Position numbers and translations under genes: made by a program. Under the pieces are notes generated by a model. That model had not been told where the DNA came from, ran no database searches, and saw only the letters and a program-made list of their open reading frames with translations. From Nocardioides lianchengensis (lineage in GTDB: Bacteria; Actinomycetota; Actinomycetes; Propionibacteriales; Nocardioidaceae): a stretch of DNA of 64,000 nucleotides. How positions within the stretch are numbered: position 1 is the first letter of the stretch; each line of letters begins with the position of its first letter. The stretch is from positions 558,001 through 622,000 of the forward strand of contig NZ_FMZM01000001.1 in NCBI RefSeq assembly GCF_900101465.1. The letters are read 5' to 3'. Below, one piece after another: positions 1-64,000 of the stretch.

Positions 1-2
1 GC

Positions 3-872
3 AACGTCGTGACCGGCAACGGCTTCGCGGTCTACAACGCCAACGCCGACAACACCGCGGTGCGCACCGGTGGTGCGTTCACCATCTCGGCCAGCTACTT
101 CGGCCCGGCCGCGCCGGTCGCCGGCGGGCCGGCCGACCCGGACACCGGGGCGGAGGCGATCTCGGGCTCGAGCTCGGTGGTCACCACCGGCCGGGTGTCC
201 ACGGCCCCGGGCACGGTCCCGACGTCGTACGGCGTGGTCGCGGACGCGGCCCCGACGGCGACGCTCGTCGACCCGCTCGGTGGCGCGGAGGTGGACCTGG
301 GCGAGATCGTGGCCCCGCTGGTCCGGGCCTCCGACGACTTCGCGGTGGCCTCGGCCACGCTGCTGGTCGACGGGGAGCCGGTCGCGACGTCCGACAAGGC
401 GCCGTACCTCTTCAGCTGGACGGCGACGAAGGCCTACGCCGGCAAGGACGTCACGCTCACGACGGTCGTCACCGACTCGTCGGGCAACGAGACGACCTCG
501 GCGCCGCTGACCTTCTCGGTCTCGGACGAGCCGGTCGTCGAGCCGCCGACCCCGCCGACGCCGCCGACCACGCCGGTCAAGCCGACGGTCAAGGTCACCG
601 CGGTGAAGCGTGAGCCGAACAAGGGCACCGTGGTGCTGACCGTCCAGGTCAACACCGCCGGCACGGTGCGCCTGGCCGGTGGCCGGGTCGTCTCGACCAG
701 CGCGACGGCGACCAAGGCGGGCACGGTCAAGATCCGCGTGGCCGCCAAGGGCAAGTTCCGCAAGATCCTGGTCCGCAAGGGGCGCATCACGGCCCCGGTC
801 CGGATCACCGTCACCGCGAAGGGCGGCACCGCCGTCACGAAGCGGACGGTGACGCTCCGCAAGAAGCGGTAA
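3..872 (+). CDS. Secreted Ig-like domain protein, C-terminal part (5' end outside window)
   Basis: The frame is open to the left edge, so this is the C-terminal ~289 residues of a longer protein. An Ig-like beta-sandwich is visible around residues 85-175 (DDFAVASATLLVDGEPV, then VVTDSSGNETTS). A Pro/Thr linker (PPTPPTPPTTP) and a Lys/Arg-rich beta-strand tail ending RTVTLRKKR follow. There is no LPXTG or C-terminal membrane helix. Such tails end many actinobacterial secreted repeat proteins; the protein at 23858-29692 ends the same way. An extracellular or cell-wall role is inferred. A strong terminator follows. Confidence 0.75.
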   Translation, partial: NVVTGNGFAVYNANADNTAVRTGGAFTISASYFGPAAPVAGGPADPDTGAEAISGSSSVVTTGRVSTAPGTVPTSYGVVADAAPTATLVDPLGGAEVDLGEIVAPLVRASDDFAVASATLLVDGEPVATSDKAPYLFSWTATKAYAGKDVTLTTVVTDSSGNETTSAPLTFSVSDEPVVEPPTPPTPPTTPVKPTVKVTAVKREPNKGTVVLTVQVNTAGTVRLAGGRVVSTSATATKAGTVKIRVAAKGKFRKILVRKGRITAPVRITVTAKGGTAVTKRTVTLRKKR

Positions 873-891
873 GCGCCGCACGAGGCACGAC

Positions 892-927
892 GGAAGGGTC
901 CCCGGCAGTTCTGCCGGGGACCCTTCC
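892..927 (+). terminator. Rho-independent-type hairpin
   Basis: Perfect 17-bp inverted repeat (892-908 with 911-927) and a 2-nt gap, 20 nt after the stop of the preceding gene. There is no T-tract, which is usual in high-GC actinobacteria. Confidence 0.85.
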
Positions 928-990
928 CGTCTCCCGTCCCGATGGTTGAATGTGCCGACCGGCGTGGGTCGGGGGAGGGCGGGTGTCCGC

Positions 991-2526
991 GTGGCAGGTC
1001 GACGGACGTACTCCGCGCGATCCGTCGTCCGTCTCGTCACCGCCCTCGTCGTGCTCCTCAGCACCGTCGTCGGCGTCCTCCTGGTCGTGACCCTGGTCCA
1101 GGTCTCGCGGGCCCAGGCCGAGCTCGAGGAGGAGCTGAACCCGGCCCGGGTGGCGCTCGCGAAGGTGCTGGCCGGGTACGTCGACCAGGAGACCGCCCAG
1201 CGCGGCTACATCCTCACCGGCGACGACGACTTCCTCGCCCCCTACCTCGACGCGCCCAAGGAGATCGCCCGCAGCCTGAAGCTGCTGCGCGAGCAGGTCG
1301 CCGACGACGCCGAGCTGGAGGCTGCGGTCGAGGCGATGGTGACCGCCCACGCCGCGTGGCAGCGGACCGCCGCCGAGCCGGAGCTCGCGGCGGCGATGGC
1401 CGGCGACCGGCGCGAGGCGGCCCGGCTGGTCGCCAGCGGGAACGGCAAGGACCTCTTCGACCGGGTCCGGCAGCAGCAGGCGACGGCCGACGCCGAGGTC
1501 GCGGTCGCCCAGGAGGAGGCGACCCGGCGCGCCGACCGGCTGCTCGACCGGCTGAGCGTGCTGCTCGTCGTCACCGTGCTGTCCCTGCTGGCCACGACGC
1601 TGCTGGGCGCGGTCGGGTTCTCCCGCGCGGTGCTGGGCCCGCTGGCCGAGCTCGGTCGGCGCAGCCGCGAGGTCGCGCGGGGCGGCCTGGACCGCGCGGT
1701 CACGACCGCGGGCCCGCGCGAGGTGGCCACCCTGGCCGCCGACGTCGACACCATGCGGGTCCACCTGCTCGACGAGATCGACGAGACCCGCCGCGCCGGT
1801 GAGGCGCTGGCGCTGGCGGAGCCGGCGGTCGGCGCGCTGCAGCGCGCGCTCGACGCCCCTGCCGGCGCCCGGCCCGGTCTCGACGTGTCGGGCCGCATCG
1901 ACTCCGCCGAGGGCGTGCTGGCCGGTGACTTCCTCGACCTGGTCGACCTCGACGGCGGCCGGCTGGCGGTCGTCCTGGGCGACGTCTCCGGGCACGGCCC
2001 GGAGGCGGCCGTGGTCGGGCTGGTCCTGAAGGCGGCGCTGCACGGTGTCATCGGCCGGGTCCCGCCCGAGGAGCTGCTGCCCGCGGTCCGCGGGACCCTC
2101 GCCGACCGCTTCGAGTCCTTCGCGACCATCGCCGCCGTCATCGTCGACCCGCGCGCCGGCACCCTGTCGTGGGTCAACGCCGGGCATCCCCCTCCGCTGC
2201 TGGTCCCGTCGGTCGGGCTGACCCGCCCCCTCGACCCCACCGGCCCGCTGCTGAGCCCGGTCCTCGACGAGGCCACCTGGACGGTCGGCACGGTCCAGTT
2301 CTTCCCCGGCGACGCCCTGGTCCTGTTCTCCGACGGCGCGGTCGAGGCCCGCGACGCCCGGGGGCAGGAGCTCGGCACCCGCGGCGTCGATCGCGCGGTC
2401 CGGGCCGCGGCCGGCCAGCCCGCGGAGGTCGTCGTACGGCAGGTGCGGGCGGCGGTGCGCGACCACGCCCCGACCGTCCGCGACGACGTCACCGTGCTCG
2501 TCGTACGACGGGTCACCTCCAGCTGA
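991..2526 (+). CDS. Membrane CHASE3-HAMP-PP2C (SpoIIE-type) serine phosphatase
   Basis: Predicted membrane sensor phosphatase. Order: TM helix ~13-37, extracytoplasmic CHASE3-like helical region ~40-185 (YVDQETAQRGYILTGDDDF is typical), TM helix ~188-210, HAMP ~211-260, PP2C/SpoIIE domain ~295-511. Metal-binding Asp motifs are present (GDVSGHG, FSDGAVEAR, DDVTVLVV). Proteins of this type act on STAS anti-sigma antagonists, but no STAS or RsbW-like gene is adjacent. GTG 991 is preferred because GGGGGAGG lies at 971-978; TTG 946 would add 15 Gly/Arg-rich residues. Confidence 0.85.
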   Translation: MAGRRTYSARSVVRLVTALVVLLSTVVGVLLVVTLVQVSRAQAELEEELNPARVALAKVLAGYVDQETAQRGYILTGDDDFLAPYLDAPKEIARSLKLLREQVADDAELEAAVEAMVTAHAAWQRTAAEPELAAAMAGDRREAARLVASGNGKDLFDRVRQQQATADAEVAVAQEEATRRADRLLDRLSVLLVVTVLSLLATTLLGAVGFSRAVLGPLAELGRRSREVARGGLDRAVTTAGPREVATLAADVDTMRVHLLDEIDETRRAGEALALAEPAVGALQRALDAPAGARPGLDVSGRIDSAEGVLAGDFLDLVDLDGGRLAVVLGDVSGHGPEAAVVGLVLKAALHGVIGRVPPEELLPAVRGTLADRFESFATIAAVIVDPRAGTLSWVNAGHPPPLLVPSVGLTRPLDPTGPLLSPVLDEATWTVGTVQFFPGDALVLFSDGAVEARDARGQELGTRGVDRAVRAAAGQPAEVVVRQVRAAVRDHAPTVRDDVTVLVVRRVTSS

Positions 2527-2570
2527 TCGACCGCGGTGTCGGTGCCGGCCGCGCTGGGTAGGTTCGGCCC

Positions 2571-3164
2571 GTGCCACGCGGACGGATCAGGCTCGGGACC
2601 GGTGCGGTCGCTCTCGTCGGTGCGACGGTCCTCGGCCTCGCTGGATGCGGAGCCGACGACTCGAGCGGACCCCGCGATCCCGAGACGCCGGCGTCGGCTG
2701 AGAGCCCGACCGACGCCGCTACGGAGGTGGGGCCCCCGTGCGACGTGGTCACCGCTGAGGACCTGGCGACCTGGACCGGCGTCCCCCGCCGGGTCGCCGG
2801 CCCGGACGAGACCTCCGGCGAGGTCGAGTGCCGGACGATCGGCGACCCGGACGACGGGCACCTCGTCCGCTGGACCTTCGAGCCGTCCAGCGGCGACCAC
2901 GAGGAGGACGTCGCCGGCGCGACGACCAGTGCCGCCGAGCGGCAGGACGTCGAGGTCCCCGGTGGCGGGCCGGCCGTGGTGCTCACCGACGAGTCGCTGA
3001 AGGCGGTCACCGTCCTGTCCTGGACCGCGTCGGACGAGCTGCTCAGCGTGGAGGTCCTCGACTCCGGGACCGGAGCCCAGGACCTCACGACCGACCACCT
3101 GGCCGAGGTCGCCACCCGGATCACGGCGGCCTACGCCGCATCCGGTTCCGACGCAGGCCGCTAG
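2571..3164 (+). CDS. Putative lipoprotein, DUF3558-like
   Basis: 197 residues with a lipoprotein signal peptide ending LGLAGCGAD (lipobox Cys ~26), a Ser/Pro/Asp-rich spacer, then a domain starting PCDVVTAEDLATWTG. The CDVVT...DL pattern with a later Cys resembles DUF3558-type actinobacterial lipoproteins, whose function is unknown. The GTG start has TAGGTT at 2559-2564, 6 nt upstream, and no Shine-Dalgarno, so leaderless translation is likely. Confidence 0.7.
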   Translation: MPRGRIRLGTGAVALVGATVLGLAGCGADDSSGPRDPETPASAESPTDAATEVGPPCDVVTAEDLATWTGVPRRVAGPDETSGEVECRTIGDPDDGHLVRWTFEPSSGDHEEDVAGATTSAAERQDVEVPGGGPAVVLTDESLKAVTVLSWTASDELLSVEVLDSGTGAQDLTTDHLAEVATRITAAYAASGSDAGR

Positions 3165-3281
3165 CCCGCCCGGTCAGGACGTTCTTTACGTTCTCCACAG
3201 ATTGACCGCGTACCCCCTGGGGTAGACCGCTGTCACCTACCTTCATGGCAGGACTCCGTTCTCGGTTGTCAAGGAGCCGTC

Positions 3282-3480
3282 ATGGCGATGACCCACGCCA
3301 CCTCGCACGCCCACGGAGTGGTGGTCGACCAGCTCGACCAGCACGTCCGGGAGCTGGTGCGCCGCGAGGGCGTCGACCCCCAGCGCGATGCCGCCGTCGT
3401 ACGACGCATCGCCGAGACGGTCGTGCGCGACCACGACGAGCGCAGCCTGCGGTCATCCAGGAGAACCTTCCTCCTCGATG
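3282..3480 (+). pseudogene. cpaF: cpaF/tadA remnant 1 (N-terminus of Tad secretion ATPase)
   Basis: Good start (AAGGAG at 3271-3276, ATG 3282) followed by ~55 residues typical of a CpaF/TadA N-terminus (QLDQHVRELVRREGVD, RRIAETVVRDHDERS). Homology then stops near 3455-3480 and the frame runs into unrelated island sequence. The Walker A and Walker B pieces of the same gene lie 8-10 kb downstream (11637-11756, 13293-13502). Roughly 130 central codons are missing between remnants 1 and 2. CpaF powers Tad/Flp pilus assembly; this copy cannot be functional. Confidence 0.75.
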
Positions 3481-3487
3481 ACCCATC

Positions 3488-4240
3488 TCAGAAGAGCCGA
3501 TCGAGTAGCGCGTTCAGAGCGAATCCGAGGACGAGTGCGACAGGGCCGACTGTGAAGGTGACCTTCCAGTCACGTCGGTTGTCTGCGCGTCTGAGGTCGA
3601 CCTCGCGCCGGGATACCCGTTCCACCTTGTGCGAGTGCAACAACCAATTGCCCCACCCGCCCATCGGAGGCTGGGGTCGCTCGCGCCAAAGGGTCCGAGC
3701 CGCCAGCACGATCAGACCTGACCCCGCGACGGCCAGCCCCAAGTGGGGCGGGTCGATCGTCAAGTACCAGACCCAGGCTCCAACCATTACGGCAGCTGCC
3801 AAGACCGGCCACAGGCTCAGCAGATGCCGGAACCAGCGGGACTGCAACGTCCTTCGGGGCGGGCAGGCGTTCAGAAGCTCAGCCACGCGGCGCGCCGCTT
3901 CCTGGCCGGTGTCTCCCGAGAAGTTGATGCGGCACAGCGTGAGCTGCACGAGTATCGAGGGCGTTCCCATCATGGTCGTCGGGGACTCGTACTGAATCTC
4001 GAGCCGAGACAGGTCGAGGGGACTCGCATCGTCGAGATCGGCTGGCTCGATGACGCGGAACCTAGACCCGTCAGAGCCGTCGACACCAGCAGTGAGCCGA
4101 AGCGATGGGTCAACCTGCAAACAGACTGCATAGATCTCGCGAACGGTGTCCAGGTCAACGACCGCGGGAGTCGTCACAATCGAGAAGACGTCTGCGTCGA
4201 GGATGACCCCGCGCCGACGGAACGGCGTCGCTTCTAGCAC
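3488..4240 (-). CDS. Hypothetical membrane protein
   Basis: 250 residues, GTG start. A soluble N-terminal ~130 residues (DLDTVREIYAVCLQVDP, LSRLEIQYESPTTMMGTPS) is followed by a TM pair at ~135-180 and a C-terminal TM at ~225-247, with a basic segment between them (KVERVSRREVDLRRADNRRDW). No known family recognised. It is the first island gene next to the cpaF break and its 3' end lies almost on the junction. Confidence 0.6.
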   Translation of the reverse strand: MLEATPFRRRGVILDADVFSIVTTPAVVDLDTVREIYAVCLQVDPSLRLTAGVDGSDGSRFRVIEPADLDDASPLDLSRLEIQYESPTTMMGTPSILVQLTLCRINFSGDTGQEAARRVAELLNACPPRRTLQSRWFRHLLSLWPVLAAAVMVGAWVWYLTIDPPHLGLAVAGSGLIVLAARTLWRERPQPPMGGWGNWLLHSHKVERVSRREVDLRRADNRRDWKVTFTVGPVALVLGFALNALLDRLF

Positions 4241-4351
4241 CGGGGCACGCTAGCGGAATGAAGCCGACTCGGCCTGCAGCCTGTGATCCACGTGCTCGGC
4301 CACCGAGGCGGTCTTCGCCTCAGGCGGCAACACCAGCACGCCAGAGCGGCG

Positions 4352-4387
4352 AAGCGCCCCGCTCTCCAACTGGAAGGCGGGGCGCTT
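4352..4387 (-). terminator. Hairpin after the small basic ORF
   Basis: Perfect 11-bp stem (4352-4362 with 4377-4387), 14-nt loop, 25 nt beyond the stop of the gene ending at 4413. Confidence 0.75.
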
Positions 4388-4412
4388 TCGGCGTTTCTGG
4401 AAACCAGACCAA

Positions 4413-4571
4413 CTACTTGGCCTTCTTGGCGCGCCGGCGACGGCGCTGTACGGCGGGAGCCTCCTCGCGGACGGCCTTGGCGGCGTCAGCCCAGATGTCT
4501 CGGACAGCAGCGGGCGAGGCCAAGTCCTTGACCTCCCGAACTCGCGGGTTCCTGAGTGCGATCTTGGTCAT
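4413..4571 (-). CDS. Small basic protein, 52 aa
   Basis: Start set at ATG 4571 because GGAGGT lies just upstream; the longer frame to 4643 lacks such support. The sequence is MTKIALRNPRVREVKDLAS, then a short helix and a basic tail QRRRRRAKKAK. Function unknown; the tail could bind nucleic acid. Clear ribosome site and terminator support a real gene. Confidence 0.6.
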   Translation of the reverse strand: MTKIALRNPRVREVKDLASPAAVRDIWADAAKAVREEAPAVQRRRRRAKKAK

Positions 4572-4639
4572 CGTGCTACCTCCGTCGTCCTGAATCGCCA
4601 TGTTAGCCAGATGCTTGCACCGACCGCCGACACTCCACG

Positions 4640-5434
4640 TCACTTCGTGTCGGCGATGGCGAACGCGATCGCGAGGAGGTCGGCCACCACGCAGACGATC
4701 TGCATGTCGGTGTCGACTAGATCAAGCGCGTTGGGTGCATCCACGGTGACCATGCCGTAACCGGTGGAACCGGAGTTGATCGCAGCTGAGATGTAGGTCT
4801 CGTACCCGTTGCCCGTGCCCTTGTAGGCGTCCGACGACGCCTGGCTGATGTCCGGCTCGAAGTGGCTCTTCCCTTCCTCGACCATCTCGCAGGCCAGCCG
4901 ACCGCGCTCTGTGGTCTTGACGAAGGGGTTCGGCGTGTTTCCTCGCCCGTGGTAGGCGAGCTTGGACATGCCTGCGCTGTCCAACTGGTAGACCACTGCT
5001 CGCACGCGATCCACGTCTTTCAGCAGGAGCGTCAGGGCGCTGACCGCCTGCTGGGCGACCGCTTCAAGCGCACGTTCACGCTCCTTGGGCGTCTTGCTCG
5101 GAAGGTCCGCGATCAGCTCGGCCATCGGCTGCAGCGCGTCCTTCATGGCGATCCGGAGCCGCTGTGCTTCCAGTGCAGCCGTGTCGAAGGCAGCGCGGGT
5201 GCCGACCTCGCGCAGAACCTGGATTAGACCGCCGAGAAGAGCAACGAGAGCGCCGACGATGACCCAGGCCCAGTCTGATCTGCTGTTTAGGTCCTGGCCG
5301 ACAGTGACGAGCAACGTGCCAACGACGGCAAGCACGACCGTCGCCGTGGGCGCCAGCCATCTCGAGTCGGCGATCCGTACGACGACTGCGCTCCAGACGC
5401 CGGGACTAGGTGAGGCGTTTGACACGCGCCGCAC
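4640..5434 (-). CDS. Two-TM protein with C-terminal GAF-like domain
   Basis: About 264 residues from GTG 5434 (GTG 5425 also possible; no clear ribosome site). Two hydrophobic helices near residues 30-80 (LAPTATVVLAVVGTLLVTVG and WAWVIVGALVALLGGLIQVL) are followed by a helical linker (~85-145) and a GAF-like domain (~150-264: VYQLDSAGMSKLAYHG, YGMVTVDAPNALDLVDTD, VCVVADLLAIAFAIAD). GAF domains bind small ligands. Architecture suggests a membrane sensor, possibly defence-related given the island; this is inference. Confidence 0.55.
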   Translation of the reverse strand: MRRVSNASPSPGVWSAVVVRIADSRWLAPTATVVLAVVGTLLVTVGQDLNSRSDWAWVIVGALVALLGGLIQVLREVGTRAAFDTAALEAQRLRIAMKDALQPMAELIADLPSKTPKERERALEAVAQQAVSALTLLLKDVDRVRAVVYQLDSAGMSKLAYHGRGNTPNPFVKTTERGRLACEMVEEGKSHFEPDISQASSDAYKGTGNGYETYISAAINSGSTGYGMVTVDAPNALDLVDTDMQIVCVVADLLAIAFAIADTK

Positions 5435-5509
5435 CCTAGCGCTCTGTTCGCCCGTATCGGGGCGCCCTCGTCGTACCCGACTCCGGAGATGATCGAATGT
5501 TTGTTCGGC

Positions 5510-5515
5510 TATGCT
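5510..5515 (+). promoter_or_regulatory. -10 hexamer TATGCT for leaderless small ORF
   Basis: TATGCT lies 6 nt before GTG 5522 (ATG 5528 also in frame), with no Shine-Dalgarno. Confidence 0.45.
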
Positions 5516-5521
5516 GTTGTG

Positions 5522-5680
5522 GTGATCATGCGTGCGACGGCCAGGCCCATCGACGACCCGAACGAGCCTGGCACGGTCTACGACATCGAACGTCCCGACT
5601 ACGACGCTTGCATGGCGGTCGTCCGGACCGAAGTCCCCACCGGCCACCGACTCCTCAGCATCCAGGTCGACCGGGACTGA
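5522..5680 (+). CDS. Small hypothetical protein, 52 aa
   Basis: Start GTG 5522 or ATG 5528, chosen from the -10 hexamer; the frame also opens at 5489. Core: RATARPIDDPNEPGTVYDIE, ending TGHRLLSIQVDRD. No family recognised. It stops 2 nt before the next ORF, so the two are probably co-transcribed, divergent from the 2TM-GAF gene. Confidence 0.45.
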   Translation: MIMRATARPIDDPNEPGTVYDIERPDYDACMAVVRTEVPTGHRLLSIQVDRD

Positions 5681-5682
5681 TC

Positions 5683-6021
5683 ATGCCTCGGCATCACCTG
5701 AACCAGGACCGCATCACCGTGGCGCGCCTCGACGGCACTGCCACCCGTCACGTGCACGCGAAGTCCCCGGTCGATGTCGCCGTGGCCGAGCTGGTCGAGA
5801 TCGCCACCGACCGGGTCAAGGGACGTGCGCCGGTCCTGCGCGTCGACCTGCTCTCGGAGACCGCCGGCGCGATGCTCGGCGCCTGGCAGGCCGACCCGGT
5901 CAAGGCCTGGGCTGGTGAGGCGGCCTCGCGACTTCTCGTCGCTGCGGGCGGTACAGATGAAGAGGTCGGCAGAGCAGCAGCGGCTGAGGTCGTCCGACGG
6001 ATGAGCAGGTCTCAGCACTAG
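5683..6021 (+). CDS. Hypothetical protein, 112 aa
   Basis: ATG 5683 directly after the upstream stop. Soluble and helical; contains VDVAVAELVEIATDRVKG and ends AEVVRRMSRSQH. No known domain recognised. Likely second gene of a two-gene unit with the preceding small ORF. Confidence 0.5.
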   Translation: MPRHHLNQDRITVARLDGTATRHVHAKSPVDVAVAELVEIATDRVKGRAPVLRVDLLSETAGAMLGAWQADPVKAWAGEAASRLLVAAGGTDEEVGRAAAAEVVRRMSRSQH

Positions 6022-6058
6022 CCCGTGTGGTCGTCGCCAACCTGGGCATGATCGCGCC

Positions 6059-6640
6059 GTGAGCGACGACTCTGACTGGCTGACGTGGCCGCAGGCGGCC
6101 GAGCTCGTCGGCTGTCCGGTCACGACGATCGAGACCTACGTCCGCGGCGGTCGCCTCGTCCGCCGGTCCGGTCAGGGGCGCCACGACGGCAGTCTGCAGC
6201 GCAAGTCCGTCGAGGAGTTCGCCGTCTGGTGGCGCGAGAAGACGGAGGGGCTGGAGCGGCGCCGCCAGGGGCGCGAAAAGCGCCGGATCCGTCCACCTGA
6301 ATCCGAGGGGTGGATCCAAGCGACCGAGGCGGCCGAGAGGCTTGGGTGCGCGCACTCGGATCACGTCGTCTACCTGGCACGCCAGGGACGGTTTGAGGCG
6401 CGCAAGGTCGGCGTTCGCTGGTGGGTCCGCGAGAACGAAGTCCAGGCTTACGCGGCCGAGCGGGACCAGTGGGTGTCCTGGCTGAAGGCCGCCGAGATCG
6501 TCGGCTGCTCGCACGAGACCATCAGGCGGGCCGTCGCGGCCGGCAAGATCGAGAGGCGCGACGTGCACCGCACGCGGGCGTCGCTGTCATTGGAGTCGGT
6601 TCTTGGGTTCAAGGGCCAGTTCGGCTCCCGGCGTAAGTAG
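6059..6640 (+). CDS. Triple helix-turn-helix DNA-binding protein
   Basis: 193 residues made of three consecutive HTH_17/excisionase-like modules: ~8-60 (WLTWPQAAELVGCPVTTIET), ~85-135 (WIQATEAAERLGC, then WWVRENEVQAYA) and ~138-190 (WVSWLKAAEIVGCSHETIRR). Each has the W..-AAE-LGC-helix-wing layout of single-domain excisionases. Three tandem copies suggest binding to an extended or repeated DNA site. It could be an island regulator or a recombination directionality factor; function not proven. Confidence 0.7.
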   Translation: MSDDSDWLTWPQAAELVGCPVTTIETYVRGGRLVRRSGQGRHDGSLQRKSVEEFAVWWREKTEGLERRRQGREKRRIRPPESEGWIQATEAAERLGCAHSDHVVYLARQGRFEARKVGVRWWVRENEVQAYAAERDQWVSWLKAAEIVGCSHETIRRAVAAGKIERRDVHRTRASLSLESVLGFKGQFGSRRK

Positions 6641-6685
6641 GTGGTCGTTGTGCGCCGAACTCCGGGAACTGGCGGTCCGGGGTCC

Positions 6686-6691
6686 TATGCT
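6686..6691 (+). promoter_or_regulatory. -10 hexamer TATGCT of the putative toxin gene
   Basis: TATGCT, 7-nt spacer, ATG 6699; no Shine-Dalgarno. It sets the start at 6699 rather than 6603 or 6687. Confidence 0.5.
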
Positions 6692-6698
6692 CGCCGTC

Positions 6699-7169
6699 AT
6701 GCCATCAGGGCGGGTACGCATCGCGCAGCCGCCCGGGTCTAGGTCCTGCGGTGGGGGTGGATCCTCCGAGTGGATCTACGCTCGGGGGGATAGTGGTGCT
6801 GCACCGTTCATCAATGACCTGGAGTTCTTGAAGGGGCGGTTCCCCTCCGATCAGTCGCGGGCGGTCTTCCTGGAGACGATGCGGGAGAGGATGCGTCTTG
6901 CTGCCGGCGCCGCTCTGCCCTGGGACCTCGTGGTCCTGATGCAAGTGGCCCCGGACGTCCTCGAACTGAAGTTGCCGGACTGGCACTACTCAGGCGGCAT
7001 GATGCACACCAGGCTCTACTTCACAGAGCCGCACGACCTTCCGGGCCACCTTGTCGCGCTCAGGCTCAGGACGAAGCGTCCGGGGCCGATAGGGCTTGAA
7101 GAGCAGGACGTCGCGGCGCGCGAGGCTAGCGATCTACTGCTCGAATTTCGAGAAAGAAGCTTCGCCTAA
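6699..7169 (+). CDS. Putative HigB/RelE-type toxin of a TAC module
   Basis: 156 residues. The C-terminal half has the RelE/HigB strand pattern: PDVLELKLPDWHYSGG, then HTRLYFTE, then HLVALRLRTKRPG, then a terminal helix. This follows the usual 'ELR...yRvlYf...ivll..f.KK' order. The first ~25 residues are Gly/Ser-rich. It precedes an XRE protein and a SecB-like protein, the order of tripartite toxin-antitoxin-chaperone systems such as M. tuberculosis HigB1-HigA1-Rv1957. If correct it would be an mRNA endonuclease. Residue-level catalysis cannot be assigned by eye. Confidence 0.5.
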   Translation: MPSGRVRIAQPPGSRSCGGGGSSEWIYARGDSGAAPFINDLEFLKGRFPSDQSRAVFLETMRERMRLAAGAALPWDLVVLMQVAPDVLELKLPDWHYSGGMMHTRLYFTEPHDLPGHLVALRLRTKRPGPIGLEEQDVAAREASDLLLEFRERSFA

Positions 7170-7185
7170 GGATGCGCCGGGTACC

Positions 7186-7215
7186 TTGTGCGTCATGACG
7201 TTGGAGTCATACCCT
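7186..7215 (+). promoter_or_regulatory. Promoter with embedded palindrome, antitoxin-chaperone genes
   Basis: TTGTGC (7186-7191), 18-nt spacer, TACCCT (7210-7215). The perfect palindrome CGTCATGACG (7191-7200) begins at the last base of the -35, where an autoregulating XRE antitoxin would bind. Operator role is inferred. Confidence 0.5.
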
Positions 7216-7243
7216 GCGGGTGTGAGTGACAAGAGGGAGTGAC

Positions 7244-7663
7244 ATGAATCTCGACGAACTCCTTGGGATTGAGCAGACCGACTCGAACACGCGGCGCGCT
7301 CGCGCGCTGGTCGAGGCCGATCGTCGGTTGCTTGACGAGCTGGTTGAGCGCCGCAAAGAACTTGGGCTGACTCAGACCGAGGTCGCCCGCCGCATGGACA
7401 TCTCGCAGAGTGCCGTCGCGCGCATTGAGTCCGGCGCCCGCGACCTGCATCAGTCGACAGTCCGTCGCTACGCGATGGCGGTCGACGCGATGCTTGAGCA
7501 TCGCGTGATCGCAGATGACCCCGCGCGCGAGCGGTCCGCGCGAATCATCGGCGAGCTAAACGATCAGATGCAGAAGTCGCTGCACGGTCGGTGGGACGAC
7601 GTCGTCGTCGGCCGCTCGGTTGGCGGCTCATGGTCAGCCACGAAGCGGCCGGCGCGAACCTAG
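7244..7663 (+). CDS. XRE-family HTH protein, HigA-like antitoxin of a TAC module
   Basis: 139 residues; ATG 7244 with GAGGGAG at 7233-7239. HTH_3/XRE domain at ~37-90 (LTQTEVARRMDISQSAVARI, ESGARDLHQSTVRRYA). The C-terminal ~45 residues beyond the HTH end in a hydrophobic/Trp-containing stretch, the position of the chaperone-addiction segment in TAC antitoxins. Its stop is 3 nt from the next start, so the two genes are coupled. Likely autorepressor through the palindrome at 7191-7200. Confidence 0.7.
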   Translation: MNLDELLGIEQTDSNTRRARALVEADRRLLDELVERRKELGLTQTEVARRMDISQSAVARIESGARDLHQSTVRRYAMAVDAMLEHRVIADDPARERSARIIGELNDQMQKSLHGRWDDVVVGRSVGGSWSATKRPART

Positions 7664-7666
7664 TTC

Positions 7667-8146
7667 ATGGCGGATCACTTCACTGAGGCGTCTTGGTATC
7701 CCGAGTTCAAGCCGGGATGGCCGGACATCCTTCCGCTTGGCCTGATCGTTGGTCGTCTTCAGATCCAGCAGCGCGATGCAGCCCCGGATGTTGACCCGTC
7801 CGAGGATGAGACCGAGCTTGACTGGGTCATGCATGCAGCGATCACGAGTGAGTCCCCACGACTGGCATTCCTGGGTGAACTCACCCTCCGAAACGCGCTC
7901 GCCTTCGCGGGGATCGTCGTCATACTGCCGATCGTCCTCCGTGAGGAGCCTGAGACGGTTGACGACGAGTACACGGACGACCTGCTGAGGCAGTATGGGG
8001 AGTGGGCTTCCTCGTTCATGTACGACTACGCGGCGAGCAACCTCCGTGCGGGTCTGGCAGGCAACGGCTTGATCGTCGAGGTTCCCTTCGGCACTCCGCA
8101 GGTATCGCTGCACACGTCTGACGTAGACGACGACGTGACGGACTGA
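7667..8146 (+). CDS. Putative SecB-like chaperone of a TAC module
   Basis: 159 residues, coupled to the XRE gene. Predicted beta-strands in the first ~85 residues are followed by an acidic linker, a helix (DDLLRQYGEWASSFMYDY, ASNLRAGLAG) and a final NGLIVEVPFGTPQVSL. This matches the SecB C-terminal plan of a long helix, then a glycine, then hydrophobic-Pro segments. In known TAC systems the SecB-like protein folds and protects the antitoxin. Similarity is weak by eye, so the call rests partly on gene order. Confidence 0.45.
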   Translation: MADHFTEASWYPEFKPGWPDILPLGLIVGRLQIQQRDAAPDVDPSEDETELDWVMHAAITSESPRLAFLGELTLRNALAFAGIVVILPIVLREEPETVDDEYTDDLLRQYGEWASSFMYDYAASNLRAGLAGNGLIVEVPFGTPQVSLHTSDVDDDVTD

Positions 8147-8291
8147 AGTACTTCGGCAGCGGGAAGTTCTTGTTCGTAGGTTCGCCGGCAGGTAGCTGCA
8201 GGTTCGCCCGCGCCTGACCCAGCCGCACTTCTTGTCGGCTCTGACTCTTTGTGCTCACCAGGCATCGGGGTCCACGGTCGTCAGAGACCCA

Positions 8292-8621
8292 CTAGTAGCC
8301 GTAGGGATCAGCCAAGACCTGCTGATACCAGACCGACCCCGAGATCAGCGCGATCACGATGCACCCGAGACCTGGGCCCACCCGATCCTTCGCGATCAAC
8401 ACGATCCCGATTATGCCCCCGATGATCGGGATAAGGATGCTCGTCACGATCCCAGCGGCGATTAGCCCGCTGCGGTCCGCCTCGGTGGTGGCCACTGGCG
8501 GTTGGTTCGTCGCTGGAGCGATGTGATCCGTCCAACGCTTGCCGTCCCAGTAGCGCTGCGTGTCGACCATCGAGGGGTGGGGATACCACCCCGCCGGAGG
8601 CCCTGAAGTGGTGTCGGCCAT
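8292..8621 (-). CDS. DUF2510 membrane protein
   Basis: 109 residues from ATG 8621 (36 nt shorter than the open frame; no clear ribosome site for either). N-terminal DUF2510 motif PPAGWYPHPSMVDTQRYWDG, then KRWTDH, followed by two TM segments (IAAGIVTSILIPIIGGIIGI and LGCIVIALISGSVWYQQVL). DUF2510 is a short actinobacterial motif found on membrane proteins; function unknown. Confidence 0.75.
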   Translation of the reverse strand: MADTTSGPPAGWYPHPSMVDTQRYWDGKRWTDHIAPATNQPPVATTEADRSGLIAAGIVTSILIPIIGGIIGIVLIAKDRVGPGLGCIVIALISGSVWYQQVLADPYGY

Positions 8622-8724
8622 GCGGGGGAGTCTGCTCGTGGACTCGTCTCGCGTCATGGGTTTCCAGAAACTTGGCTGCGTCCAGTTGTTGGAGACTGGC
8701 CCGCCCAGGGGCCGATGTCGCCGA

Positions 8725-9522
8725 TCAGCGCGAACGGAGTGAGTCGCGGAAGGTCATGCGCGTCGTGCTGTTCGTGCCCAGGACTGTTTGCTCCATCGGG
8801 AAGGCCAAGCCCTTGGCGTCGGCGCCAATCGCGCCCTGAATCCACGAGCGGCAATGAAGGTGCCACCACACCTTAAAAGCCGACGTGATGTAGATGTCCA
8901 ACCTAGCCATGCTCGCGTTGAAGTCGTCCTGGTCGGACGCGCCCAGGGCAGCTAGCAGTTCACTATCGCCAAGGACCAAGTCGCACTCGAGCTCTTCCCA
9001 CTGCTCCTGAGCAGACGGTTCGCGCTGTGGTTTTCCAGCCAGCTGGTCGAGCCGCGAGAAGCGTCCTGCTCGCCCCCACCGGTCGCAGGCGCGTGGGATG
9101 GCCGCGACCTCTTCACTGCCATCAACTTGGGCACGCAGTCCCTGCAAGAACCCCGGCGCTGCAGTCCGCACTTCGCCCCTCACGTAGGCCTCCCGAACCT
9201 CTGAGTCCAGTGTCAGGATCGCGTGGCGGTAGCGCTTCGCGCCGAAGTTGTTCGGCCAGGGCTCACCCTCGTCCAACGCAACGAGACCCCGGGCGAGCTT
9301 CAGCATCTTCTCCGCTGCGATGGACCAGAGCGTAAGGACTGCTGCGTGACGCTCTGGCGCTCGACGCTGGGTGCCAAGCACGTGAAGGCCGGACGCTGCG
9401 AGGTACGCTGCTTCGTCAGCCTCTTGCAGCAGAACCATCGACTGGGCGACGGTCAGTCCCTTGAACGGCACATCCGAGACGTTACGGCCAGTGCCCGGCC
9501 GACGTCGCCGTTTCTCGACCAC
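8725..9522 (-). CDS. Hypothetical helical protein, 265 aa
   Basis: Starts 14 nt after the stop of the DUF4760-like gene, so likely same operon. Mostly alpha-helical; the stretch RHAAVLTLWSIAAEKMLKLA at ~58-77 has the A..EK..KL pattern of HEPN/AbiV-like proteins. That similarity is weak and no R-x4-6-H motif was identified. No TM helix. The true start could be 9522 or GTG 9471. Confidence 0.5.
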   Translation of the reverse strand: MVEKRRRRPGTGRNVSDVPFKGLTVAQSMVLLQEADEAAYLAASGLHVLGTQRRAPERHAAVLTLWSIAAEKMLKLARGLVALDEGEPWPNNFGAKRYRHAILTLDSEVREAYVRGEVRTAAPGFLQGLRAQVDGSEEVAAIPRACDRWGRAGRFSRLDQLAGKPQREPSAQEQWEELECDLVLGDSELLAALGASDQDDFNASMARLDIYITSAFKVWWHLHCRSWIQGAIGADAKGLAFPMEQTVLGTNSTTRMTFRDSLRSR

Positions 9523-9535
9523 ATCAGGTGGGGGA

Positions 9536-10039
9536 TCAGCCCAGGCGCCACCGTCGTTGCCGTCGACGTGCGTCCAGCGGTGGGGCCTCGTCCACGAGCC
9601 GAACCAGGTTCTCGAAGTAGGCCTGCCATCGACTCGGGTCGCTCGATCCAGACCGTGCCTGTCGCTCAGCTTCCACGAGGGGCTGCATCTGCTTCCACAC
9701 GCTCTGCGCAGCGGATCCTAGGTATCCAGACACGGGAGCGACGTCGATATGGCCGTGGGTAACCAGGACACCGAGGTTGTCGTAGTACCAGGCGAGGTCT
9801 CGGACGAGACCACGTTCGTGCTCGGGGAGCCCGGCGAGACCCTGCCCTATGTCGTGACCGTGCAACTTCTCGAACACGAACGTTCGTGCTTCGGCCAGGC
9901 GAGGAGACCGGTGCTCAGCGAAGAGTTCGACGAGCACCGGCAGGTCGTTCGCCTGTCTCGCGGTGCGTAGCTGAAGGACAGTTGCGCCCGCGGCGAACAC
10001 GAAGGCTGCGATGGAGATGATGAGTGAGGCCAGCGCCAT
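9536..10039 (-). CDS. DUF4760-like membrane protein
   Basis: 167 residues from ATG 10039, preceded by GAGAGG. One N-terminal TM (MALASLIISIAAFVFAAGAT), then a soluble part containing NDLPVLVELFAEHRSPRLAE, LAWYYDNLGVLVTHGHID and RWQAYFENLVRLV, the layout of DUF4760 proteins. Function unknown; these are often in mobile or defence regions. First gene of a probable minus-strand set with 9522-8725 and possibly 8621-8292. Confidence 0.6.
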   Translation of the reverse strand: MALASLIISIAAFVFAAGATVLQLRTARQANDLPVLVELFAEHRSPRLAEARTFVFEKLHGHDIGQGLAGLPEHERGLVRDLAWYYDNLGVLVTHGHIDVAPVSGYLGSAAQSVWKQMQPLVEAERQARSGSSDPSRWQAYFENLVRLVDEAPPLDARRRQRRWRLG

Positions 10040-10122
10040 GAACCGACCCTCTCGCAGCGACGGGCTCTGCACGTGTGCTTTCGATCAGGTCGTCCGTGCG
10101 GCGGCTTCATACGCGCAGGACT

Positions 10123-10446
10123 ATGCGTGAACTATTTGATGCCCTCCGCACCCTCGCCGACGCTGTTGAGCACCTTAACCTCCCGAGACCTGCCCAGCGG
10201 CCCGAGGTGGGGTCGCCTGACCCGGCCGCACGCCGTCTGCTGGGCTACAAGGCAGCTGCCGCCTACCTAGGCGTCGGTACAGCTCGGATCAACGAGTGGG
10301 CCAATCAGAGCGAGATCTGCCGGATCCGGGTCGGCGAGGCTACGCTCGCGAACTTCCGGGACCTGCCAGCCCGAGTATCAGTGATTTCTTGGAGCCGCTC
10401 ACGCCGGACGGCTTGCACTGCCTCCGCATGGCGGACCGGTTCCTGA
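10123..10446 (+). CDS. Excisionase-like HTH protein, possibly truncated or frameshifted
   Basis: ATG 10123, 107 residues. An N-terminal helix (MRELFDALRTLADAVEHL), then a DNA-binding motif RRLLGYKAAAAYLGVGTARI, NEWANQS of excisionase/HTH_17 type. The last ~25 residues (VSVISWSRSRRTACTASAW) look out of frame. It overlaps the next ORF in another frame. Probably a decayed regulator. Confidence 0.4.
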   Translation: MRELFDALRTLADAVEHLNLPRPAQRPEVGSPDPAARRLLGYKAAAAYLGVGTARINEWANQSEICRIRVGEATLANFRDLPARVSVISWSRSRRTACTASAWRTGS

Positions 10447-10688
10447 GCAACAACGCGACCGAGGTCGTCATCGAGCCCGGCGACCAGAATCGACTCATCA
10501 AGAAGATCCGCGAAGCGATCGATGAGGTCTCTTCTAGTCCGGCCCTCGACACGAAGACTCGATGGGATCTGATTCGTCGTCTGCGTGCGGTGGAGGACGC
10601 TGTTCTCTCGGTGCGCCTGCGGGGGTCAGACGAGGTGGAGGCCGCGACGGACTCACTCGTCTCCATGATCCTGCGAGGGCTGACCTAG
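10428..10688 (+). CDS. Hypothetical helical protein, N-terminal half of a broken gene?
   Basis: 86 residues from ATG 10428: MADRFLSNNATEVVIEPGDQ, then helices (NRLIKKIREAIDEVSSS, RWDLIRRLRAVEDAVLSVRL). No known family. It ends just before a different frame encodes a hydrophobic segment (10739-10930), so one indel near 10675-10730 may have split a single membrane-anchored protein. Confidence 0.4.
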   Translation: MADRFLSNNATEVVIEPGDQNRLIKKIREAIDEVSSSPALDTKTRWDLIRRLRAVEDAVLSVRLRGSDEVEAATDSLVSMILRGLT

Positions 10689-10738
10689 GCATCGACCGGC
10701 TCACAAGTCGACCGACCGGAAAGGTCGTTGGCGCGCTG

Positions 10739-10930
10739 GTGCTAACTATCGGGGTCGGACTCGGCATCGACAGTGAGTACCTCAGCCTGCCGGGCTTTAA
10801 GGAGATCCCGGCCATCGAGGCGCCCGCTACTCCGGACCCGGAACCGGACGTTGAAGTCAACGTCACAGTTCACGACGACCGGGATGCCGCCGTGGTAGAT
10901 GGTGAGATCGTCGAGGACGATCCCCACTGA
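10739..10930 (+). CDS. Fragment with one hydrophobic segment and acidic tail
   Basis: The only in-frame start after the preceding stop is GTG 10739, giving 63 residues: VLTIGVGLGIDSEYLSLPGF, then an acidic tail (EPDVEVNVTVHDDRDAAVV). It lacks its own ribosome site. Read as the displaced C-terminus of the gene at 10428-10688, or as a small separate ORF. Confidence 0.3.
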   Translation: MLTIGVGLGIDSEYLSLPGFKEIPAIEAPATPDPEPDVEVNVTVHDDRDAAVVDGEIVEDDPH

Positions 10931-10976
10931 GTAGACCCCGAGCCATGGGATTCTGCAACGTGATTCACTGCCGCCC

Positions 10977-11618
10977 GTGAGCGACACGTCCCCGGTCCCG
11001 GTCGAGTCACCCCGGCACAGCCCACCCATCACCCGCTCCGCTCGTGGGGCCTGCGCGCTGGTCGGGATGGGTGGCTTTGCGGCTGGGACGCTCGCCACCT
11101 TCAAGACCGACAACGAGATCGGCACGAGTGCGCTCCTCTTGATTGGCGGCATCTCCAGCCTGATCGCGCTCCTGGGCCGGGTGCCCCGCATCAAGGTCGG
11201 CGAGAACGAGATCGACCCGAGCGAGATCTACCAAGCCGGTTTTGCGACCGGGGTCGGCACGGCGGTCGACGCTGCTGCGGACGTCGCCGTTGACGCAGTC
11301 GCGAAGCACAAGAGTGCCGAGGAGGTCGGTCGAGCGGTGCGATCCGCTGGCCGCTTCTTCATGCCATTGTCGGCGGCGTTGCCGAATCCGCATCGCGAGT
11401 TCAATTGGCTCCTCAGACTCCCCAACGGGGAGAACGAACTTGCGGTCCGCTCGGCACGCCGCAACGTAGGGCCAGACAGCGAAGACGGATGGCACTACTT
11501 CACACTCCCCGACTTCGAACATGTCGCGTCGCAGGTGGGCGACTACGGCGACATCGTCTGGGAAGAGGACTTCAAGCGGCGGTGGAACGCCACGCACCCG
11601 GAAAGCCTCGTGGAGTAA
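10977..11618 (+). CDS. Hypothetical two-TM membrane protein
   Basis: 213 residues, GTG start. Two adjacent hydrophobic helices at ~25-65 (ALVGMGGFAAGTLATF, TSALLLIGGISSLIALLGRV), an Ala-rich helix (VGTAVDAAADVAVDAVAKH) and a C-terminal soluble domain (FNWLLRLPNGENELAVRSAR, GWHYFTLPDFEHV). No family recognised. It ends 19 nt before the second cpaF remnant. Confidence 0.55.
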   Translation: MSDTSPVPVESPRHSPPITRSARGACALVGMGGFAAGTLATFKTDNEIGTSALLLIGGISSLIALLGRVPRIKVGENEIDPSEIYQAGFATGVGTAVDAAADVAVDAVAKHKSAEEVGRAVRSAGRFFMPLSAALPNPHREFNWLLRLPNGENELAVRSARRNVGPDSEDGWHYFTLPDFEHVASQVGDYGDIVWEEDFKRRWNATHPESLVE

Positions 11619-11636
11619 TAGTGCTCTGACCATCCT

Positions 11637-11756
11637 GCCTGGACGCAGGCGGGCAAGACGACCATGCTGAACTGCCTGGCGGCGGCGATCCCCGGTGGCG
11701 AGCGGGTGGTGAGCGCCGAGGAGGTCTTCGAGCTGCGCCTCCCGCAACCCGAATGC
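11637..11756 (+). pseudogene. cpaF: cpaF/tadA remnant 2 (Walker A region)
   Basis: Frame from 11640 reads [20 protein letters not shown] then [15 protein letters not shown]: the P-loop (QAGKTT) and following strand of CpaF. Homology begins abruptly after island sequence at ~11637 and ends near 11750, where the next expected residues occur in remnant 3. There is no start codon or upstream catalytic domain. Confidence 0.85.
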
Positions 11757-11883
11757 AGTGAAGCTCTAAGCCCTCAATGACTGTGGCGACATGACCGCGC
11801 AGTCAGCGGTTGAGCCCAAGGTGCGTCGCGCCCCGCGATGGAGCCGACTCAGGAATGTCGCGCCAGGCCGCGCACGTGGCTCC

Positions 11884-12270
11884 TCAGAACGGCAAGCCGT
11901 CGTCGGGATGGTCCAGATCCAGGAACGCCTGCTCGATAATGTCATCAATCCTGAGCGCACTTCGGCGAGCCGCGTCGTGAAGTCGCTGAAGAGTCAGGTA
12001 CTCCGGAGTGGGTTCAATCCACGGTGCGTTCTCGTCGGGACCGGGCCACCTTGAGAAGCGCTCAACGACTGTTCCTCGGTCGTTCAGCACCCGAAACTCA
12101 TAGTGCTTATCCATCGGGTAATAGTCGATGGCGAGCGAGGTTCTCGAACCGGCGTAAAGAAACAGATCTGGATCGTCCGTCTCCTTCCAGTTCATGGTGC
12201 CAGCGAGAGTGCGGTCCGCCGCCTTGGCTGCGAGCTCCACAAGTCTATGGTCGATATTAGGGCTTTCCAT
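11884..12270 (-). CDS. Hypothetical protein, 128 aa
   Basis: ATG 12270 lies inside the 3' end of the upstream gene (14-nt overlap), so translation is coupled. Contains AGTMNWKETDDPDLFLYAGS, LAIDYYPMDKHYEFRVLNDR and a helical C-terminus (YLTLQRLHDAARRSALRIDD). No TM. Pattern of a small alpha/beta domain; no function assigned. It could act with the membrane partner as a two-gene cassette. Confidence 0.6.
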   Translation of the reverse strand: MESPNIDHRLVELAAKAADRTLAGTMNWKETDDPDLFLYAGSRTSLAIDYYPMDKHYEFRVLNDRGTVVERFSRWPGPDENAPWIEPTPEYLTLQRLHDAARRSALRIDDIIEQAFLDLDHPDDGLPF

Positions 12271-12835
12271 TATTGCCAGCCTCCGTTCCTTCGGTCTGAA
12301 CCTGCGTCACGTTCTTTCCTGTCAACTGGGTCATTCCGTCGCAGGCGTTAGCTATCGCTTTTCGGGCTTCTCTGCAGCACTCTAGGACGGGCTTCGATTG
12401 TGCTAACAGTTCGTCAGTGGCTACGGACGACAATAGGACCGATTCTTGTAAAGACTTCAGAACGGCCCGCGGCTCGGGTGTTTCTTTTAGTAGAAGCCCG
12501 CGAACATGTCCTGCCTGGAATCTCCAACGATCAAGCGCTGCCTTTGCTTCGGAGTGGGACTTCCGAACAATGGCGTCGTCCAATTCTTGGGAGACCCGCT
12601 GAAGTCCTGGCAGAAGAACCAGTTGCATGTTCGCTCGCACTTGCGTTTGTGTGCGCTCGACCGCGGATGACGCAGCTCTTGCCGCTGTCTCTGCTTTGTC
12701 GGCCGACTCTTTCGCGGCTCGCGCCTGAAGAAAGGTAAAGATGAGCCCAACTACGCCGAGCGCGGAACCAATGACACCCACCCAGTCCTGCCACGGAATC
12801 TCATGCCACGCAGCGGCGGGTGCCTCTGCGGCCAT
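12257..12835 (-). CDS. Single-TM protein with cytoplasmic coiled coil
   Basis: 192 residues from ATG 12835 (the longer frame to 12910 is less likely). TM at ~15-37 (WVGVIGSALGVVGLIFTFLQ), then a helical/coiled region (AKESADKAETAARAASSAVE). The coding region is clearly less GC-rich than the backbone and uses A/T third bases, a sign of transfer. Coupled by overlap to the 128-aa gene. Confidence 0.55.
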   Translation of the reverse strand: MAAEAPAAAWHEIPWQDWVGVIGSALGVVGLIFTFLQARAAKESADKAETAARAASSAVERTQTQVRANMQLVLLPGLQRVSQELDDAIVRKSHSEAKAALDRWRFQAGHVRGLLLKETPEPRAVLKSLQESVLLSSVATDELLAQSKPVLECCREARKAIANACDGMTQLTGKNVTQVQTEGTEAGNNGKP

Positions 12836-13089
12836 GATTCCGAACACAGGCGCAGTATGCCCGAAGGCTAACGAGCGCGCAGCGCAAGCGGCATGTCGAT
12901 GGCGCAGCACCTCTCAACCGCAACTCCGACCGTGGGCCGCTAGGACCCTTCGATGACGATCCGTCCGACTGCGCCGCTCGCTTGGTGTACTCGTCATCGT
13001 CCTGGACCTCGACACGGACCGCGATGGTGCCCGTCATGCCAGGACTGCAGGCGTCAACCCAGCGGGTACGTGACGATCCCGCCAGCAAC
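12836..13089. other. Gap without convincing genes
   Basis: Between the membrane gene and the recombinase remnant. A minus-strand frame (13088-12801) contains GTIAVRVEVQDDDEYTKRAA, which could be another decayed fragment, but it matches nothing recognisable and lacks a good start. Confidence 0.3.
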
Positions 13090-13260
13090 TCAGGGCGCGG
13101 ATTTGCCGGAGTAGGCGCTCACGTCGTTGTCGACGTAGACCTCGACTCGGTCGCAGCCCAGGGACCGCGCCAGGGTGCGGCAGTCCTCTTCCTACCTGGC
13201 GACTCCCAGCCCGCCACCTTCGCGGTCCTGGCTGATCCGGACGTACAGCGCTGCGCTCAT
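13090..13260 (-). pseudogene. Serine recombinase N-terminus with premature stop
   Basis: Minus strand from ATG 13260: MSAALYVRISQDREGGGLGV, A, R, stop (TAG at 13194-13192), then EEDCRTLARSLGCDRVEVYV and DNDVSAYSGKSAP, stop. This is the start of a large serine recombinase, with the catalytic Ser in YVRIS; the TAG stands where the family has Gln (RQEEDC). The catalytic core after SGK and the DNA-binding domains are gone. It lies 33 bp from cpaF remnant 3, consistent with an integrase beside its attachment site. Confidence 0.85.
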
Positions 13261-13292
13261 GCGTCCAACTTAAAGCTTCAGTGAAGTCAGCA

Positions 13293-13502
13293 CACCCCGC
13301 CTGGGTGCCCATGCAGACCCGGCAGGCCGGGCTGGAGGGCACTGGCGAGATCCCGCTCCGCGACCTGGTCAAGGAGAGCCTGCGGATGCGGCCCAGCCGC
13401 ATCGTCGTGGGGGAGGTGCGGGCCGAGGAGTGCCTCGACCTGCTGTTGGCACTCAACTCCGGGCTGCCCGGCAGGTGCACGATCCACGCGAACAGCGCTT
13501 AG
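13293..13502 (+). pseudogene. cpaF: cpaF/tadA remnant 3 (Walker B region)
   Basis: Reads HPAWVPMQTRQAGLEGTGEI, then PLRDLVKESLRMRPSRIVVG, EVRAEECLDLLLALNSG and CTIHANSA before a stop at 13500-13502. These are the Asp box, Walker B and His box of CpaF/TadA. The C-terminal ~100 residues and downstream tadB/tadC are missing. Confidence 0.85.
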
Positions 13503-13591
13503 CCCGCTGACCTGCACTTACGCAGGCGATCATCGACGTTGAGTGCTCTCAGCGTAACTCTCGGAGCCCGGCGCGGCGTCAGATTGGCCCT

Positions 13592-13597
13592 TACAGT
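13592..13597 (+). promoter_or_regulatory. -10 hexamer TACAGT
   Basis: 7 nt before ATG 13605; no Shine-Dalgarno; probable leaderless mRNA. Confidence 0.45.
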
Positions 13598-13604
13598 GGG
13601 TCGC

Positions 13605-13853
13605 ATGAGCATGAAGCCCACGTACACCACGGTCCACGTTCAACTCGACGCCGACTCGATCGACGATGCCCTCCACGCGACGAAGGTTGCTCGCAATCTT
13701 GGGCTGCAAGTGACCCTCTCCGACGGCATTGAGGGGACGGAGCCGAAACTGATCGTCAACCACGAGGTCTCGTCGGAGAACGCGCAGGAGATCTTCGACG
13801 CCATCAAGTCGGTCCAGAAATTCCTCGCTGACGTTTCCAACGTGCACGTCTAG
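13605..13853 (+). CDS. Hypothetical protein, 82 aa
   Basis: Start set by the -10 hexamer and the second Met nearby (MSMKPTYTTVHVQLDADSID). Alternating strands and helices (DALHATKVARNLGLQVTLSD, IFDAIKSVQKFLADVSNVHV) suggest a compact alpha/beta fold. No family recognised. Its stop codon lies in the first copy of an 18-bp tandem repeat. Confidence 0.55.
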   Translation: MSMKPTYTTVHVQLDADSIDDALHATKVARNLGLQVTLSDGIEGTEPKLIVNHEVSSENAQEIFDAIKSVQKFLADVSNVHV

Positions 13854-13884
13854 CGAAGTGTGACCTTCTAGCGAAGTGTGACCT
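13849..13884. repeat. Exact 18-bp tandem duplication
   Basis: Two adjacent identical copies of TCTAGCGAAGTGTGACCT (13849-13866, 13867-13884). The first supplies the stop codon of the preceding ORF. Looks like a slippage duplication or an iteron pair. Confidence 0.95.
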
Positions 13885-13930
13885 CGGTGCGCCTAAGCCA
13901 CAGGCCGGTCCCGGTCGCTCATCCTGAGGC

Positions 13931-15199
13931 ATGCCGAAGAAGTCAGGGAAGCGCCGAGAGCCTCGTCGAGAGCGGACGCGGTCTCGACCGACCCTGAGCG
14001 AAGCACCGTTGAGAGTCTCGATCGCCACTACCCCCAACACGGGCGGCGATGGCATCGACGACGCGTTGGCCGATGACGTGGAACTCGCCAAGGCGGCCGT
14101 GCTCTACGCCGACGAGGTCGAACTCATCGGCCTAACGGCCTCGATGCTGCGCCCGTTTAGCGAGTTGCAGGGCTTGTCGTTCCTAGAGTTGATGCTCGAC
14201 ATGGACGATGACGCGTTTGCGTACATTCGCGACCGCTCGGGGAGCAGCGCGATGCCGGACGGGTGGCGAGATCAGATTCAAAAGTTCCTGTCGGCAGATC
14301 CACAGAAGATCGAGCGCTATGCCCCGGCCGCGGCGAGCGAACTTCGGAAAATCAAGGCGAAGTTCGAGGAAGAGGCTGAGGGTTACAGGGCGCAGTTCGA
14401 CGAGGTCCTGGGCGCCGCCGGTTTCGCCGAACTGCAACCAGCGATCAACCAGGGGATCGTCAGGTTGGCTGATCTTCAGACCAGCCCATCCTCCCTCTTT
14501 CGAGCACGGGAGGACCGTCGACCCGAGACGGACCAGCAAGTGAACGCATGGCTGTCCCTCCTGCGGAACCGTCTCGATGACCCCAACGTTCGCCTGTTGT
14601 TCGACCAGCAAAGTGCAGACCTTATTCAATCGATGATCAACGAGGGACACATCGAGGCGAGCGCAAACAATCTACGGTTGGCCGCCTCCGCGGCGTTGGG
14701 GACTGGATTCGTTGCGCGGCTTCCTGCCTTCGAGCGTGCGCCGATGGATGAGTTGTTGGACTTGCGAAGGGATCTTCGAGTCCCACTCCAGATCTACCGC
14801 GGCGCTATGTCGCGATTCTCGCGGGATATGCCACGAGTGATCGGGCGGGATCTGGAGTTTGAGGTGCAACACCTGTGGGAGTCCGAGGTGAACCCAGCAG
14901 TCATCCGCCTCGAAGAAGAACTCGCGCAGCACGGCCTAGTGAGAGAGTTGTTCAGGTCCGTGCGAGCCGCGAACATCTTCGACTTCGCTACCTGGACGGG
15001 AATGACCGCTGCAACAGTGGGCAGCACTGCCGACCTTGGAGCCGTGCTGACGGGCGTCGTGGCGGCAGGGTCGGGCGGGATGAGGGTGGGGACGGACATG
15101 CTGCTCGACGCAGCGCGGCAACGCGGCGACGCTGAACGCGATGCCACCCGGTCCGAGTTCTACTTCCTGTATCAAGCCAACCGGCGCCTGCAACGCTGA
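13931..15199 (+). CDS. Large orphan protein, 422 aa
   Basis: A basic N-terminus (MPKKSGKRREPRRERTRSRP) is followed by a mainly helical protein with YADEVELIGLTASMLRPF (~58-75), a long charged helix (LRKIKAKFEEEAEGYRAQF) and RRDLRVPLQIYRGAMSRFSR. A small-residue hydrophobic stretch follows near ~355-395 (TGMTAATVGSTADLGAVLTG, VVAAGSGG), which could insert into a membrane. No known family recognised. Last island gene before tad sequence resumes. Possible effector of a defence system, but only by position. Confidence 0.6.
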   Translation: MPKKSGKRREPRRERTRSRPTLSEAPLRVSIATTPNTGGDGIDDALADDVELAKAAVLYADEVELIGLTASMLRPFSELQGLSFLELMLDMDDDAFAYIRDRSGSSAMPDGWRDQIQKFLSADPQKIERYAPAAASELRKIKAKFEEEAEGYRAQFDEVLGAAGFAELQPAINQGIVRLADLQTSPSSLFRAREDRRPETDQQVNAWLSLLRNRLDDPNVRLLFDQQSADLIQSMINEGHIEASANNLRLAASAALGTGFVARLPAFERAPMDELLDLRRDLRVPLQIYRGAMSRFSRDMPRVIGRDLEFEVQHLWESEVNPAVIRLEEELAQHGLVRELFRSVRAANIFDFATWTGMTAATVGSTADLGAVLTGVVAAGSGGMRVGTDMLLDAARQRGDAERDATRSEFYFLYQANRRLQR

Positions 15200-15209
15200 C
15201 CGCATGGGA

Positions 15210-15341
15210 GTGTCGCGCACGACGGTCGGAGGTCGGCCGACCGTGGTGGTGACGGTGCGGGCGACGGTGCCGGCGCTGGGGATCGGCGGACCTGGGGTGG
15301 CGCTTTAGGTGAGCGGACACGCGGTGGAGGAGGAGCCGTGA
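15210..15341 (+). pseudogene. Tail of a first tadE-like gene
   Basis: Frame 15210-15341 reads RTTVGGRPTVVVTVRATVPA, LGIGGPGVAL, stop (15306-15308), then VSGHAVEEEP, stop. The beta-strand VVVTV.A.VP.LG pattern is the usual C-terminus of TadE pilins. The terminal TGA overlaps the GTG of the next gene (GTGA), the coupling expected in a tad operon. The 5' part was replaced by the island and a nonsense codon has since appeared. Confidence 0.65.
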
Positions 15342-15775
15342 GGCGCGACGAGGCCGGCAGCGCGGTCATCGAGCTGGTGTGGGTGGGCATCCTGCTGCTG
15401 GTGCCACTGCTGTGGATCGTCCTGTCGGTCTTCGAGGTCCAGTCCGGGGCGTACGGCGTCACCTCGGCCGCCCGGGCCTACGCCCTCGCGCCGGACGACG
15501 CGGCGGGCGAGGAGGCCGCCCGGGCCGCGGCCCGGCAGGCGCTGGCCGACCAGGGGCTGCCCGACGACGCGCCGCTGGCGGTCGAGGTGACCTGCACGCC
15601 GTACCCGCGTGACTGCCACAGCGGGACGTCGGTGATCACGGTGCGGATCGCGTCGAGCGTGGACCTGCTGGTGCCCGACGTGCTGGGCGGCGGGCGCCCG
15701 TCGTTCGCCCTGGACGCGACGCACGCGGTGCCGATCGGGCAGTACCAGGAGGTCGGCCGTGACCCGGCGCCGTGA
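15338..15775 (+). CDS. tadE: TadE-family pseudopilin-like protein
   Basis: 145 residues: DEAGSAVIELVWVGILLLVP is the TadE N-terminus (G-A/S-x-x-x-E followed by one TM, here E12), with a Cys-containing C-terminal domain (VEVTCTPYPRDCHSGTSVIT). Part of the Tad pilus machinery, but the assembly ATPase and platform genes here are destroyed, so it is probably an orphan. Overlaps the next start by 17 nt. Confidence 0.8.
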   Translation: MRRDEAGSAVIELVWVGILLLVPLLWIVLSVFEVQSGAYGVTSAARAYALAPDDAAGEEAARAAARQALADQGLPDDAPLAVEVTCTPYPRDCHSGTSVITVRIASSVDLLVPDVLGGGRPSFALDATHAVPIGQYQEVGRDPAP

Positions 15776-16205
15776 CGAGTCGGGCCAGGTCACGCTGCTG
15801 GTGATCGGGTTCGCGATGGTCATCGCGATGGCGGTCGTCGTCGTGGTCGACGCCTCCGCGGCCTACCTGCAGCGCTCCGGCCTCGACACCCTCGCCGACG
15901 GGGCTGCGTTACGCGACGCCGACCTGGGCGCGACGGGCGAGGACGTCTACACCGGCGGGGTGCCGGGCGACCGGCTCGCCCTGACCGACGCCGAGGCCCA
16001 GCGGGCGGTCGAGGAGTACCTCCGCTCGCTCGACGCCTACGCCAGCTATCCCGGCCTGGTGGCGCGCGCCGTCGTCGTCGGGGGCGACACCGTGCGCGTC
16101 GAGCTCACCGCGCCGCTGGACCTGCGGCTGTCGATCCCCGGCTCGCCCGGAGCCGGGTCGGTGCGGGCGACCGGTTCCGCGGTCTCGTCACTGGACGCGG
16201 GCTGA
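15759..16205 (+). CDS. TadG-like / Rv3654c-like pilus-locus protein
   Basis: 148 residues. DESGQVTLLVIGFAMVIAMA (TM ~12-32) and then DASAAYLQRSGLDTLADGAA, the standard Flp/TadG-type N-terminus where D.a..y..r..l...aDaAAL follows the helix. A beta-rich C-terminal domain follows. Overlaps both neighbours, so it belongs to the remaining 3' end of the tad operon. Confidence 0.8.
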   Translation: MTRRRDESGQVTLLVIGFAMVIAMAVVVVVDASAAYLQRSGLDTLADGAALRDADLGATGEDVYTGGVPGDRLALTDAEAQRAVEEYLRSLDAYASYPGLVARAVVVGGDTVRVELTAPLDLRLSIPGSPGAGSVRATGSAVSSLDAG

Positions 16206-16747
16206 TGAGGGCGGGCGGCACGGTGCTCGCGTGCGGGATCCTCGTCGGCGGGCTGCTCGGCTGCGGCCGGGACCAACAGTCGGAGGCGCTGTACGCCGTG
16301 GGCTCCGACCACGCGCTCTGCACCCCCTCGGAGGACACAGCCGCGCACACCGAGGGGTTCGACACCTTCGCCAACCGCGGCCCGGGGCCGGTGACGGTGG
16401 ACCGGGTCGAGTGGCCGACCACGGGCGACGTCGCCGTCGACTCGGTGCGGGTCTTCCAGCGCACCGAGGACGACGACTTCGCGACCGTCGGACTCTGGGC
16501 CGGCCTGCCCGGGACGGCGCTGACGGGGTCCCCCCGGCGCGCCTGGGAACGGGCCGTGCCCGCCGAGGGCGCCGAGCTGGGCGAGGCCGACCCCGACGAG
16601 GGCTACCTGGTCTTCGTCGTGGGGCTGACCGGGACCGACGGCACCGGTGGCCCGCTGACCGTCCACTTCACCGACGCCGACGGCCGCCGCGGCCGGGCGA
16701 CGTCCCTCGTCGAGCTGACCGTCGCGGAGCGCTGCGGTCAGGAGTAG
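16205..16747 (+). CDS. Putative lipoprotein
   Basis: 180 residues; ATG 16205 overlaps the upstream stop. Signal peptide with lipobox GGLLGC (Cys ~20), then a Cys-containing beta-rich domain (ALCTPSEDTAAHTEGFDTFA, VTVDRVEWPTTGDVAVD) and a final ERCGQE. No family recognised. Probably the last gene of the former tad operon, convergent with the GH6 gene 11 nt away. Confidence 0.65.
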   Translation: MRAGGTVLACGILVGGLLGCGRDQQSEALYAVGSDHALCTPSEDTAAHTEGFDTFANRGPGPVTVDRVEWPTTGDVAVDSVRVFQRTEDDDFATVGLWAGLPGTALTGSPRRAWERAVPAEGAELGEADPDEGYLVFVVGLTGTDGTGGPLTVHFTDADGRRGRATSLVELTVAERCGQE

Positions 16748-16758
16748 GAGCGGGACGA

Positions 16759-17946
16759 TCAGAGGGCCGGCAGCGGCCAGGGGGTCGTCCTCGCCATGGC
16801 GATCGCCCGGCTGCGGACGAACGGGTCGGCCTGGTTGTAGAGCCAGGGGCGGCCGAACCAGACGAAGCCGTCGACGTACGTCGCCGCGGCCTTCCGGACG
16901 TCGGCGGGGAGGCCGTACTCGGCGCTGGCGGGACGGGCGGTAGGCGGGATGCCGAGGGTCACGCAGCGCTTCATGGTGATCCGCGTGCAGACCCGGGCGT
17001 TGTCGTTGATCGTCGAGCCCTTGGCCGGGATCACCTGGGACCACGACATCGGGCGGCCGCTCTTGGCGGTCTCGACGATGAAGTGCTTGGTGCCGAAGCC
17101 GTCGCGGCGCAGGATCTCGGCGATCCGCACCCCGTGCCGGATGTTCTCGACCGGGCCGTTGTAGTGGGTCGAGTCGAGGGCGAAGCCGCGGGCGTACTTC
17201 ACGCCGGTCGCCTTCAGCAGCTGCGCGCAGGTCTCCGGGTTGCCGCCGCGGCCGTTCTGGCACCAGTCGGCCGCGCCGGCGTCGAGGTAGACGTTGGTGC
17301 GGGGGAGGGCGGAGAGGAGCTGGGTGGCCCAGGTCATCAGCCGGGCCTTCGCCGCCTTGTCGGGCGAGCACCACAGGAACGGCATGTCGGGCTGCATCAC
17401 GACGGCCATCGGGGTCGAGCCGATGCCGACGGCGAGCTCGCGCATCCAGCGCTTGTAGCTGCGCTTCTCGGCCGCGGTCGAGCGCCGCTGGCAGGCCTCG
17501 CCCTCCCACGGCTTCATCCGGAAGACGGCGATCTGGACGAGCTTGTCCGGGTCGCCCTCCTGGGACGAGGCGATCCACTTCGTGACCTGGTCGCGGATCG
17601 AGGTGTCCGGCACCCAGGCGCCGTACCACTTGGTCTTGGGGCGCAGGGCGATCTTGCCGAGGAGCTCCCGGGCCGTGCCGGTGGACCGCTGGTACGACGC
17701 GCTGACGTGCTCCTGCGGGCCGTCGTACACGCCCCAGAGCCGGCCGGCGAGCGGGTTCGTCGGGTTCTCCGCGTGCGCCTGCTGCGCCTGCTGCCACACC
17801 TCCGGGGCCGCCACCCGAGCCTTCTGGAGGGTCTTCGGGGCGGGCGGGGAGACGCTGCTCGCGCTCGACGTCGGGCCGGCCACGAGGGCGGCGACGACGG
17901 TCGCGAGAGCGAGGAGTCCGGCGGTACGACGGCTGCGGCGGGTCAT
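16759..17946 (-). CDS. Secreted glycoside hydrolase family 6 protein
   Basis: 395 residues from ATG 17946 (MTRRSRRTAGLLALATVVAA signal peptide, cleavage near TSSASS). GH6 landmarks in order: a PD motif (MAVVMQPDMPFLW) for the catalytic-acid region, NVYLDAGAADWC, KYARGFALDSTHYNG, KHFIVETAKSGRP and YVDGFVWFGRPWLYN. GH6 enzymes invert beta-1,4-glucan linkages (cellulases). Some usual residues differ (Q before PD; no PGxxDG after FVW), so substrate and activity are uncertain. No cellulose-binding module. Confidence 0.8.
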   Translation of the reverse strand: MTRRSRRTAGLLALATVVAALVAGPTSSASSVSPPAPKTLQKARVAAPEVWQQAQQAHAENPTNPLAGRLWGVYDGPQEHVSASYQRSTGTARELLGKIALRPKTKWYGAWVPDTSIRDQVTKWIASSQEGDPDKLVQIAVFRMKPWEGEACQRRSTAAEKRSYKRWMRELAVGIGSTPMAVVMQPDMPFLWCSPDKAAKARLMTWATQLLSALPRTNVYLDAGAADWCQNGRGGNPETCAQLLKATGVKYARGFALDSTHYNGPVENIRHGVRIAEILRRDGFGTKHFIVETAKSGRPMSWSQVIPAKGSTINDNARVCTRITMKRCVTLGIPPTARPASAEYGLPADVRKAAATYVDGFVWFGRPWLYNQADPFVRSRAIAMARTTPWPLPAL

Positions 17947-18101
17947 GCGGGCCTTCCGAGTTGAGGATCGAGTCGACATCGGCACGTCGCCCGCTCGCCT
18001 GAGGACAACGAGGAAATTGAAACGTGCACAAGTGGGTCGTGTGCACGGAATGCGGGAAAGTGCTTGACCTCACGTCCGCTTGAAGTTCTTGACTAGGCCT
18101 C

Positions 18102-18482
18102 ATGACCGCCCAGATCACCGCCCTCCTCGAGGACGTCGCCGCGGGGATCACCGCGCGCGATCCCGACCGCTGCGTCGCCCGCTTCGCCCCCGATGCGCGC
18201 TCGGTGATCGCCAACGGAGCGCGCGCGGTGGGACGCGAGGCGATCCGGGCCGCCCACGTCGCGGCCTTCGCGGCGGGCGGACCGCCGCGGTCGGCGCGCT
18301 TCGTCGTCCTCGACCTGCACCTGCCGCGCCCCGACCTGGCGATCGTGACGACCGGGGCGTTCGCCGCCGGGCCGGAAGATGAGGTCGACCTCGACCACCC
18401 GCCGACCGTCGTCACCTGGACCCTCGTCCGGGAGGACGACGGCTGGTGGGTCGCGGCGCGTCAGTTCACGCCGGTCCGCTGA
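18102..18482 (+). CDS. SnoaL-like / SgcJ-EcaC family (NTF2 fold) protein
   Basis: 126 residues of NTF2-like fold: helix MTAQITALLEDVAAGITARD, then FAPDARSVIANGARAVG, REAIRAAH, strands FVVLDLHLPRPDLAIVTTGA and a final VTWTLVREDDGWWVAARQ. This matches the SgcJ/EcaC oxidoreductase-like or DUF4440 group, which is small, soluble and of varied function. Stands alone. Confidence 0.75.
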   Translation: MTAQITALLEDVAAGITARDPDRCVARFAPDARSVIANGARAVGREAIRAAHVAAFAAGGPPRSARFVVLDLHLPRPDLAIVTTGAFAAGPEDEVDLDHPPTVVTWTLVREDDGWWVAARQFTPVR

Positions 18483-18601
18483 CCGACCGAGCCCGATCGG
18501 GCGCGCCCTCGTCGTACGGGAGGATGATGGGGCCGACGTGGGGTACCGACCAGGTCCGCACGAGCCGTCCACCGCCGTCCGTCGTACCCGGGAGCGAGAC
18601 C

Positions 18602-19054
18602 ATGAACCGAGTCCTGGCCACCGCGCTGGCCGTGCTCCTGCTGGCGGTCGTCGTGCCGTCGACCGCACCGGCCTCCGCCGCGACGGCGGAGCAGCGCTAC
18701 TCGAACGCCGCGTTCTCCTCCACCAACGCCCAGCGCGAGCAGCGTGACCGGGCGGAGCTGCGGAAGAACAGGTGCCTGACCCGGTTCGCGGTCAAGCAGG
18801 CGAAGCGGATGGCGCGGCAGCGCGAGATCTTCCACCAGGACCTCGGGCCGATCCTGCGCCGGTGCGGACTGAGCATGGTCGGCGAGAACGTCGCCGTCGG
18901 CTACACGACCGGCCGCTCCGTCGTCCGCGAGGGCTGGATGAAGTCCGAGGGGCACCGCGCCAACATCCTCCAGCCGCGCTACCGGCTGATGGGGATCGGC
19001 GCGCGCAAGGCCGGCGGCAGCTGGTACGTCGCGCAGGTCTTCGGCCGCAAGTAG
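18602..19054 (+). CDS. Secreted CAP/SCP-domain protein
   Basis: 150 residues; ATG 18602 with GGGAGCGAG upstream. Signal peptide ([20 protein letters not shown], cleavage ~ASA). CAP domain: [56 protein letters not shown] and [20 protein letters not shown]. Conserved His, Glu and the GHR-N-L box are present. Extracellular; bacterial CAP proteins are of unknown specific function. Confidence 0.85.
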
Positions 19055-19075
19055 GCGCGGCCACCCACCCGGCCG

Positions 19076-19081
19076 TAACCT
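19076..19081 (+). promoter_or_regulatory. -10 hexamer TAACCT of prfB
   Basis: 8 nt before GTG 19090; no Shine-Dalgarno; probable leaderless mRNA. Confidence 0.5.
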
Positions 19082-19089
19082 TGCTCCTT

Positions 19090-20208
19090 GTGGCAGGCCG
19101 AGATTACGACGTAGAGGTCAAGCAGCTCCAGGCGACCATGGGCACCATCGGTCAGGTCATGGACCTGGACGCGATGCAGCGCGACATCGCCGACCTCAGC
19201 GACCAGGTCGCCGCCCCCGACCTCTGGGACGACGTCGACCGTGCCACCCGCATCACCGGCCAGCTCTCCACACTCCAGGGCACGCTCGACCGCTTCAACG
19301 AGCTCCTCGGCCGCATCGAGGACGTCGGCATCATGGCCGAGCTCGCGACCGAGGAGGGCGACGCCGACTCGCTCGCCGAGGCCGAGCGCGAGCTCGAGCG
19401 GGTCAAGAAGGCCGTCGAGTCGCTCGAGGTCCGCACCCTGCTCAACGGCGAGTACGACGCCCGCGAGGCGCTGGTCTCCATCCGCGCCGGCGCCGGTGGC
19501 GTCGACGCCGCCGACTTCGCCGAGATGCTGATGCGGATGTACGTCCGCTGGGCCGAGCAGCACGACTACAAGGTCGAGGTCTACGAGACGTCGTACGCCG
19601 AGGAGGCCGGGCTGAAGTCGGCCACCTTCGCCGTGCACGCGCCGTACACCTACGGCACCCTCTCGGTCGAGGCCGGCACTCACCGCCTGGTGCGGATCAG
19701 CCCCTTCGACAACCAGGGTCGCCGCCAGACGTCGTTCGCCGCCGTCGAGGTGGTGCCGGTGCTGGAGCAGACCGACGAGATCGACGTGCCCGACGAGGAG
19801 ATCCGCGTCGACGTCTACCGCTCCGGCGGTCCCGGCGGCCAGTCGGTCAACACCACCGACTCCGCCGTACGCCTCACGCACATCCCGACCGGCACGGTCG
19901 TGTCCTGCCAGAACGAGAAGAGCCAGCTGCAGAACAAGGCCAGCGCCATGGTCGTGCTGAAGGCCAAGCTGCTCGCACTGAAGAAGGCCGAGGAGAAGGC
20001 GCACCTCGACTCGATGCGCGGCGACGTCCAGGCGTCGTGGGGCGACCAGATGCGCAACTACGTGCTGAACCCCTACCAGATCGTCAAGGACCTCCGCACC
20101 GGCTACGAGGAGGGCAACCCCTCCTCGGTCTTCGACGGTGACCTCGACGGGTTCCTCGAGGCCGGCATCCGCTGGCGACGTGGCGCCGAGAAGGCCGCCG
20201 AGAACTGA
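19090..20208 (+). CDS. prfB: Peptide chain release factor 2
   Basis: 372 residues from GTG 19090. Reads UGA/UAA stop codons and triggers peptide release. The RF2 anticodon tripeptide SPF is at ~204-206 ([16 protein letters not shown]) and the GGQ loop at ~247-252 ([20 protein letters not shown]). The frame is continuous: the programmed +1 frameshift of many bacterial prfB genes is absent, as is usual in Actinobacteria. Followed 30 nt later by a separately promoted gene; not next to ftsE here. Confidence 0.97.
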
Positions 20209-20223
20209 ACGCCTCCGCGCCGG

Positions 20224-20229
20224 TAGGGT
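20224..20229 (+). promoter_or_regulatory. -10 hexamer TAGGGT
   Basis: 8 nt before GTG 20238; no Shine-Dalgarno. Confidence 0.5.
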
Positions 20230-20237
20230 CCCGACCT

Positions 20238-21524
20238 GTGTCGCGCATCCTGCTCCGGGCCGGGAAGAGCCCGTTCCAGGTCCTCAGCCCGGAACGCAGC
20301 CTGGCCGTCGGTGGCGGCACCGGCGTGTTCGGGGCCAACGCCGGGAACCTGCTGTTCTCCTCCGCGGTCCACCGGACGGTGAGCGTGCCCGGGGCCGAGG
20401 TCGTCACGGACGGGTTCGTGCTCCAGAGCACCAAGAACCCCCGGCGGCTGGCGGCGTACGTCGACGAGCGCTTCGACCAGCTGGTCCTGCCGTTCGCCAA
20501 CGCGTTCCGCCCGTCGTTCGCCCGCTACCTCGACACCTACTCCGAGCTCATCGAGCACCTCCACATCCCGGTCGTGGTCGTGGGGGTCGGGGCCCAGATG
20601 GGCTTCAACGCCCGGAGACCTGACGCGGGGCCGGAGCTCGACGCCTCGGTGACCCGGTTCGTGCGGGCCGTGCTCGACCGCTCGGCGTCGATCGGCGTAC
20701 GCGGGGAGCGCACCGCCGGCTACCTCGAGCAGCTCGGCTTCCCGGCTCCGCTCGTCGACGTGATCGGCTGCCCGTCGCTGTTCACGAGCGTCGACGGATT
20801 CACCGTCGAGCCGCGTGCGTTGGACGCGAGCAGCCGCATCGACCTCACCTACACCGGCGGCATGCGCTCGCTCGTCGACCGCAGCGTCGTCGAGTACCCG
20901 CGCCTGGAGTTCGTGGCGCAGGAGCACCACCGGCTGCGCCTGCTGCTCCGCGGTGAGGACCTCGACACCTACGACGGCCACGGCCCGCTCGGCACCGGCC
21001 ACCCCCTCTACCGCGAGGACCGGATCCGCTTCTTCGTCGATGCCCGCACCTGGGTCGACCACCTCCGCGACTTCTCGTTCGCGTTCGGCACCCGGATCCA
21101 CGGAGCGATCGCCGCGATCCTCGCCCGCGTCCCGGCCGTCGTGATGTCGTACGACTCGCGCACCCTCGAGCTGGCGCAGTATCACGGGATCCCGTACCGC
21201 GAGTTCACGGGCATGCCGTCCGGCGAGGACCTCTCGGTCCGCGAGCTCGCCGAAGGCGCGGACTACACCGAGTTCGCCGCCCGCTTCCCCGGCCTGGCCG
21301 CGCACTACCGCGCCTTCCTGGAGACCAACGGGGTCGAGCACATCTGGGCCCCCGGCGCCGCCAACCCCGCGTACGACGCCCGCCTCGCAGCCCTCGACCT
21401 CCCCGGCCCGGTGCGCGTCGTGAAGCCGCGGCGCTTCCGCCGGCCGAAACCGCTCGAGCCGATCAAGCGGACGTCGGTGTCCGAGCTGTCGGCCCTGCGC
21501 CGCGCGGAGTCCTCCCCGCGCTGA
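20238..21524 (+). CDS. Polysaccharide pyruvyltransferase family protein
   Basis: 428 residues. Family features: NAGNLLFSSAVHRTV near the N-terminus, VVVVGVGAQMGF, SIGVRGERTAGYLEQLG with VIGCPSLF, and FGTRIHGAIAAILARVPAVV near ~285-305 (the conserved R-HG box). Members transfer pyruvate from PEP to sugars of exopolysaccharide or wall polymers. A role in decorating the envelope polymer made by the 36519-43264 cluster is possible but not adjacent. Leaderless start. Confidence 0.85.
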   Translation: MSRILLRAGKSPFQVLSPERSLAVGGGTGVFGANAGNLLFSSAVHRTVSVPGAEVVTDGFVLQSTKNPRRLAAYVDERFDQLVLPFANAFRPSFARYLDTYSELIEHLHIPVVVVGVGAQMGFNARRPDAGPELDASVTRFVRAVLDRSASIGVRGERTAGYLEQLGFPAPLVDVIGCPSLFTSVDGFTVEPRALDASSRIDLTYTGGMRSLVDRSVVEYPRLEFVAQEHHRLRLLLRGEDLDTYDGHGPLGTGHPLYREDRIRFFVDARTWVDHLRDFSFAFGTRIHGAIAAILARVPAVVMSYDSRTLELAQYHGIPYREFTGMPSGEDLSVRELAEGADYTEFAARFPGLAAHYRAFLETNGVEHIWAPGAANPAYDARLAALDLPGPVRVVKPRRFRRPKPLEPIKRTSVSELSALRRAESSPR

Positions 21525-21560
21525 CCTCCGCCTCGCCCCGGGGCTCCGGTGGTCCCCGCC

Positions 21561-21606
21561 GGTGGTCGAGCAGTGAAGGACGTAGTCCTGAGCGCCCGTC
21601 GAGACC
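21561..21606 (+). repeat. REP-like hairpin element (solitary copy)
   Basis: Starts GGTGGTCGAG, ends CGTCGAGACC, with inner hairpin AGGAC-GTA-GTCCT (21577-21589). Same plan as the cluster at 35763-36474 but a different subtype. Confidence 0.6.
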
Positions 21607-21803
21607 CCCGCAGCCCTGCCGCTGACCTTGTTCGAGTCGGCCTCTGCCGCGCCGTCTGCGCTTGGCACCAGGCCGGTTCAAAGACATTTACAGAGACAAG
21701 GGGGCTCACCGTCCGCGGTGATCAAGGGCCATCACCAGGCTGCTTCTAGCTTTCGGTCACCTCGGGTCGACCGCTCGAACAAGGCAGTGAACAACCCTCG
21801 CAT

Positions 21804-21819
21804 TCGACAATGTGTTCGA
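21804..21819 (+). promoter_or_regulatory. SOS (LexA) box
   Basis: TCGACAATGTGTTCGA matches 13 of 16 positions of the actinobacterial LexA palindrome TCGAACATATGTTCGA, with a perfect right half. TATCAT (21821-21826) follows, 6 nt before ATG 21833, so the box overlaps the promoter. Confidence 0.6.
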
Positions 21820-21832
21820 GTATCATAGGGGT

Positions 21833-23089
21833 ATGGTCACTCGGGACCTCGACGACTGCGACACCGCCACTGCGGTGCTCGCCTTCGTGCGCGCCCGACG
21901 CTCTGTCCAGTTGCAGGCTGAGGCCGACCAGCTCGCTGCCGCGGTCACCTGGGCCGGGATGCACTCCACCGACTCCCTGCACGATGCGGCAGCGGTGTGG
22001 ATCCCGGGGTGTGAGGACGAGATGGCCATCGCCGGCCCCGGCGCACCGTTGATCGCCGAGTTCAGTGTGCTGGAGTTCTCCGCCGCCCTGGGCCTGTCGT
22101 CGGACTCCGGTCGGATCTACCTCGGCCACGCCGTCGAGCTCGCCCACCGCCTCCCCAGGGTCTACGAACGCGTCCAGTCGTTGGACCTGCCGGTGTGGAA
22201 GGCCCGCCGGATCGCCGCCGAGACCATCGACCTCCCACTCGACGGCGCCGAGTTCGTCGACCTTCACGTCGCCGCGACCGCGCACAAGATCTCCATCGCC
22301 CAGCTCGACCGCACCATCGAAGAAGCCCGGACCCGCTTCGACCCCGAAGCAGCAGCCCAGCGGGCACGTGACGCGGCTGAGGTGCGGCACTTCGACATCG
22401 AGACCCAGCAGGTCTCCTACGACGGTCACGTCGAGGTCCGCGGCACCCTGGACCTGGTCGACGCACTCGACCTCGAAGACGCGGTCGCCCGGGGTGCGAC
22501 CCACCTCGGCACCATCGCCGACGGCCTGTCGCTCGACGCCCGCCGCTCCATCGCGGTCGGTGACCTGGCCCGACGTCAGCTCACCCTCGACCTGAACGCC
22601 GAACCCGACCCGGACCGCAAGCGGCCCCGTCAGGTCGTCGTGCACGTGCACCTCGCCGACGCAGCGATCGCCCGCGTCGAGAACACCCGCACCCTGATCT
22701 CGGTCGAGCAAGTGCGGTCCTGGTGTCAGAGCGGAGACAGCCAGGTCGTCATCAAGCCGGTCATCGACCTCACCGATCACGTCCACGTCGACGCCTACGA
22801 GGTCCCCGACAGGCTGAAGGAACGCCAGGCGCTGCTCCAGCACTCGTGTGTCTTCCCGTGGTGCCGCAGGCGGGCGAGGTCGTGCGACCACGACCACAGC
22901 GACCCAGCATCCAGTGGCGGGCCGACGTGTGACTGCAACATCGCCCCACTGTGCCGACGACATCACCGCGCCAAGACCCACACCAGGTGGCGCTACGACA
23001 AGGTCGACGACACGACGTTCGTCTGGCGATCACCCAACGGTCTGATCTTCCGACGCGACCACACCGGCACCACCACCCCGCAGCCCTGA
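21833..23089 (+). CDS. DUF222 / HNH endonuclease protein (13E12 family)
   Basis: 418 residues from ATG 21833; GTG 21812 would lie inside the SOS box. DUF222 spans ~20-330 (VYERVQSLDLPVWKARRIAA, LDLVDALDLEDAVARG). The C-terminal HNH nuclease is at ~338-395 (CVFPWCRRRARSCDHDHSDP then CNIAPLCRRHHRAKTHTRW, with paired Cys and the HH box). These multicopy actinobacterial proteins (13E12 repeat family in mycobacteria) are predicted DNA nucleases and several are SOS-induced. Confidence 0.9.
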   Translation: MVTRDLDDCDTATAVLAFVRARRSVQLQAEADQLAAAVTWAGMHSTDSLHDAAAVWIPGCEDEMAIAGPGAPLIAEFSVLEFSAALGLSSDSGRIYLGHAVELAHRLPRVYERVQSLDLPVWKARRIAAETIDLPLDGAEFVDLHVAATAHKISIAQLDRTIEEARTRFDPEAAAQRARDAAEVRHFDIETQQVSYDGHVEVRGTLDLVDALDLEDAVARGATHLGTIADGLSLDARRSIAVGDLARRQLTLDLNAEPDPDRKRPRQVVVHVHLADAAIARVENTRTLISVEQVRSWCQSGDSQVVIKPVIDLTDHVHVDAYEVPDRLKERQALLQHSCVFPWCRRRARSCDHDHSDPASSGGPTCDCNIAPLCRRHHRAKTHTRWRYDKVDDTTFVWRSPNGLIFRRDHTGTTTPQP

Positions 23090-23096
23090 CGGCCAC

Positions 23097-23109
23097 AGCC
23101 CGAGGGGCT
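23097..23109. terminator. Small hairpin between convergent genes
   Basis: AGCCC-GAG-GGGCT in the 18-nt gap between the HNH and VanZ stops. Weak. Confidence 0.3.
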
Positions 23110-23662
23110 ACGGGCGCGCTCGTCGTCGATCCGGTCGGACGATCATGATCAGTACGGCGCTGCCAGCGGCTCCGAGGAGCGCGCCGGTCGCGTTGAGAAG
23201 CACGTCGTCGACGTCCGCGGCCCGACCGAGGAAGTACTGCGCCACCTCGAGGGACACGGAGAGCGCGAGTCCCGCCAGGCCGCCGAGCGCGAGGCCGGTC
23301 CGCGCACCGGTGGTCCGGGCTTGGAGGGCCAGCGCGGCGACAGACCAGACGAGAGGAATGAACAGGGCGATGTTGCCCAGGACGTTCACCAGGCCAAGGG
23401 TCTGGTTGACGTTGCCGAGCTCGAGTCGGATGCCCGCGCCCGGGCGGAGGCTGGTCGTCCGCTCGTCGCTGGTCGCTCCGCCCGTGAGGGTGACGACGAG
23501 GATCGCGCCCACGGTGACGGTGGCCAGGACCGCGGCGGCCCGGGCCGCGCCCCTGCCGGAGAAGGTCGAGACGGCGACGAGAAGGGCGAGGCCGACCACA
23601 CCGACCAGCACGGCCGGGATCGGCGCGAGCGGGAGGTGGCGCCACACCTCGTCGTCGAGCAC
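23108..23662 (-). CDS. VanZ-family membrane protein
   Basis: 184 residues with five hydrophobic helices. The VanZ signature is GLVNVLGNIALFIPLVWSV, VSLEVAQYFLGRAADVDDVL and LNATGALLGAAGSAVL. VanZ confers low-level teicoplanin resistance in the vanA cluster; most homologues have unknown roles. No van genes nearby. Confidence 0.85.
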   Translation of the reverse strand: MLDDEVWRHLPLAPIPAVLVGVVGLALLVAVSTFSGRGAARAAAVLATVTVGAILVVTLTGGATSDERTTSLRPGAGIRLELGNVNQTLGLVNVLGNIALFIPLVWSVAALALQARTTGARTGLALGGLAGLALSVSLEVAQYFLGRAADVDDVLLNATGALLGAAGSAVLIMIVRPDRRRARP

Positions 23663-23805
23663 GCGCCACGTGTGCCCGTCGTGCCGGGGGTCGTGGACCG
23701 GGACGGAGCGTGTCGGGCCGGGGTACCGGCCCGCCCCGGGGACATCCGGGTCGGGTCGTGGCCCTGGTCGTCTGGTCGACCGCGACCTACGGGGGCCTGA
23801 CGCGC

Positions 23806-23842
23806 GCGACGCCGAGCGGCTCCAGGAGCTGCTCGGCGTCGC
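23806..23842 (-). terminator. Terminator of the repeat surface protein
   Basis: Perfect 12-bp stem (23806-23817 with 23831-23842) with a further 5-bp stem inside the loop, 15 nt past the stop at 23858. Confidence 0.85.
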
Positions 23843-23857
23843 GGGCGGGGGAGTCGG

Positions 23858-29692
<5,835 letters not shown>

Positions 29693-30134
29693 GGACGAGC
29701 CGGCCCCCCAGCCGGGGCTCCCGCAGCCGGGAGCGCTCAGACGACATGACAGAACCGACGTCGGAGCCCCCCGGAATGGGGTGGCCGATCGCCGGAACTG
29801 GCGGAAACGCTACCTGCGGGTACGGCGTCGTCCGGGCCGTTCGACCGGCCTGGGCACGAACTGTGGGCGGTCCGTGGAGAACTTGTGGATGGCCTGTTCG
29901 GGCCACCTCACACTCGCGGCGACTCTTGTTCCTCAGCCCGTACGACGGTGCTCCCGCGGCTCGCCCAGCGACGGTGGTGCGTAGCCCCGGTCGGCCTCGT
30001 CGAGGGTCGTCCCGGGCGACACCCCCTACCGCGCCGCGGCACGGGAGGGACCAGATCGCGGCGCACCGCGCGCGAAGATCGAGTACGGCCTCTGCTCGGT
30101 CACCGGCCGCTCGCGGTGCCGGAGTGGCGGTGGG
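29693..30134. other. Intergenic region, about 440 bp
   Basis: Between the stop of the metalloprotease gene and the start of the surface protein, both on the minus strand, so it should hold the surface-protein promoter. G/C-rich stem-forming sequence lies just upstream of the start (29699-29740). No clear -35/-10 pair and no convincing ORF seen. Confidence 0.5.
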
Positions 30135-31931
30135 TCAGCGGGCGCGGACGGCCCGGGACGGGGTACTGAGCGGGCCCCAGCCGGCCCGGTTGCGGGCCTG
30201 GACGGCGAACCGGTAGCGGCCGGCGCGCAGCCGCAGCTCGGCGGTACGACGACCGGCCCCGAGCACGGCCGAGGTCTTGCTCCGGATCGCCCGGCCGCGG
30301 GCGTCCAGCCGCAGGGCGACCACGCGGTAGCCCGTGACCGACGCGCCGCCGATGGTCGCCGGCGCGGTCCAGTGCACGCCCGCGGTGATCCGACCGCCGC
30401 GCCGGCCCGCGTAGGAGGCGCGGACCCGCGCGGGGCCCGGCGCCGTCACGGTGGCCTGGGCGGGCTTCGGGGGCGCGGTGGGCATCGGGGCGGCCCCGAC
30501 GAAGCCGGAGCAGGAGCCCGAGGGCTCCAGGGAGTAGGCCCCGAGGCTGCCGTAGTCGTCGTACCCCCGGGCCCAGGTGCCGTTGCCGACGCCGTCGACC
30601 TCGACGAAGAGCGCCCCGGCGGCGGCCGCGACGGAGACGGTGGCGTCGGTGCCCGTGGTGACGTCCCACGACGGCGTGCCGGTCCCGGAGGTGGGGTTGG
30701 CCGTGGCCACGGCGGCACCGGTGGCGTCGAGCAGCCGGAGCCGGAGGTCCAGGTTGGGGCTGTTCGGGGCGTTGCGCCCGACGACCGAGACCGCACCCGT
30801 GCAGGTGCCGAGGCCGTAGACGTCGACGTCCGTGCGGTGCGAGATGTACGCCGTACCGCCGGGCAGCGTGGCCGCGGTGGCGACGGTGGACCCGGCCTCG
30901 TCGGCCCGCACGGGCAGCCCGTTGCGGGTGATGACCGCGACGTCGTCCTCGCGGTTGTTCGCCTTCGCGTAGGAGCCCTGGCTCCACTGGGTCACGGCCT
31001 TCGGGTAGCCGCCGCCGCCCATGATGGGGGCCCACATGCCGTGCCCGGAGTAGTACTCGGCCTTGTCGGTGCCGTCGTGGTGCAGGCCCAGCGTGTGACC
31101 GGCCTCGTGCGAGGCGGTCTCGGCGATGCCCTTGGCGAAGGTCGGGAAGTTGGCGGCGAAGACCCAGGCGGGCTGCAGTCGGTCATGGGTGGTGCCGATC
31201 GCGTCGAAGCCGTCGAGGTACGCGACGCCGGCGCAGGCTTGAGTCGCCTTCGAGCCGCAGATCGCGTGGTGGGCCTGGGTCCCGGTGGTGATCAGCACCC
31301 GGGTGCCGAAGACGGAGTCGCCGGCGCCGGACCGGGCGATCGCGGCAGCACCCGGGTCCTGGGTCGTCACGTCGACGTCGAAGGGCGCGTAGTCCTCGGC
31401 GACCCGCTGCCACACGTCCTGCACGATCGCGCGCTCCTCGGAGCTGAAGGCACTGGAGCGGTCGATGCTCCAGCCCGGCTGCTTGGCGTCGACGTCGTAC
31501 TGTCGGACCCAGTCGCTGCCGGCGACGGAGCCGCCGTCGAAGTCGAGGAAGATCGTGCGCGCGGAGCCGGGCTTGCTGTGCAGCCGGAACGTCTGGTCCA
31601 GGGCGTACGGCGTGCTGGCGCCGGCCGTCGGTGCGAGGGTGGGCACGAGGTCCGGGAGCACGTCGCGGTAGAACACCCGCCCCTCGGTGTCGACCCACGC
31701 CGTCGAGTCGTCGAGCAGCAGCTCGCGCAGCTCGTCCGGGCCCTGGCCGTTGAGCCGGGCCGCGTCGTCGAGGTCCTCGCCCAGCGCCCGCACGGCGGCG
31801 ACGCCGTTCACGGCCCGGTCGAGCGAGACCGTGCCGTCATCGGCGCCGGCGACCCCCGCGGCGAGCGGGATGGTGGCGGCGGTCAGGGTCAGGACCAGGC
31901 ACCCCAGCAGGGACGCGCGGTGTGACGGCAT
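30135..31931 (-). CDS. Secreted zinc metalloprotease (metzincin) with Fn3-like C-terminus
   Basis: 598 residues from ATG 31931 (GAGGA upstream). Signal peptide ending AAGVAGA. A prodomain-like region to ~105, then the peptidase: RTIFLDFDGGSVAGSDW, then the metzincin zinc site HEAGHTLGLHHDG at ~273-285 and a Met-turn region GHGMWAPIMGGGGY. A pre-peptidase-like beta domain and a C-terminal fibronectin-III-like domain (~495-598: GGASVTGYRVVALRLDARG) follow. Extracellular protease. Confidence 0.9.
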   Translation of the reverse strand: MPSHRASLLGCLVLTLTAATIPLAAGVAGADDGTVSLDRAVNGVAAVRALGEDLDDAARLNGQGPDELRELLLDDSTAWVDTEGRVFYRDVLPDLVPTLAPTAGASTPYALDQTFRLHSKPGSARTIFLDFDGGSVAGSDWVRQYDVDAKQPGWSIDRSSAFSSEERAIVQDVWQRVAEDYAPFDVDVTTQDPGAAAIARSGAGDSVFGTRVLITTGTQAHHAICGSKATQACAGVAYLDGFDAIGTTHDRLQPAWVFAANFPTFAKGIAETASHEAGHTLGLHHDGTDKAEYYSGHGMWAPIMGGGGYPKAVTQWSQGSYAKANNREDDVAVITRNGLPVRADEAGSTVATAATLPGGTAYISHRTDVDVYGLGTCTGAVSVVGRNAPNSPNLDLRLRLLDATGAAVATANPTSGTGTPSWDVTTGTDATVSVAAAAGALFVEVDGVGNGTWARGYDDYGSLGAYSLEPSGSCSGFVGAAPMPTAPPKPAQATVTAPGPARVRASYAGRRGGRITAGVHWTAPATIGGASVTGYRVVALRLDARGRAIRSKTSAVLGAGRRTAELRLRAGRYRFAVQARNRAGWGPLSTPSRAVRAR

Positions 31932-32039
31932 GCAGAAGCTCCTCGAGGACGACCGGTGCCCTCCCCATCGGCGCACCGTCCACCAGGATGAGGGGACCTG
32001 CCCCCGTCTCGCCGGTGAATGCGGCGAGAGTGGCCACGC

Positions 32040-32684
32040 TCACCCCGCGGTGGAGTCGGTGCTGCCGGCGATCGCGACCGTGGCGCACCACCGGTCCGCC
32101 CGCTCGATCAGCTCCTCTCGCGGCGTCGTGGCCGGGGCGCTGAGCGCGCACGAGAGCCACGCGTCACCGAACAGGCCGCGGTAGGACACCTCCCGCCCCC
32201 CGTCCACCGGGCAGACGACCGCCACCGAGGGCACGCCGTACGACGCCGCGCCGGGCAGCCGGCTGCAGCCCTCGCCGCGCAGCGCCGCCCGGACCAGCCG
32301 GGCCGCGCGGTCGGCGGTCACGGGCGGTGCGAAGACCCAGCCGCGGGCCCGGCCACCGTCGGCCGCGGTCCAGGTGCAGCCGAACTCGTGGGCCACGTCG
32401 GTGAGGTCCCCGGCGAGGAGGACCTGCTCGCCGTTGTCGTACGACGCGGTGTCCGCCGGCTCAGCGCCGAGCGCCTCGACGACCCGGGCGGGGGCGACGC
32501 CGGCGCAGAATCCGGCCCGGCTCGCGGCGAGCGTGGTGGTGTCCAGGTCGGCCAGGGTCACGCTCGGTGCGACCTCCGGCACGGCGGCGTCGCGCTCCGC
32601 CGGGCCGACCAGGGCCACCCCGGCGCCGACGCTCGCCGCCGTCGCCACGACGGCAGCGAGGAGGGAACGGACGAGCGTGGGCAC
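32040..32684 (-). CDS. Hypothetical exported protein
   Basis: About 214 residues. N-terminal hydrophobic segment ([20 protein letters not shown]) without a lipobox, then a Cys-rich soluble domain ([54 protein letters not shown]). No family recognised. TACTGT (minus strand, 32696-32691) stands 6 nt before GTG 32684, which is preferred to GTG 32690. Divergent from ftsE. Confidence 0.6.
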
Positions 32685-32740
32685 GCCCACACAGTAGAGA
32701 CTTGTCGTTCAGGGTCCCCGCGGTCCTCAGGTTGCTCGCG

Positions 32741-32746
32741 TACCGT
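32741..32746 (+). promoter_or_regulatory. -10 hexamer TACCGT of ftsE
   Basis: 7 nt before GTG 32754; no Shine-Dalgarno. Confidence 0.5.
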
Positions 32747-32753
32747 CCTGTGG

Positions 32754-33443
32754 GTGATTCGCTTCGAGAAGGTCACCAAGTCGTACCCCGGCACGGGCAG
32801 CCCGGCGCTCGACCAGGTGTCGGTGGACATCGAGAAGGGCGAGTTCGTCTTCCTCGTGGGGACCTCGGGCTCCGGCAAGTCCACCGCCCTGCGGCTGGTC
32901 CTGCGCGAGGCCCGGCCGACGACCGGCCGGGTCTACGTCGCGGGCAAGGAGATCAACCGGCTCGCCAGCTGGAAGGTGCCGCGGCTGCGGCGCCAGATCG
33001 GCACCGTCTTCCAGGACTTCCGGCTGCTGCAGAACAAGACGGTCAGCGAGAACGTCGCCTTCGCCCTGCAGGTGATCGGCCGCTCGCGCACCGACATCCG
33101 CAACCTCGTCCCCGAGACCCTGGAGATGGTCGGACTCGACGGCAAGGGCGACCGGATGCCCGACGAGCTCTCCGGCGGTGAGCAGCAGCGGGTCGCCATC
33201 GCCCGCGCGTTCGTGAACCGGCCGATGATCCTGATCGCCGACGAGCCGACCGGCAATCTCGACCCGACCACCTCGGTCGGGATCATGAAGCTGCTCGACC
33301 GGATCAACCGCACCGGCACGACCGTGGTGATGGCCACCCACGACCACGGCATCGTCGACCAGATGCGCAAGCGCGTCGTCGAGCTCGACCACGGCCGGGT
33401 GGTCCGCGACCAGGCCCAGGGCGTGTACGGCTTCCAGCACTGA
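32754..33443 (+). CDS. ftsE: Cell division ATP-binding protein FtsE
   Basis: 229 residues; ABC ATPase partner of FtsX at the septum, driving periplasmic peptidoglycan hydrolase activation. Walker [10 protein letters not shown] (~36-44), Q-loop FQDFRLL, signature [15 protein letters not shown] (~140), Walker [13 protein letters not shown]-loop ATHDH. Followed by ftsX after 67 nt and by an M23 hydrolase. Confidence 0.97.
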
Positions 33444-33510
33444 GCCTGATCCCAGCACCGCCGTCCCGCGCCCGCCGTACCCCTCGCTACCCAGGAGTCC
33501 ACCCCACCTC

Positions 33511-34425
33511 ATGCAGCTGCGCTACGTCTTCACCGAGCTCGGACAGGGGCTGCGTCGCAACCTGTCCATGCACGTCGCCGTCGTCCTGACCCTGTTCGTC
33601 TCCCTGACCCTGGTCGGTGCCGGCGTGCTGCTGCGCGACCAGGCCGGGCTGGTCGAGGAGAAGTTCGGCAACGAGTTCGAGATCGCCGTGACGCTGTGCC
33701 GCGACAACGACCGGAGCAACCCGGCCTGCGCCGCCGAGGCCGACCAGGCCCAGATCGACGCGATCCAGGAGGTTGTCGACGCCAGCCCCGAGGTCGAGAG
33801 CTCGCGCTTCGAGACCAAGGAGGAGGGCTTCGAGAAGCTGAAGAAGTTCTATGACGCCGACTACCTCGAGGGTCCGAACGCCGCGATCACGGCCGACGAC
33901 ATGCCGCAGCAGATCTGGGTCACCCTGAAGGACCCGCAGCGCTACGAGGGCATCGTCAGCTCGGTGCAGGGCCTGGACGGGGTCGCGGCGATCAACGACC
34001 AGCGCGAGGCCGCCGAGCCGATGTTCGAGACCATCAACACGCTTCGCGACGGCTCGCTCTTGGTCGCGCTGATCCTGGTCGTCGCCGCGCTGCTGCTCGT
34101 CGCCAACACGATCCGCCTGGCCGCCTTCGCGCGGCGCAAGGAGATCGGCATCATGCGTCTGGTGGGCGCCTCCACCATCTACATCACGCTGCCCTTCCTC
34201 CTGGAGGCGCTGGTGATCGCCGCGATCAGTGTGGTCCTGGCCGGGGGAGCGCTCGCGGCCCTGATCCAGTTCGGCATCCAGGGACGACTCGCGGACTCGC
34301 TGGAGTTCATCCCGTGGATCACCTGGTCGGACTCGGTGACCGCCGCGATCGTGGTCGGCGTGACCGGGCCGCTGCTCACGCTGCTCCCGACACTCCTGCT
34401 GACGCGCAAATACATCAAAGTCTGA
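33511..34425 (+). CDS. ftsX: Cell division protein FtsX
   Basis: 304 residues with the FtsX topology: TM1 ~15-42 (LSMHVAVVLTLFVSLTLVGA), a large extracytoplasmic domain (~43-180, two Cys: VTLCRDNDRSNPACAAEA), then three TMs (VALILVVAALLLVANTIRLA; LPFLLEALVIAAISVVLAGG; AIVVGVTGPLLTLLPTLLLT). The external loop transmits FtsE ATP hydrolysis to cell-wall hydrolases. Confidence 0.97.
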   Translation: MQLRYVFTELGQGLRRNLSMHVAVVLTLFVSLTLVGAGVLLRDQAGLVEEKFGNEFEIAVTLCRDNDRSNPACAAEADQAQIDAIQEVVDASPEVESSRFETKEEGFEKLKKFYDADYLEGPNAAITADDMPQQIWVTLKDPQRYEGIVSSVQGLDGVAAINDQREAAEPMFETINTLRDGSLLVALILVVAALLLVANTIRLAAFARRKEIGIMRLVGASTIYITLPFLLEALVIAAISVVLAGGALAALIQFGIQGRLADSLEFIPWITWSDSVTAAIVVGVTGPLLTLLPTLLLTRKYIKV

Positions 34426-34478
34426 TCCGCGCGGGTTACCGTCGCTGCGCCCTCTTCCCCGACCTGAAGGCAGACCCG

Positions 34479-35747
34479 GTGCGCTACTTCCCCAGCGCCT
34501 CGCGCCCCCGCCTGTCCGCGGCCGTCTTGGCCTGCGCACTCGCCATCGGCGCGATGGCCGTCCCTCTGGCCCAGGCCGCCGACGACGACCTGAAGGGCAA
34601 GCAGGACAAGGTCGAGCAGCAGATCGAGCACGCCCACGACGACCTCGAGCACTCCAGCAAGGAGGTCCGGCGGGCCACCGCCCGGCTGGAGGCCGCCCAG
34701 GCCAAGCTGGACGCCGCCGAGGACGCGTACGCCGTCGCCCGCGCCAAGCTGACCGCGGCCCAGGCCCGCGACACCGAGCTGCGGACCAAGCTCGCCGCCG
34801 CCGAGCAGCGGCTGACCGAGGCCCGCGCCGACCTGACCGCGGGGGAGCAGGCGGTCAAGGACCAGCGCGCCCGGTTCGTCGATCGCGTGACCGGCCTCTA
34901 CGTCAAGGGCGACCCGCGGCTGCTGGGGCTGTCCTCCATCCTGGCGGCGAACGATCCCAACGACCTGCTGCGCCGTGTCCAGGCCAACGACACCGTCATC
35001 GCCAAGGAGGACGCGGCGTACGACGAGCTGCGCAGCATCGAGGTGCTGCTCCGGGTGCGGGAGACCCAGGTCGAGGACGCCCAGCAGGCTGTTGCCGAGC
35101 AGCAGGCCGCCGCCGCCGCGCACGTCGAGACCATGGAGACCCTCACCGCGGGGGCCGCCACGGCCAAGGAGCAGGTCGCCGGGCTGTTCGCCGACGCCCG
35201 GGCCGCCCGCCGTGAGGCCGGGGCCGCCCAGGAGCGTGACCGCCTGGTGCTGCGCCAGCTGAAGAAGCGCGAGGCCAGGATCAAGCAGCAGATCCTCGCG
35301 GCCGCCCGCCGGGCCGCCCGCCGCGGCGGCGGCTACACCGGGGAGAGCGACGGCTTCCTCAGCTCGCCGGTCAAGGGCGCGCGGGTGACCTCGCCGTTCG
35401 GCTACCGCGAGCACCCGATCTACCACTACTGGGGCCTGCACGACGGCACCGACTTCGGCGCCGGCTGCGGCACCCCCCTGCGCGCGGTCGCCGACGGCAC
35501 CGTGATGCAGGCGTACTGGTCCTCGGTCTACGGCAACCGCCTCTACGTCAACGTCGGCCGGGCCAACGGCAAGTTCCTGACCGCCGTCTACAACCACGCC
35601 ACCCGCTACACCGTCGGCCCCGGCGAGCGCGTCCGCCGCGGCGAGGTCATCGGGTACGTCGGCTCCACCGGCTGGTCCACCGGCTGCCACCTGCACTTCA
35701 CGGTGCTGGCCAACGGCGACCCGGTGAATCCCATGGACTGGATCTAG
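34479..35747 (+). CDS. EnvC/Rip-like coiled-coil M23 peptidase, FtsEX partner
   Basis: 422 residues from GTG 34479 (GAAGG upstream). Signal peptide (AVLACALAIGAMAVPLAQAA); two long coiled coils ~38-275 (DKVEQQIEHAHDDLEHSSKE; RVRETQVEDAQQAVAEQQAA); LytM/M23 domain ~298-420 with zinc ligands in GLHDGTDFG (~320) and CHLHF (~403-407), which look catalytically complete. The position after ftsEX and the coiled coil match EnvC-type hydrolase activators. smpB, often next in Actinobacteria, is not here. Confidence 0.9.
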   Translation: MRYFPSASRPRLSAAVLACALAIGAMAVPLAQAADDDLKGKQDKVEQQIEHAHDDLEHSSKEVRRATARLEAAQAKLDAAEDAYAVARAKLTAAQARDTELRTKLAAAEQRLTEARADLTAGEQAVKDQRARFVDRVTGLYVKGDPRLLGLSSILAANDPNDLLRRVQANDTVIAKEDAAYDELRSIEVLLRVRETQVEDAQQAVAEQQAAAAAHVETMETLTAGAATAKEQVAGLFADARAARREAGAAQERDRLVLRQLKKREARIKQQILAAARRAARRGGGYTGESDGFLSSPVKGARVTSPFGYREHPIYHYWGLHDGTDFGAGCGTPLRAVADGTVMQAYWSSVYGNRLYVNVGRANGKFLTAVYNHATRYTVGPGERVRRGEVIGYVGSTGWSTGCHLHFTVLANGDPVNPMDWI

Positions 35748-35762
35748 CCCACCGCCCGTCCC

Positions 35763-35800
35763 GGTGGTTGAGGAGGTTGCGCAGCAACCGTCTCGAAACC
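35763..35800 (+). repeat. REP-like repeat A1
   Basis: 38 bp: begins GGTGGTTGAGGAGG, ends CCGTCTCGAAACC, inner hairpin GGTTGC-GCA-GCAACC. Identical to A2 and A3. Confidence 0.9.
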
Positions 35801-35837
35801 GGGTGGGCCGTAGTTCGGGCCTGGATCGGGGTGGGCT

Positions 35838-35932
35838 GCGGGGGTTTCGGGACGGGACTTCGTCCCTCCTCAACCTCCGGTGGTGGGCGTGCTCGGTGGT
35901 TGAGGAGGTTGCGCAGCAACCGTCTCGAAACC
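35838..35932 (+). repeat. 95-bp direct repeat, left copy (REP B1 + A2)
   Basis: Contains inverted unit B1 (35843-35880, inner hairpin GGGAC-TTC-GTCCC), a 14-nt spacer and unit A2 (35895-35932). It matches 36292-36386 with one mismatch. The two copies flank the body of the GIY-YIG gene, and this copy supplies the gene's 3' end. Confidence 0.95.
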
Positions 35933-36232
35933 CCGACCGTTCCGGTGTCGCCAGGCCCGTGAAGCCAGCGCTGGCAGGTCGTCCAAGCGTCCTTCGATGA
36001 GGGCAAGACGTTTGGCCCGGCCCCAGCCCTGCACGCGCTTCTCGTACGCGAAAGCACCGTCGATCCGGGCGAACTCCGCCGCCCACAGCAGCCGCACCGG
36101 CCGTCGACCTGGGCGGCGGGTGTAGGCCGCCCCCTCGCCGTTCTGGTGCTCGGCGAGGCGACGGTCGAGGTCGACCGTGCTGCCGACGTAGAACGATCGG
36201 TCCGCGCATTCCACCAGGTAGGTCCAAGGCAT
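35870..36232 (-). CDS. GIY-YIG nuclease inside a REP cluster
   Basis: 120 residues. GIY-YIG motif near the N-terminus (YLVECADRSFYVGSTVDL, with YLV and YVG), then LAEHQNGEGAAYTRRPGRR, the catalytic Glu region AYEKRVQGWGRAKR (~65-78) and LIEGRLDDLPALASRAW. This is the UPF0213/YhbQ-like group. The last ~21 residues (GFETVAAQPPQPPSTPTTGG) and the stop codon are read from repeats A2 and B1, so the native domain ends at ~RAWRHRNG. It sits between 95-bp direct repeats and may be linked to REP spread. Confidence 0.8.
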   Translation of the reverse strand: MPWTYLVECADRSFYVGSTVDLDRRLAEHQNGEGAAYTRRPGRRPVRLLWAAEFARIDGAFAYEKRVQGWGRAKRLALIEGRLDDLPALASRAWRHRNGRGFETVAAQPPQPPSTPTTGG

Positions 36233-36291
36233 GGACCGAGGATGTCGCTCTTACGAGCCTGTTGCTCGGACTGCCGGCCGACCTGTGGAGA

Positions 36292-36386
36292 GCGGGGGTT
36301 TCGAGACGGGACTTCGTCCCTCCTCAACCTCCGGTGGTGGGCGTGCTCGGTGGTTGAGGAGGTTGCGCAGCAACCGTCTCGAAACC
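36292..36386 (+). repeat. 95-bp direct repeat, right copy (REP B2 + A3)
   Basis: B2 at 36297-36334 and A3 at 36349-36386; one mismatch to the left copy at 35838-35932. Confidence 0.95.
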
Positions 36387-36436
36387 GGGTGGGCCGTAGG
36401 TCGGGCCTGGGTGGGGGTGGGTGCGCGGGTTGCGGG

Positions 36437-36474
36437 GGTGTCGGGACGGGACTTCGTCCCTCCTCAACCACCGG
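36437..36474 (-). repeat. REP-like repeat B3
   Basis: Inverted-orientation unit ending CCTCAACCACCGG, inner hairpin GGGAC-TTC-GTCCC. Reverse-complemented, it has the same outer arms as the A units. Confidence 0.9.
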
Positions 36475-36505
36475 TGCCGACCGGCGCAGGACGTGGGGCG
36501 GTCTC

Positions 36506-36511
36506 TAGGGT
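36506..36511 (+). promoter_or_regulatory. -10 hexamer TAGGGT of the galactofuranan operon
   Basis: 7 nt before GTG 36519; no Shine-Dalgarno. Confidence 0.5.
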
Positions 36512-36518
36512 GGTCGGC

Positions 36519-37442
36519 GTGACCGAGCCGAGCAGCGAGACGCGACGTGTCGTGGCGGTGGTGGTCACGTTCAACCGGCTGACCCTCCTGGAGGGGCTGC
36601 TGGAGCGGCTGACGGGGATCGACGGGCTGGCCGAGGTGCTGGTCGTCGACAACGCCTCGACCGACGGCACCGGCGCCTGGCTCGCGTCGTACGACGACCC
36701 GCGCGTGCAGGCCCGCACGCTCCCCGAGAACCGCGGCGGAGCCGGCGGCTTCCACCACGGCCTGGCCTGGGCGGTGGAGCGCGGGGCGGACCTGGCCTGG
36801 CTGATGGACGACGACGGGCTCCCCGACGAGGACTGCCTGGCCACCCTCCTGCGTGAGACCGACCTGGACTTCTGGGGCCCGGTCGTCGTCGACCAGGACG
36901 ATCCCGAGCGGCTGGTCTTCCCGATCCGGCTGCCCGGGTCGACGAGCGTCGCGCACCGGGTGCCGGACGTGGAGCGGGCGGCTCGCGGCGGCCGGCTCGA
37001 CGGCATCGTCATCCCGTTCAACGGCGTCCTGGTGACCCGCGAGCTGGTCGAGCGGATCGGCCTCCCGCGCGAGGAGTTCTTCATCTGGGGCGACGACCAC
37101 GAGTACCGCCTGCGCGCCGAGGCCGCCCACGCGCGGATCGCCACGGTCCCCGCGGCGCGGGTCCGGCACCCGAGCGTGGGGGAGCTCGGCACGCCGATGG
37201 CGTTCGGGCGGACGACGTACAACCACAGCCCGAGCGACCTCAAGCACTACTGCATGGCCCGCAACAACCTGGTCAACCTGCGCACCTACCGCGGCTGGCC
37301 GCACGCGCTGGCGTTCGTCGCCAAGACGCTGTGGTTCTACACCTTCACCCGCCCCAGCCCGGCCCGGATCGCCCTCAGCGCCCAAGGCATGTACGCCGGC
37401 CTCCGCGGTGACTTCACCGGCCACGGGAAGTACCTGCGATGA
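36519..37442 (+). CDS. GT2 glycosyltransferase, GlfT1-like
   Basis: 307 residues. GT-A fold start (VVAVVVTFNRLTLLEGLLER), VVDNASTDGTGAWLA, NRGGAGGFHHGL, acidic metal site LMDDDGLPDED (~92-102) and acceptor motif FFIWGDDHEYRLRAEAA. The NxGGAGGF and W-GDD/E-EYR motifs are typical of galactofuranosyl and rhamnosyl transferases that prime galactan. First gene of a tight operon with glf and a GlfT2-like enzyme, so a role in galactofuranan initiation is inferred. Leaderless start. Confidence 0.8.
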   Translation: MTEPSSETRRVVAVVVTFNRLTLLEGLLERLTGIDGLAEVLVVDNASTDGTGAWLASYDDPRVQARTLPENRGGAGGFHHGLAWAVERGADLAWLMDDDGLPDEDCLATLLRETDLDFWGPVVVDQDDPERLVFPIRLPGSTSVAHRVPDVERAARGGRLDGIVIPFNGVLVTRELVERIGLPREEFFIWGDDHEYRLRAEAAHARIATVPAARVRHPSVGELGTPMAFGRTTYNHSPSDLKHYCMARNNLVNLRTYRGWPHALAFVAKTLWFYTFTRPSPARIALSAQGMYAGLRGDFTGHGKYLR

Positions 37443-38341
37443 CCGCCGAGACCGTCGCCGTCGTCGTGGTGACCTACAACCGCGCGGAGCTGCTGGAGGG
37501 GATGCTGGCCGGCCTGGCCGCCCTCGAGCGGCTCCCCGACGGGATCGTGGTCATCGACAACGCCAGCACCGACCGCACCGCGGAGGTGCTGGCGGCGGCC
37601 ACCAACCCGGGCCTGGTCGTGCTCCGCACCGACGAGAACCTCGGCGGGGCGGGCGGCTTCCACCTCGGCGTCCAGATCGCCTTCGAGAAGGGCTTCGACC
37701 GGCTCTGGCTGATGGACGACGACGTCGTCCCGGCCCCCGACTGCCTGGGCGTGCTGATGGCGACCGACGAGCCCTGCCTCGCGGCGGTCCGCGAGGACCG
37801 CCGCGGCCGCCTGGTCGAGAAGGCCGCGCTCCGCTTCGACCTGCGCAACCCGCTGGCGATCAAGCCCAAGACCGCCATGGTCGAGACGACGTACGGCGAG
37901 CGTGGCCGGATGCCGGCCCGCGTCGAGCTGGAGAACGTCGCCTTCGAGGGCTTCCTGGTCCGCCGCGAGGTGATCGAGCGGGTCGGACTGCCGGACCCGT
38001 CGTACTTCATCTTCTACGACGACGTGGACCTGGCGATCCGCGCGCGCCGGGCCGGCTACCGGATCTGGGGCATCCGCGACGCGGTCCTGGTGCGCCAGCT
38101 CGACTTCGACCAGCAGCACGACCTGGCGGGCTGGAAGGGGTTCTACATGTACCGCAACCTGTTCGTCGTGCACTTCCGGTACGGCGAGAACCTGCTCGTC
38201 CGGCTCAAGCCGTGGCTGGTCGTGGCGATGGTCGTGCTGCTGAGCCCGGTCCGCGGCGGACGGGGCGAGGCGGTCAACGTGATCCGGGCCATTCGCTCGG
38301 CGCGGGGAATGCGGGCGCTCCCGCCGTCGTCCGTAGACTGA
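37439..38341 (+). CDS. GT2 glycosyltransferase, GlfT1-like paralogue
   Basis: 300 residues; ATG overlaps the upstream TGA. Same design as its neighbour: VAVVVVTYNRAELLEGMLAG, VIDNASTDRTAEVLAA, NLGGAGGFHLGV, LMDDDVVPAPDC, then YFIFYDDVDLAIRARRAGYR. The C-terminal hydrophobic helix (LVVAMVVLLSPVRGG) may associate with the membrane. Two adjacent paralogues suggest two successive sugar additions to the lipid-linked primer. Confidence 0.8.
   Translation: MTAETVAVVVVTYNRAELLEGMLAGLAALERLPDGIVVIDNASTDRTAEVLAAATNPGLVVLRTDENLGGAGGFHLGVQIAFEKGFDRLWLMDDDVVPAPDCLGVLMATDEPCLAAVREDRRGRLVEKAALRFDLRNPLAIKPKTAMVETTYGERGRMPARVELENVAFEGFLVRREVIERVGLPDPSYFIFYDDVDLAIRARRAGYRIWGIRDAVLVRQLDFDQQHDLAGWKGFYMYRNLFVVHFRYGENLLVRLKPWLVVAMVVLLSPVRGGRGEAVNVIRAIRSARGMRALPPSSVD
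38334..38339 (+). promoter_or_regulatory. Internal -10 hexamer TAGACT before glf
   Basis: 8 nt before GTG 38348, inside the end of the previous gene; would give a second transcript starting at glf. Confidence 0.4.
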
Positions 38342-41582
<3,241 letters not shown>

Positions 41583-41586
<4 letters not shown>

Positions 41587-42479
41587 CGACGTCCAGCGTC
41601 GCCGAGCGGCACGACCTCGAGCACGTCCCGCTCACCTCCCCGGCCAGCACCAGCGGCCTGCTGGAGGTCTTCCGCAAGCGCTACCTGCTGCGGCTGATGG
41701 TGCGCCGGGAGATCCAGGCCCGCTACGCCCGCTCGTTCTTCGGGCTGGCCTGGTCCTACATCAACCCGACGGTCCGGTTCTTCACGTTCTACTTCGTCTT
41801 CGGCATCGTGCTGGGCCGAGGCGGCAACCTGGAGAACTTCGCCATCCACCTGTTCGCCGGGATGGTGATGGTCCACTACTTCACCGAGACGGTGACGTCG
41901 GGGACCCGCTCGCTGCTGAGCAACAAGGGCGTCGTGCAGAAGATGGCCATGCCCCGCGAGCTGTTCCCGTTCGCGTCGATGCTGGTGTCGCTCTACCACA
42001 CGCTCCCGCAGGTGCTGATCCTCAGCACGGCCTGCCTGGTCGCCGGCTGGCACCCGGACCTGGTCGGCTTCGCCGCCGCCGGTCTGGGCTTTTTGATCAT
42101 GATGCTGTTCGGCACGTCGCTCGGGCTGATGTTCTCGGTCTTCAACGTGATCATGCGCGACTTCGGGCGGATCACCCAGACCTTCATCAACATGATCCCG
42201 TTCATGGTGCCGATGATGTACCCGTACTCCCTGATCGAGAGCAAGTTCGGTGGCGGCTGGGTGCACACGATCGTGATGGCCAACCCGGTCGCCGAGGCGG
42301 TGCTGCTGATGCAGCGCTGCTTCTGGTGGACGACGACCGAGGAGTCGTACGCGGAGTCCTTCCCCGACGACCTGTGGCAGCGGGGTGCCATCATGGCGGC
42401 TGTGGGCATCGTGCTGCTGTTCGTCGCCCAGCGGGTCTTCTCCCGGCTGGAGGGTCGGGTCCCGGAGCTGATCACGTGA
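41583..42479 (+). CDS. wzm: ABC-2 type polysaccharide export permease (Wzm-like)
   Basis: 298 residues; ATG overlaps the upstream stop. Six predicted TMs after RREIQARYARSFFGLAWSYI, the standard ABC2 permease N-terminus, and the later FVPMMYPYSLIE-type segment. Homologous by order to the mycobacterial galactan exporter permease (Rv3783). Exports lipid-linked galactofuranan with the ATPase downstream. Confidence 0.92.
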
Positions 42480-43264
42480 GCGTGACCTCGATCGTCGTGG
42501 ACGACGTCTCCAAGCAGTTCTCGCTGCAGTACCACCGCACCCTGAAGAAGATGATCATGGCGAAGATGCGTCGCCAGCAGATCAGCGACACCTTCATGGC
42601 CCTCGAGAACGTCTCGTTCGAGGTCCCCCAGGGGCAGTCGATCGGCCTGATGGGCCTCAACGGCTCCGGCAAGAGCACCCTGCTGAAGCTGATCAGCGGG
42701 GTGATGAAGCCCGACAGCGGCCAGGTGCTCACCCGCGGCCGGGTGTCCGGGCTGATCGCGACCGGCGCCGGGTTCCACCAGCAGCTCACCGGCCGCGAGA
42801 ACATCTACATGAACGCCGCCATCCTCGGCATGAGCGAGGCGGAGACGAACGAGAAGTTCGACGACATCGCCGCGTTCGCGGACGTCGGTCGCTTCCTCGA
42901 CACCCCGGTCGGCAACTACTCCTCGGGCATGTTCGCCCGGCTCGGCTTCTCGGTGGCCGTGCACGTCGACTGCGACATCTTCGTCGCCGACGAGGTGCTG
43001 GCGGTGGGGGACCGGCCCTTCAAGCGCAAGTGCATCGCGCGCATGCAGGAGATCCGCGAGAGCGGCATCACGATGTTCTACGTCTCTCACTCCGCCGGCT
43101 CGGTCCGCCGGATGTGCGACCGGGTGATCGTCCTCGAGAAGGGCCGCGTCGGGTACGACGGCCCGGTCGACCAGGGCATCCGCTACCTGCACTACGACGG
43201 CTCCGACGAGGGCGAGCCGGACGCCGAGGAGGCCCTCGACGAGGAGCTCGCCTCCGATATCTGA
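42476..43264 (+). CDS. wzt: Polysaccharide export ABC ATPase (Wzt-like)
   Basis: 262 residues; GTG overlaps the wzm stop. Walker A GLMGLNGSGKSTLLKL (~61), signature YSSGMFARLGFSVAVH, Walker B DIFVADEVLAVGD and H-loop YVSHSAGSVRRMCDR, typical of Wzt/RfbE-type ATPases. There is only a short acidic C-terminus and no carbohydrate-binding domain, as for mycobacterial Rv3781. Last gene of the operon; a terminator follows. Confidence 0.95.
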   Translation: MSVTSIVVDDVSKQFSLQYHRTLKKMIMAKMRRQQISDTFMALENVSFEVPQGQSIGLMGLNGSGKSTLLKLISGVMKPDSGQVLTRGRVSGLIATGAGFHQQLTGRENIYMNAAILGMSEAETNEKFDDIAAFADVGRFLDTPVGNYSSGMFARLGFSVAVHVDCDIFVADEVLAVGDRPFKRKCIARMQEIRESGITMFYVSHSAGSVRRMCDRVIVLEKGRVGYDGPVDQGIRYLHYDGSDEGEPDAEEALDEELASDI

Positions 43265-43270
43265 GCGCCT

Positions 43271-43294
43271 CGCGCCTGAGCTTGCTCAGGCGCG
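43271..43294 (+). terminator. Operon terminator after wzt
   Basis: Perfect 10-bp stem (43271-43280 with 43285-43294), loop CTTG, 6 nt past the stop. Confidence 0.85.
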
Positions 43295-43306
43295 GATGAG
43301 GCGCCA

Positions 43307-43359
43307 GGTCGAGTAGCCCCGCGACCGACGAAGGAGGTCGCGACGGGCGTATCGAGACC
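43307..43359 (+). repeat. REP-like hairpin element (solitary copy)
   Basis: Starts GGTCGAGTAG, ends CGTATCGAGACC, inner stem GCGACC/GGTCGC (43321-43326, 43336-43341). Same outer plan as 21561-21606 and the 35763-36474 cluster. Confidence 0.55.
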
Positions 43360-43396
43360 AAGATCTCGCTCCCGCGAACACCTCACCGAACATCCA

Positions 43397-43445
43397 CCGA
43401 AACGCCGGCTCACCGCGCATCAAGCGCGGCGGGCCGGCGTTTCGG
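43397..43445. terminator. Large GC-rich hairpin
   Basis: Perfect 13-bp arms (43397-43409, 43433-43445) with a nested CCGCGC/GCGCGG stem in the loop. Could back up the wzt terminator or insulate the amidase promoter. Confidence 0.55.
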
Positions 43446-43467
43446 CGTCTCCGCACCCCCTGCCGGC

Positions 43468-43606
43468 TTGACAAATCTCGAATCTCCCGGCGTGTCGACT
43501 GGAAATTACACGATTGTAGTTACTCAGTTTGCCTTCCTCGCGGCCTGTTACTCATGTGAAAGTTGCGTCACGTGTGAACTTCCCCGCGCACTAGAAGGAC
43601 CCCCGC
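43468..43606 (+). promoter_or_regulatory. AT-rich promoter region of the amidase gene
   Basis: TTGACA at 43468-43473 starts an unusually AT-rich stretch. No clean -10 lies 17 nt away (candidates TTACAC and TAGTTA lie further down). GTTACTC occurs twice (43519-43525, 43547-43553), a possible activator site. Ribosome site AGAAGGA at 43593-43599. Confidence 0.45.
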
Positions 43607-45748
43607 ATGCCTGCTTCCAAGACCCGTTTCGTCACTGCGTGCCAGCAGTTGCTGGCGCTCGCTGTCGTCCTCGCCGTCCTCACCCCCGCCGCCAGCGTCG
43701 TCACGCTGGACGTGGTCCACACCGACCCCGGGACGTCCGCGTCGGCCGCCCCGGTGAGCGCGCTCGCGGCCTACACCGCGGAGTCGGCCCAGTCGTCGCT
43801 GGTGCCGACCGGTCCGGTGGAGGCCACGGTCGACGAGGTCCCGCTGACCGCGCCCGCCACGGCCGTCGTGGGTCGGGCCACCGGCCGCGCGGCGACGGCC
43901 ACGCCGACGGCGCAGGCCCGTCGTACCGCTGCGCCCGCGGGCAAGACCACCCTGGTCAGCCTCCCGCAGGACGTCACCGGCTACGGCACGGTCGGCGTCA
44001 CCTGGGCGCACGGCACCCAGATCGCCGAGGACGCCATCACCGTCCAGGCCCGGCTGCTCGACGACGGCGTCTGGTCGGAGTGGAAGCCGCTCGTCTACCA
44101 CGACGAGCACGCCCCCGACCCCGACAGCCGCGAGGGCCGGCGGGCCCGGCCGGGCACCGACGAGCTGATCGTCGGCGACGTCGACCAGGTCCAGGTCCAG
44201 GTCACGTCGGCCGCCGCCACCCTTCCCGCCGACCTGAAGCTCGCGGTCGTCGACCCGGGCGTCGCGACGGGCCAGGAGCGGGAGAAGGCGGCCATCGACA
44301 CCGGCACGCTGGACGAGCCGGCCACCGACCCGGCGACCGACCCGGAGGTCGACCCGGAGGCAGGTGCCGAGGACGGCATCAAGCTGCAGGCCGCGAAGTA
44401 CACCCCGAGGCCGACCATCTACTCGCGGGCCCAGTGGGGTGCCGACGAGCGGCTGCGCGACAAGGGCTCGCTGCGCTACTACGAGGTGCACGCCGGCTTC
44501 GTGCACCACACGGTCAACGCCAACAACTACACCCGGGCGCAGGTGCCTGGCATCCTGCGCAGCATCTACGCGTACCACACCAAGTCCCGGGGCTGGAGCG
44601 ACGTCGGCTACAACTACCTCGTCGACCGGTTCGGCCGGATCTGGGAGGGCCGCGCGGGCGGTGTCGACCGGCCCGTGGTCGGGGCGCACACCCTGGGCTA
44701 CAACGACTACTCGTTCGCGATGTCGGCGATCGGCAACTACGACGTGACCCAGCCGAGCTCGGCGATGGTCCAGGCGTACGGCGCGCTCTTCGCCTGGAAG
44801 CTCTCCCTGCACGGGGTCTCGGCCGCCTCGACCCGCCAGGTCGTCGGCTCGAAGACCTTCCAGGCGATCAACGGGCACCGCGACGCGGGCTCGACCGCCT
44901 GCCCGGGCAAGTACCTCTACGCCCAGATCCCCAAGATCCGGGCGCTGGCGGCAGCGGCCCAGCAGGGGTGGAGCGGGCGTGAGCTCGAGTCCAACCTGGC
45001 CCGCACCGCCCAGCCGGACCTCGTCGTACGACGGGCCTCCGACAAGCAGATGGTCGTCTGGCCGATGCGGCTGAGCAAGGCCGGCAAGACGTCGATGGGC
45101 AAGCCCATCGCCACCGGGATCAACGTGTCGCGGGCCAACCTGCTCCTCAAGGGCGGCGACTGGAACCGCGACGGGTACGGCGACGTGATCATGCGGCGCA
45201 AGAACGGTGTCGTGGTGCTGTTCCTGGGCGACGGCCGAGGCAAGTTCCCCAAGAAGGTGCGGCTGGCCGGGAAGGCCTTCAAGGGCGTCACGCTGGTCAC
45301 CGCGGTCGGGGACATGACCGGGGACGGCTTCCCGGACCTGATGGGTCAGTACCAGGGCAAGATGTGGATCTGGCCCGGACGCGGTGCCGCCGCGCTGGCC
45401 GCGCCGTACGTCGCCTACAAGGGCATCAGCGCCACCCAGCAGGTCGGCGCCGGTCGCTGGGATGCCGACGGCGCTCCCGACACCCTGATCCGCCGGGGGA
45501 CGAAGCTCTACTCGATGGCGGGGAACGGGCCCGGCGGGCTGACGGCGGTGCGAGCCGTCGCGGGCGGCAACGTCAGGGCCTACGACTGGGTCGTCGGCAT
45601 CTCGAACGTCACCCTGACCGGGCACACCGACGTCGTGGTGCGCGAGCCCGCGACCGGCCGGCTCTACCTGCTGAAGGGAGCCACGACCGGGGTCGCGGCC
45701 CGTCAGCTCATCGGGGCGGGGGCCAACGCCTACGACCTGGTGGGCTGA
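43607..45748 (+). CDS. Secreted PGRP-type N-acetylmuramoyl-L-alanine amidase with FG-GAP repeats
   Basis: 713 residues. Signal/TM segment ~12-35 (QQLLALAVVLAVLTPAASVV), a low-complexity and beta-rich N-region, then the amidase_2/PGRP domain ~265-450: TIYSRAQWGADERLRDKG, FVHHTVNANNYTR (zinc His), GYNYLVDRFGRIWEGRAGGV, INGHRDAGSTACPGKYLY (second His and Cys). C-terminal FG-GAP/VCBS beta-propeller ~465-713 (GGDWNRDGYGDVIMRRKNG). Cleaves the peptide from MurNAc in the wall. Confidence 0.93.
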   Translation: MPASKTRFVTACQQLLALAVVLAVLTPAASVVTLDVVHTDPGTSASAAPVSALAAYTAESAQSSLVPTGPVEATVDEVPLTAPATAVVGRATGRAATATPTAQARRTAAPAGKTTLVSLPQDVTGYGTVGVTWAHGTQIAEDAITVQARLLDDGVWSEWKPLVYHDEHAPDPDSREGRRARPGTDELIVGDVDQVQVQVTSAAATLPADLKLAVVDPGVATGQEREKAAIDTGTLDEPATDPATDPEVDPEAGAEDGIKLQAAKYTPRPTIYSRAQWGADERLRDKGSLRYYEVHAGFVHHTVNANNYTRAQVPGILRSIYAYHTKSRGWSDVGYNYLVDRFGRIWEGRAGGVDRPVVGAHTLGYNDYSFAMSAIGNYDVTQPSSAMVQAYGALFAWKLSLHGVSAASTRQVVGSKTFQAINGHRDAGSTACPGKYLYAQIPKIRALAAAAQQGWSGRELESNLARTAQPDLVVRRASDKQMVVWPMRLSKAGKTSMGKPIATGINVSRANLLLKGGDWNRDGYGDVIMRRKNGVVVLFLGDGRGKFPKKVRLAGKAFKGVTLVTAVGDMTGDGFPDLMGQYQGKMWIWPGRGAAALAAPYVAYKGISATQQVGAGRWDADGAPDTLIRRGTKLYSMAGNGPGGLTAVRAVAGGNVRAYDWVVGISNVTLTGHTDVVVREPATGRLYLLKGATTGVAARQLIGAGANAYDLVG

Positions 45749-45766
45749 CGCCCGCCCGGTCCACGA

Positions 45767-46504
45767 TCAGTCCTGGTCGGCGGTGCGTGGGAAGCGTGCC
45801 GTGGCCCGCTCGGCGACGTACGTCGTCTCGAGCCGCTCCGGCACGGCGCGCGCGACCAGGACCAACGAGCCGCTCCTCGCGAGCGGCTCGGCGAAGGAGG
45901 CGATCCCCGGTGGGGAAGCCGGGTTCGCCTCCGACAGGAGGCGGCCGCCGTCGGTGAGGTGACTCCCGGCGGCGGCCGCCTCCCACAGCTCGGCCTGGGT
46001 GGTGGTGCCGTCGGCCCACGCGAGGGCGTCGTCCTCGCCGGTGGCCGGGTCCCAGGGGATGAACGAGTCCGGCTGCGACCAGACGTCGACGCCCACGTCG
46101 TGGACGCCCGCAGGAAGGGCCTCCGCGAACCGGACGCCCATCGGCCGCAGCGAGCAGGCCAGCACCGGCAGCTCGTCGGCGCGCGGGGCCCAGCGATCGA
46201 GCGTGTTTGGCCCGCAGACCACCGCGTCCGGGTCATCGGCGTCGGTCACGACCAGGCCCGCCGTCCAGGCGGCGCCTAAGAAGACCGGCCCGAGCCAGTG
46301 CGCCGGCAGGTCCACCCGCAGCCGGTCCCCGCGCTCGAGATCGTGCTCCTCCACGAGCAGCGACGCGGCCTTCGCGACCCAGTTCGCGTAGGTCGTCACC
46401 GACAGCTCGACCCGCTCGTCGGTGGCGTGGTCGTAGAAGGTCACCAGGGGGCGGCCGGGGTCGCGGCGGAGCAGGTCCGCGAGCAGGTGGGAGAAGGTGG
46501 TCAC
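45767..46504 (-). CDS. TIGR03089 family protein
   Basis: 245 residues from GTG 46504. N-terminal half resembles the start of AMP-binding enzymes (PLVTFYDHATDERVELSVTT, YANWVAKAASLLVEEHDLER), but no ATP/AMP-binding core follows. Actinobacterial family of unknown function, usually beside the mannose-1-phosphate guanylyltransferase gene as here. TAGCCT on the minus strand (46517-46512) lies 7 nt from the start; divergent and leaderless. Confidence 0.8.
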   Translation of the reverse strand: MTTFSHLLADLLRRDPGRPLVTFYDHATDERVELSVTTYANWVAKAASLLVEEHDLERGDRLRVDLPAHWLGPVFLGAAWTAGLVVTDADDPDAVVCGPNTLDRWAPRADELPVLACSLRPMGVRFAEALPAGVHDVGVDVWSQPDSFIPWDPATGEDDALAWADGTTTQAELWEAAAAGSHLTDGGRLLSEANPASPPGIASFAEPLARSGSLVLVARAVPERLETTYVAERATARFPRTADQD

Positions 46505-46511
46505 ACCGGCC

Positions 46512-46549
46512 AGGCTAGGCGGGTCCTCACGGCGCCGTACCCCTAGGCT
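46512..46549. promoter_or_regulatory. Divergent leaderless promoter pair
   Basis: TAGCCT (minus, 46517-46512) and TAGGCT (plus, 46544-46549), each exactly 7 nt from its start codon (46504 and 46557). Confidence 0.6.
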
Positions 46550-46556
46550 CCTCGCC

Positions 46557-47657
46557 ATGACGAGCGCCAGCGACCCGGTGACCGCGATCGACGGCTTCTG
46601 GGCGGTGATCCCCGCCGGCGGAGCCGGCACCCGGCTGTGGCCGCTGTCCCGGTCGTCGTCGCCGAAGTTCCTGCGTGACCTCACGGGCAGCGGGCGCTCG
46701 CTGCTCCAGGAGACGTACGACCGGCTGGCGCCGCTGGTGGGTGACCGGTTCCTGGTCGTCACCGGCGCCGCGCACCGCGACGCGGTCGCAGACCAGCTGG
46801 ACCGGCTGGAGGACGGCTCGATCCTCGCCGAGCCCTCGCCGCGCGACTCGATGGCGGCGATCGGCCTGGCCGCCGCGCTGCTGGAGCGCTCCGACCCCGA
46901 CGCCGTGATGGGCTCGTTCGCCGCCGACCACGTGATCGCCGACCAGGCCGCCTTCGGCGCCGCAGTCGCCACCGCGACGGCGGCCGCGCGTGACGGCTGG
47001 CTGGTCACCCTCGGGATCGACCCCACCTTCCCGTCCTCGGCCTTCGGCTACATCCACCTCGGTGACGGCCTCGACGGCCACGACGGCACCTATCGGGTGG
47101 TCGAGTTCGTCGAGAAGCCCTCGACGGAGGTCGCCGAGAGCTACCTGGCGACCGGGCGCTACCGCTGGAACGCCGGCATGTTCGTGGTCCGCCCCACAGT
47201 CCTGCTCGACCTGCTCGCCGAGGGCGACCCGGCCTTCGCGGCCGAGCTGCGCGCCATCGCCGCCGACCCCTCGCAGCTCGACGAGGCCTGGCCGCGGCTT
47301 CCGAAGATCGCCCTCGACCACGCCGTCGCCGAGCCTGCGGCCGCGGCCGGCCGGGTCGTCACCGTCCCCGCCTCGTTCGGCTGGGACGACATCGGCGACT
47401 TCGACTCGCTCGCCACCCTGCTCGCCGACCCCTCGGTCGCCACCACCGTCCTCGGCGACGACGCCCTCGTCCACGCCCTCGACTCCACCGGCCTCGTCGT
47501 CCCACGCACCGGCCGGACCATCGCCGTGGTCGGCCTCGACGACGTCGTCGTCGTCGACACCGAGGACGCCGTACTCGTCACCACCCGGGCCCGGGCCCAG
47601 GAGGTCAAGCAGATCGTGGCCGCGCTGAAGGAGAGCGGGCGGGCCGACCTGACCTGA
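46557..47657 (+). CDS. manC: Mannose-1-phosphate guanylyltransferase
   Basis: 366 residues. Makes GDP-mannose from mannose-1-P and GTP. Nucleotidyltransferase signature IPAGGAGTRLWPLSRSSSPK (~18-37), LAEPSPRDSMAAIGLAAALL, SFAADHVIAD, FVEKP and RYRWNAGMFVVRP, with the C-terminal PASFGWDDIGDFDSLATLL. Single-domain type without the isomerase fusion. With manB (56726) and the SIS isomerase (58287) it completes GDP-mannose supply. Confidence 0.95.
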   Translation: MTSASDPVTAIDGFWAVIPAGGAGTRLWPLSRSSSPKFLRDLTGSGRSLLQETYDRLAPLVGDRFLVVTGAAHRDAVADQLDRLEDGSILAEPSPRDSMAAIGLAAALLERSDPDAVMGSFAADHVIADQAAFGAAVATATAAARDGWLVTLGIDPTFPSSAFGYIHLGDGLDGHDGTYRVVEFVEKPSTEVAESYLATGRYRWNAGMFVVRPTVLLDLLAEGDPAFAAELRAIAADPSQLDEAWPRLPKIALDHAVAEPAAAAGRVVTVPASFGWDDIGDFDSLATLLADPSVATTVLGDDALVHALDSTGLVVPRTGRTIAVVGLDDVVVVDTEDAVLVTTRARAQEVKQIVAALKESGRADLT

Positions 47658-47695
47658 GGCGGGTCCCCTGCCCGGATGGGGTGCGGGCCGGGCTT

Positions 47696-47769
47696 GCTGT
47701 AACGCGATGTTCGCCGCACTAGGTACGCGCTGCAGCGCGTACCTAGTGCGGCGAACATCGCGTTACAGC
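47696..47769. repeat. 74-bp perfect palindrome
   Basis: Two 37-bp arms with no spacer, centre between 47732 and 47733 at CTGCAG. Begins GCTGTAACGCGATGTTCGCC, and the other arm is its exact reverse complement. Lies between convergent genes, 38 nt after the manC stop. Confidence 0.97.
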
Positions 47770-47797
47770 TGCGCCGCCTATGGCCGCCGCCAACGGA

Positions 47798-47832
47798 ACA
47801 CGGCCCCGGTGGCAGCGCCACCGAGGCCGTGT
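47798..47832. terminator. Hairpin terminator of the DUF3105 gene
   Basis: 16-bp arms (47798-47813, 47817-47832) with one mismatch and a 3-nt loop, 18 nt past the minus-strand stop at 47851. Confidence 0.75.
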
Positions 47833-47850
47833 ACCGGACCGAGGAACGTC

Positions 47851-48618
47851 CTACTGGACGTTCGGCTCGGGGGAGTCGAGGTAGGGGTAGTCGAGGGTGA
47901 ACTTCTCGAAGGCGGCACCCGAGACGTCACCGCAGTACTGCCAGACGCCGACCTGCTTGGTCGTGTCGGTCTCGCCGGCGCCGCCGACGGACCAGTGGGT
48001 GAAGGCGACGTGGGTGTCCTTCGGGAACTCGCCGCCGCTCTCCTTGTCGTCCTCGGCCGTGAACGGCGCGACGATGACCTTCTGGCGGAAGTTGCCGGTG
48101 CCCTGGTACTTCGCGGCGATCGCGCGCAGCTCGTCCATCGCGTCGCCGTCCTTCGCGATGGTGTCGTCGTACCAGATGATGTTGTAGCCGTGCTCGAGGT
48201 TGTGCACGAGCGACTCCAGCTCGGGCCGGTCCTCCTTGGTGTAGAACTTCCGCTCGAACGGGGCGGGCGAGCCGATCGCGTTCCAGTGGGAGCCGAAGGC
48301 CGGCGGGGAGTGGTCGTAGGTGACCTGCTGGGTCTCGGGGACGTGGTCGCCCGAGCCCTCCGCGCTGACCGTCGTGACCTTCTGGCAGGTGTCGGCGGCG
48401 GCGCCGATCTCGTCGAGGGCGACGTCGGAGTAGGCCCGCTCGTCCCACTTGTCCTTCAGGGGGCCGTAGGCGGCGGCGCCGATGATGAGCAGCGCGATCA
48501 CCGCGCAGACACCGACGATGGCGAAGCCGCGGCGCTTCTCGGCGCCCTTCTGCTTCTTGCGAATCTCGTCGATGACCGCCTGACGGTCGGACTTGGCGGA
48601 CTTCGGGGTCTTGGCCAC
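47851..48618 (-). CDS. DUF3105 membrane-anchored protein
   Basis: 255 residues; GTG start. A basic N-terminus, one TM at ~30-52 (GFAIVGVCAVIALLIIGAAA), then an extracytoplasmic DUF3105 domain with VTYDHSPPAFGSHWNAIGSP, LVHNLEHGYNIIWYDD and VAFTHWSVGG. Conserved His residues in HNLEHG suggest metal binding. Function of the family unknown. Confidence 0.88.
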   Translation of the reverse strand: MAKTPKSAKSDRQAVIDEIRKKQKGAEKRRGFAIVGVCAVIALLIIGAAAYGPLKDKWDERAYSDVALDEIGAAADTCQKVTTVSAEGSGDHVPETQQVTYDHSPPAFGSHWNAIGSPAPFERKFYTKEDRPELESLVHNLEHGYNIIWYDDTIAKDGDAMDELRAIAAKYQGTGNFRQKVIVAPFTAEDDKESGGEFPKDTHVAFTHWSVGGAGETDTTKQVGVWQYCGDVSGAAFEKFTLDYPYLDSPEPNVQ

Positions 48619-48705
48619 GGCTGAGCATTCCTCGCGGTCGGGTGGGTACGGTGACGGCAGCCGCGTTCCCCGCGAAGGGCGCCCGGCGGTGTCCAGCGGC
48701 AGAGT

Positions 48706-49653
48706 CTACGGACTGAGCGGTCGGAGCCGTGCAACGGCCGAGTCCTGGTCCGCCAGGACCTCCCAGCCGTGGGCGAACGCGAGCGCGGCGACCTCCGGTC
48801 CGGCGGGTACGGCGATCCGCAGCTCGCCGTCCTGCGGACGGGACTCGGCGCCGGTCACGAGCAGCAGCGCGGCCGCCAGCTCGTCGGCGCTCGCGGGTGC
48901 CCCGAACGGGGCCCGGTCGGCCGGGTCGCCGGCCAGCGCGCGGATCACGGCCTCGCGGGCGCCGTACCCGAACAGGTCGCCGCCCTCGGGCCGGACCAGG
49001 GCGCGGGCGCCGGGCCCGTCCTCGCCCGCGGGCAGCACCAGGTCGGCGCGCCCGCGGACCAGCGCGAACGGGCGGCCGGCGAGCTTGCCCTGGGCGAGCT
49101 CGGCCGCGCCGGCGAGCTCGTCGGCGACGGCGGGTGCCGTGACGGCCAACGGGTTGCCGTGCGGGTCGGTGCGGCCGGCGTACTCCTCGGCGACCAGCAG
49201 ACCGGCGGCGCCGACGGCGATGTCGGTCTGCCCCTCGCGCCAGGCCCGCCCGGCGGTGTCGGTGACGACGACGCCGACGGTGCGGCCGGTCCGCTCGTGG
49301 ACGCCGGCCCGCAGCGCCCGGGCCGAGGCGTCGGGGTCGAGGGGGAGGAGCACGATCGAGCCGAGCTCGACGTTGGAGGCGTCGATGCCGGCCGCGGCCA
49401 TGGTCAGGCCGTGGCGGGTGCGGACGATCGTGGTCGGTCCGCGCCGGGCCACGACCCGGACCGTCTCGCCGGCCAGCGCCTCGTCCCGGTCGCTGGTGCG
49501 GACCCGGCCCTCGGCCTTGCTCACGACCTTGCTGGTGACGACCAGGACGTCGCCGTCACGCGGATCGAGCGCGGCCAGCAGCAATGCGACCAGGTCGTCG
49601 CCTGCGCGCACCTCCGGTACGCCGTCGGGGGCCAGGACCTCCAGCCGGTTCAC
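48706..49653 (-). CDS. fbiB: Coenzyme F420-0:L-glutamate ligase (CofE / FbiB)
   Basis: 315 residues; GTG overlaps the cofD stop. Adds gamma-linked glutamates to F420-0. CofE features: DVLVVTSKVVSKAEGRV, VVARRGPTTIVRTRHGLTMA, GIDASNVELGSIVLLPLDPD and VVVTDTAGRAWREGQTDIAV. Mycobacterial FbiB (~448 aa) carries a full C-terminal nitroreductase-like domain; here only ~65 residues follow the CofE core, so the second domain is truncated or replaced. Confidence 0.9.
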   Translation of the reverse strand: MNRLEVLAPDGVPEVRAGDDLVALLLAALDPRDGDVLVVTSKVVSKAEGRVRTSDRDEALAGETVRVVARRGPTTIVRTRHGLTMAAAGIDASNVELGSIVLLPLDPDASARALRAGVHERTGRTVGVVVTDTAGRAWREGQTDIAVGAAGLLVAEEYAGRTDPHGNPLAVTAPAVADELAGAAELAQGKLAGRPFALVRGRADLVLPAGEDGPGARALVRPEGGDLFGYGAREAVIRALAGDPADRAPFGAPASADELAAALLLVTGAESRPQDGELRIAVPAGPEVAALAFAHGWEVLADQDSAVARLRPLSP

Positions 49654-50648
49654 CGGCGGACCAGCTCCACCGCCGCGGCCGCCATCGCGGCGGTCGCGTC
49701 GTGGTCGGTCATCATCAGGGGTACGGCGGCCGCGGCCAGCCCGGCCTCGTGCAGCCGGTCCAGCTGGTCGGCGTCGCGCTCGTCGACCAGCCAGCCGTCG
49801 AGGACGCCGCCGGCGCTGCGTGCGCCGTAGTGGAGACCGACGGCGGCGGCGCTGACCTCGACGCCGATCGAGGTCAGCATCTGCTCGGCCATGCCGCGCA
49901 CGTGGCTCGCGCCGACGATGGGGGAGAGGCCGACCACGGGCGCGCTCGTCGCGGCGACCGCCTCGCGGATGCCGGGGACGCCCAGGATGGTGCCGACGCT
50001 GACGACCGGGTTGGACGGCGGCAGCACGACCATGTCGGCCCCGGCGATCGCCTCGACGACCCCCGGGCCGGGCGTCGAGTCCTCCAGCCCGACGAACAGG
50101 ACGGTCTCGGCCGGGACGGAGGCGCGCAGACGCACCCAGTACTCCTGGAAGTGGACGACCCGGCGGCCGCTGGGGGAGTCGGGGTCGGGGATCGCCACGT
50201 GGGTCTCGACGCGGTCGTCGGTCATCGGGAGGAGGCGGACGCCCGGCTGCCAGCGGCGGCAGAGCGCCTCGGTCACCTGCGAGAGCGGGTAGCCCGCCTC
50301 GAGCATCTGCGTGCGGACCAGGTGGGTCGCGACGTCGCGGTCGCCGAGGCCGAACCAGGTCGGCTCCACGCCGTACTCGGCGAGCTCGGTCTTGACGCTC
50401 CAGGTCTCCTCGCGGCGGCCCCAGCCGCGGTCGAGGTCGATGCCGTCGCCGAGGGTGTACATCACCGTGTCGAGGTCGGGGCAGACCTTCAGGCCGTGCA
50501 CCCAGATGTCGTCGGCGGTGTTCGCGACCACGCTCACGCGCGCGTCGGGAGAGACACCGGGCAGGGCGCCGGAGGCGATGCCGTGGAGGAGCCCCTGCAG
50601 GAAGCGAGCGCCCCCCATGCCCCCGGACAGGACCGTGATGTTCTGCAT
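49650..50648 (-). CDS. fbiA: 2-phospho-L-lactate transferase (CofD / FbiA)
   Basis: 332 residues from ATG 50648 (GGGAG upstream on the minus strand). Transfers the phosphoenolpyruvyl/phospholactyl moiety to Fo, making (dehydro-)F420-0. Signature ITVLSGGMGGARFLQGLLHG at the N-terminus, VANTADDIWVHGLKVCPDLD, YGVEPTWFGLGDRDVATHL and VVLPPSNPVVSVGTILGVPG. Two-gene operon with fbiB, divergent from whiB, as in mycobacteria. Confidence 0.95.
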   Translation of the reverse strand: MQNITVLSGGMGGARFLQGLLHGIASGALPGVSPDARVSVVANTADDIWVHGLKVCPDLDTVMYTLGDGIDLDRGWGRREETWSVKTELAEYGVEPTWFGLGDRDVATHLVRTQMLEAGYPLSQVTEALCRRWQPGVRLLPMTDDRVETHVAIPDPDSPSGRRVVHFQEYWVRLRASVPAETVLFVGLEDSTPGPGVVEAIAGADMVVLPPSNPVVSVGTILGVPGIREAVAATSAPVVGLSPIVGASHVRGMAEQMLTSIGVEVSAAAVGLHYGARSAGGVLDGWLVDERDADQLDRLHEAGLAAAAVPLMMTDHDATAAMAAAAVELVRR

Positions 50649-50718
50649 GGGCCTACTCTCCCTCACCGCGCCGTCCCGTACGGCGCCGGGACCGCCGCCG
50701 GCCATACCAGATGCGCGC

Positions 50719-50748
50719 TTGACTTAGTGGGTACGACAGGCATGTAAT
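50719..50748 (+). promoter_or_regulatory. whiB promoter
   Basis: TTGACT (50719-50724), 18-nt spacer, TGTAAT (50743-50748). Closest to a standard sigma-A promoter in the window. Confidence 0.6.
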
Positions 50749-50793
50749 TCCACCAGTGTGGTCGCTGGGTCGACGAAGATAGGGGCGAGGGCC

Positions 50794-51051
50794 GTGAGAG
50801 AACTTTTTCTCCTCGACGGAGACGCCGAGGAAGAGGCGGGGTGGCAGGAGCGCGCGCTGTGCGCTCAGACCGACCCCGAAGCGTTCTTCCCCGAAAAGGG
50901 AGGATCGACGAGGGAGGCCAAGAAGGTCTGTCTCACCTGTGATGTGCGCGACGAGTGCCTGGAGTCCGCACTGATGAACGACGAGCGGTTCGGCATCTGG
51001 GGCGGTCTCTCCGAGCGGGAGCGGCGCAAGCTGAAGAAGCGCGCAGTCTGA
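50794..51051 (+). CDS. whiB: WhiB-type iron-sulfur regulator (WhiB / WhiB2)
   Basis: 85 residues. Fe-S transcription factor that controls septation with sigma-A and WhiA. Four Cys: ALCAQTDPEAFFPEKGG, then KKVCLTCDVRDEC; then FGIWGGLSERERRKLKKR. GTG 50794 gives the N-terminus aligned with Streptomyces WhiB (GWQERAL follows ~15 residues) and has GGGCGAGG upstream. GTG 50758 would add 12 residues and could be a leaderless alternative. Confidence 0.95.
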   Translation: MRELFLLDGDAEEEAGWQERALCAQTDPEAFFPEKGGSTREAKKVCLTCDVRDECLESALMNDERFGIWGGLSERERRKLKKRAV

Positions 51052-51059
51052 GTACCACC

Positions 51060-51104
51060 AGAGAGGGAGCCCCGGTCGATGTGACCGGGGCCTTCTCTCA
51101 TTTT
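51060..51104 (+). terminator. whiB terminator
   Basis: GCCCCGGTC (51069-51077) pairs with GACCGGGGC (51083-51091), extended by GAGAG/CTCTC, then ATTTT. One of the few hairpins here with a T-run. Confidence 0.85.
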
Positions 51105-51125
51105 CGGCCCCCTTCGCGGACCCTC

Positions 51126-51131
51126 TAGGGT
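51126..51131 (+). promoter_or_regulatory. -10 hexamer TAGGGT
   Basis: 8 nt before GTG 51140. Confidence 0.5.
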
Positions 51132-51139
51132 CGGGGACC

Positions 51140-54010
51140 GTGCCAGGTCCTCGTTCCGTCGCCGTGCTGCTGGTCAGCCACGACGGCGCGCGGTGGCTGC
51201 CCGCGGTCATCGACGGGATCCGCAGCCAGACCGCTCCGGTCGAGCGGGTGGTGGCGATCGACACCGGCAGCAAGGACGAGAGCCCGGGGCTGCTGGACCT
51301 CGCCTTCGACGACGTACGACGTGTCGGCGGCGCGACGTCCTACCCGGAGGCGGTCCGGCTGGGGCTGGACGCCCTCGGTCCCGACGGACCCGAGTGGGTC
51401 TGGCTGCTCCACGACGACAGCAACCCCGACCCGACCTGCCTCGAGGCGCTGCTGGCCGCCGCCGACGAGGACCCGGGTGCCGACCTGCTCGGGCCCAAGC
51501 TGCGCGAGTGGCCCTCGCTGCGCCGGCTCCTGGAGCTGGGCGTCACCATCTCGGCCACCGGTCGCCGCGAGACCGGTCTCGAGCGCGGCGAGTACGACCA
51601 GGGCCAGCACGACGAGGTCCGCACGGTGCTGGCGGTCAACACCGCCGGCCTGCTGGTGCGCCGGTCGGTGCTCGAGGGCCTGGGCGGGCTCGACCCGCAG
51701 CTGCCGATGTTCGGCAACGACCTCGACCTGGGCTGGCGCGCCGCGCAGGCCGGCCACCGCACGCTGATCGTCCCGCAGGCGGTGGTCTTCCACGCCGAGG
51801 CGGCCCACCGCGGGGTCCGTCGTACGCCGCTGACCGGACGGCACACGCACTACCAGGAGCGCCGGGCCGCGATCTGGACGCTGCTGGCCAACGCGCCCGG
51901 CCGGGCGCTGCCGTTCCAGGTGGTCCGACTGGCGCTCGGGACCGTGCTGCGCATGGTCGGGTTCCTGCTCGTCCGATCGGTCGGGCAGGCCCTCGACGAG
52001 CTCGCGGCCCTGGTGTCGGTCTACTCCCACCCCGGCGACCTCCGCGCCGCGCGTCGCGCGCGCCGCGCCGGCCGGGTCGCCGACCACGACCAGGTACGAC
52101 GCCTCCTCGCCCCCTGGTGGCTGCCCTACCGCCACGGGCTGGACTTCCTCGGTGACCTGCTCGCCGCCGCGACCGACCAGGCGGCCGACGTCGCGGAGCG
52201 CCGGCGGGCCGCGCAGGCCGAGGCCGACCCGTCGTCGTTCGCCGCCCGGCGGGTGGCGGTCGACGACGAGGACGCGCTCGGCGAGGACACCGGGCTGGTG
52301 GCGCGCTTCTTCACGAACCCGGTCGCGCTGGCGCTGACCCTGTTCGTGGTGGTCGTCCTGGTCGCGGCCCGGGCGGTCCTCGGCGAGGTGTCCGGCGGTG
52401 GGCTGTCCCCGGCGCCGGACGCCGCCCGCGACTGGTGGGACCTGCACCTGACCACCTGGCAGCCGCTCGGCACCGGCACCGCCGTCCCGGCTCCCGGCTA
52501 CGTCCTCCCGCTGGCACTGCTGGCGACCCTGCTGCTCGGCAGTCCTGCCTCGGCCGTCACCGCGCTGCTGGTCCTCGCCGTCCCGTTCGCGCTCTGGGGG
52601 GCCTGGCGGCTGCTCCGGGTCGTGGGCCGGCTGGTCTCGCCGCGCGGTGCGCCGCGCTGGCTGATCCTCTGGGGCGCGACGACGTACTCCCTGGTGCCGG
52701 TCACGAGCGGGGCCTGGGGCGACGGCCGCCTCGGCCTGGTCGTCGCGGCCGCGCTGCTGCCCTGGCTCGCGCACGCCGCCCTCGGGTTCGCCGACCCCGA
52801 CGCCGACCGGCGCTGGCGGGCCGCCTGGCGCACCGGGCTGCTGCTGGCCCTGGTGACGTCCTTCGCGCCCGTGGCCTGGCTGCTGGCCGTGGTGGTCGGC
52901 CTCGTGGTGGTCGCGACCGCCACCGCGGTGGTCCGCTCGGCCGTCCGCGACCGCTCCGTGTGGGGGCCGCCGGCCACCGCCGTCGGGATCGTCCCCGTGC
53001 TCCTCGCCCCCTGGTGGCTGCCGGCCGTGCTGGAGCACGCCGCGGAGGGTCTGCTGCTCGACGCCGGCCGGCTGCCCGGCCTGACGGCGTCCGGCGTCGA
53101 CCTGCTGGCCGGACGCTTCCACGAGCTGGGGGCCCCCGCCTGGGCCGGGCTGGTGCTCCCGGTCCTCGCGGCTCTGGCCGTGCTCCCACGGGCGACCCGG
53201 ATCCCCGTCCTCGTCTGCTGGGTGGTCGCCCTGGTCGCCGCGGCCACCACCGCCGTGCTGTCCCTGGTCACCCTCGACCTGGCCGCGGTGTCGGTGCCCG
53301 CCGCCACCGGCCTCCCGCTGCTGGTCCTCCAGGGCGTCCTCGTCGTCGCGGCGACCCTCGGCGGGCAGGGTCTGGTGCTCGCCGCCCGCCGCGACGGCTG
53401 GCCGACCGTGCTCCGCGGGCTCACCGTCCTCCTCGCGGCCGGCGCCGCGGTGGTCCCGCTCGTGGGGCTCGGCTGGTTCGCCGCCGGCCACGACGAGCTG
53501 GCCGGCGACGCCGACGACGGGATCCCCGCCTACATGGTCCAGAGCTCGGAGACCGGCCCCGAGCACGGCATCCTCGTGGTCCGCGGCGACGTCGCCACCG
53601 GGCTCGACTACGTCGTACGACGCGACGACGGCGTGACGCTCGGCGAGGACGAGGTCCTGGCCCTCACGGCCGAGGACACCGAGCTGACGCGGGTGGTCCG
53701 GACCCTGGTCTCCCGCCCCACCGACGCCGAGGTGAGCGCGCTCGCCGACCGCGGGATCGAGTACGTCGTGCTGCCGAGCCCGGCCGACCCCGAGATCGCG
53801 GGCTCCCTGGACGCGACCGCTGGCCTGGTCCAGGCCAGCGCCGAGAACCGCAGCACCCGCGCCTGGCGCGTCGAGCAGCCGCTCGACCCCGACGCCGTCG
53901 ACGGACCACGCTCCTGGCTGCGGGTCGTGCTGCTGGTCGTGCAGGGCCTCGCGGTCCTCGTGGTGCTGGTGCTCTGCGCGCCCACCACCGACCGGAGGAG
54001 GCAGCCGTGA
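51140..54010 (+). CDS. Large membrane GT2 glycosyltransferase
   Basis: 956 residues. N-terminal GT2 domain ~1-250 (VAVLLVSHDGARWLPAVIDG, AIDTGSKDESPGLLD, VWLLHDDSNPDPTCLEALLA with the DD site, PMFGNDLDLGWRAAQAGHR), then roughly a dozen TM segments (~265-960) with extracytoplasmic loops. Conserved next to whiB and a DUF5719 gene in Actinobacteria. Probably a polyprenyl-phosphate sugar or envelope polymer transferase; substrate unknown. Leaderless start. Confidence 0.85.
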   Translation: MPGPRSVAVLLVSHDGARWLPAVIDGIRSQTAPVERVVAIDTGSKDESPGLLDLAFDDVRRVGGATSYPEAVRLGLDALGPDGPEWVWLLHDDSNPDPTCLEALLAAADEDPGADLLGPKLREWPSLRRLLELGVTISATGRRETGLERGEYDQGQHDEVRTVLAVNTAGLLVRRSVLEGLGGLDPQLPMFGNDLDLGWRAAQAGHRTLIVPQAVVFHAEAAHRGVRRTPLTGRHTHYQERRAAIWTLLANAPGRALPFQVVRLALGTVLRMVGFLLVRSVGQALDELAALVSVYSHPGDLRAARRARRAGRVADHDQVRRLLAPWWLPYRHGLDFLGDLLAAATDQAADVAERRRAAQAEADPSSFAARRVAVDDEDALGEDTGLVARFFTNPVALALTLFVVVVLVAARAVLGEVSGGGLSPAPDAARDWWDLHLTTWQPLGTGTAVPAPGYVLPLALLATLLLGSPASAVTALLVLAVPFALWGAWRLLRVVGRLVSPRGAPRWLILWGATTYSLVPVTSGAWGDGRLGLVVAAALLPWLAHAALGFADPDADRRWRAAWRTGLLLALVTSFAPVAWLLAVVVGLVVVATATAVVRSAVRDRSVWGPPATAVGIVPVLLAPWWLPAVLEHAAEGLLLDAGRLPGLTASGVDLLAGRFHELGAPAWAGLVLPVLAALAVLPRATRIPVLVCWVVALVAAATTAVLSLVTLDLAAVSVPAATGLPLLVLQGVLVVAATLGGQGLVLAARRDGWPTVLRGLTVLLAAGAAVVPLVGLGWFAAGHDELAGDADDGIPAYMVQSSETGPEHGILVVRGDVATGLDYVVRRDDGVTLGEDEVLALTAEDTELTRVVRTLVSRPTDAEVSALADRGIEYVVLPSPADPEIAGSLDATAGLVQASAENRSTRAWRVEQPLDPDAVDGPRSWLRVVLLVVQGLAVLVVLVLCAPTTDRRRQP

Positions 54011-55386
54011 GCGACGCTCCCGTCCCCGGTCGCCGCAGCCGCGTCCGTCCGGCCCGCCGCGGGCCCGACCTGACCGTGCTGCTCGCCGTGCTCCTGCCGG
54101 TGCTGGCGGTCGGGCTGCTGCTCGTCGCCGGCACCGACCCGATCGAGCGGGCCGACCGACCGCCCACCTCGACCGGGCTCACCAGCGCCACCCTCGGCTG
54201 CCCGGCAGGGCTGCCCGGGGCGGGTGACGTGCAGGTGCTGAGCGGGGGCGAGACCGGGGGCGAGGTGACGGTGGGCGACCAGCCGGTCGAGCTCGAGGCG
54301 GGGCGCGCCGCGCGCGTCGAGGCGCCGGATGCGACGGTCGTCCGGGGCACGGGCGACCTCGCTCCCGGCCTGGTCGCCGGTCGCAGCGGCACCGCCCCGC
54401 TGGCCGCGGCCGACTGCCCGCTCCCGAGCGCCCAGCAGTGGTTCACCGGCGTTGGCGCGGGGGCTCGGCACTCCTCGGTGGTCGAGCTCGTCAACCCCAC
54501 CGCCGGCCCGGCCGTGGCCGACGTCGTCGTGCTCGGCAGCACCGGTGTCGTGGACGCCCCGACGCTGCGCGGCGTGCTCGTCCCCGGCGGCCAGACCCGG
54601 CGTCTGGACCTGGCCGCGGCGATCCCGCAGGAGGGCGAGCTCGCTCTCCAGGTGACCACGACCCGCGGTCGCCTCACCGTCTCGGTCGCCGACAGCGACG
54701 ACCGGCTGGGTTCGGCCACGCCGACCACCGACTGGCTCGGCGGTCAGGCCGAGCCGCTGGCCACCAGCACCCTGCTGGGGCTGCCGGGAGGGGCCGGCCG
54801 CCGGACCCTGGTGCTGGCCAACCCCGGCGCCGACGAGCTGCGTGCGGAGCTGCGGTTCGTGACGGCCGACTCCGTTTTCGCGCCCCAGGGGCTGCAGGAG
54901 GTCCGGATCGCGCCCGGGTCCACCGCCCGGGTGGCGCTCTCCGCCGAGCTGGCGGCCGCCACGGCCGACGGCACGTACGGCGTCCAGGTCAGCGCGACCG
55001 GTCCGGTGACCGCCTCGCTGCGCAGCGTCGTACGGCGCGACATCTCGCACGCCGTGCCGGCCGTCCCGGTGCGCCGTCGTACCGTCGCGGTGCTGCCGGA
55101 GGGCCGCAAGCGGCTGCAGCTCGCCGACGCCTCGGCGGTCGGGGTGGTCGTCGTGGTCGCGCGCGACGCGGCCGGTCGCGAGGTGGCCAGCGAGACCCTC
55201 GACGTCACGCCCGGCGCCGGCGGCACCCTCGACCTGCCCGAGGAGGCCGTGCAGGTCGAGGTCGAGCCGCGGCGGGCCTCGGTCCTCGGCGCGGTGCTGG
55301 TCACCGGCCAGGGCGCCGCCGTGGTCCGGCTGCACGAGCTGACCACCGCCGGTCTGGTTCCGCAGGTCGCGCCGGGCCTGCCCTGA
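54007..55386 (+). CDS. DUF5719 membrane-anchored protein
   Basis: 459 residues; GTG overlaps the upstream stop. One N-terminal TM (LTVLLAVLLPVLAVGLLLVA), then a long beta-rich extracytoplasmic part with repeated Ig-like strands (HSSVVELVNPTAGPAVADVV; RRTLVLANPGADELRAELRF). Always paired with the large GT2 protein, so it likely works with it at the outer membrane face. Function unknown. Confidence 0.85.
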   Translation: MSDAPVPGRRSRVRPARRGPDLTVLLAVLLPVLAVGLLLVAGTDPIERADRPPTSTGLTSATLGCPAGLPGAGDVQVLSGGETGGEVTVGDQPVELEAGRAARVEAPDATVVRGTGDLAPGLVAGRSGTAPLAAADCPLPSAQQWFTGVGAGARHSSVVELVNPTAGPAVADVVVLGSTGVVDAPTLRGVLVPGGQTRRLDLAAAIPQEGELALQVTTTRGRLTVSVADSDDRLGSATPTTDWLGGQAEPLATSTLLGLPGGAGRRTLVLANPGADELRAELRFVTADSVFAPQGLQEVRIAPGSTARVALSAELAAATADGTYGVQVSATGPVTASLRSVVRRDISHAVPAVPVRRRTVAVLPEGRKRLQLADASAVGVVVVVARDAAGREVASETLDVTPGAGGTLDLPEEAVQVEVEPRRASVLGAVLVTGQGAAVVRLHELTTAGLVPQVAPGLP

Positions 55387-55402
55387 GGGCCACCGCTCAG
55401 GG
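55381..55402. terminator. Hairpin across convergent stops
   Basis: CCCTGAG-8 nt-CTCAGGG spans the stop of DUF5719 and the stop of the minus-strand gene. Weak bidirectional terminator. Confidence 0.4.
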
Positions 55403-55816
55403 GCGGGGCGCTCGCCAGGAGGGGTGTCCGACCTCGGCCTCGAACGCGGGACGCACCTCGACGGTGTCGTAGACGATGCGCAGCTCCTCGATCAACCCCT
55501 CGGCGTCGAGGGTGGCGACGTCCACCACCTCGAACGGTGCCGCGACCCCGGAGGGCAGGCGCCAGTCGAAGTGGAACCAGAAGCTCACCGTCGCCCGGCC
55601 GCTCGTGTCCGTCCCGCTCATCACCGACCGCAGGGTCAGGTTCGCCCGGCTGGTGTCCGCGAACAGCGCCGGGTAGAACTCCCGGGGCGGGAGCGGTCCG
55701 TACAGCGGCGAGTGGACGACGCCGTCCTCGACGAACAGGCCGACGACCAGGTCGACGTCCGCGGTCGCCAGCGCGCGCAGGTAGGTGGCGGCGAGGTCGT
55801 CCGGGGTGGCTCCCAC
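55397..55816 (-). CDS. SnoaL/NTF2-like protein
   Basis: 139 residues from GTG 55816, which shares one base with the upstream stop (TAG/GTG). NTF2 fold: DDLAATYLRALATADVDLVV, FVEDGVVHSPLYGPLPPREF, SFWFHFDWRLPSGVAAPFEV, VVDVATLDAEGLIEELRIVYD. Small ligand-binding or enzyme domain; substrate unknown. Translationally coupled to the metallopeptidase-family gene. Confidence 0.75.
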   Translation of the reverse strand: MGATPDDLAATYLRALATADVDLVVGLFVEDGVVHSPLYGPLPPREFYPALFADTSRANLTLRSVMSGTDTSGRATVSFWFHFDWRLPSGVAAPFEVVDVATLDAEGLIEELRIVYDTVEVRPAFEAEVGHPSWRAPRP

Positions 55817-56244
55817 TAGTCGTCGCCCTGGTATCGGGGGTCCACCTCGGAGGCGTCGATGCCGAGCAGCTCGGCGACCTGCTCGACCACCAGGGTCAGC
55901 ACCAGCGCCTCCAGGTCGCCGCGGGTCTCGCAGCGGTGCTCGATCGGCCGGCGGAAGAGCACCAGACGGGTCGGGGCGCCCCCCGTGCCGCGCACCAGCG
56001 ACGACAGCGGCACGGTCCCGGTGTCCCAGTCGTCGGGCACCTGCGGCGCGTCCTCGACGGCGTACTCGACCAGCCCGAGACGGTCCTGCCAGCGCCCGTC
56101 GACCTCGGTGACGATGCCGAGGACCAGGTCGTCGAAGCGCTCCCGCTTGGTGCGCAGGGCCGGGGTGCCGGGGTGCTCCGGCCGGACGCCAGGGCCGCGC
56201 ATGCCCCGGCCGCGACGGTCCCGGGTACGGCGAGGTCTCTCCAC
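55816..56244 (-). CDS. Metallopeptidase-family (zincin-like) protein without HExxH
   Basis: 142 residues. RTKRERFDDLVLGIVTEVDG, VEYAVEDAPQVPDDWDTGTV, VLFRRPIEHRCETRGDLEAL, LVVEQVAELLGIDASEVDPR. It corresponds to the PF06262-type actinobacterial family next to DUF3499 and manB. The HExxH site of true members is VEQVA here, the form I recall as common in this branch, so it is probably not a protease. TAGGCT (minus, 56256-56251) stands 6 nt before GTG 56244: leaderless. Confidence 0.75.
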   Translation of the reverse strand: MERPRRTRDRRGRGMRGPGVRPEHPGTPALRTKRERFDDLVLGIVTEVDGRWQDRLGLVEYAVEDAPQVPDDWDTGTVPLSSLVRGTGGAPTRLVLFRRPIEHRCETRGDLEALVLTLVVEQVAELLGIDASEVDPRYQGDD

Positions 56245-56280
56245 GCCGCGAGCCTAATCGGGCGGGATCGGGGCGGGAGG

Positions 56281-56286
56281 TAGCGT
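56281..56286 (+). promoter_or_regulatory. -10 hexamer TAGCGT of DUF3499 gene
   Basis: 7 nt before GTG 56294; forms a divergent leaderless pair with TAGGCT on the minus strand (56256-56251). Confidence 0.55.
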
Positions 56287-56293
56287 CTGCCGC

Positions 56294-56653
56294 GTGAGCC
56301 CCACCCGTCGTTGTTCGCGCACCGCGTGCGGCCGTCCTGCGGTCAACACGCTGACGTACGTGTACGCCGACCAGACCGCCGTCCTCGGCCCCCTCGCGAC
56401 GTACGCCGAGCCGCACGCCTACGACCTCTGCGACACCCACTCCGAGCGGCTCTCGGCCCCGCGCGGGTGGGAGGTCCTCCGGCTCGCGCCCGACACCTCC
56501 GCGCAGGGGCCGTCCAACGACGACCTGCTCGCCCTGGCCGACGCCGTCCGCGAGGCGGCCCGGCCGATCGCGCCGGTGCGTCCGCTCCCCACGGAGGAGA
56601 CCGGCCGCGAGACCGGCCGCAAGGGACACCTCCGCGTCCTCTCGACCGACTGA
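56294..56653 (+). CDS. DUF3499 protein
   Basis: 119 residues. RRCSRTACGRPAVNTLTYVY, YADQTAVLGPLATYAEPHAY, DLCDTHSERLSAPRGWEVLR. The Cys pairs (CSRTAC, LCDTH) look like a small zinc ribbon. Conserved in Actinobacteria just upstream of manB; function unknown. Confidence 0.9.
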   Translation: MSPTRRCSRTACGRPAVNTLTYVYADQTAVLGPLATYAEPHAYDLCDTHSERLSAPRGWEVLRLAPDTSAQGPSNDDLLALADAVREAARPIAPVRPLPTEETGRETGRKGHLRVLSTD

Positions 56654-56712
56654 CCCGGCGGACCCGCCGAGCCCGCACCCGTGGTGCCGACTCGGAAGGC
56701 TGTCCGCCCCGC

Positions 56713-56718
56713 TAGGGT
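56713..56718 (+). promoter_or_regulatory. -10 hexamer TAGGGT of manB
   Basis: 7 nt before ATG 56726; no Shine-Dalgarno. Confidence 0.55.
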
Positions 56719-56725
56719 CAGCGCC

Positions 56726-58099
56726 ATGGCCGACACCCTCGACCCCGCCAACGTCCACGCGATCTTCAAGGCCTACGACGTCCGGGGCACGGTCCCCGAC
56801 CAGATCGACGAGGAGCTGGCCCGCGCGACCGGCCGCGCGTACGTCCAGGTCGTCGGCGCCACCACGGTCGTGGTGGGCCACGACATGCGGCCCAGCTCGC
56901 CCGGCATGGCCGGCGCGTTCGCCGAGGGCGCCACGGCCGCGGGGGCCGACGTGATCCTGATCGGGCTGGCCTCGACCGACCAGCTCTACTTCGCCTCCGG
57001 CCACCTCGGCCACCCGGGCGTGATGTTCACCGCCAGCCACAACCCGGCCCAGTACAACGGGATCAAGATGTGTCGCGCGCACGCCGTACCGATCGGGCTG
57101 GAGACGGGGCTGGCCGAGATCCGCGACCTGGTCGTGTCGCCCCAGCCGGTGTCCGGGCCGACCGGCGAGGTCTCGGAGCACGACGTCCTCGAGGCGTACG
57201 CCGCCCACCTGCTCACCCTGGCGCCGGTCGTGGGGCGGCCGCTGAAGGTCGTCGTCGACGCCGGCAACGGGATGGCCGGCCACACCGCCCCGGCGGTGTT
57301 CGAGCGGCTCGGGTCCGACCAGGTGGACGTGGTGCCGATGTACTTCGAGCTCGACGGCACCTTCCCCAACCACGAGGCCAACCCGATCGACGCCGAGAAC
57401 CTCCGCGACCTGCAGGCGCGGGTGCTCGAGGAGGGGGCCGACGTCGGTCTCGCGTTCGACGGCGACGCCGACCGCTGCTTCCTCGTCGACGAGGAGGGCC
57501 GCGCGGTCTCGCCGTCCACCCTGACGGCGCTGATCGCGAGCCGCGAGCTGGCCAAGGAGCCGGGCGCCACGATCATCCACAACCTGATCACCTCACGGGC
57601 GGTCCCCGAGATCGTCACCGAGCTGGGTGGCACCCCGGTGCGCACCCGGGTCGGGCACTCGTTCATCAAGGCCACCATGGCCGAGACCGACGCGGTCTTC
57701 GGCGGCGAGCACAGCGGTCACTTCTACTTCCGCGACTTCTGGCGCGCCGACTCCGGGATGCTGGCCGCGCTGCACGCCCTGGCCGCGCTGGCCGAGACCG
57801 ATCGGCCACTGTCGGCGCTGCTGGCGTCGTACGAGCGCTACCCGGTCAGCGGCGAGATCAACTCCGAGGTCGCCGACCAGGTCGGCGTGATGGCTGCCCT
57901 CGAGGAGGAGTACGGCGTACGCCCCGGGGTGACCACCGACCGCCTCGACGGGCTTACGGTGTCCCACGCGGACTGGACGTTCAACGTCCGGCCGTCCAAC
58001 ACCGAACCGCTGCTCCGGCTGAACGCCGAGGGGAAGGACGAGGCCACGATGGCATCCGTGCGCGACGAGGTCCTGACGAAGATCCGGGCCGCCCGATGA
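56726..58099 (+). CDS. manB: Phosphomannomutase / phosphoglucomutase
   Basis: 457 residues. Interconverts mannose-6-P and mannose-1-P. Alpha-D-phosphohexomutase motifs: catalytic Ser loop [17 protein letters not shown] (~102-118), metal loop [13 protein letters not shown] (~245), sugar-specificity loop [12 protein letters not shown] (~326) and phosphate loop [12 protein letters not shown] (~422). First gene of a run manB - Trm112-like - SIS isomerase. Confidence 0.96.
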
Positions 58100-58272
58100 G
58101 CGCCGCGTCCCTCGACCCGGGGCTGCTGGCGATCATCGTCTGCCCGCAGTGCCGCGGCCAGCTGGCGCCCCAGGCCGACGAGCTCGTCTGTCAGGGCGAG
58201 TGCGGCCTGGCCTACCCGGTCCGCGACGGCATCCCGGTGCTGCTCGTCGACGAAGCCCGCACGCCGGCCTGA
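58096..58272 (+). CDS. Trm112-like zinc-ribbon protein
   Basis: 58 residues; ATG overlaps the manB stop. [40 protein letters not shown]: Cys pair CPQC plus CQGEC and the [11 protein letters not shown] ending of Trm112/YcaR proteins. Possibly a small partner or zinc protein. Confidence 0.88.
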
Positions 58273-58286
58273 GCGCGGCGACGAGG

Positions 58287-59318
58287 ATGGCGACCTGGTT
58301 CGACGAGTCCCGACTGGACGACGAGACGGCCCTCGGCGCGGCCGACCTCCGGCTGCGCACGCTGGCGGAGTCCGGCGCCCGGGTGCGCCGCGAGGTCGGC
58401 GCAGCCGCCGAGGCGATCGAGGAGGCCGTCTCGCGCAGCCTCTCCGAGGCCCGACCCCGCGCGGTGATCGCCGCCGGCCCCGACTCGCGCCTGCTGCGGG
58501 CGGTGCTCGAGCCGTGGTGCCCCGTGCCGTTCGTCGCCTGGCCCGGGCCCGCCCTGCCCGGCTGGGCCGGCAGCCTCGACCTGGTGGTCGTGCTGGCCCC
58601 GGAGGGTTCCGACAGCGGCACCGCCTCCGCCGTCGCGGAGGCCGTACGGCGGGGCTGCCAGGTGGTCGTCGCCTGCCCGCCGACCTCGCTGGTCGGCGAG
58701 CACGCCGCCGGCCGGTGGAGCACCATCCTGCCGACCGCGACGGCCGACCAGCTCGCCACCGCGGTGGCGATGCTGACCTTCCTCGACCGGGTCTCCCTCG
58801 GTCCGGCCGCCGACCCCGAGCAGGTGGCGACCGCGCTCGACGAGGTCGCGACCAGCTGCTCGCCGCACCGCGACATCGCGGTCAACCCGGCGAAGGTGCT
58901 GGCCATCGCCCTGGCCGACGCCAACCCCCTGGTCTGGGGTGGCTCGGTGCTGGCCGCCCGGGCCGCTCGCCGGGTGGCGGAGTCGATCCGCCGGGTGAGC
59001 GGCCGCACCGCCCTGGCCGGCGACGCCGAGCACCTGCTGCCGGTGCTCGAGGCGGCCCGCCCGCGCGACGTCTTCGACGACCCGTTCGCGGGGGAGGGCG
59101 GCGAGCTGCGCCCGACGCTGCTGGTGCTCGACGACGGCGCCGAGGACCCGGTGGTCCGCGAGCAGCGCGGACGCCTCCAGGCGACCGCGACGTCGCGGGG
59201 CGTCCGGGTCGAGACGGTGACGACCGAGGCCCCCAGCGAGGTCGCCCGCTACGCCTCGCTGCTGCTGACCGGCACCTACGCGAGCGAGTACCTCCGGCTG
59301 GGCCTCGTCGAGGACTGA
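58287..59318 (+). CDS. SIS-domain phosphosugar isomerase (bifunctional PGI/PMI-like)
   Basis: 343 residues. N-terminal WFDESRLDDETALGAADLRL, first SIS domain (AVIAAGPDSRLLRAVLE...SLDLVVVLAPEGSDSGTASA) and a second, weaker one to the C-terminus (LAIALADANPLVWGGSVLAA). Resembles the actinobacterial phosphomannose/phosphoglucose isomerase-like protein encoded after manB (Rv3256c position). Would supply mannose-6-P; catalytic residues not verified. No manA follows in this genome. Confidence 0.75.
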   Translation: MATWFDESRLDDETALGAADLRLRTLAESGARVRREVGAAAEAIEEAVSRSLSEARPRAVIAAGPDSRLLRAVLEPWCPVPFVAWPGPALPGWAGSLDLVVVLAPEGSDSGTASAVAEAVRRGCQVVVACPPTSLVGEHAAGRWSTILPTATADQLATAVAMLTFLDRVSLGPAADPEQVATALDEVATSCSPHRDIAVNPAKVLAIALADANPLVWGGSVLAARAARRVAESIRRVSGRTALAGDAEHLLPVLEAARPRDVFDDPFAGEGGELRPTLLVLDDGAEDPVVREQRGRLQATATSRGVRVETVTTEAPSEVARYASLLLTGTYASEYLRLGLVED

Positions 59319-59348
59319 TCCACAGGTCCAGCGGGTACCACTGGACCC

Positions 59349-60488
59349 GTGCACGCGACGTCCCCAGCCCAGCCCGCGACCCGGACCCGGGACCCCTGGT
59401 TCGACAACGCCAAGATGGCCCTGGTCACCCTCGTGGTGGTCGGCCACGCGCTGACGCTGCTGCCGACGACGGCCTTCAACAACCACCTCTACGACTTCCT
59501 CTACGCCTGGCACGTGCCGGCGTTCGTCCTGGTCACCGGCTACCTCTCGCGCTCCTTCAGCTGGGAGCGCCGGCGGATGTGGCAGCTGGTGCGCACCGTC
59601 GTCGTGCCGTACGTCGTCTTCGAGTGCGCGATCGCGCTGTTCCGCATCCACGTGGGCGGCGAGCAGCTGCAGGACCTGTTCAAGGACCCGCACTGGCCGA
59701 TGTGGTACCTCGCGGCGCTGTTCTTCTGGCGACTCGTGACCCCCGTCTTCAAGGCGATCCCGGGGGCGCTGCCGGTCGCGCTGGCGATCAGCCTGGTCGC
59801 CGGCCTGTACGCCGGTGACACCCTGGACCTGGCCCGCGTCCTGGGCCTGCTGCCCTTCTTCGTGATGGGCCTGTCGGCCACCCCCGAGCGGCTGGAGCGG
59901 CTGCGGGCGCCGGCGGTCCGGATCACCGGCGTGGTGGTGCTGGCCGCAATCTGGGTCCTGACGACCTGGACTGACCGCTGGGCGGCCACCGAGTGGCTCT
60001 ACTACCGCGCCCGCTACGACGAGTTCGACGTCAGCGACCCCCGGGCGTTCGCCATCCGGGCGGGCGTGCTGCTCGTCGGCACCCTGGGGGCCTGGGCCTT
60101 CCTCGCCGTGGTCCCGCGGGTGGGTGGCTGGTTCACCCGGATGGGCGCCTGGACCCTGGTGGTCTACCTCTTCCACGGGTTCGCCGTGAAGGGCGCGTCG
60201 TACGCCGGCTACCCCGACTGGGCCGCCGACCACGGGACCTTCGCCCTGCTGGTCACCGTCGCCGCGTCGGTCGCCCTCTCCTTCCTGCTCGCCTGGGGCC
60301 CGCTGGCCTCGCGCCTCAACCACCTCGTCGACCCGCTCGGGTACGCCGAGCGGCGGGTGAAGGAGGCGCACGCCACCGTCAACGCGAAGGCCGAGACCGA
60401 CGTCATCAGCGCGGCCGTCGAGGACGCCGCTACGCTTCGGGCCATGCCTGAGCCTGTTGACGCCACCTCCGACCGAGCCTCGCGGTGA
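59349..60488 (+). CDS. Acyltransferase family 3 membrane protein
   Basis: 379 residues with ~10 TMs. N-terminal RDPWFDNAKMALVTLVVVGH (the R/D...K...V..GH motif of acyltransferase_3), NNHLYDFLYAWHVPAFVLVT, GYLSRSFSWERRRMWQL, HWPMWYLAALFFWRLVTPVF. Usually O-acetylates surface sugars or peptidoglycan. The charged C-terminal tail overlaps the next start (60485). Confidence 0.88.
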   Translation: MHATSPAQPATRTRDPWFDNAKMALVTLVVVGHALTLLPTTAFNNHLYDFLYAWHVPAFVLVTGYLSRSFSWERRRMWQLVRTVVVPYVVFECAIALFRIHVGGEQLQDLFKDPHWPMWYLAALFFWRLVTPVFKAIPGALPVALAISLVAGLYAGDTLDLARVLGLLPFFVMGLSATPERLERLRAPAVRITGVVVLAAIWVLTTWTDRWAATEWLYYRARYDEFDVSDPRAFAIRAGVLLVGTLGAWAFLAVVPRVGGWFTRMGAWTLVVYLFHGFAVKGASYAGYPDWAADHGTFALLVTVAASVALSFLLAWGPLASRLNHLVDPLGYAERRVKEAHATVNAKAETDVISAAVEDAATLRAMPEPVDATSDRASR

Positions 60489-61432
60489 GCGCGGGCCTTT
60501 TCGGGCTGCTCGACGACGTCGCCGCGATCGCCCGGCTCGCCGCGGCCTCGATCGACGACGTCGGCGCGGCCGCCGGCCGGGCGACGGCGAAGGCTGCGGG
60601 CGTGGTGGTCGACGACACCGCGGTGACCCCGCAGTACGTCCACGGCGTCACCGCCGACCGCGAGCTGCCGATGATCAAGCGGATCGCCATCGGCTCGATC
60701 CGCAACAAGCTGCTGATCATCCTGCCGGTGGCGATGCTGCTCAGCCAGTTCCTCCCCGGCCTGCTCACCCCGATCCTGATGGCCGGTGGCGCGTTCCTCT
60801 GCTACGAGGGCGCCCACAAGGTCTGGGGCAAGGTCCGCGGCCACGAGCACCACGCCGCCCCGGTGGCGGCGTCCGGCCCCGAGGCCGAGAAGACGATGGT
60901 GGCCGGGGCGGTCCGCACCGACCTGATCCTGTCGGCCGAGATCATGGTGATCGCCCTCAACGAGGTCGCCGACGAGTCGTTCTGGGCCCGTGCCGCGATC
61001 CTGGTGGTCGTCGCCCTCGTCATCACCGTCGTGGTCTACGGCGTGGTCGGGCTGCTGGTGAAGATCGACGACATCGGCCTGCACCTCGCCGAGCGCTCAT
61101 CCGCGGCGTCCCAGCGGATCGGGCGCGGCATGGTGACGGCCATGCCCCACATCCTGAACGTGATCTCGGTCGTCGGCACGGCCGCGATGCTCTGGGTGGG
61201 CGGTCACATCGAGCTGGTCGGCCTCGACGACCTGGGCTTCCACGCGCCGTACGACTTCGTCCACCACCTCGAGGAGGAGGTCCGCCACGCCACGGGTGCC
61301 CTCGGTGGCGTGCTGGGCTGGCTGGTCAACACGGTCGCCTCGGCGATCCTGGGCCTGGCGGTCGGTCTCGCGGTCCTCGCCGTGGTCACCCTGCAGCCGT
61401 TCGGCAAGAAGGCGCACGCCCCGGCCCACTGA
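60485..61432 (+). CDS. DUF808 membrane protein (YedI-like)
   Basis: 315 residues; GTG overlaps the upstream stop. GLFGLLDDVAAIARLAAASI, DDVGAAAGRATAKAAGVVVD, DTAVTPQYVHGVTADRELPM, then several TMs (IRNKLLIILPVAMLLSQFLP; GALGGVLGWLVNTVASAILG). Conserved inner membrane protein of unknown function. Confidence 0.9.
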   Translation: MSAGLFGLLDDVAAIARLAAASIDDVGAAAGRATAKAAGVVVDDTAVTPQYVHGVTADRELPMIKRIAIGSIRNKLLIILPVAMLLSQFLPGLLTPILMAGGAFLCYEGAHKVWGKVRGHEHHAAPVAASGPEAEKTMVAGAVRTDLILSAEIMVIALNEVADESFWARAAILVVVALVITVVVYGVVGLLVKIDDIGLHLAERSSAASQRIGRGMVTAMPHILNVISVVGTAAMLWVGGHIELVGLDDLGFHAPYDFVHHLEEEVRHATGALGGVLGWLVNTVASAILGLAVGLAVLAVVTLQPFGKKAHAPAH

Positions 61433-61489
61433 CCGATCCGTGCTAGGAATCGGGTGACGAACCACCACCTGACACACGAGGAGGCAGCC

Positions 61490-62032
61490 GTGGAGCCGTT
61501 GGACGCCTGGCTCGACCGGCTCGCCGCTCCCGGGGCGGACCCCGGCGGCGGCGCGGCGGCGGCCGTCATGCTCGGCCTCGGCTCGGCGCTGGTGGGGAAG
61601 GTCGCGTCGTACCCGTCGCGCGACGGGGCCGACCTCGCGGGCGTCCGCGACGCCGCGGACGCGCTCCGGCGTCGCTCGCTGAAGCTGGTGGCCGCCGACG
61701 GGGCCGCCTCGGCCCGGCTGGTCGCCGCCTGGCGGAGCCGCTCCGACGACCTCGCCGCCGCGGCGGTCGCAGCCGCCGGCACCAGCGCCGACATCCTGGC
61801 CGTGGTGGAGGACGCCATCCCCCTGCTCGCGGAGCTGGCCCGGCTCGGCAGCGCGCCGCTCCTGGCCGACGTGGCGGCCGCCGCCGCGGCGTACGGCGCG
61901 GCGGCCCGGGTCGCCGTCCTCAACCTCGACGGCGACCTGCACCTCGCGGGCGCGCCCGACCGGGAGGACCTGGCCGGTCGGGGAGAGCGGCTGATCGCTC
62001 GCCTGGACGCAGCCACGAGGATTCCTCGTTGA
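61490..62032 (+). CDS. Cyclodeaminase/cyclohydrolase family protein
   Basis: 180 residues from GTG 61490, chosen because GAGGAGG precedes it by ~6 nt; GTG 61454 would add 12 residues. Helical FTCD_C-type fold with the N-terminal [20 protein letters not shown] (the P-x-PGGG loop), [14 protein letters not shown] and a long Ala-rich helical bundle. Homologues act on formimino-folate or remain uncharacterised. Precedes sahH. Confidence 0.8.
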
Positions 62033-62093
62033 GCGCACGGCCGTTCTAATCTCGGAGGACGCGAACCGCCGCTATACCACCCCAGGAGCACCG

Positions 62094-63524
<1,431 letters not shown>

Positions 63525-63559
63525 GTGCCTCCGAGGCTCGTGGTGGCAGGATTGATGCC

Positions 63560-64000
63560 ATGAGCCAGCCCTCCGGCGGGGCTGCCGGACTGCCCCAGGG
63601 GCAGCCGAGCAGCCCGCCCAGCGACTACGCGACCAAGGGACGCGTCCTCGTCGTCGACGACGACGCGTCCCTCGCGGAGATGCTGACGATCGTCCTGCGT
63701 CAGGAGGGCTTCGACAGCCGCATGTGCGTGCGCGGCGACCAGGCCCTCGGCGAGTTCCGCGACTACCGCCCCGACCTGGTGCTGCTGGACCTGATGCTCC
63801 CGGGCAAGGACGGCATCGACGTCTGCAAGGAGATCCGCGCGGAGTCGGGGGTCCCGATCGTGATGCTCACCGCCAAGGGCGACACCGTCGATGTCGTCGT
63901 CGGCCTCGAGTCCGGGGCCGACGACTACGTCGTCAAGCCGTTCAAGCCCAAGGAGCTGGTCGCCCGGATCCGGGCCCGGGTCCGCCGCTACGAGACCACT
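63560..64000 (+). CDS. mtrA: Response regulator MtrA, N-terminal part (3' end outside window)
   Basis: 147 residues visible, open to the right edge. Pro/Ser/Gly-rich extension of ~27 residues, then receiver domain: RVLVVDDDASLAEMLTIVLR, phospho-acceptor Asp in LVLLDLMLPGKDGIDVC, then VPIVMLTAKGD and DDYVVKPFKPKELVARIRAR. The sequence and position after sahH identify MtrA of the MtrAB-LpqB system controlling cell-wall and division genes. ATG 63560 is the likely start. Confidence 0.93.
   Translation, partial: MSQPSGGAAGLPQGQPSSPPSDYATKGRVLVVDDDASLAEMLTIVLRQEGFDSRMCVRGDQALGEFRDYRPDLVLLDLMLPGKDGIDVCKEIRAESGVPIVMLTAKGDTVDVVVGLESGADDYVVKPFKPKELVARIRARVRRYETT

Follow-up and report, generated by a model that had tools for sequence, protein, structure and literature searches.

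Small GIY-YIG nuclease genes accompanied by their own REP-like hairpin units: a locus of Nocardioides lianchengensis and its counterparts in several bacterial phyla

The locus and the architecture of its units

Within the window, that is, the whole analysed stretch of 64,000 nucleotides, a short GIY-YIG nuclease gene has an M23-type peptidase gene on its left and a glycosyltransferase gene on its right and is surrounded by six REP-like units of alternating orientation in the order A, B, A, gene, B, A, B (Table 1). In a profile search the 120-residue product matched PF01541 with 58.7 bits against a curated cut-off of 22.6 (E=7e-16), and it keeps all the catalytic residues (Y5, Y15, R25, H29 and E64); with its catalytic tyrosine, arginine and glutamate in place, it belongs to the GIY-YIG superfamily. 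It is also UPF0213-like, being a single-domain protein in the range of about 80-120 residues whose nearest solved structures are the UPF0213 proteins 1zg2 (E=2e-12) and 1ywl. In an alignment of 121 homologous proteins Y15 and R25 are present in all 121 and E64 in 119, and this near-invariance argues that the nuclease activity of the small GIY-YIG subfamily is probably under selection.

GIY-YIG is the sole domain matched in this protein: a Y1 (HUH) transposase domain was not found, and the intron-endonuclease model scored far under its cut-off (17 vs 56 bits). The gene is intergenic, lies in neither an intron nor an intein and interrupts no target gene, and searches against PHROGs and PADLOC returned no match. 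An Rfam search of the locus gave sub-threshold matches only, among them Ms_AS-4 on the reverse strand within the GIY-YIG gene (36112-36193; 25.5 vs 50 bits); the mycobacterial Ms_AS-4 RNA may perhaps be located at a related gene.

The two unit types have the outer parts GGTTGAGGAG and GTCTCGAAACC in common and differ in their inner hairpins. Up to two mismatches being allowed, GGTGGTTGAGGAGG occurs nine times in the window as against 0.7 times in shuffles. The last 20 or so codons of the GIY-YIG gene (..GFETVAAQPPQPPSTPTTGG; 35870-35932) lie within the flanking units. An earlier note on this DNA had described three A and three B units in opposite orientation, direct repeats of 95 bp with a single mismatch on either side of the gene, and a GIY-YIG gene inside the array, all of which were located at the coordinates of Table 1. 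Elsewhere in the window, two further families are each represented by a single unit, GGTCGAGCAGTGAAGG..GTCGAGACC at 21564-21606 and GGTCGAGTAGCC..GTATCGAGACC at 43307-43359.

Table 1. Genes, REP-like units and direct repeats at the GIY-YIG locus (window coordinates)
Feature	Position	Strand	Remarks
M23-type peptidase ORF, left neighbour	34314..35747	+	then smpB in 20/20 relatives tested
Type A unit 1, GGTTGAGGAGGTTGCGCAGCAACCGTCTCGAAACC	35766..35800	+	fold-back pattern
95-bp direct repeat, left copy	35838..35932	+	1 mismatch/95 vs right copy
Type B unit 1, GGTTGAGGAGGGACGAAGTCCCGTCCCGAAACC	35843..35875	-	C replaces T directly before CGA (free bulge position)
GIY-YIG nuclease gene, 120 aa, UPF0213-like	35870..36232	-	PF01541 match
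Type A unit 2	35898..35932	+	fold-back pattern; overlaps the gene's 3' end
95-bp direct repeat, right copy	36292..36386	+	1 mismatch/95 vs left copy
Type B unit 2, GGTTGAGGAGGGACGAAGTCCCGTCTCGAAACC	36297..36329	-	fold-back pattern
Type A unit 3	36352..36386	+	fold-back pattern
Type B unit 3	36437..36469	-	fold-back pattern; 3' part degenerate
Glycosyltransferase gene, right neighbour	36519..37442 (start approximate)	+	after LCP gene in 7/9 relatives

The architecture of the units was examined by an unbiased enumeration of every 3+3 core around 80 loci, in which 2727 cores were ranked. GAG/CGA came first, being present at 74 of the 80 loci and matching 328 times in 55 kb near the genes versus 74 times in 296 kb far from them. 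The second-ranked core is its reverse complement, and each single-base change of the core is found at only 0-10 loci. The pair flanking the core is C-G or T-A in 326 of the 328 matches (C-G 206, T-A 120, G-C 2), and the base preceding CGA varies freely (T 245, A 43, C 22, G 18). The generic unit is 5'-N3Y-GAG-n..n'-b-CGA-RN3-3', with 4-nt complementary arms, GAG, CGA and one n-n' pair. Its outer Y/R pair is Watson-Crick in 238/244 units and its n-n' pair in 235/244, and both covary.

A simple GA-TC pairing with two bulges was rejected and tandem G.A pairs are preferred, since any base is accepted ahead of CGA but GAG, CGA and their Py/Pu neighbours are constrained. In such a fold 5'-Py-GA-Pu-3' would stand opposite 5'-Py-GA-Pu-3' in tandem sheared G.A pairs, beside a G-C pair and a single bulged base; since the duplex is an imperfect palindrome, this layout would require a single strand that has folded on itself. 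Computed DNA folding of individual units gave, for most variants, a modest gain over shuffles (z -0.6 to -3.0) under an energy model that gives tandem sheared G.A pairs no special bonus.

Association of units with small GIY-YIG genes

The draft genome of N. lianchengensis (5.29 Mb, 25 contigs) was examined by pattern and profile searches. It encodes seven GIY-YIG proteins, of which five are small, one is UvrC and one is DnaQ-UvrC-like. All five small genes have fold-back units on either side, and the unit variant is specific to each gene: GGTTGAG-GAG..GTC-TCGAAACC for the window gene, and for the paralogues GGTTGAG-CAG..GTG-TCGAAACC (L001), GGTCGAG-CAG..TTG-TCGAGACC (L002), GGTTGAG-GTG..GCC-TCGAAACC (L003) and GGTCGAG-TAG..GTA-TCGAGACC (L004). 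No units flank the two large genes. Genome-wide, the pattern GGTYGAGN{12,42}TCGARACC has 366 matches as against 3 for the reversed control pattern, and many of the intergenic units lie away from any small GIY-YIG gene. As imperfect palindromes of high copy number in alternating clusters, the units are REP/BIME-like. The L003 paralogue, like the window gene, ends inside a unit.

The same association was followed in 80 named relatives, mostly Actinomycetota, with single representatives of Bacteroidota, Ignavibacteria and Chloroflexota and one Rickettsiales MAG. Exact units reach a density of 4.5/kb in the 250 bp next to the gene and fall to about 0.1/kb at distances above 500 bp, the level of unrelated control loci (0.11/kb). 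Loci without an exact unit mostly have variants such as TCACGAGACC, CGTCGAG..TCGAGACG or GACTGAG..CGAAGTC, and the generic unit is found within 500 bp of 77 of the 80 genes, on both sides in 69, compared with 3-10 of 80 for four control cores. Minimal units that lack the inner hairpin (GGTCGAGCTTGTCGAGACC, CATCGAGCTTGTCGAGATG) were seen at L079, L096, L097, L215 and L216, in Cryobacterium, Arthrobacter and some Nocardioides.

Similarly, in a replication with 240 genomes of Alphaproteobacteria (the class of locus L129), 61 of which have a homologue, GAG/CGA units were present at 21/24 loci scoring at least 72 bits, whose genes are of the same subfamily, and at 0/5 weaker ones. Here the arms differ (TCCT/AGGA, CCCT/AGGG, TGGT/ACCA, TGCT/AGCA); the top core is again GAG/CGA, found at 18 of 29 loci near the genes and at 2 far from them, whereas the best core not derived from GAG/CGA units reaches 9 near and 9 far. 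A Methylobacterium copy and a copy on a Sphingomonas megaplasmid both have units. No units were found at Bacillus yazA, at the Vibrio and Cupriavidus copies or at the two phage GIY-YIG copies examined, and an Aerococcus copy has a single isolated generic match downstream. The link between GIY-YIG gene and unit is general across several phyla. It agrees with the earlier note, which had tied a GIY-YIG enzyme to REP-like repeats and proposed looking for genome-wide clustering at UPF0213-type genes. GIY-YIG copies without flanking repeats, which that note had named as contrary evidence, do exist and belong mostly to other subfamilies (UvrC, DnaQ-UvrC, YazA, YhbQ-like).

Unit type also follows the protein tree. 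The tree comprises 121 proteins, 117 of them with a unit label, and is poorly resolved over its 96 columns; the effect is nevertheless large, the n tag changing 22 times along the tree compared with 53 +/- 3 times in shuffles (minimum 45). Protein pairs at least 80% identical have the same n tag in 92% of cases, versus 34% of pairs overall.

Unit numbers are about tenfold higher in genomes that possess the gene than in those that lack it (median 84 vs 8.5; p=2e-16, inflated by relatedness), and for the own family alone the numbers are 97 and 17 (p=4e-9, likewise inflated). Four genomes of one genus (G061, G105, G194 and G202) have 116-245 units, large GIY-YIG proteins only and no small gene, which shows that a resident enzyme is not needed for units to persist or to arise. 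These genomes may have lost the gene and kept the units, yet they also call for caution.

Array turnover, proposed mechanism and alternatives

Comparison of related genomes gives a view of how the arrays change. In genome G040 one variant accounts for 261 units, which form dispersed, alternating arrays whose spacers are fixed, a BIME-like arrangement. At 12 sites orthologous between G040 and G122 the unit numbers are 11/0, 4/1, 16/2, 4/3, 15/4, 24/8, 19/2, 16/2, 7/4, 2/2, 10/2 and 1/1, and from these unequal numbers it follows that arrays expand and contract fast. At the site with 11 versus 0 units, the other genome has unrelated DNA. A clean pair of empty and filled sites or a target duplication was not found in the comparisons G011/G015, G040/G122 and G081/G096; the stretches compared in the first pair contain too few dispersed units for empty-site detection, and the candidate site in the last is not a clean insertion.

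The arrays also coincide with a rearrangement. In relatives the M23-type gene is followed by smpB (20/20) and the LCP gene by the glycosyltransferase gene (7/9). N. lianchengensis has the order M23-[GIY-YIG array]-glycosyltransferase (window 35750-36520), and 134 kb away lies the reciprocal counterpart of this junction, LCP-[two GTG-type units]-smpB (L388 1200-1500; C22:459.7k). Both new junctions are inside unit arrays, the two arrays being of different unit families in this draft assembly. Unless that assembly is wrong at the two junctions, the GIY-YIG locus is a synteny breakpoint and rearrangement junction.

These observations are probably best explained by a structure-specific single-strand nuclease that has its own dispersed hairpin targets. 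The computed features on which this explanation builds are these: units cluster at their cognate genes, the core is conserved while arms and n-n' pair covary, unit type and protein diverge together, unit counts are associated with the gene genome-wide, arrays turn over, and one array sits at a rearrangement junction. Folding of the units in vivo, their binding and cleavage by the enzyme and any advantage for the host are steps that we infer. A unit made single-stranded, be it on the lagging-strand template, in incoming or displaced strands or in an extruded cruciform, would fold back on itself. The outer arms N3Y/RN3 would pair, GA opposite GA would form the tandem sheared G.A pairs, and a G-C pair, one bulged base (usually T) and the n-n' pair opening the variable inner stem would follow. 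The enzyme may recognise the GAG/CGA core, with arms, n-n' pair and inner stem defining the unit family specific to each paralogue, and would then nick the strand in its folded form. Rounds of nicking and repair, or else recombination from one unit to another, could let arrays grow and shrink and turn them into rearrangement points.

An alternative is mobilisation in the manner of RAYTs, whose non-autonomous mobile elements are the REPINs: the nuclease would copy or move the units as non-autonomous elements, the gene with its flanking units being the autonomous copy. The hundreds of dispersed units, their gene-specific variants, the association with genome counts, the BIME-like alternating arrays with fixed spacers and the strong shifts in copy number at the 12 orthologous sites (for example 11/0, 24/8, 19/2, 16/2) speak for such a process. 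However, the genome pairs compared offer neither a clean empty/filled pair nor a target duplication, replication slippage or recombination could equally expand the arrays, and GIY-YIG enzymes are cutters; we know of no strand transfer by them. We regard mobilisation as possible but doubtful, so that of the earlier note's interpretation the link between GIY-YIG gene and REP-like repeats stands, while the word "REP-mobilising" goes beyond changes in array size between relatives. In its boldest form the idea would make class I (GAG/CGA) GIY-YIG enzymes a second, RAYT-independent spreader of REP-like elements, which copies its own unit family by nicking folded (PyGAPu)2 hairpins and would explain the abundant palindromes of Alphaproteobacteria and Actinobacteria; this we offer as a tentative conjecture.

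The enzyme might instead control incoming or recombining DNA, cutting single strands that carry units and thereby limiting or bounding transformation or recombination, with the units kept as marks of segments. Here the behaviour of a Neisseria system is suggestive. Ssn, reportedly the subject of a 2025 article in Nature Communications, is said to be a GIY-YIG single-strand nuclease with NTS repeats in hundreds of copies, to affect natural transformation and to have many homologues, each with its own targets. The NTS-type target is GA-TTCCC..GGGAA-T-GA. A sister subfamily of Alphaproteobacteria (class II; L353 and L358-L387), with up to 10 gene copies per genome, has NTS-like units (GA-stem..stem-N-GA) near 22/30 of its genes, compared with 6-12/30 for control cores, with 52 matches near the genes. 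The flanking repeats of these genes are NTS/dRS3-like (GGATTCCCGCC..GCGGGAATGAC), and class I units occur at 2/30 class II loci. From the NTS-like units around the L353-type genes it follows that the window gene represents a sister class with a related yet distinct target. The dRS3 element is ATTCCC(N8)GGGAAT with about 700 copies, its Nf1 type being ATTCCCRCCTRCGCGGRAAK, and recombination is known to take place at dRS3 arrays (PMC3898611), which also favours a role in DNA control. One class II gene, L380, is flanked by CTGGATTCCCGCCTGCGCGGGAATGACAC (1390-1480), the dRS3/Nf1 pattern. Against such a role, five paralogues with distinct units in one genome resemble selfish lineages more than one shared marker system, and on balance we consider it unlikely.

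Hitch-hiking, in which the gene was inserted by accident into terminator- or REP-rich intergenic DNA and is functionally unrelated to the units, could draw on the four unit-rich genomes without a small GIY-YIG gene and on the many intergenic unit sites without the gene. It is largely contradicted by the paralogue-specific variants, by the way in which unit type tracks the protein tree, by the absence of units from control genes and other GIY-YIG genes and by the recurrence of the association in other phyla with different arms, and seems very improbable. Chance or an assembly artefact, conceivable for a draft of 25 contigs, is already refuted as the source of the association by the 366 versus 3 units genome-wide and by the repetition of the pattern in many independent genomes.

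A nuclease with its own dispersed hairpin targets would matter beyond this locus. Palindromes of the kinds GGTYGAG..TCGARACC, TCCTGAGGAG..CGTCTCGAAGGA or CTGAGCTTGTCGAAG abound in bacterial genomes, and to our knowledge none of these kinds has a named owner. Once they are tied to a single cognate nuclease subfamily, for which a recognition structure is predicted and natural enzyme-target pairs exist by the dozen, the origin of these palindromes becomes directly testable. The natural pairs differ in specificity and form a set of candidate sequence-specific single-strand nucleases. The window locus suggests, in addition, that unit arrays shape chromosome rearrangement.

Comparison with known systems

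Within the limited literature searched we found no paper on a link between GIY-YIG enzymes and REPs or on repeats at UPF0213 genes. The earlier note's statement that such a link is not described is nonetheless doubtful in view of the Ssn/NTS system. As in that system, a small stand-alone GIY-YIG enzyme is accompanied by hundreds of dispersed intergenic hairpin repeats, and the repeats resemble NTS in the fold-back layout GA ... 1-nt bulge ... GA. Of the features that define an Ssn nuclease, the window locus shares the combination of a small GIY-YIG gene and a matching repeat dispersed over the genome; site-specific cleavage confined to single-stranded DNA would be predicted for its enzyme. The units themselves fall outside the NTS type, having a GAG/CGA core and Watson-Crick outer arms, and unlike Ssn/NTS, five paralogue-unit pairs exist side by side in one genome.

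With GIY-YIG homing endonucleases the window gene shares the catalytic domain and possibly a selfish character, but it resides in no intron or intein and interrupts no conserved target. In domain and size it is identical in kind to the UPF0213, YhbQ and YazA proteins, whose housekeeping-like copies (Bacillus yazA beside rsmI; Vibrio, Aerococcus) differ from it in having no matching unit pair.

The closest parallel in organisation is with RAYT (TnpA-REP), REPIN and BIME systems, where extragenic palindromes likewise occur in hundreds and in alternating arrays, the cognate gene is flanked by its own repeat variant, and gene and repeat diverge together. Unlike in RAYTs, the enzyme is a GIY-YIG protein and not a Y1/HUH transposase, and the unit core is GAG/CGA. 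The likeness is best read as one of organisation, an analogy that does not make the system a member of the RAYT/REP family.
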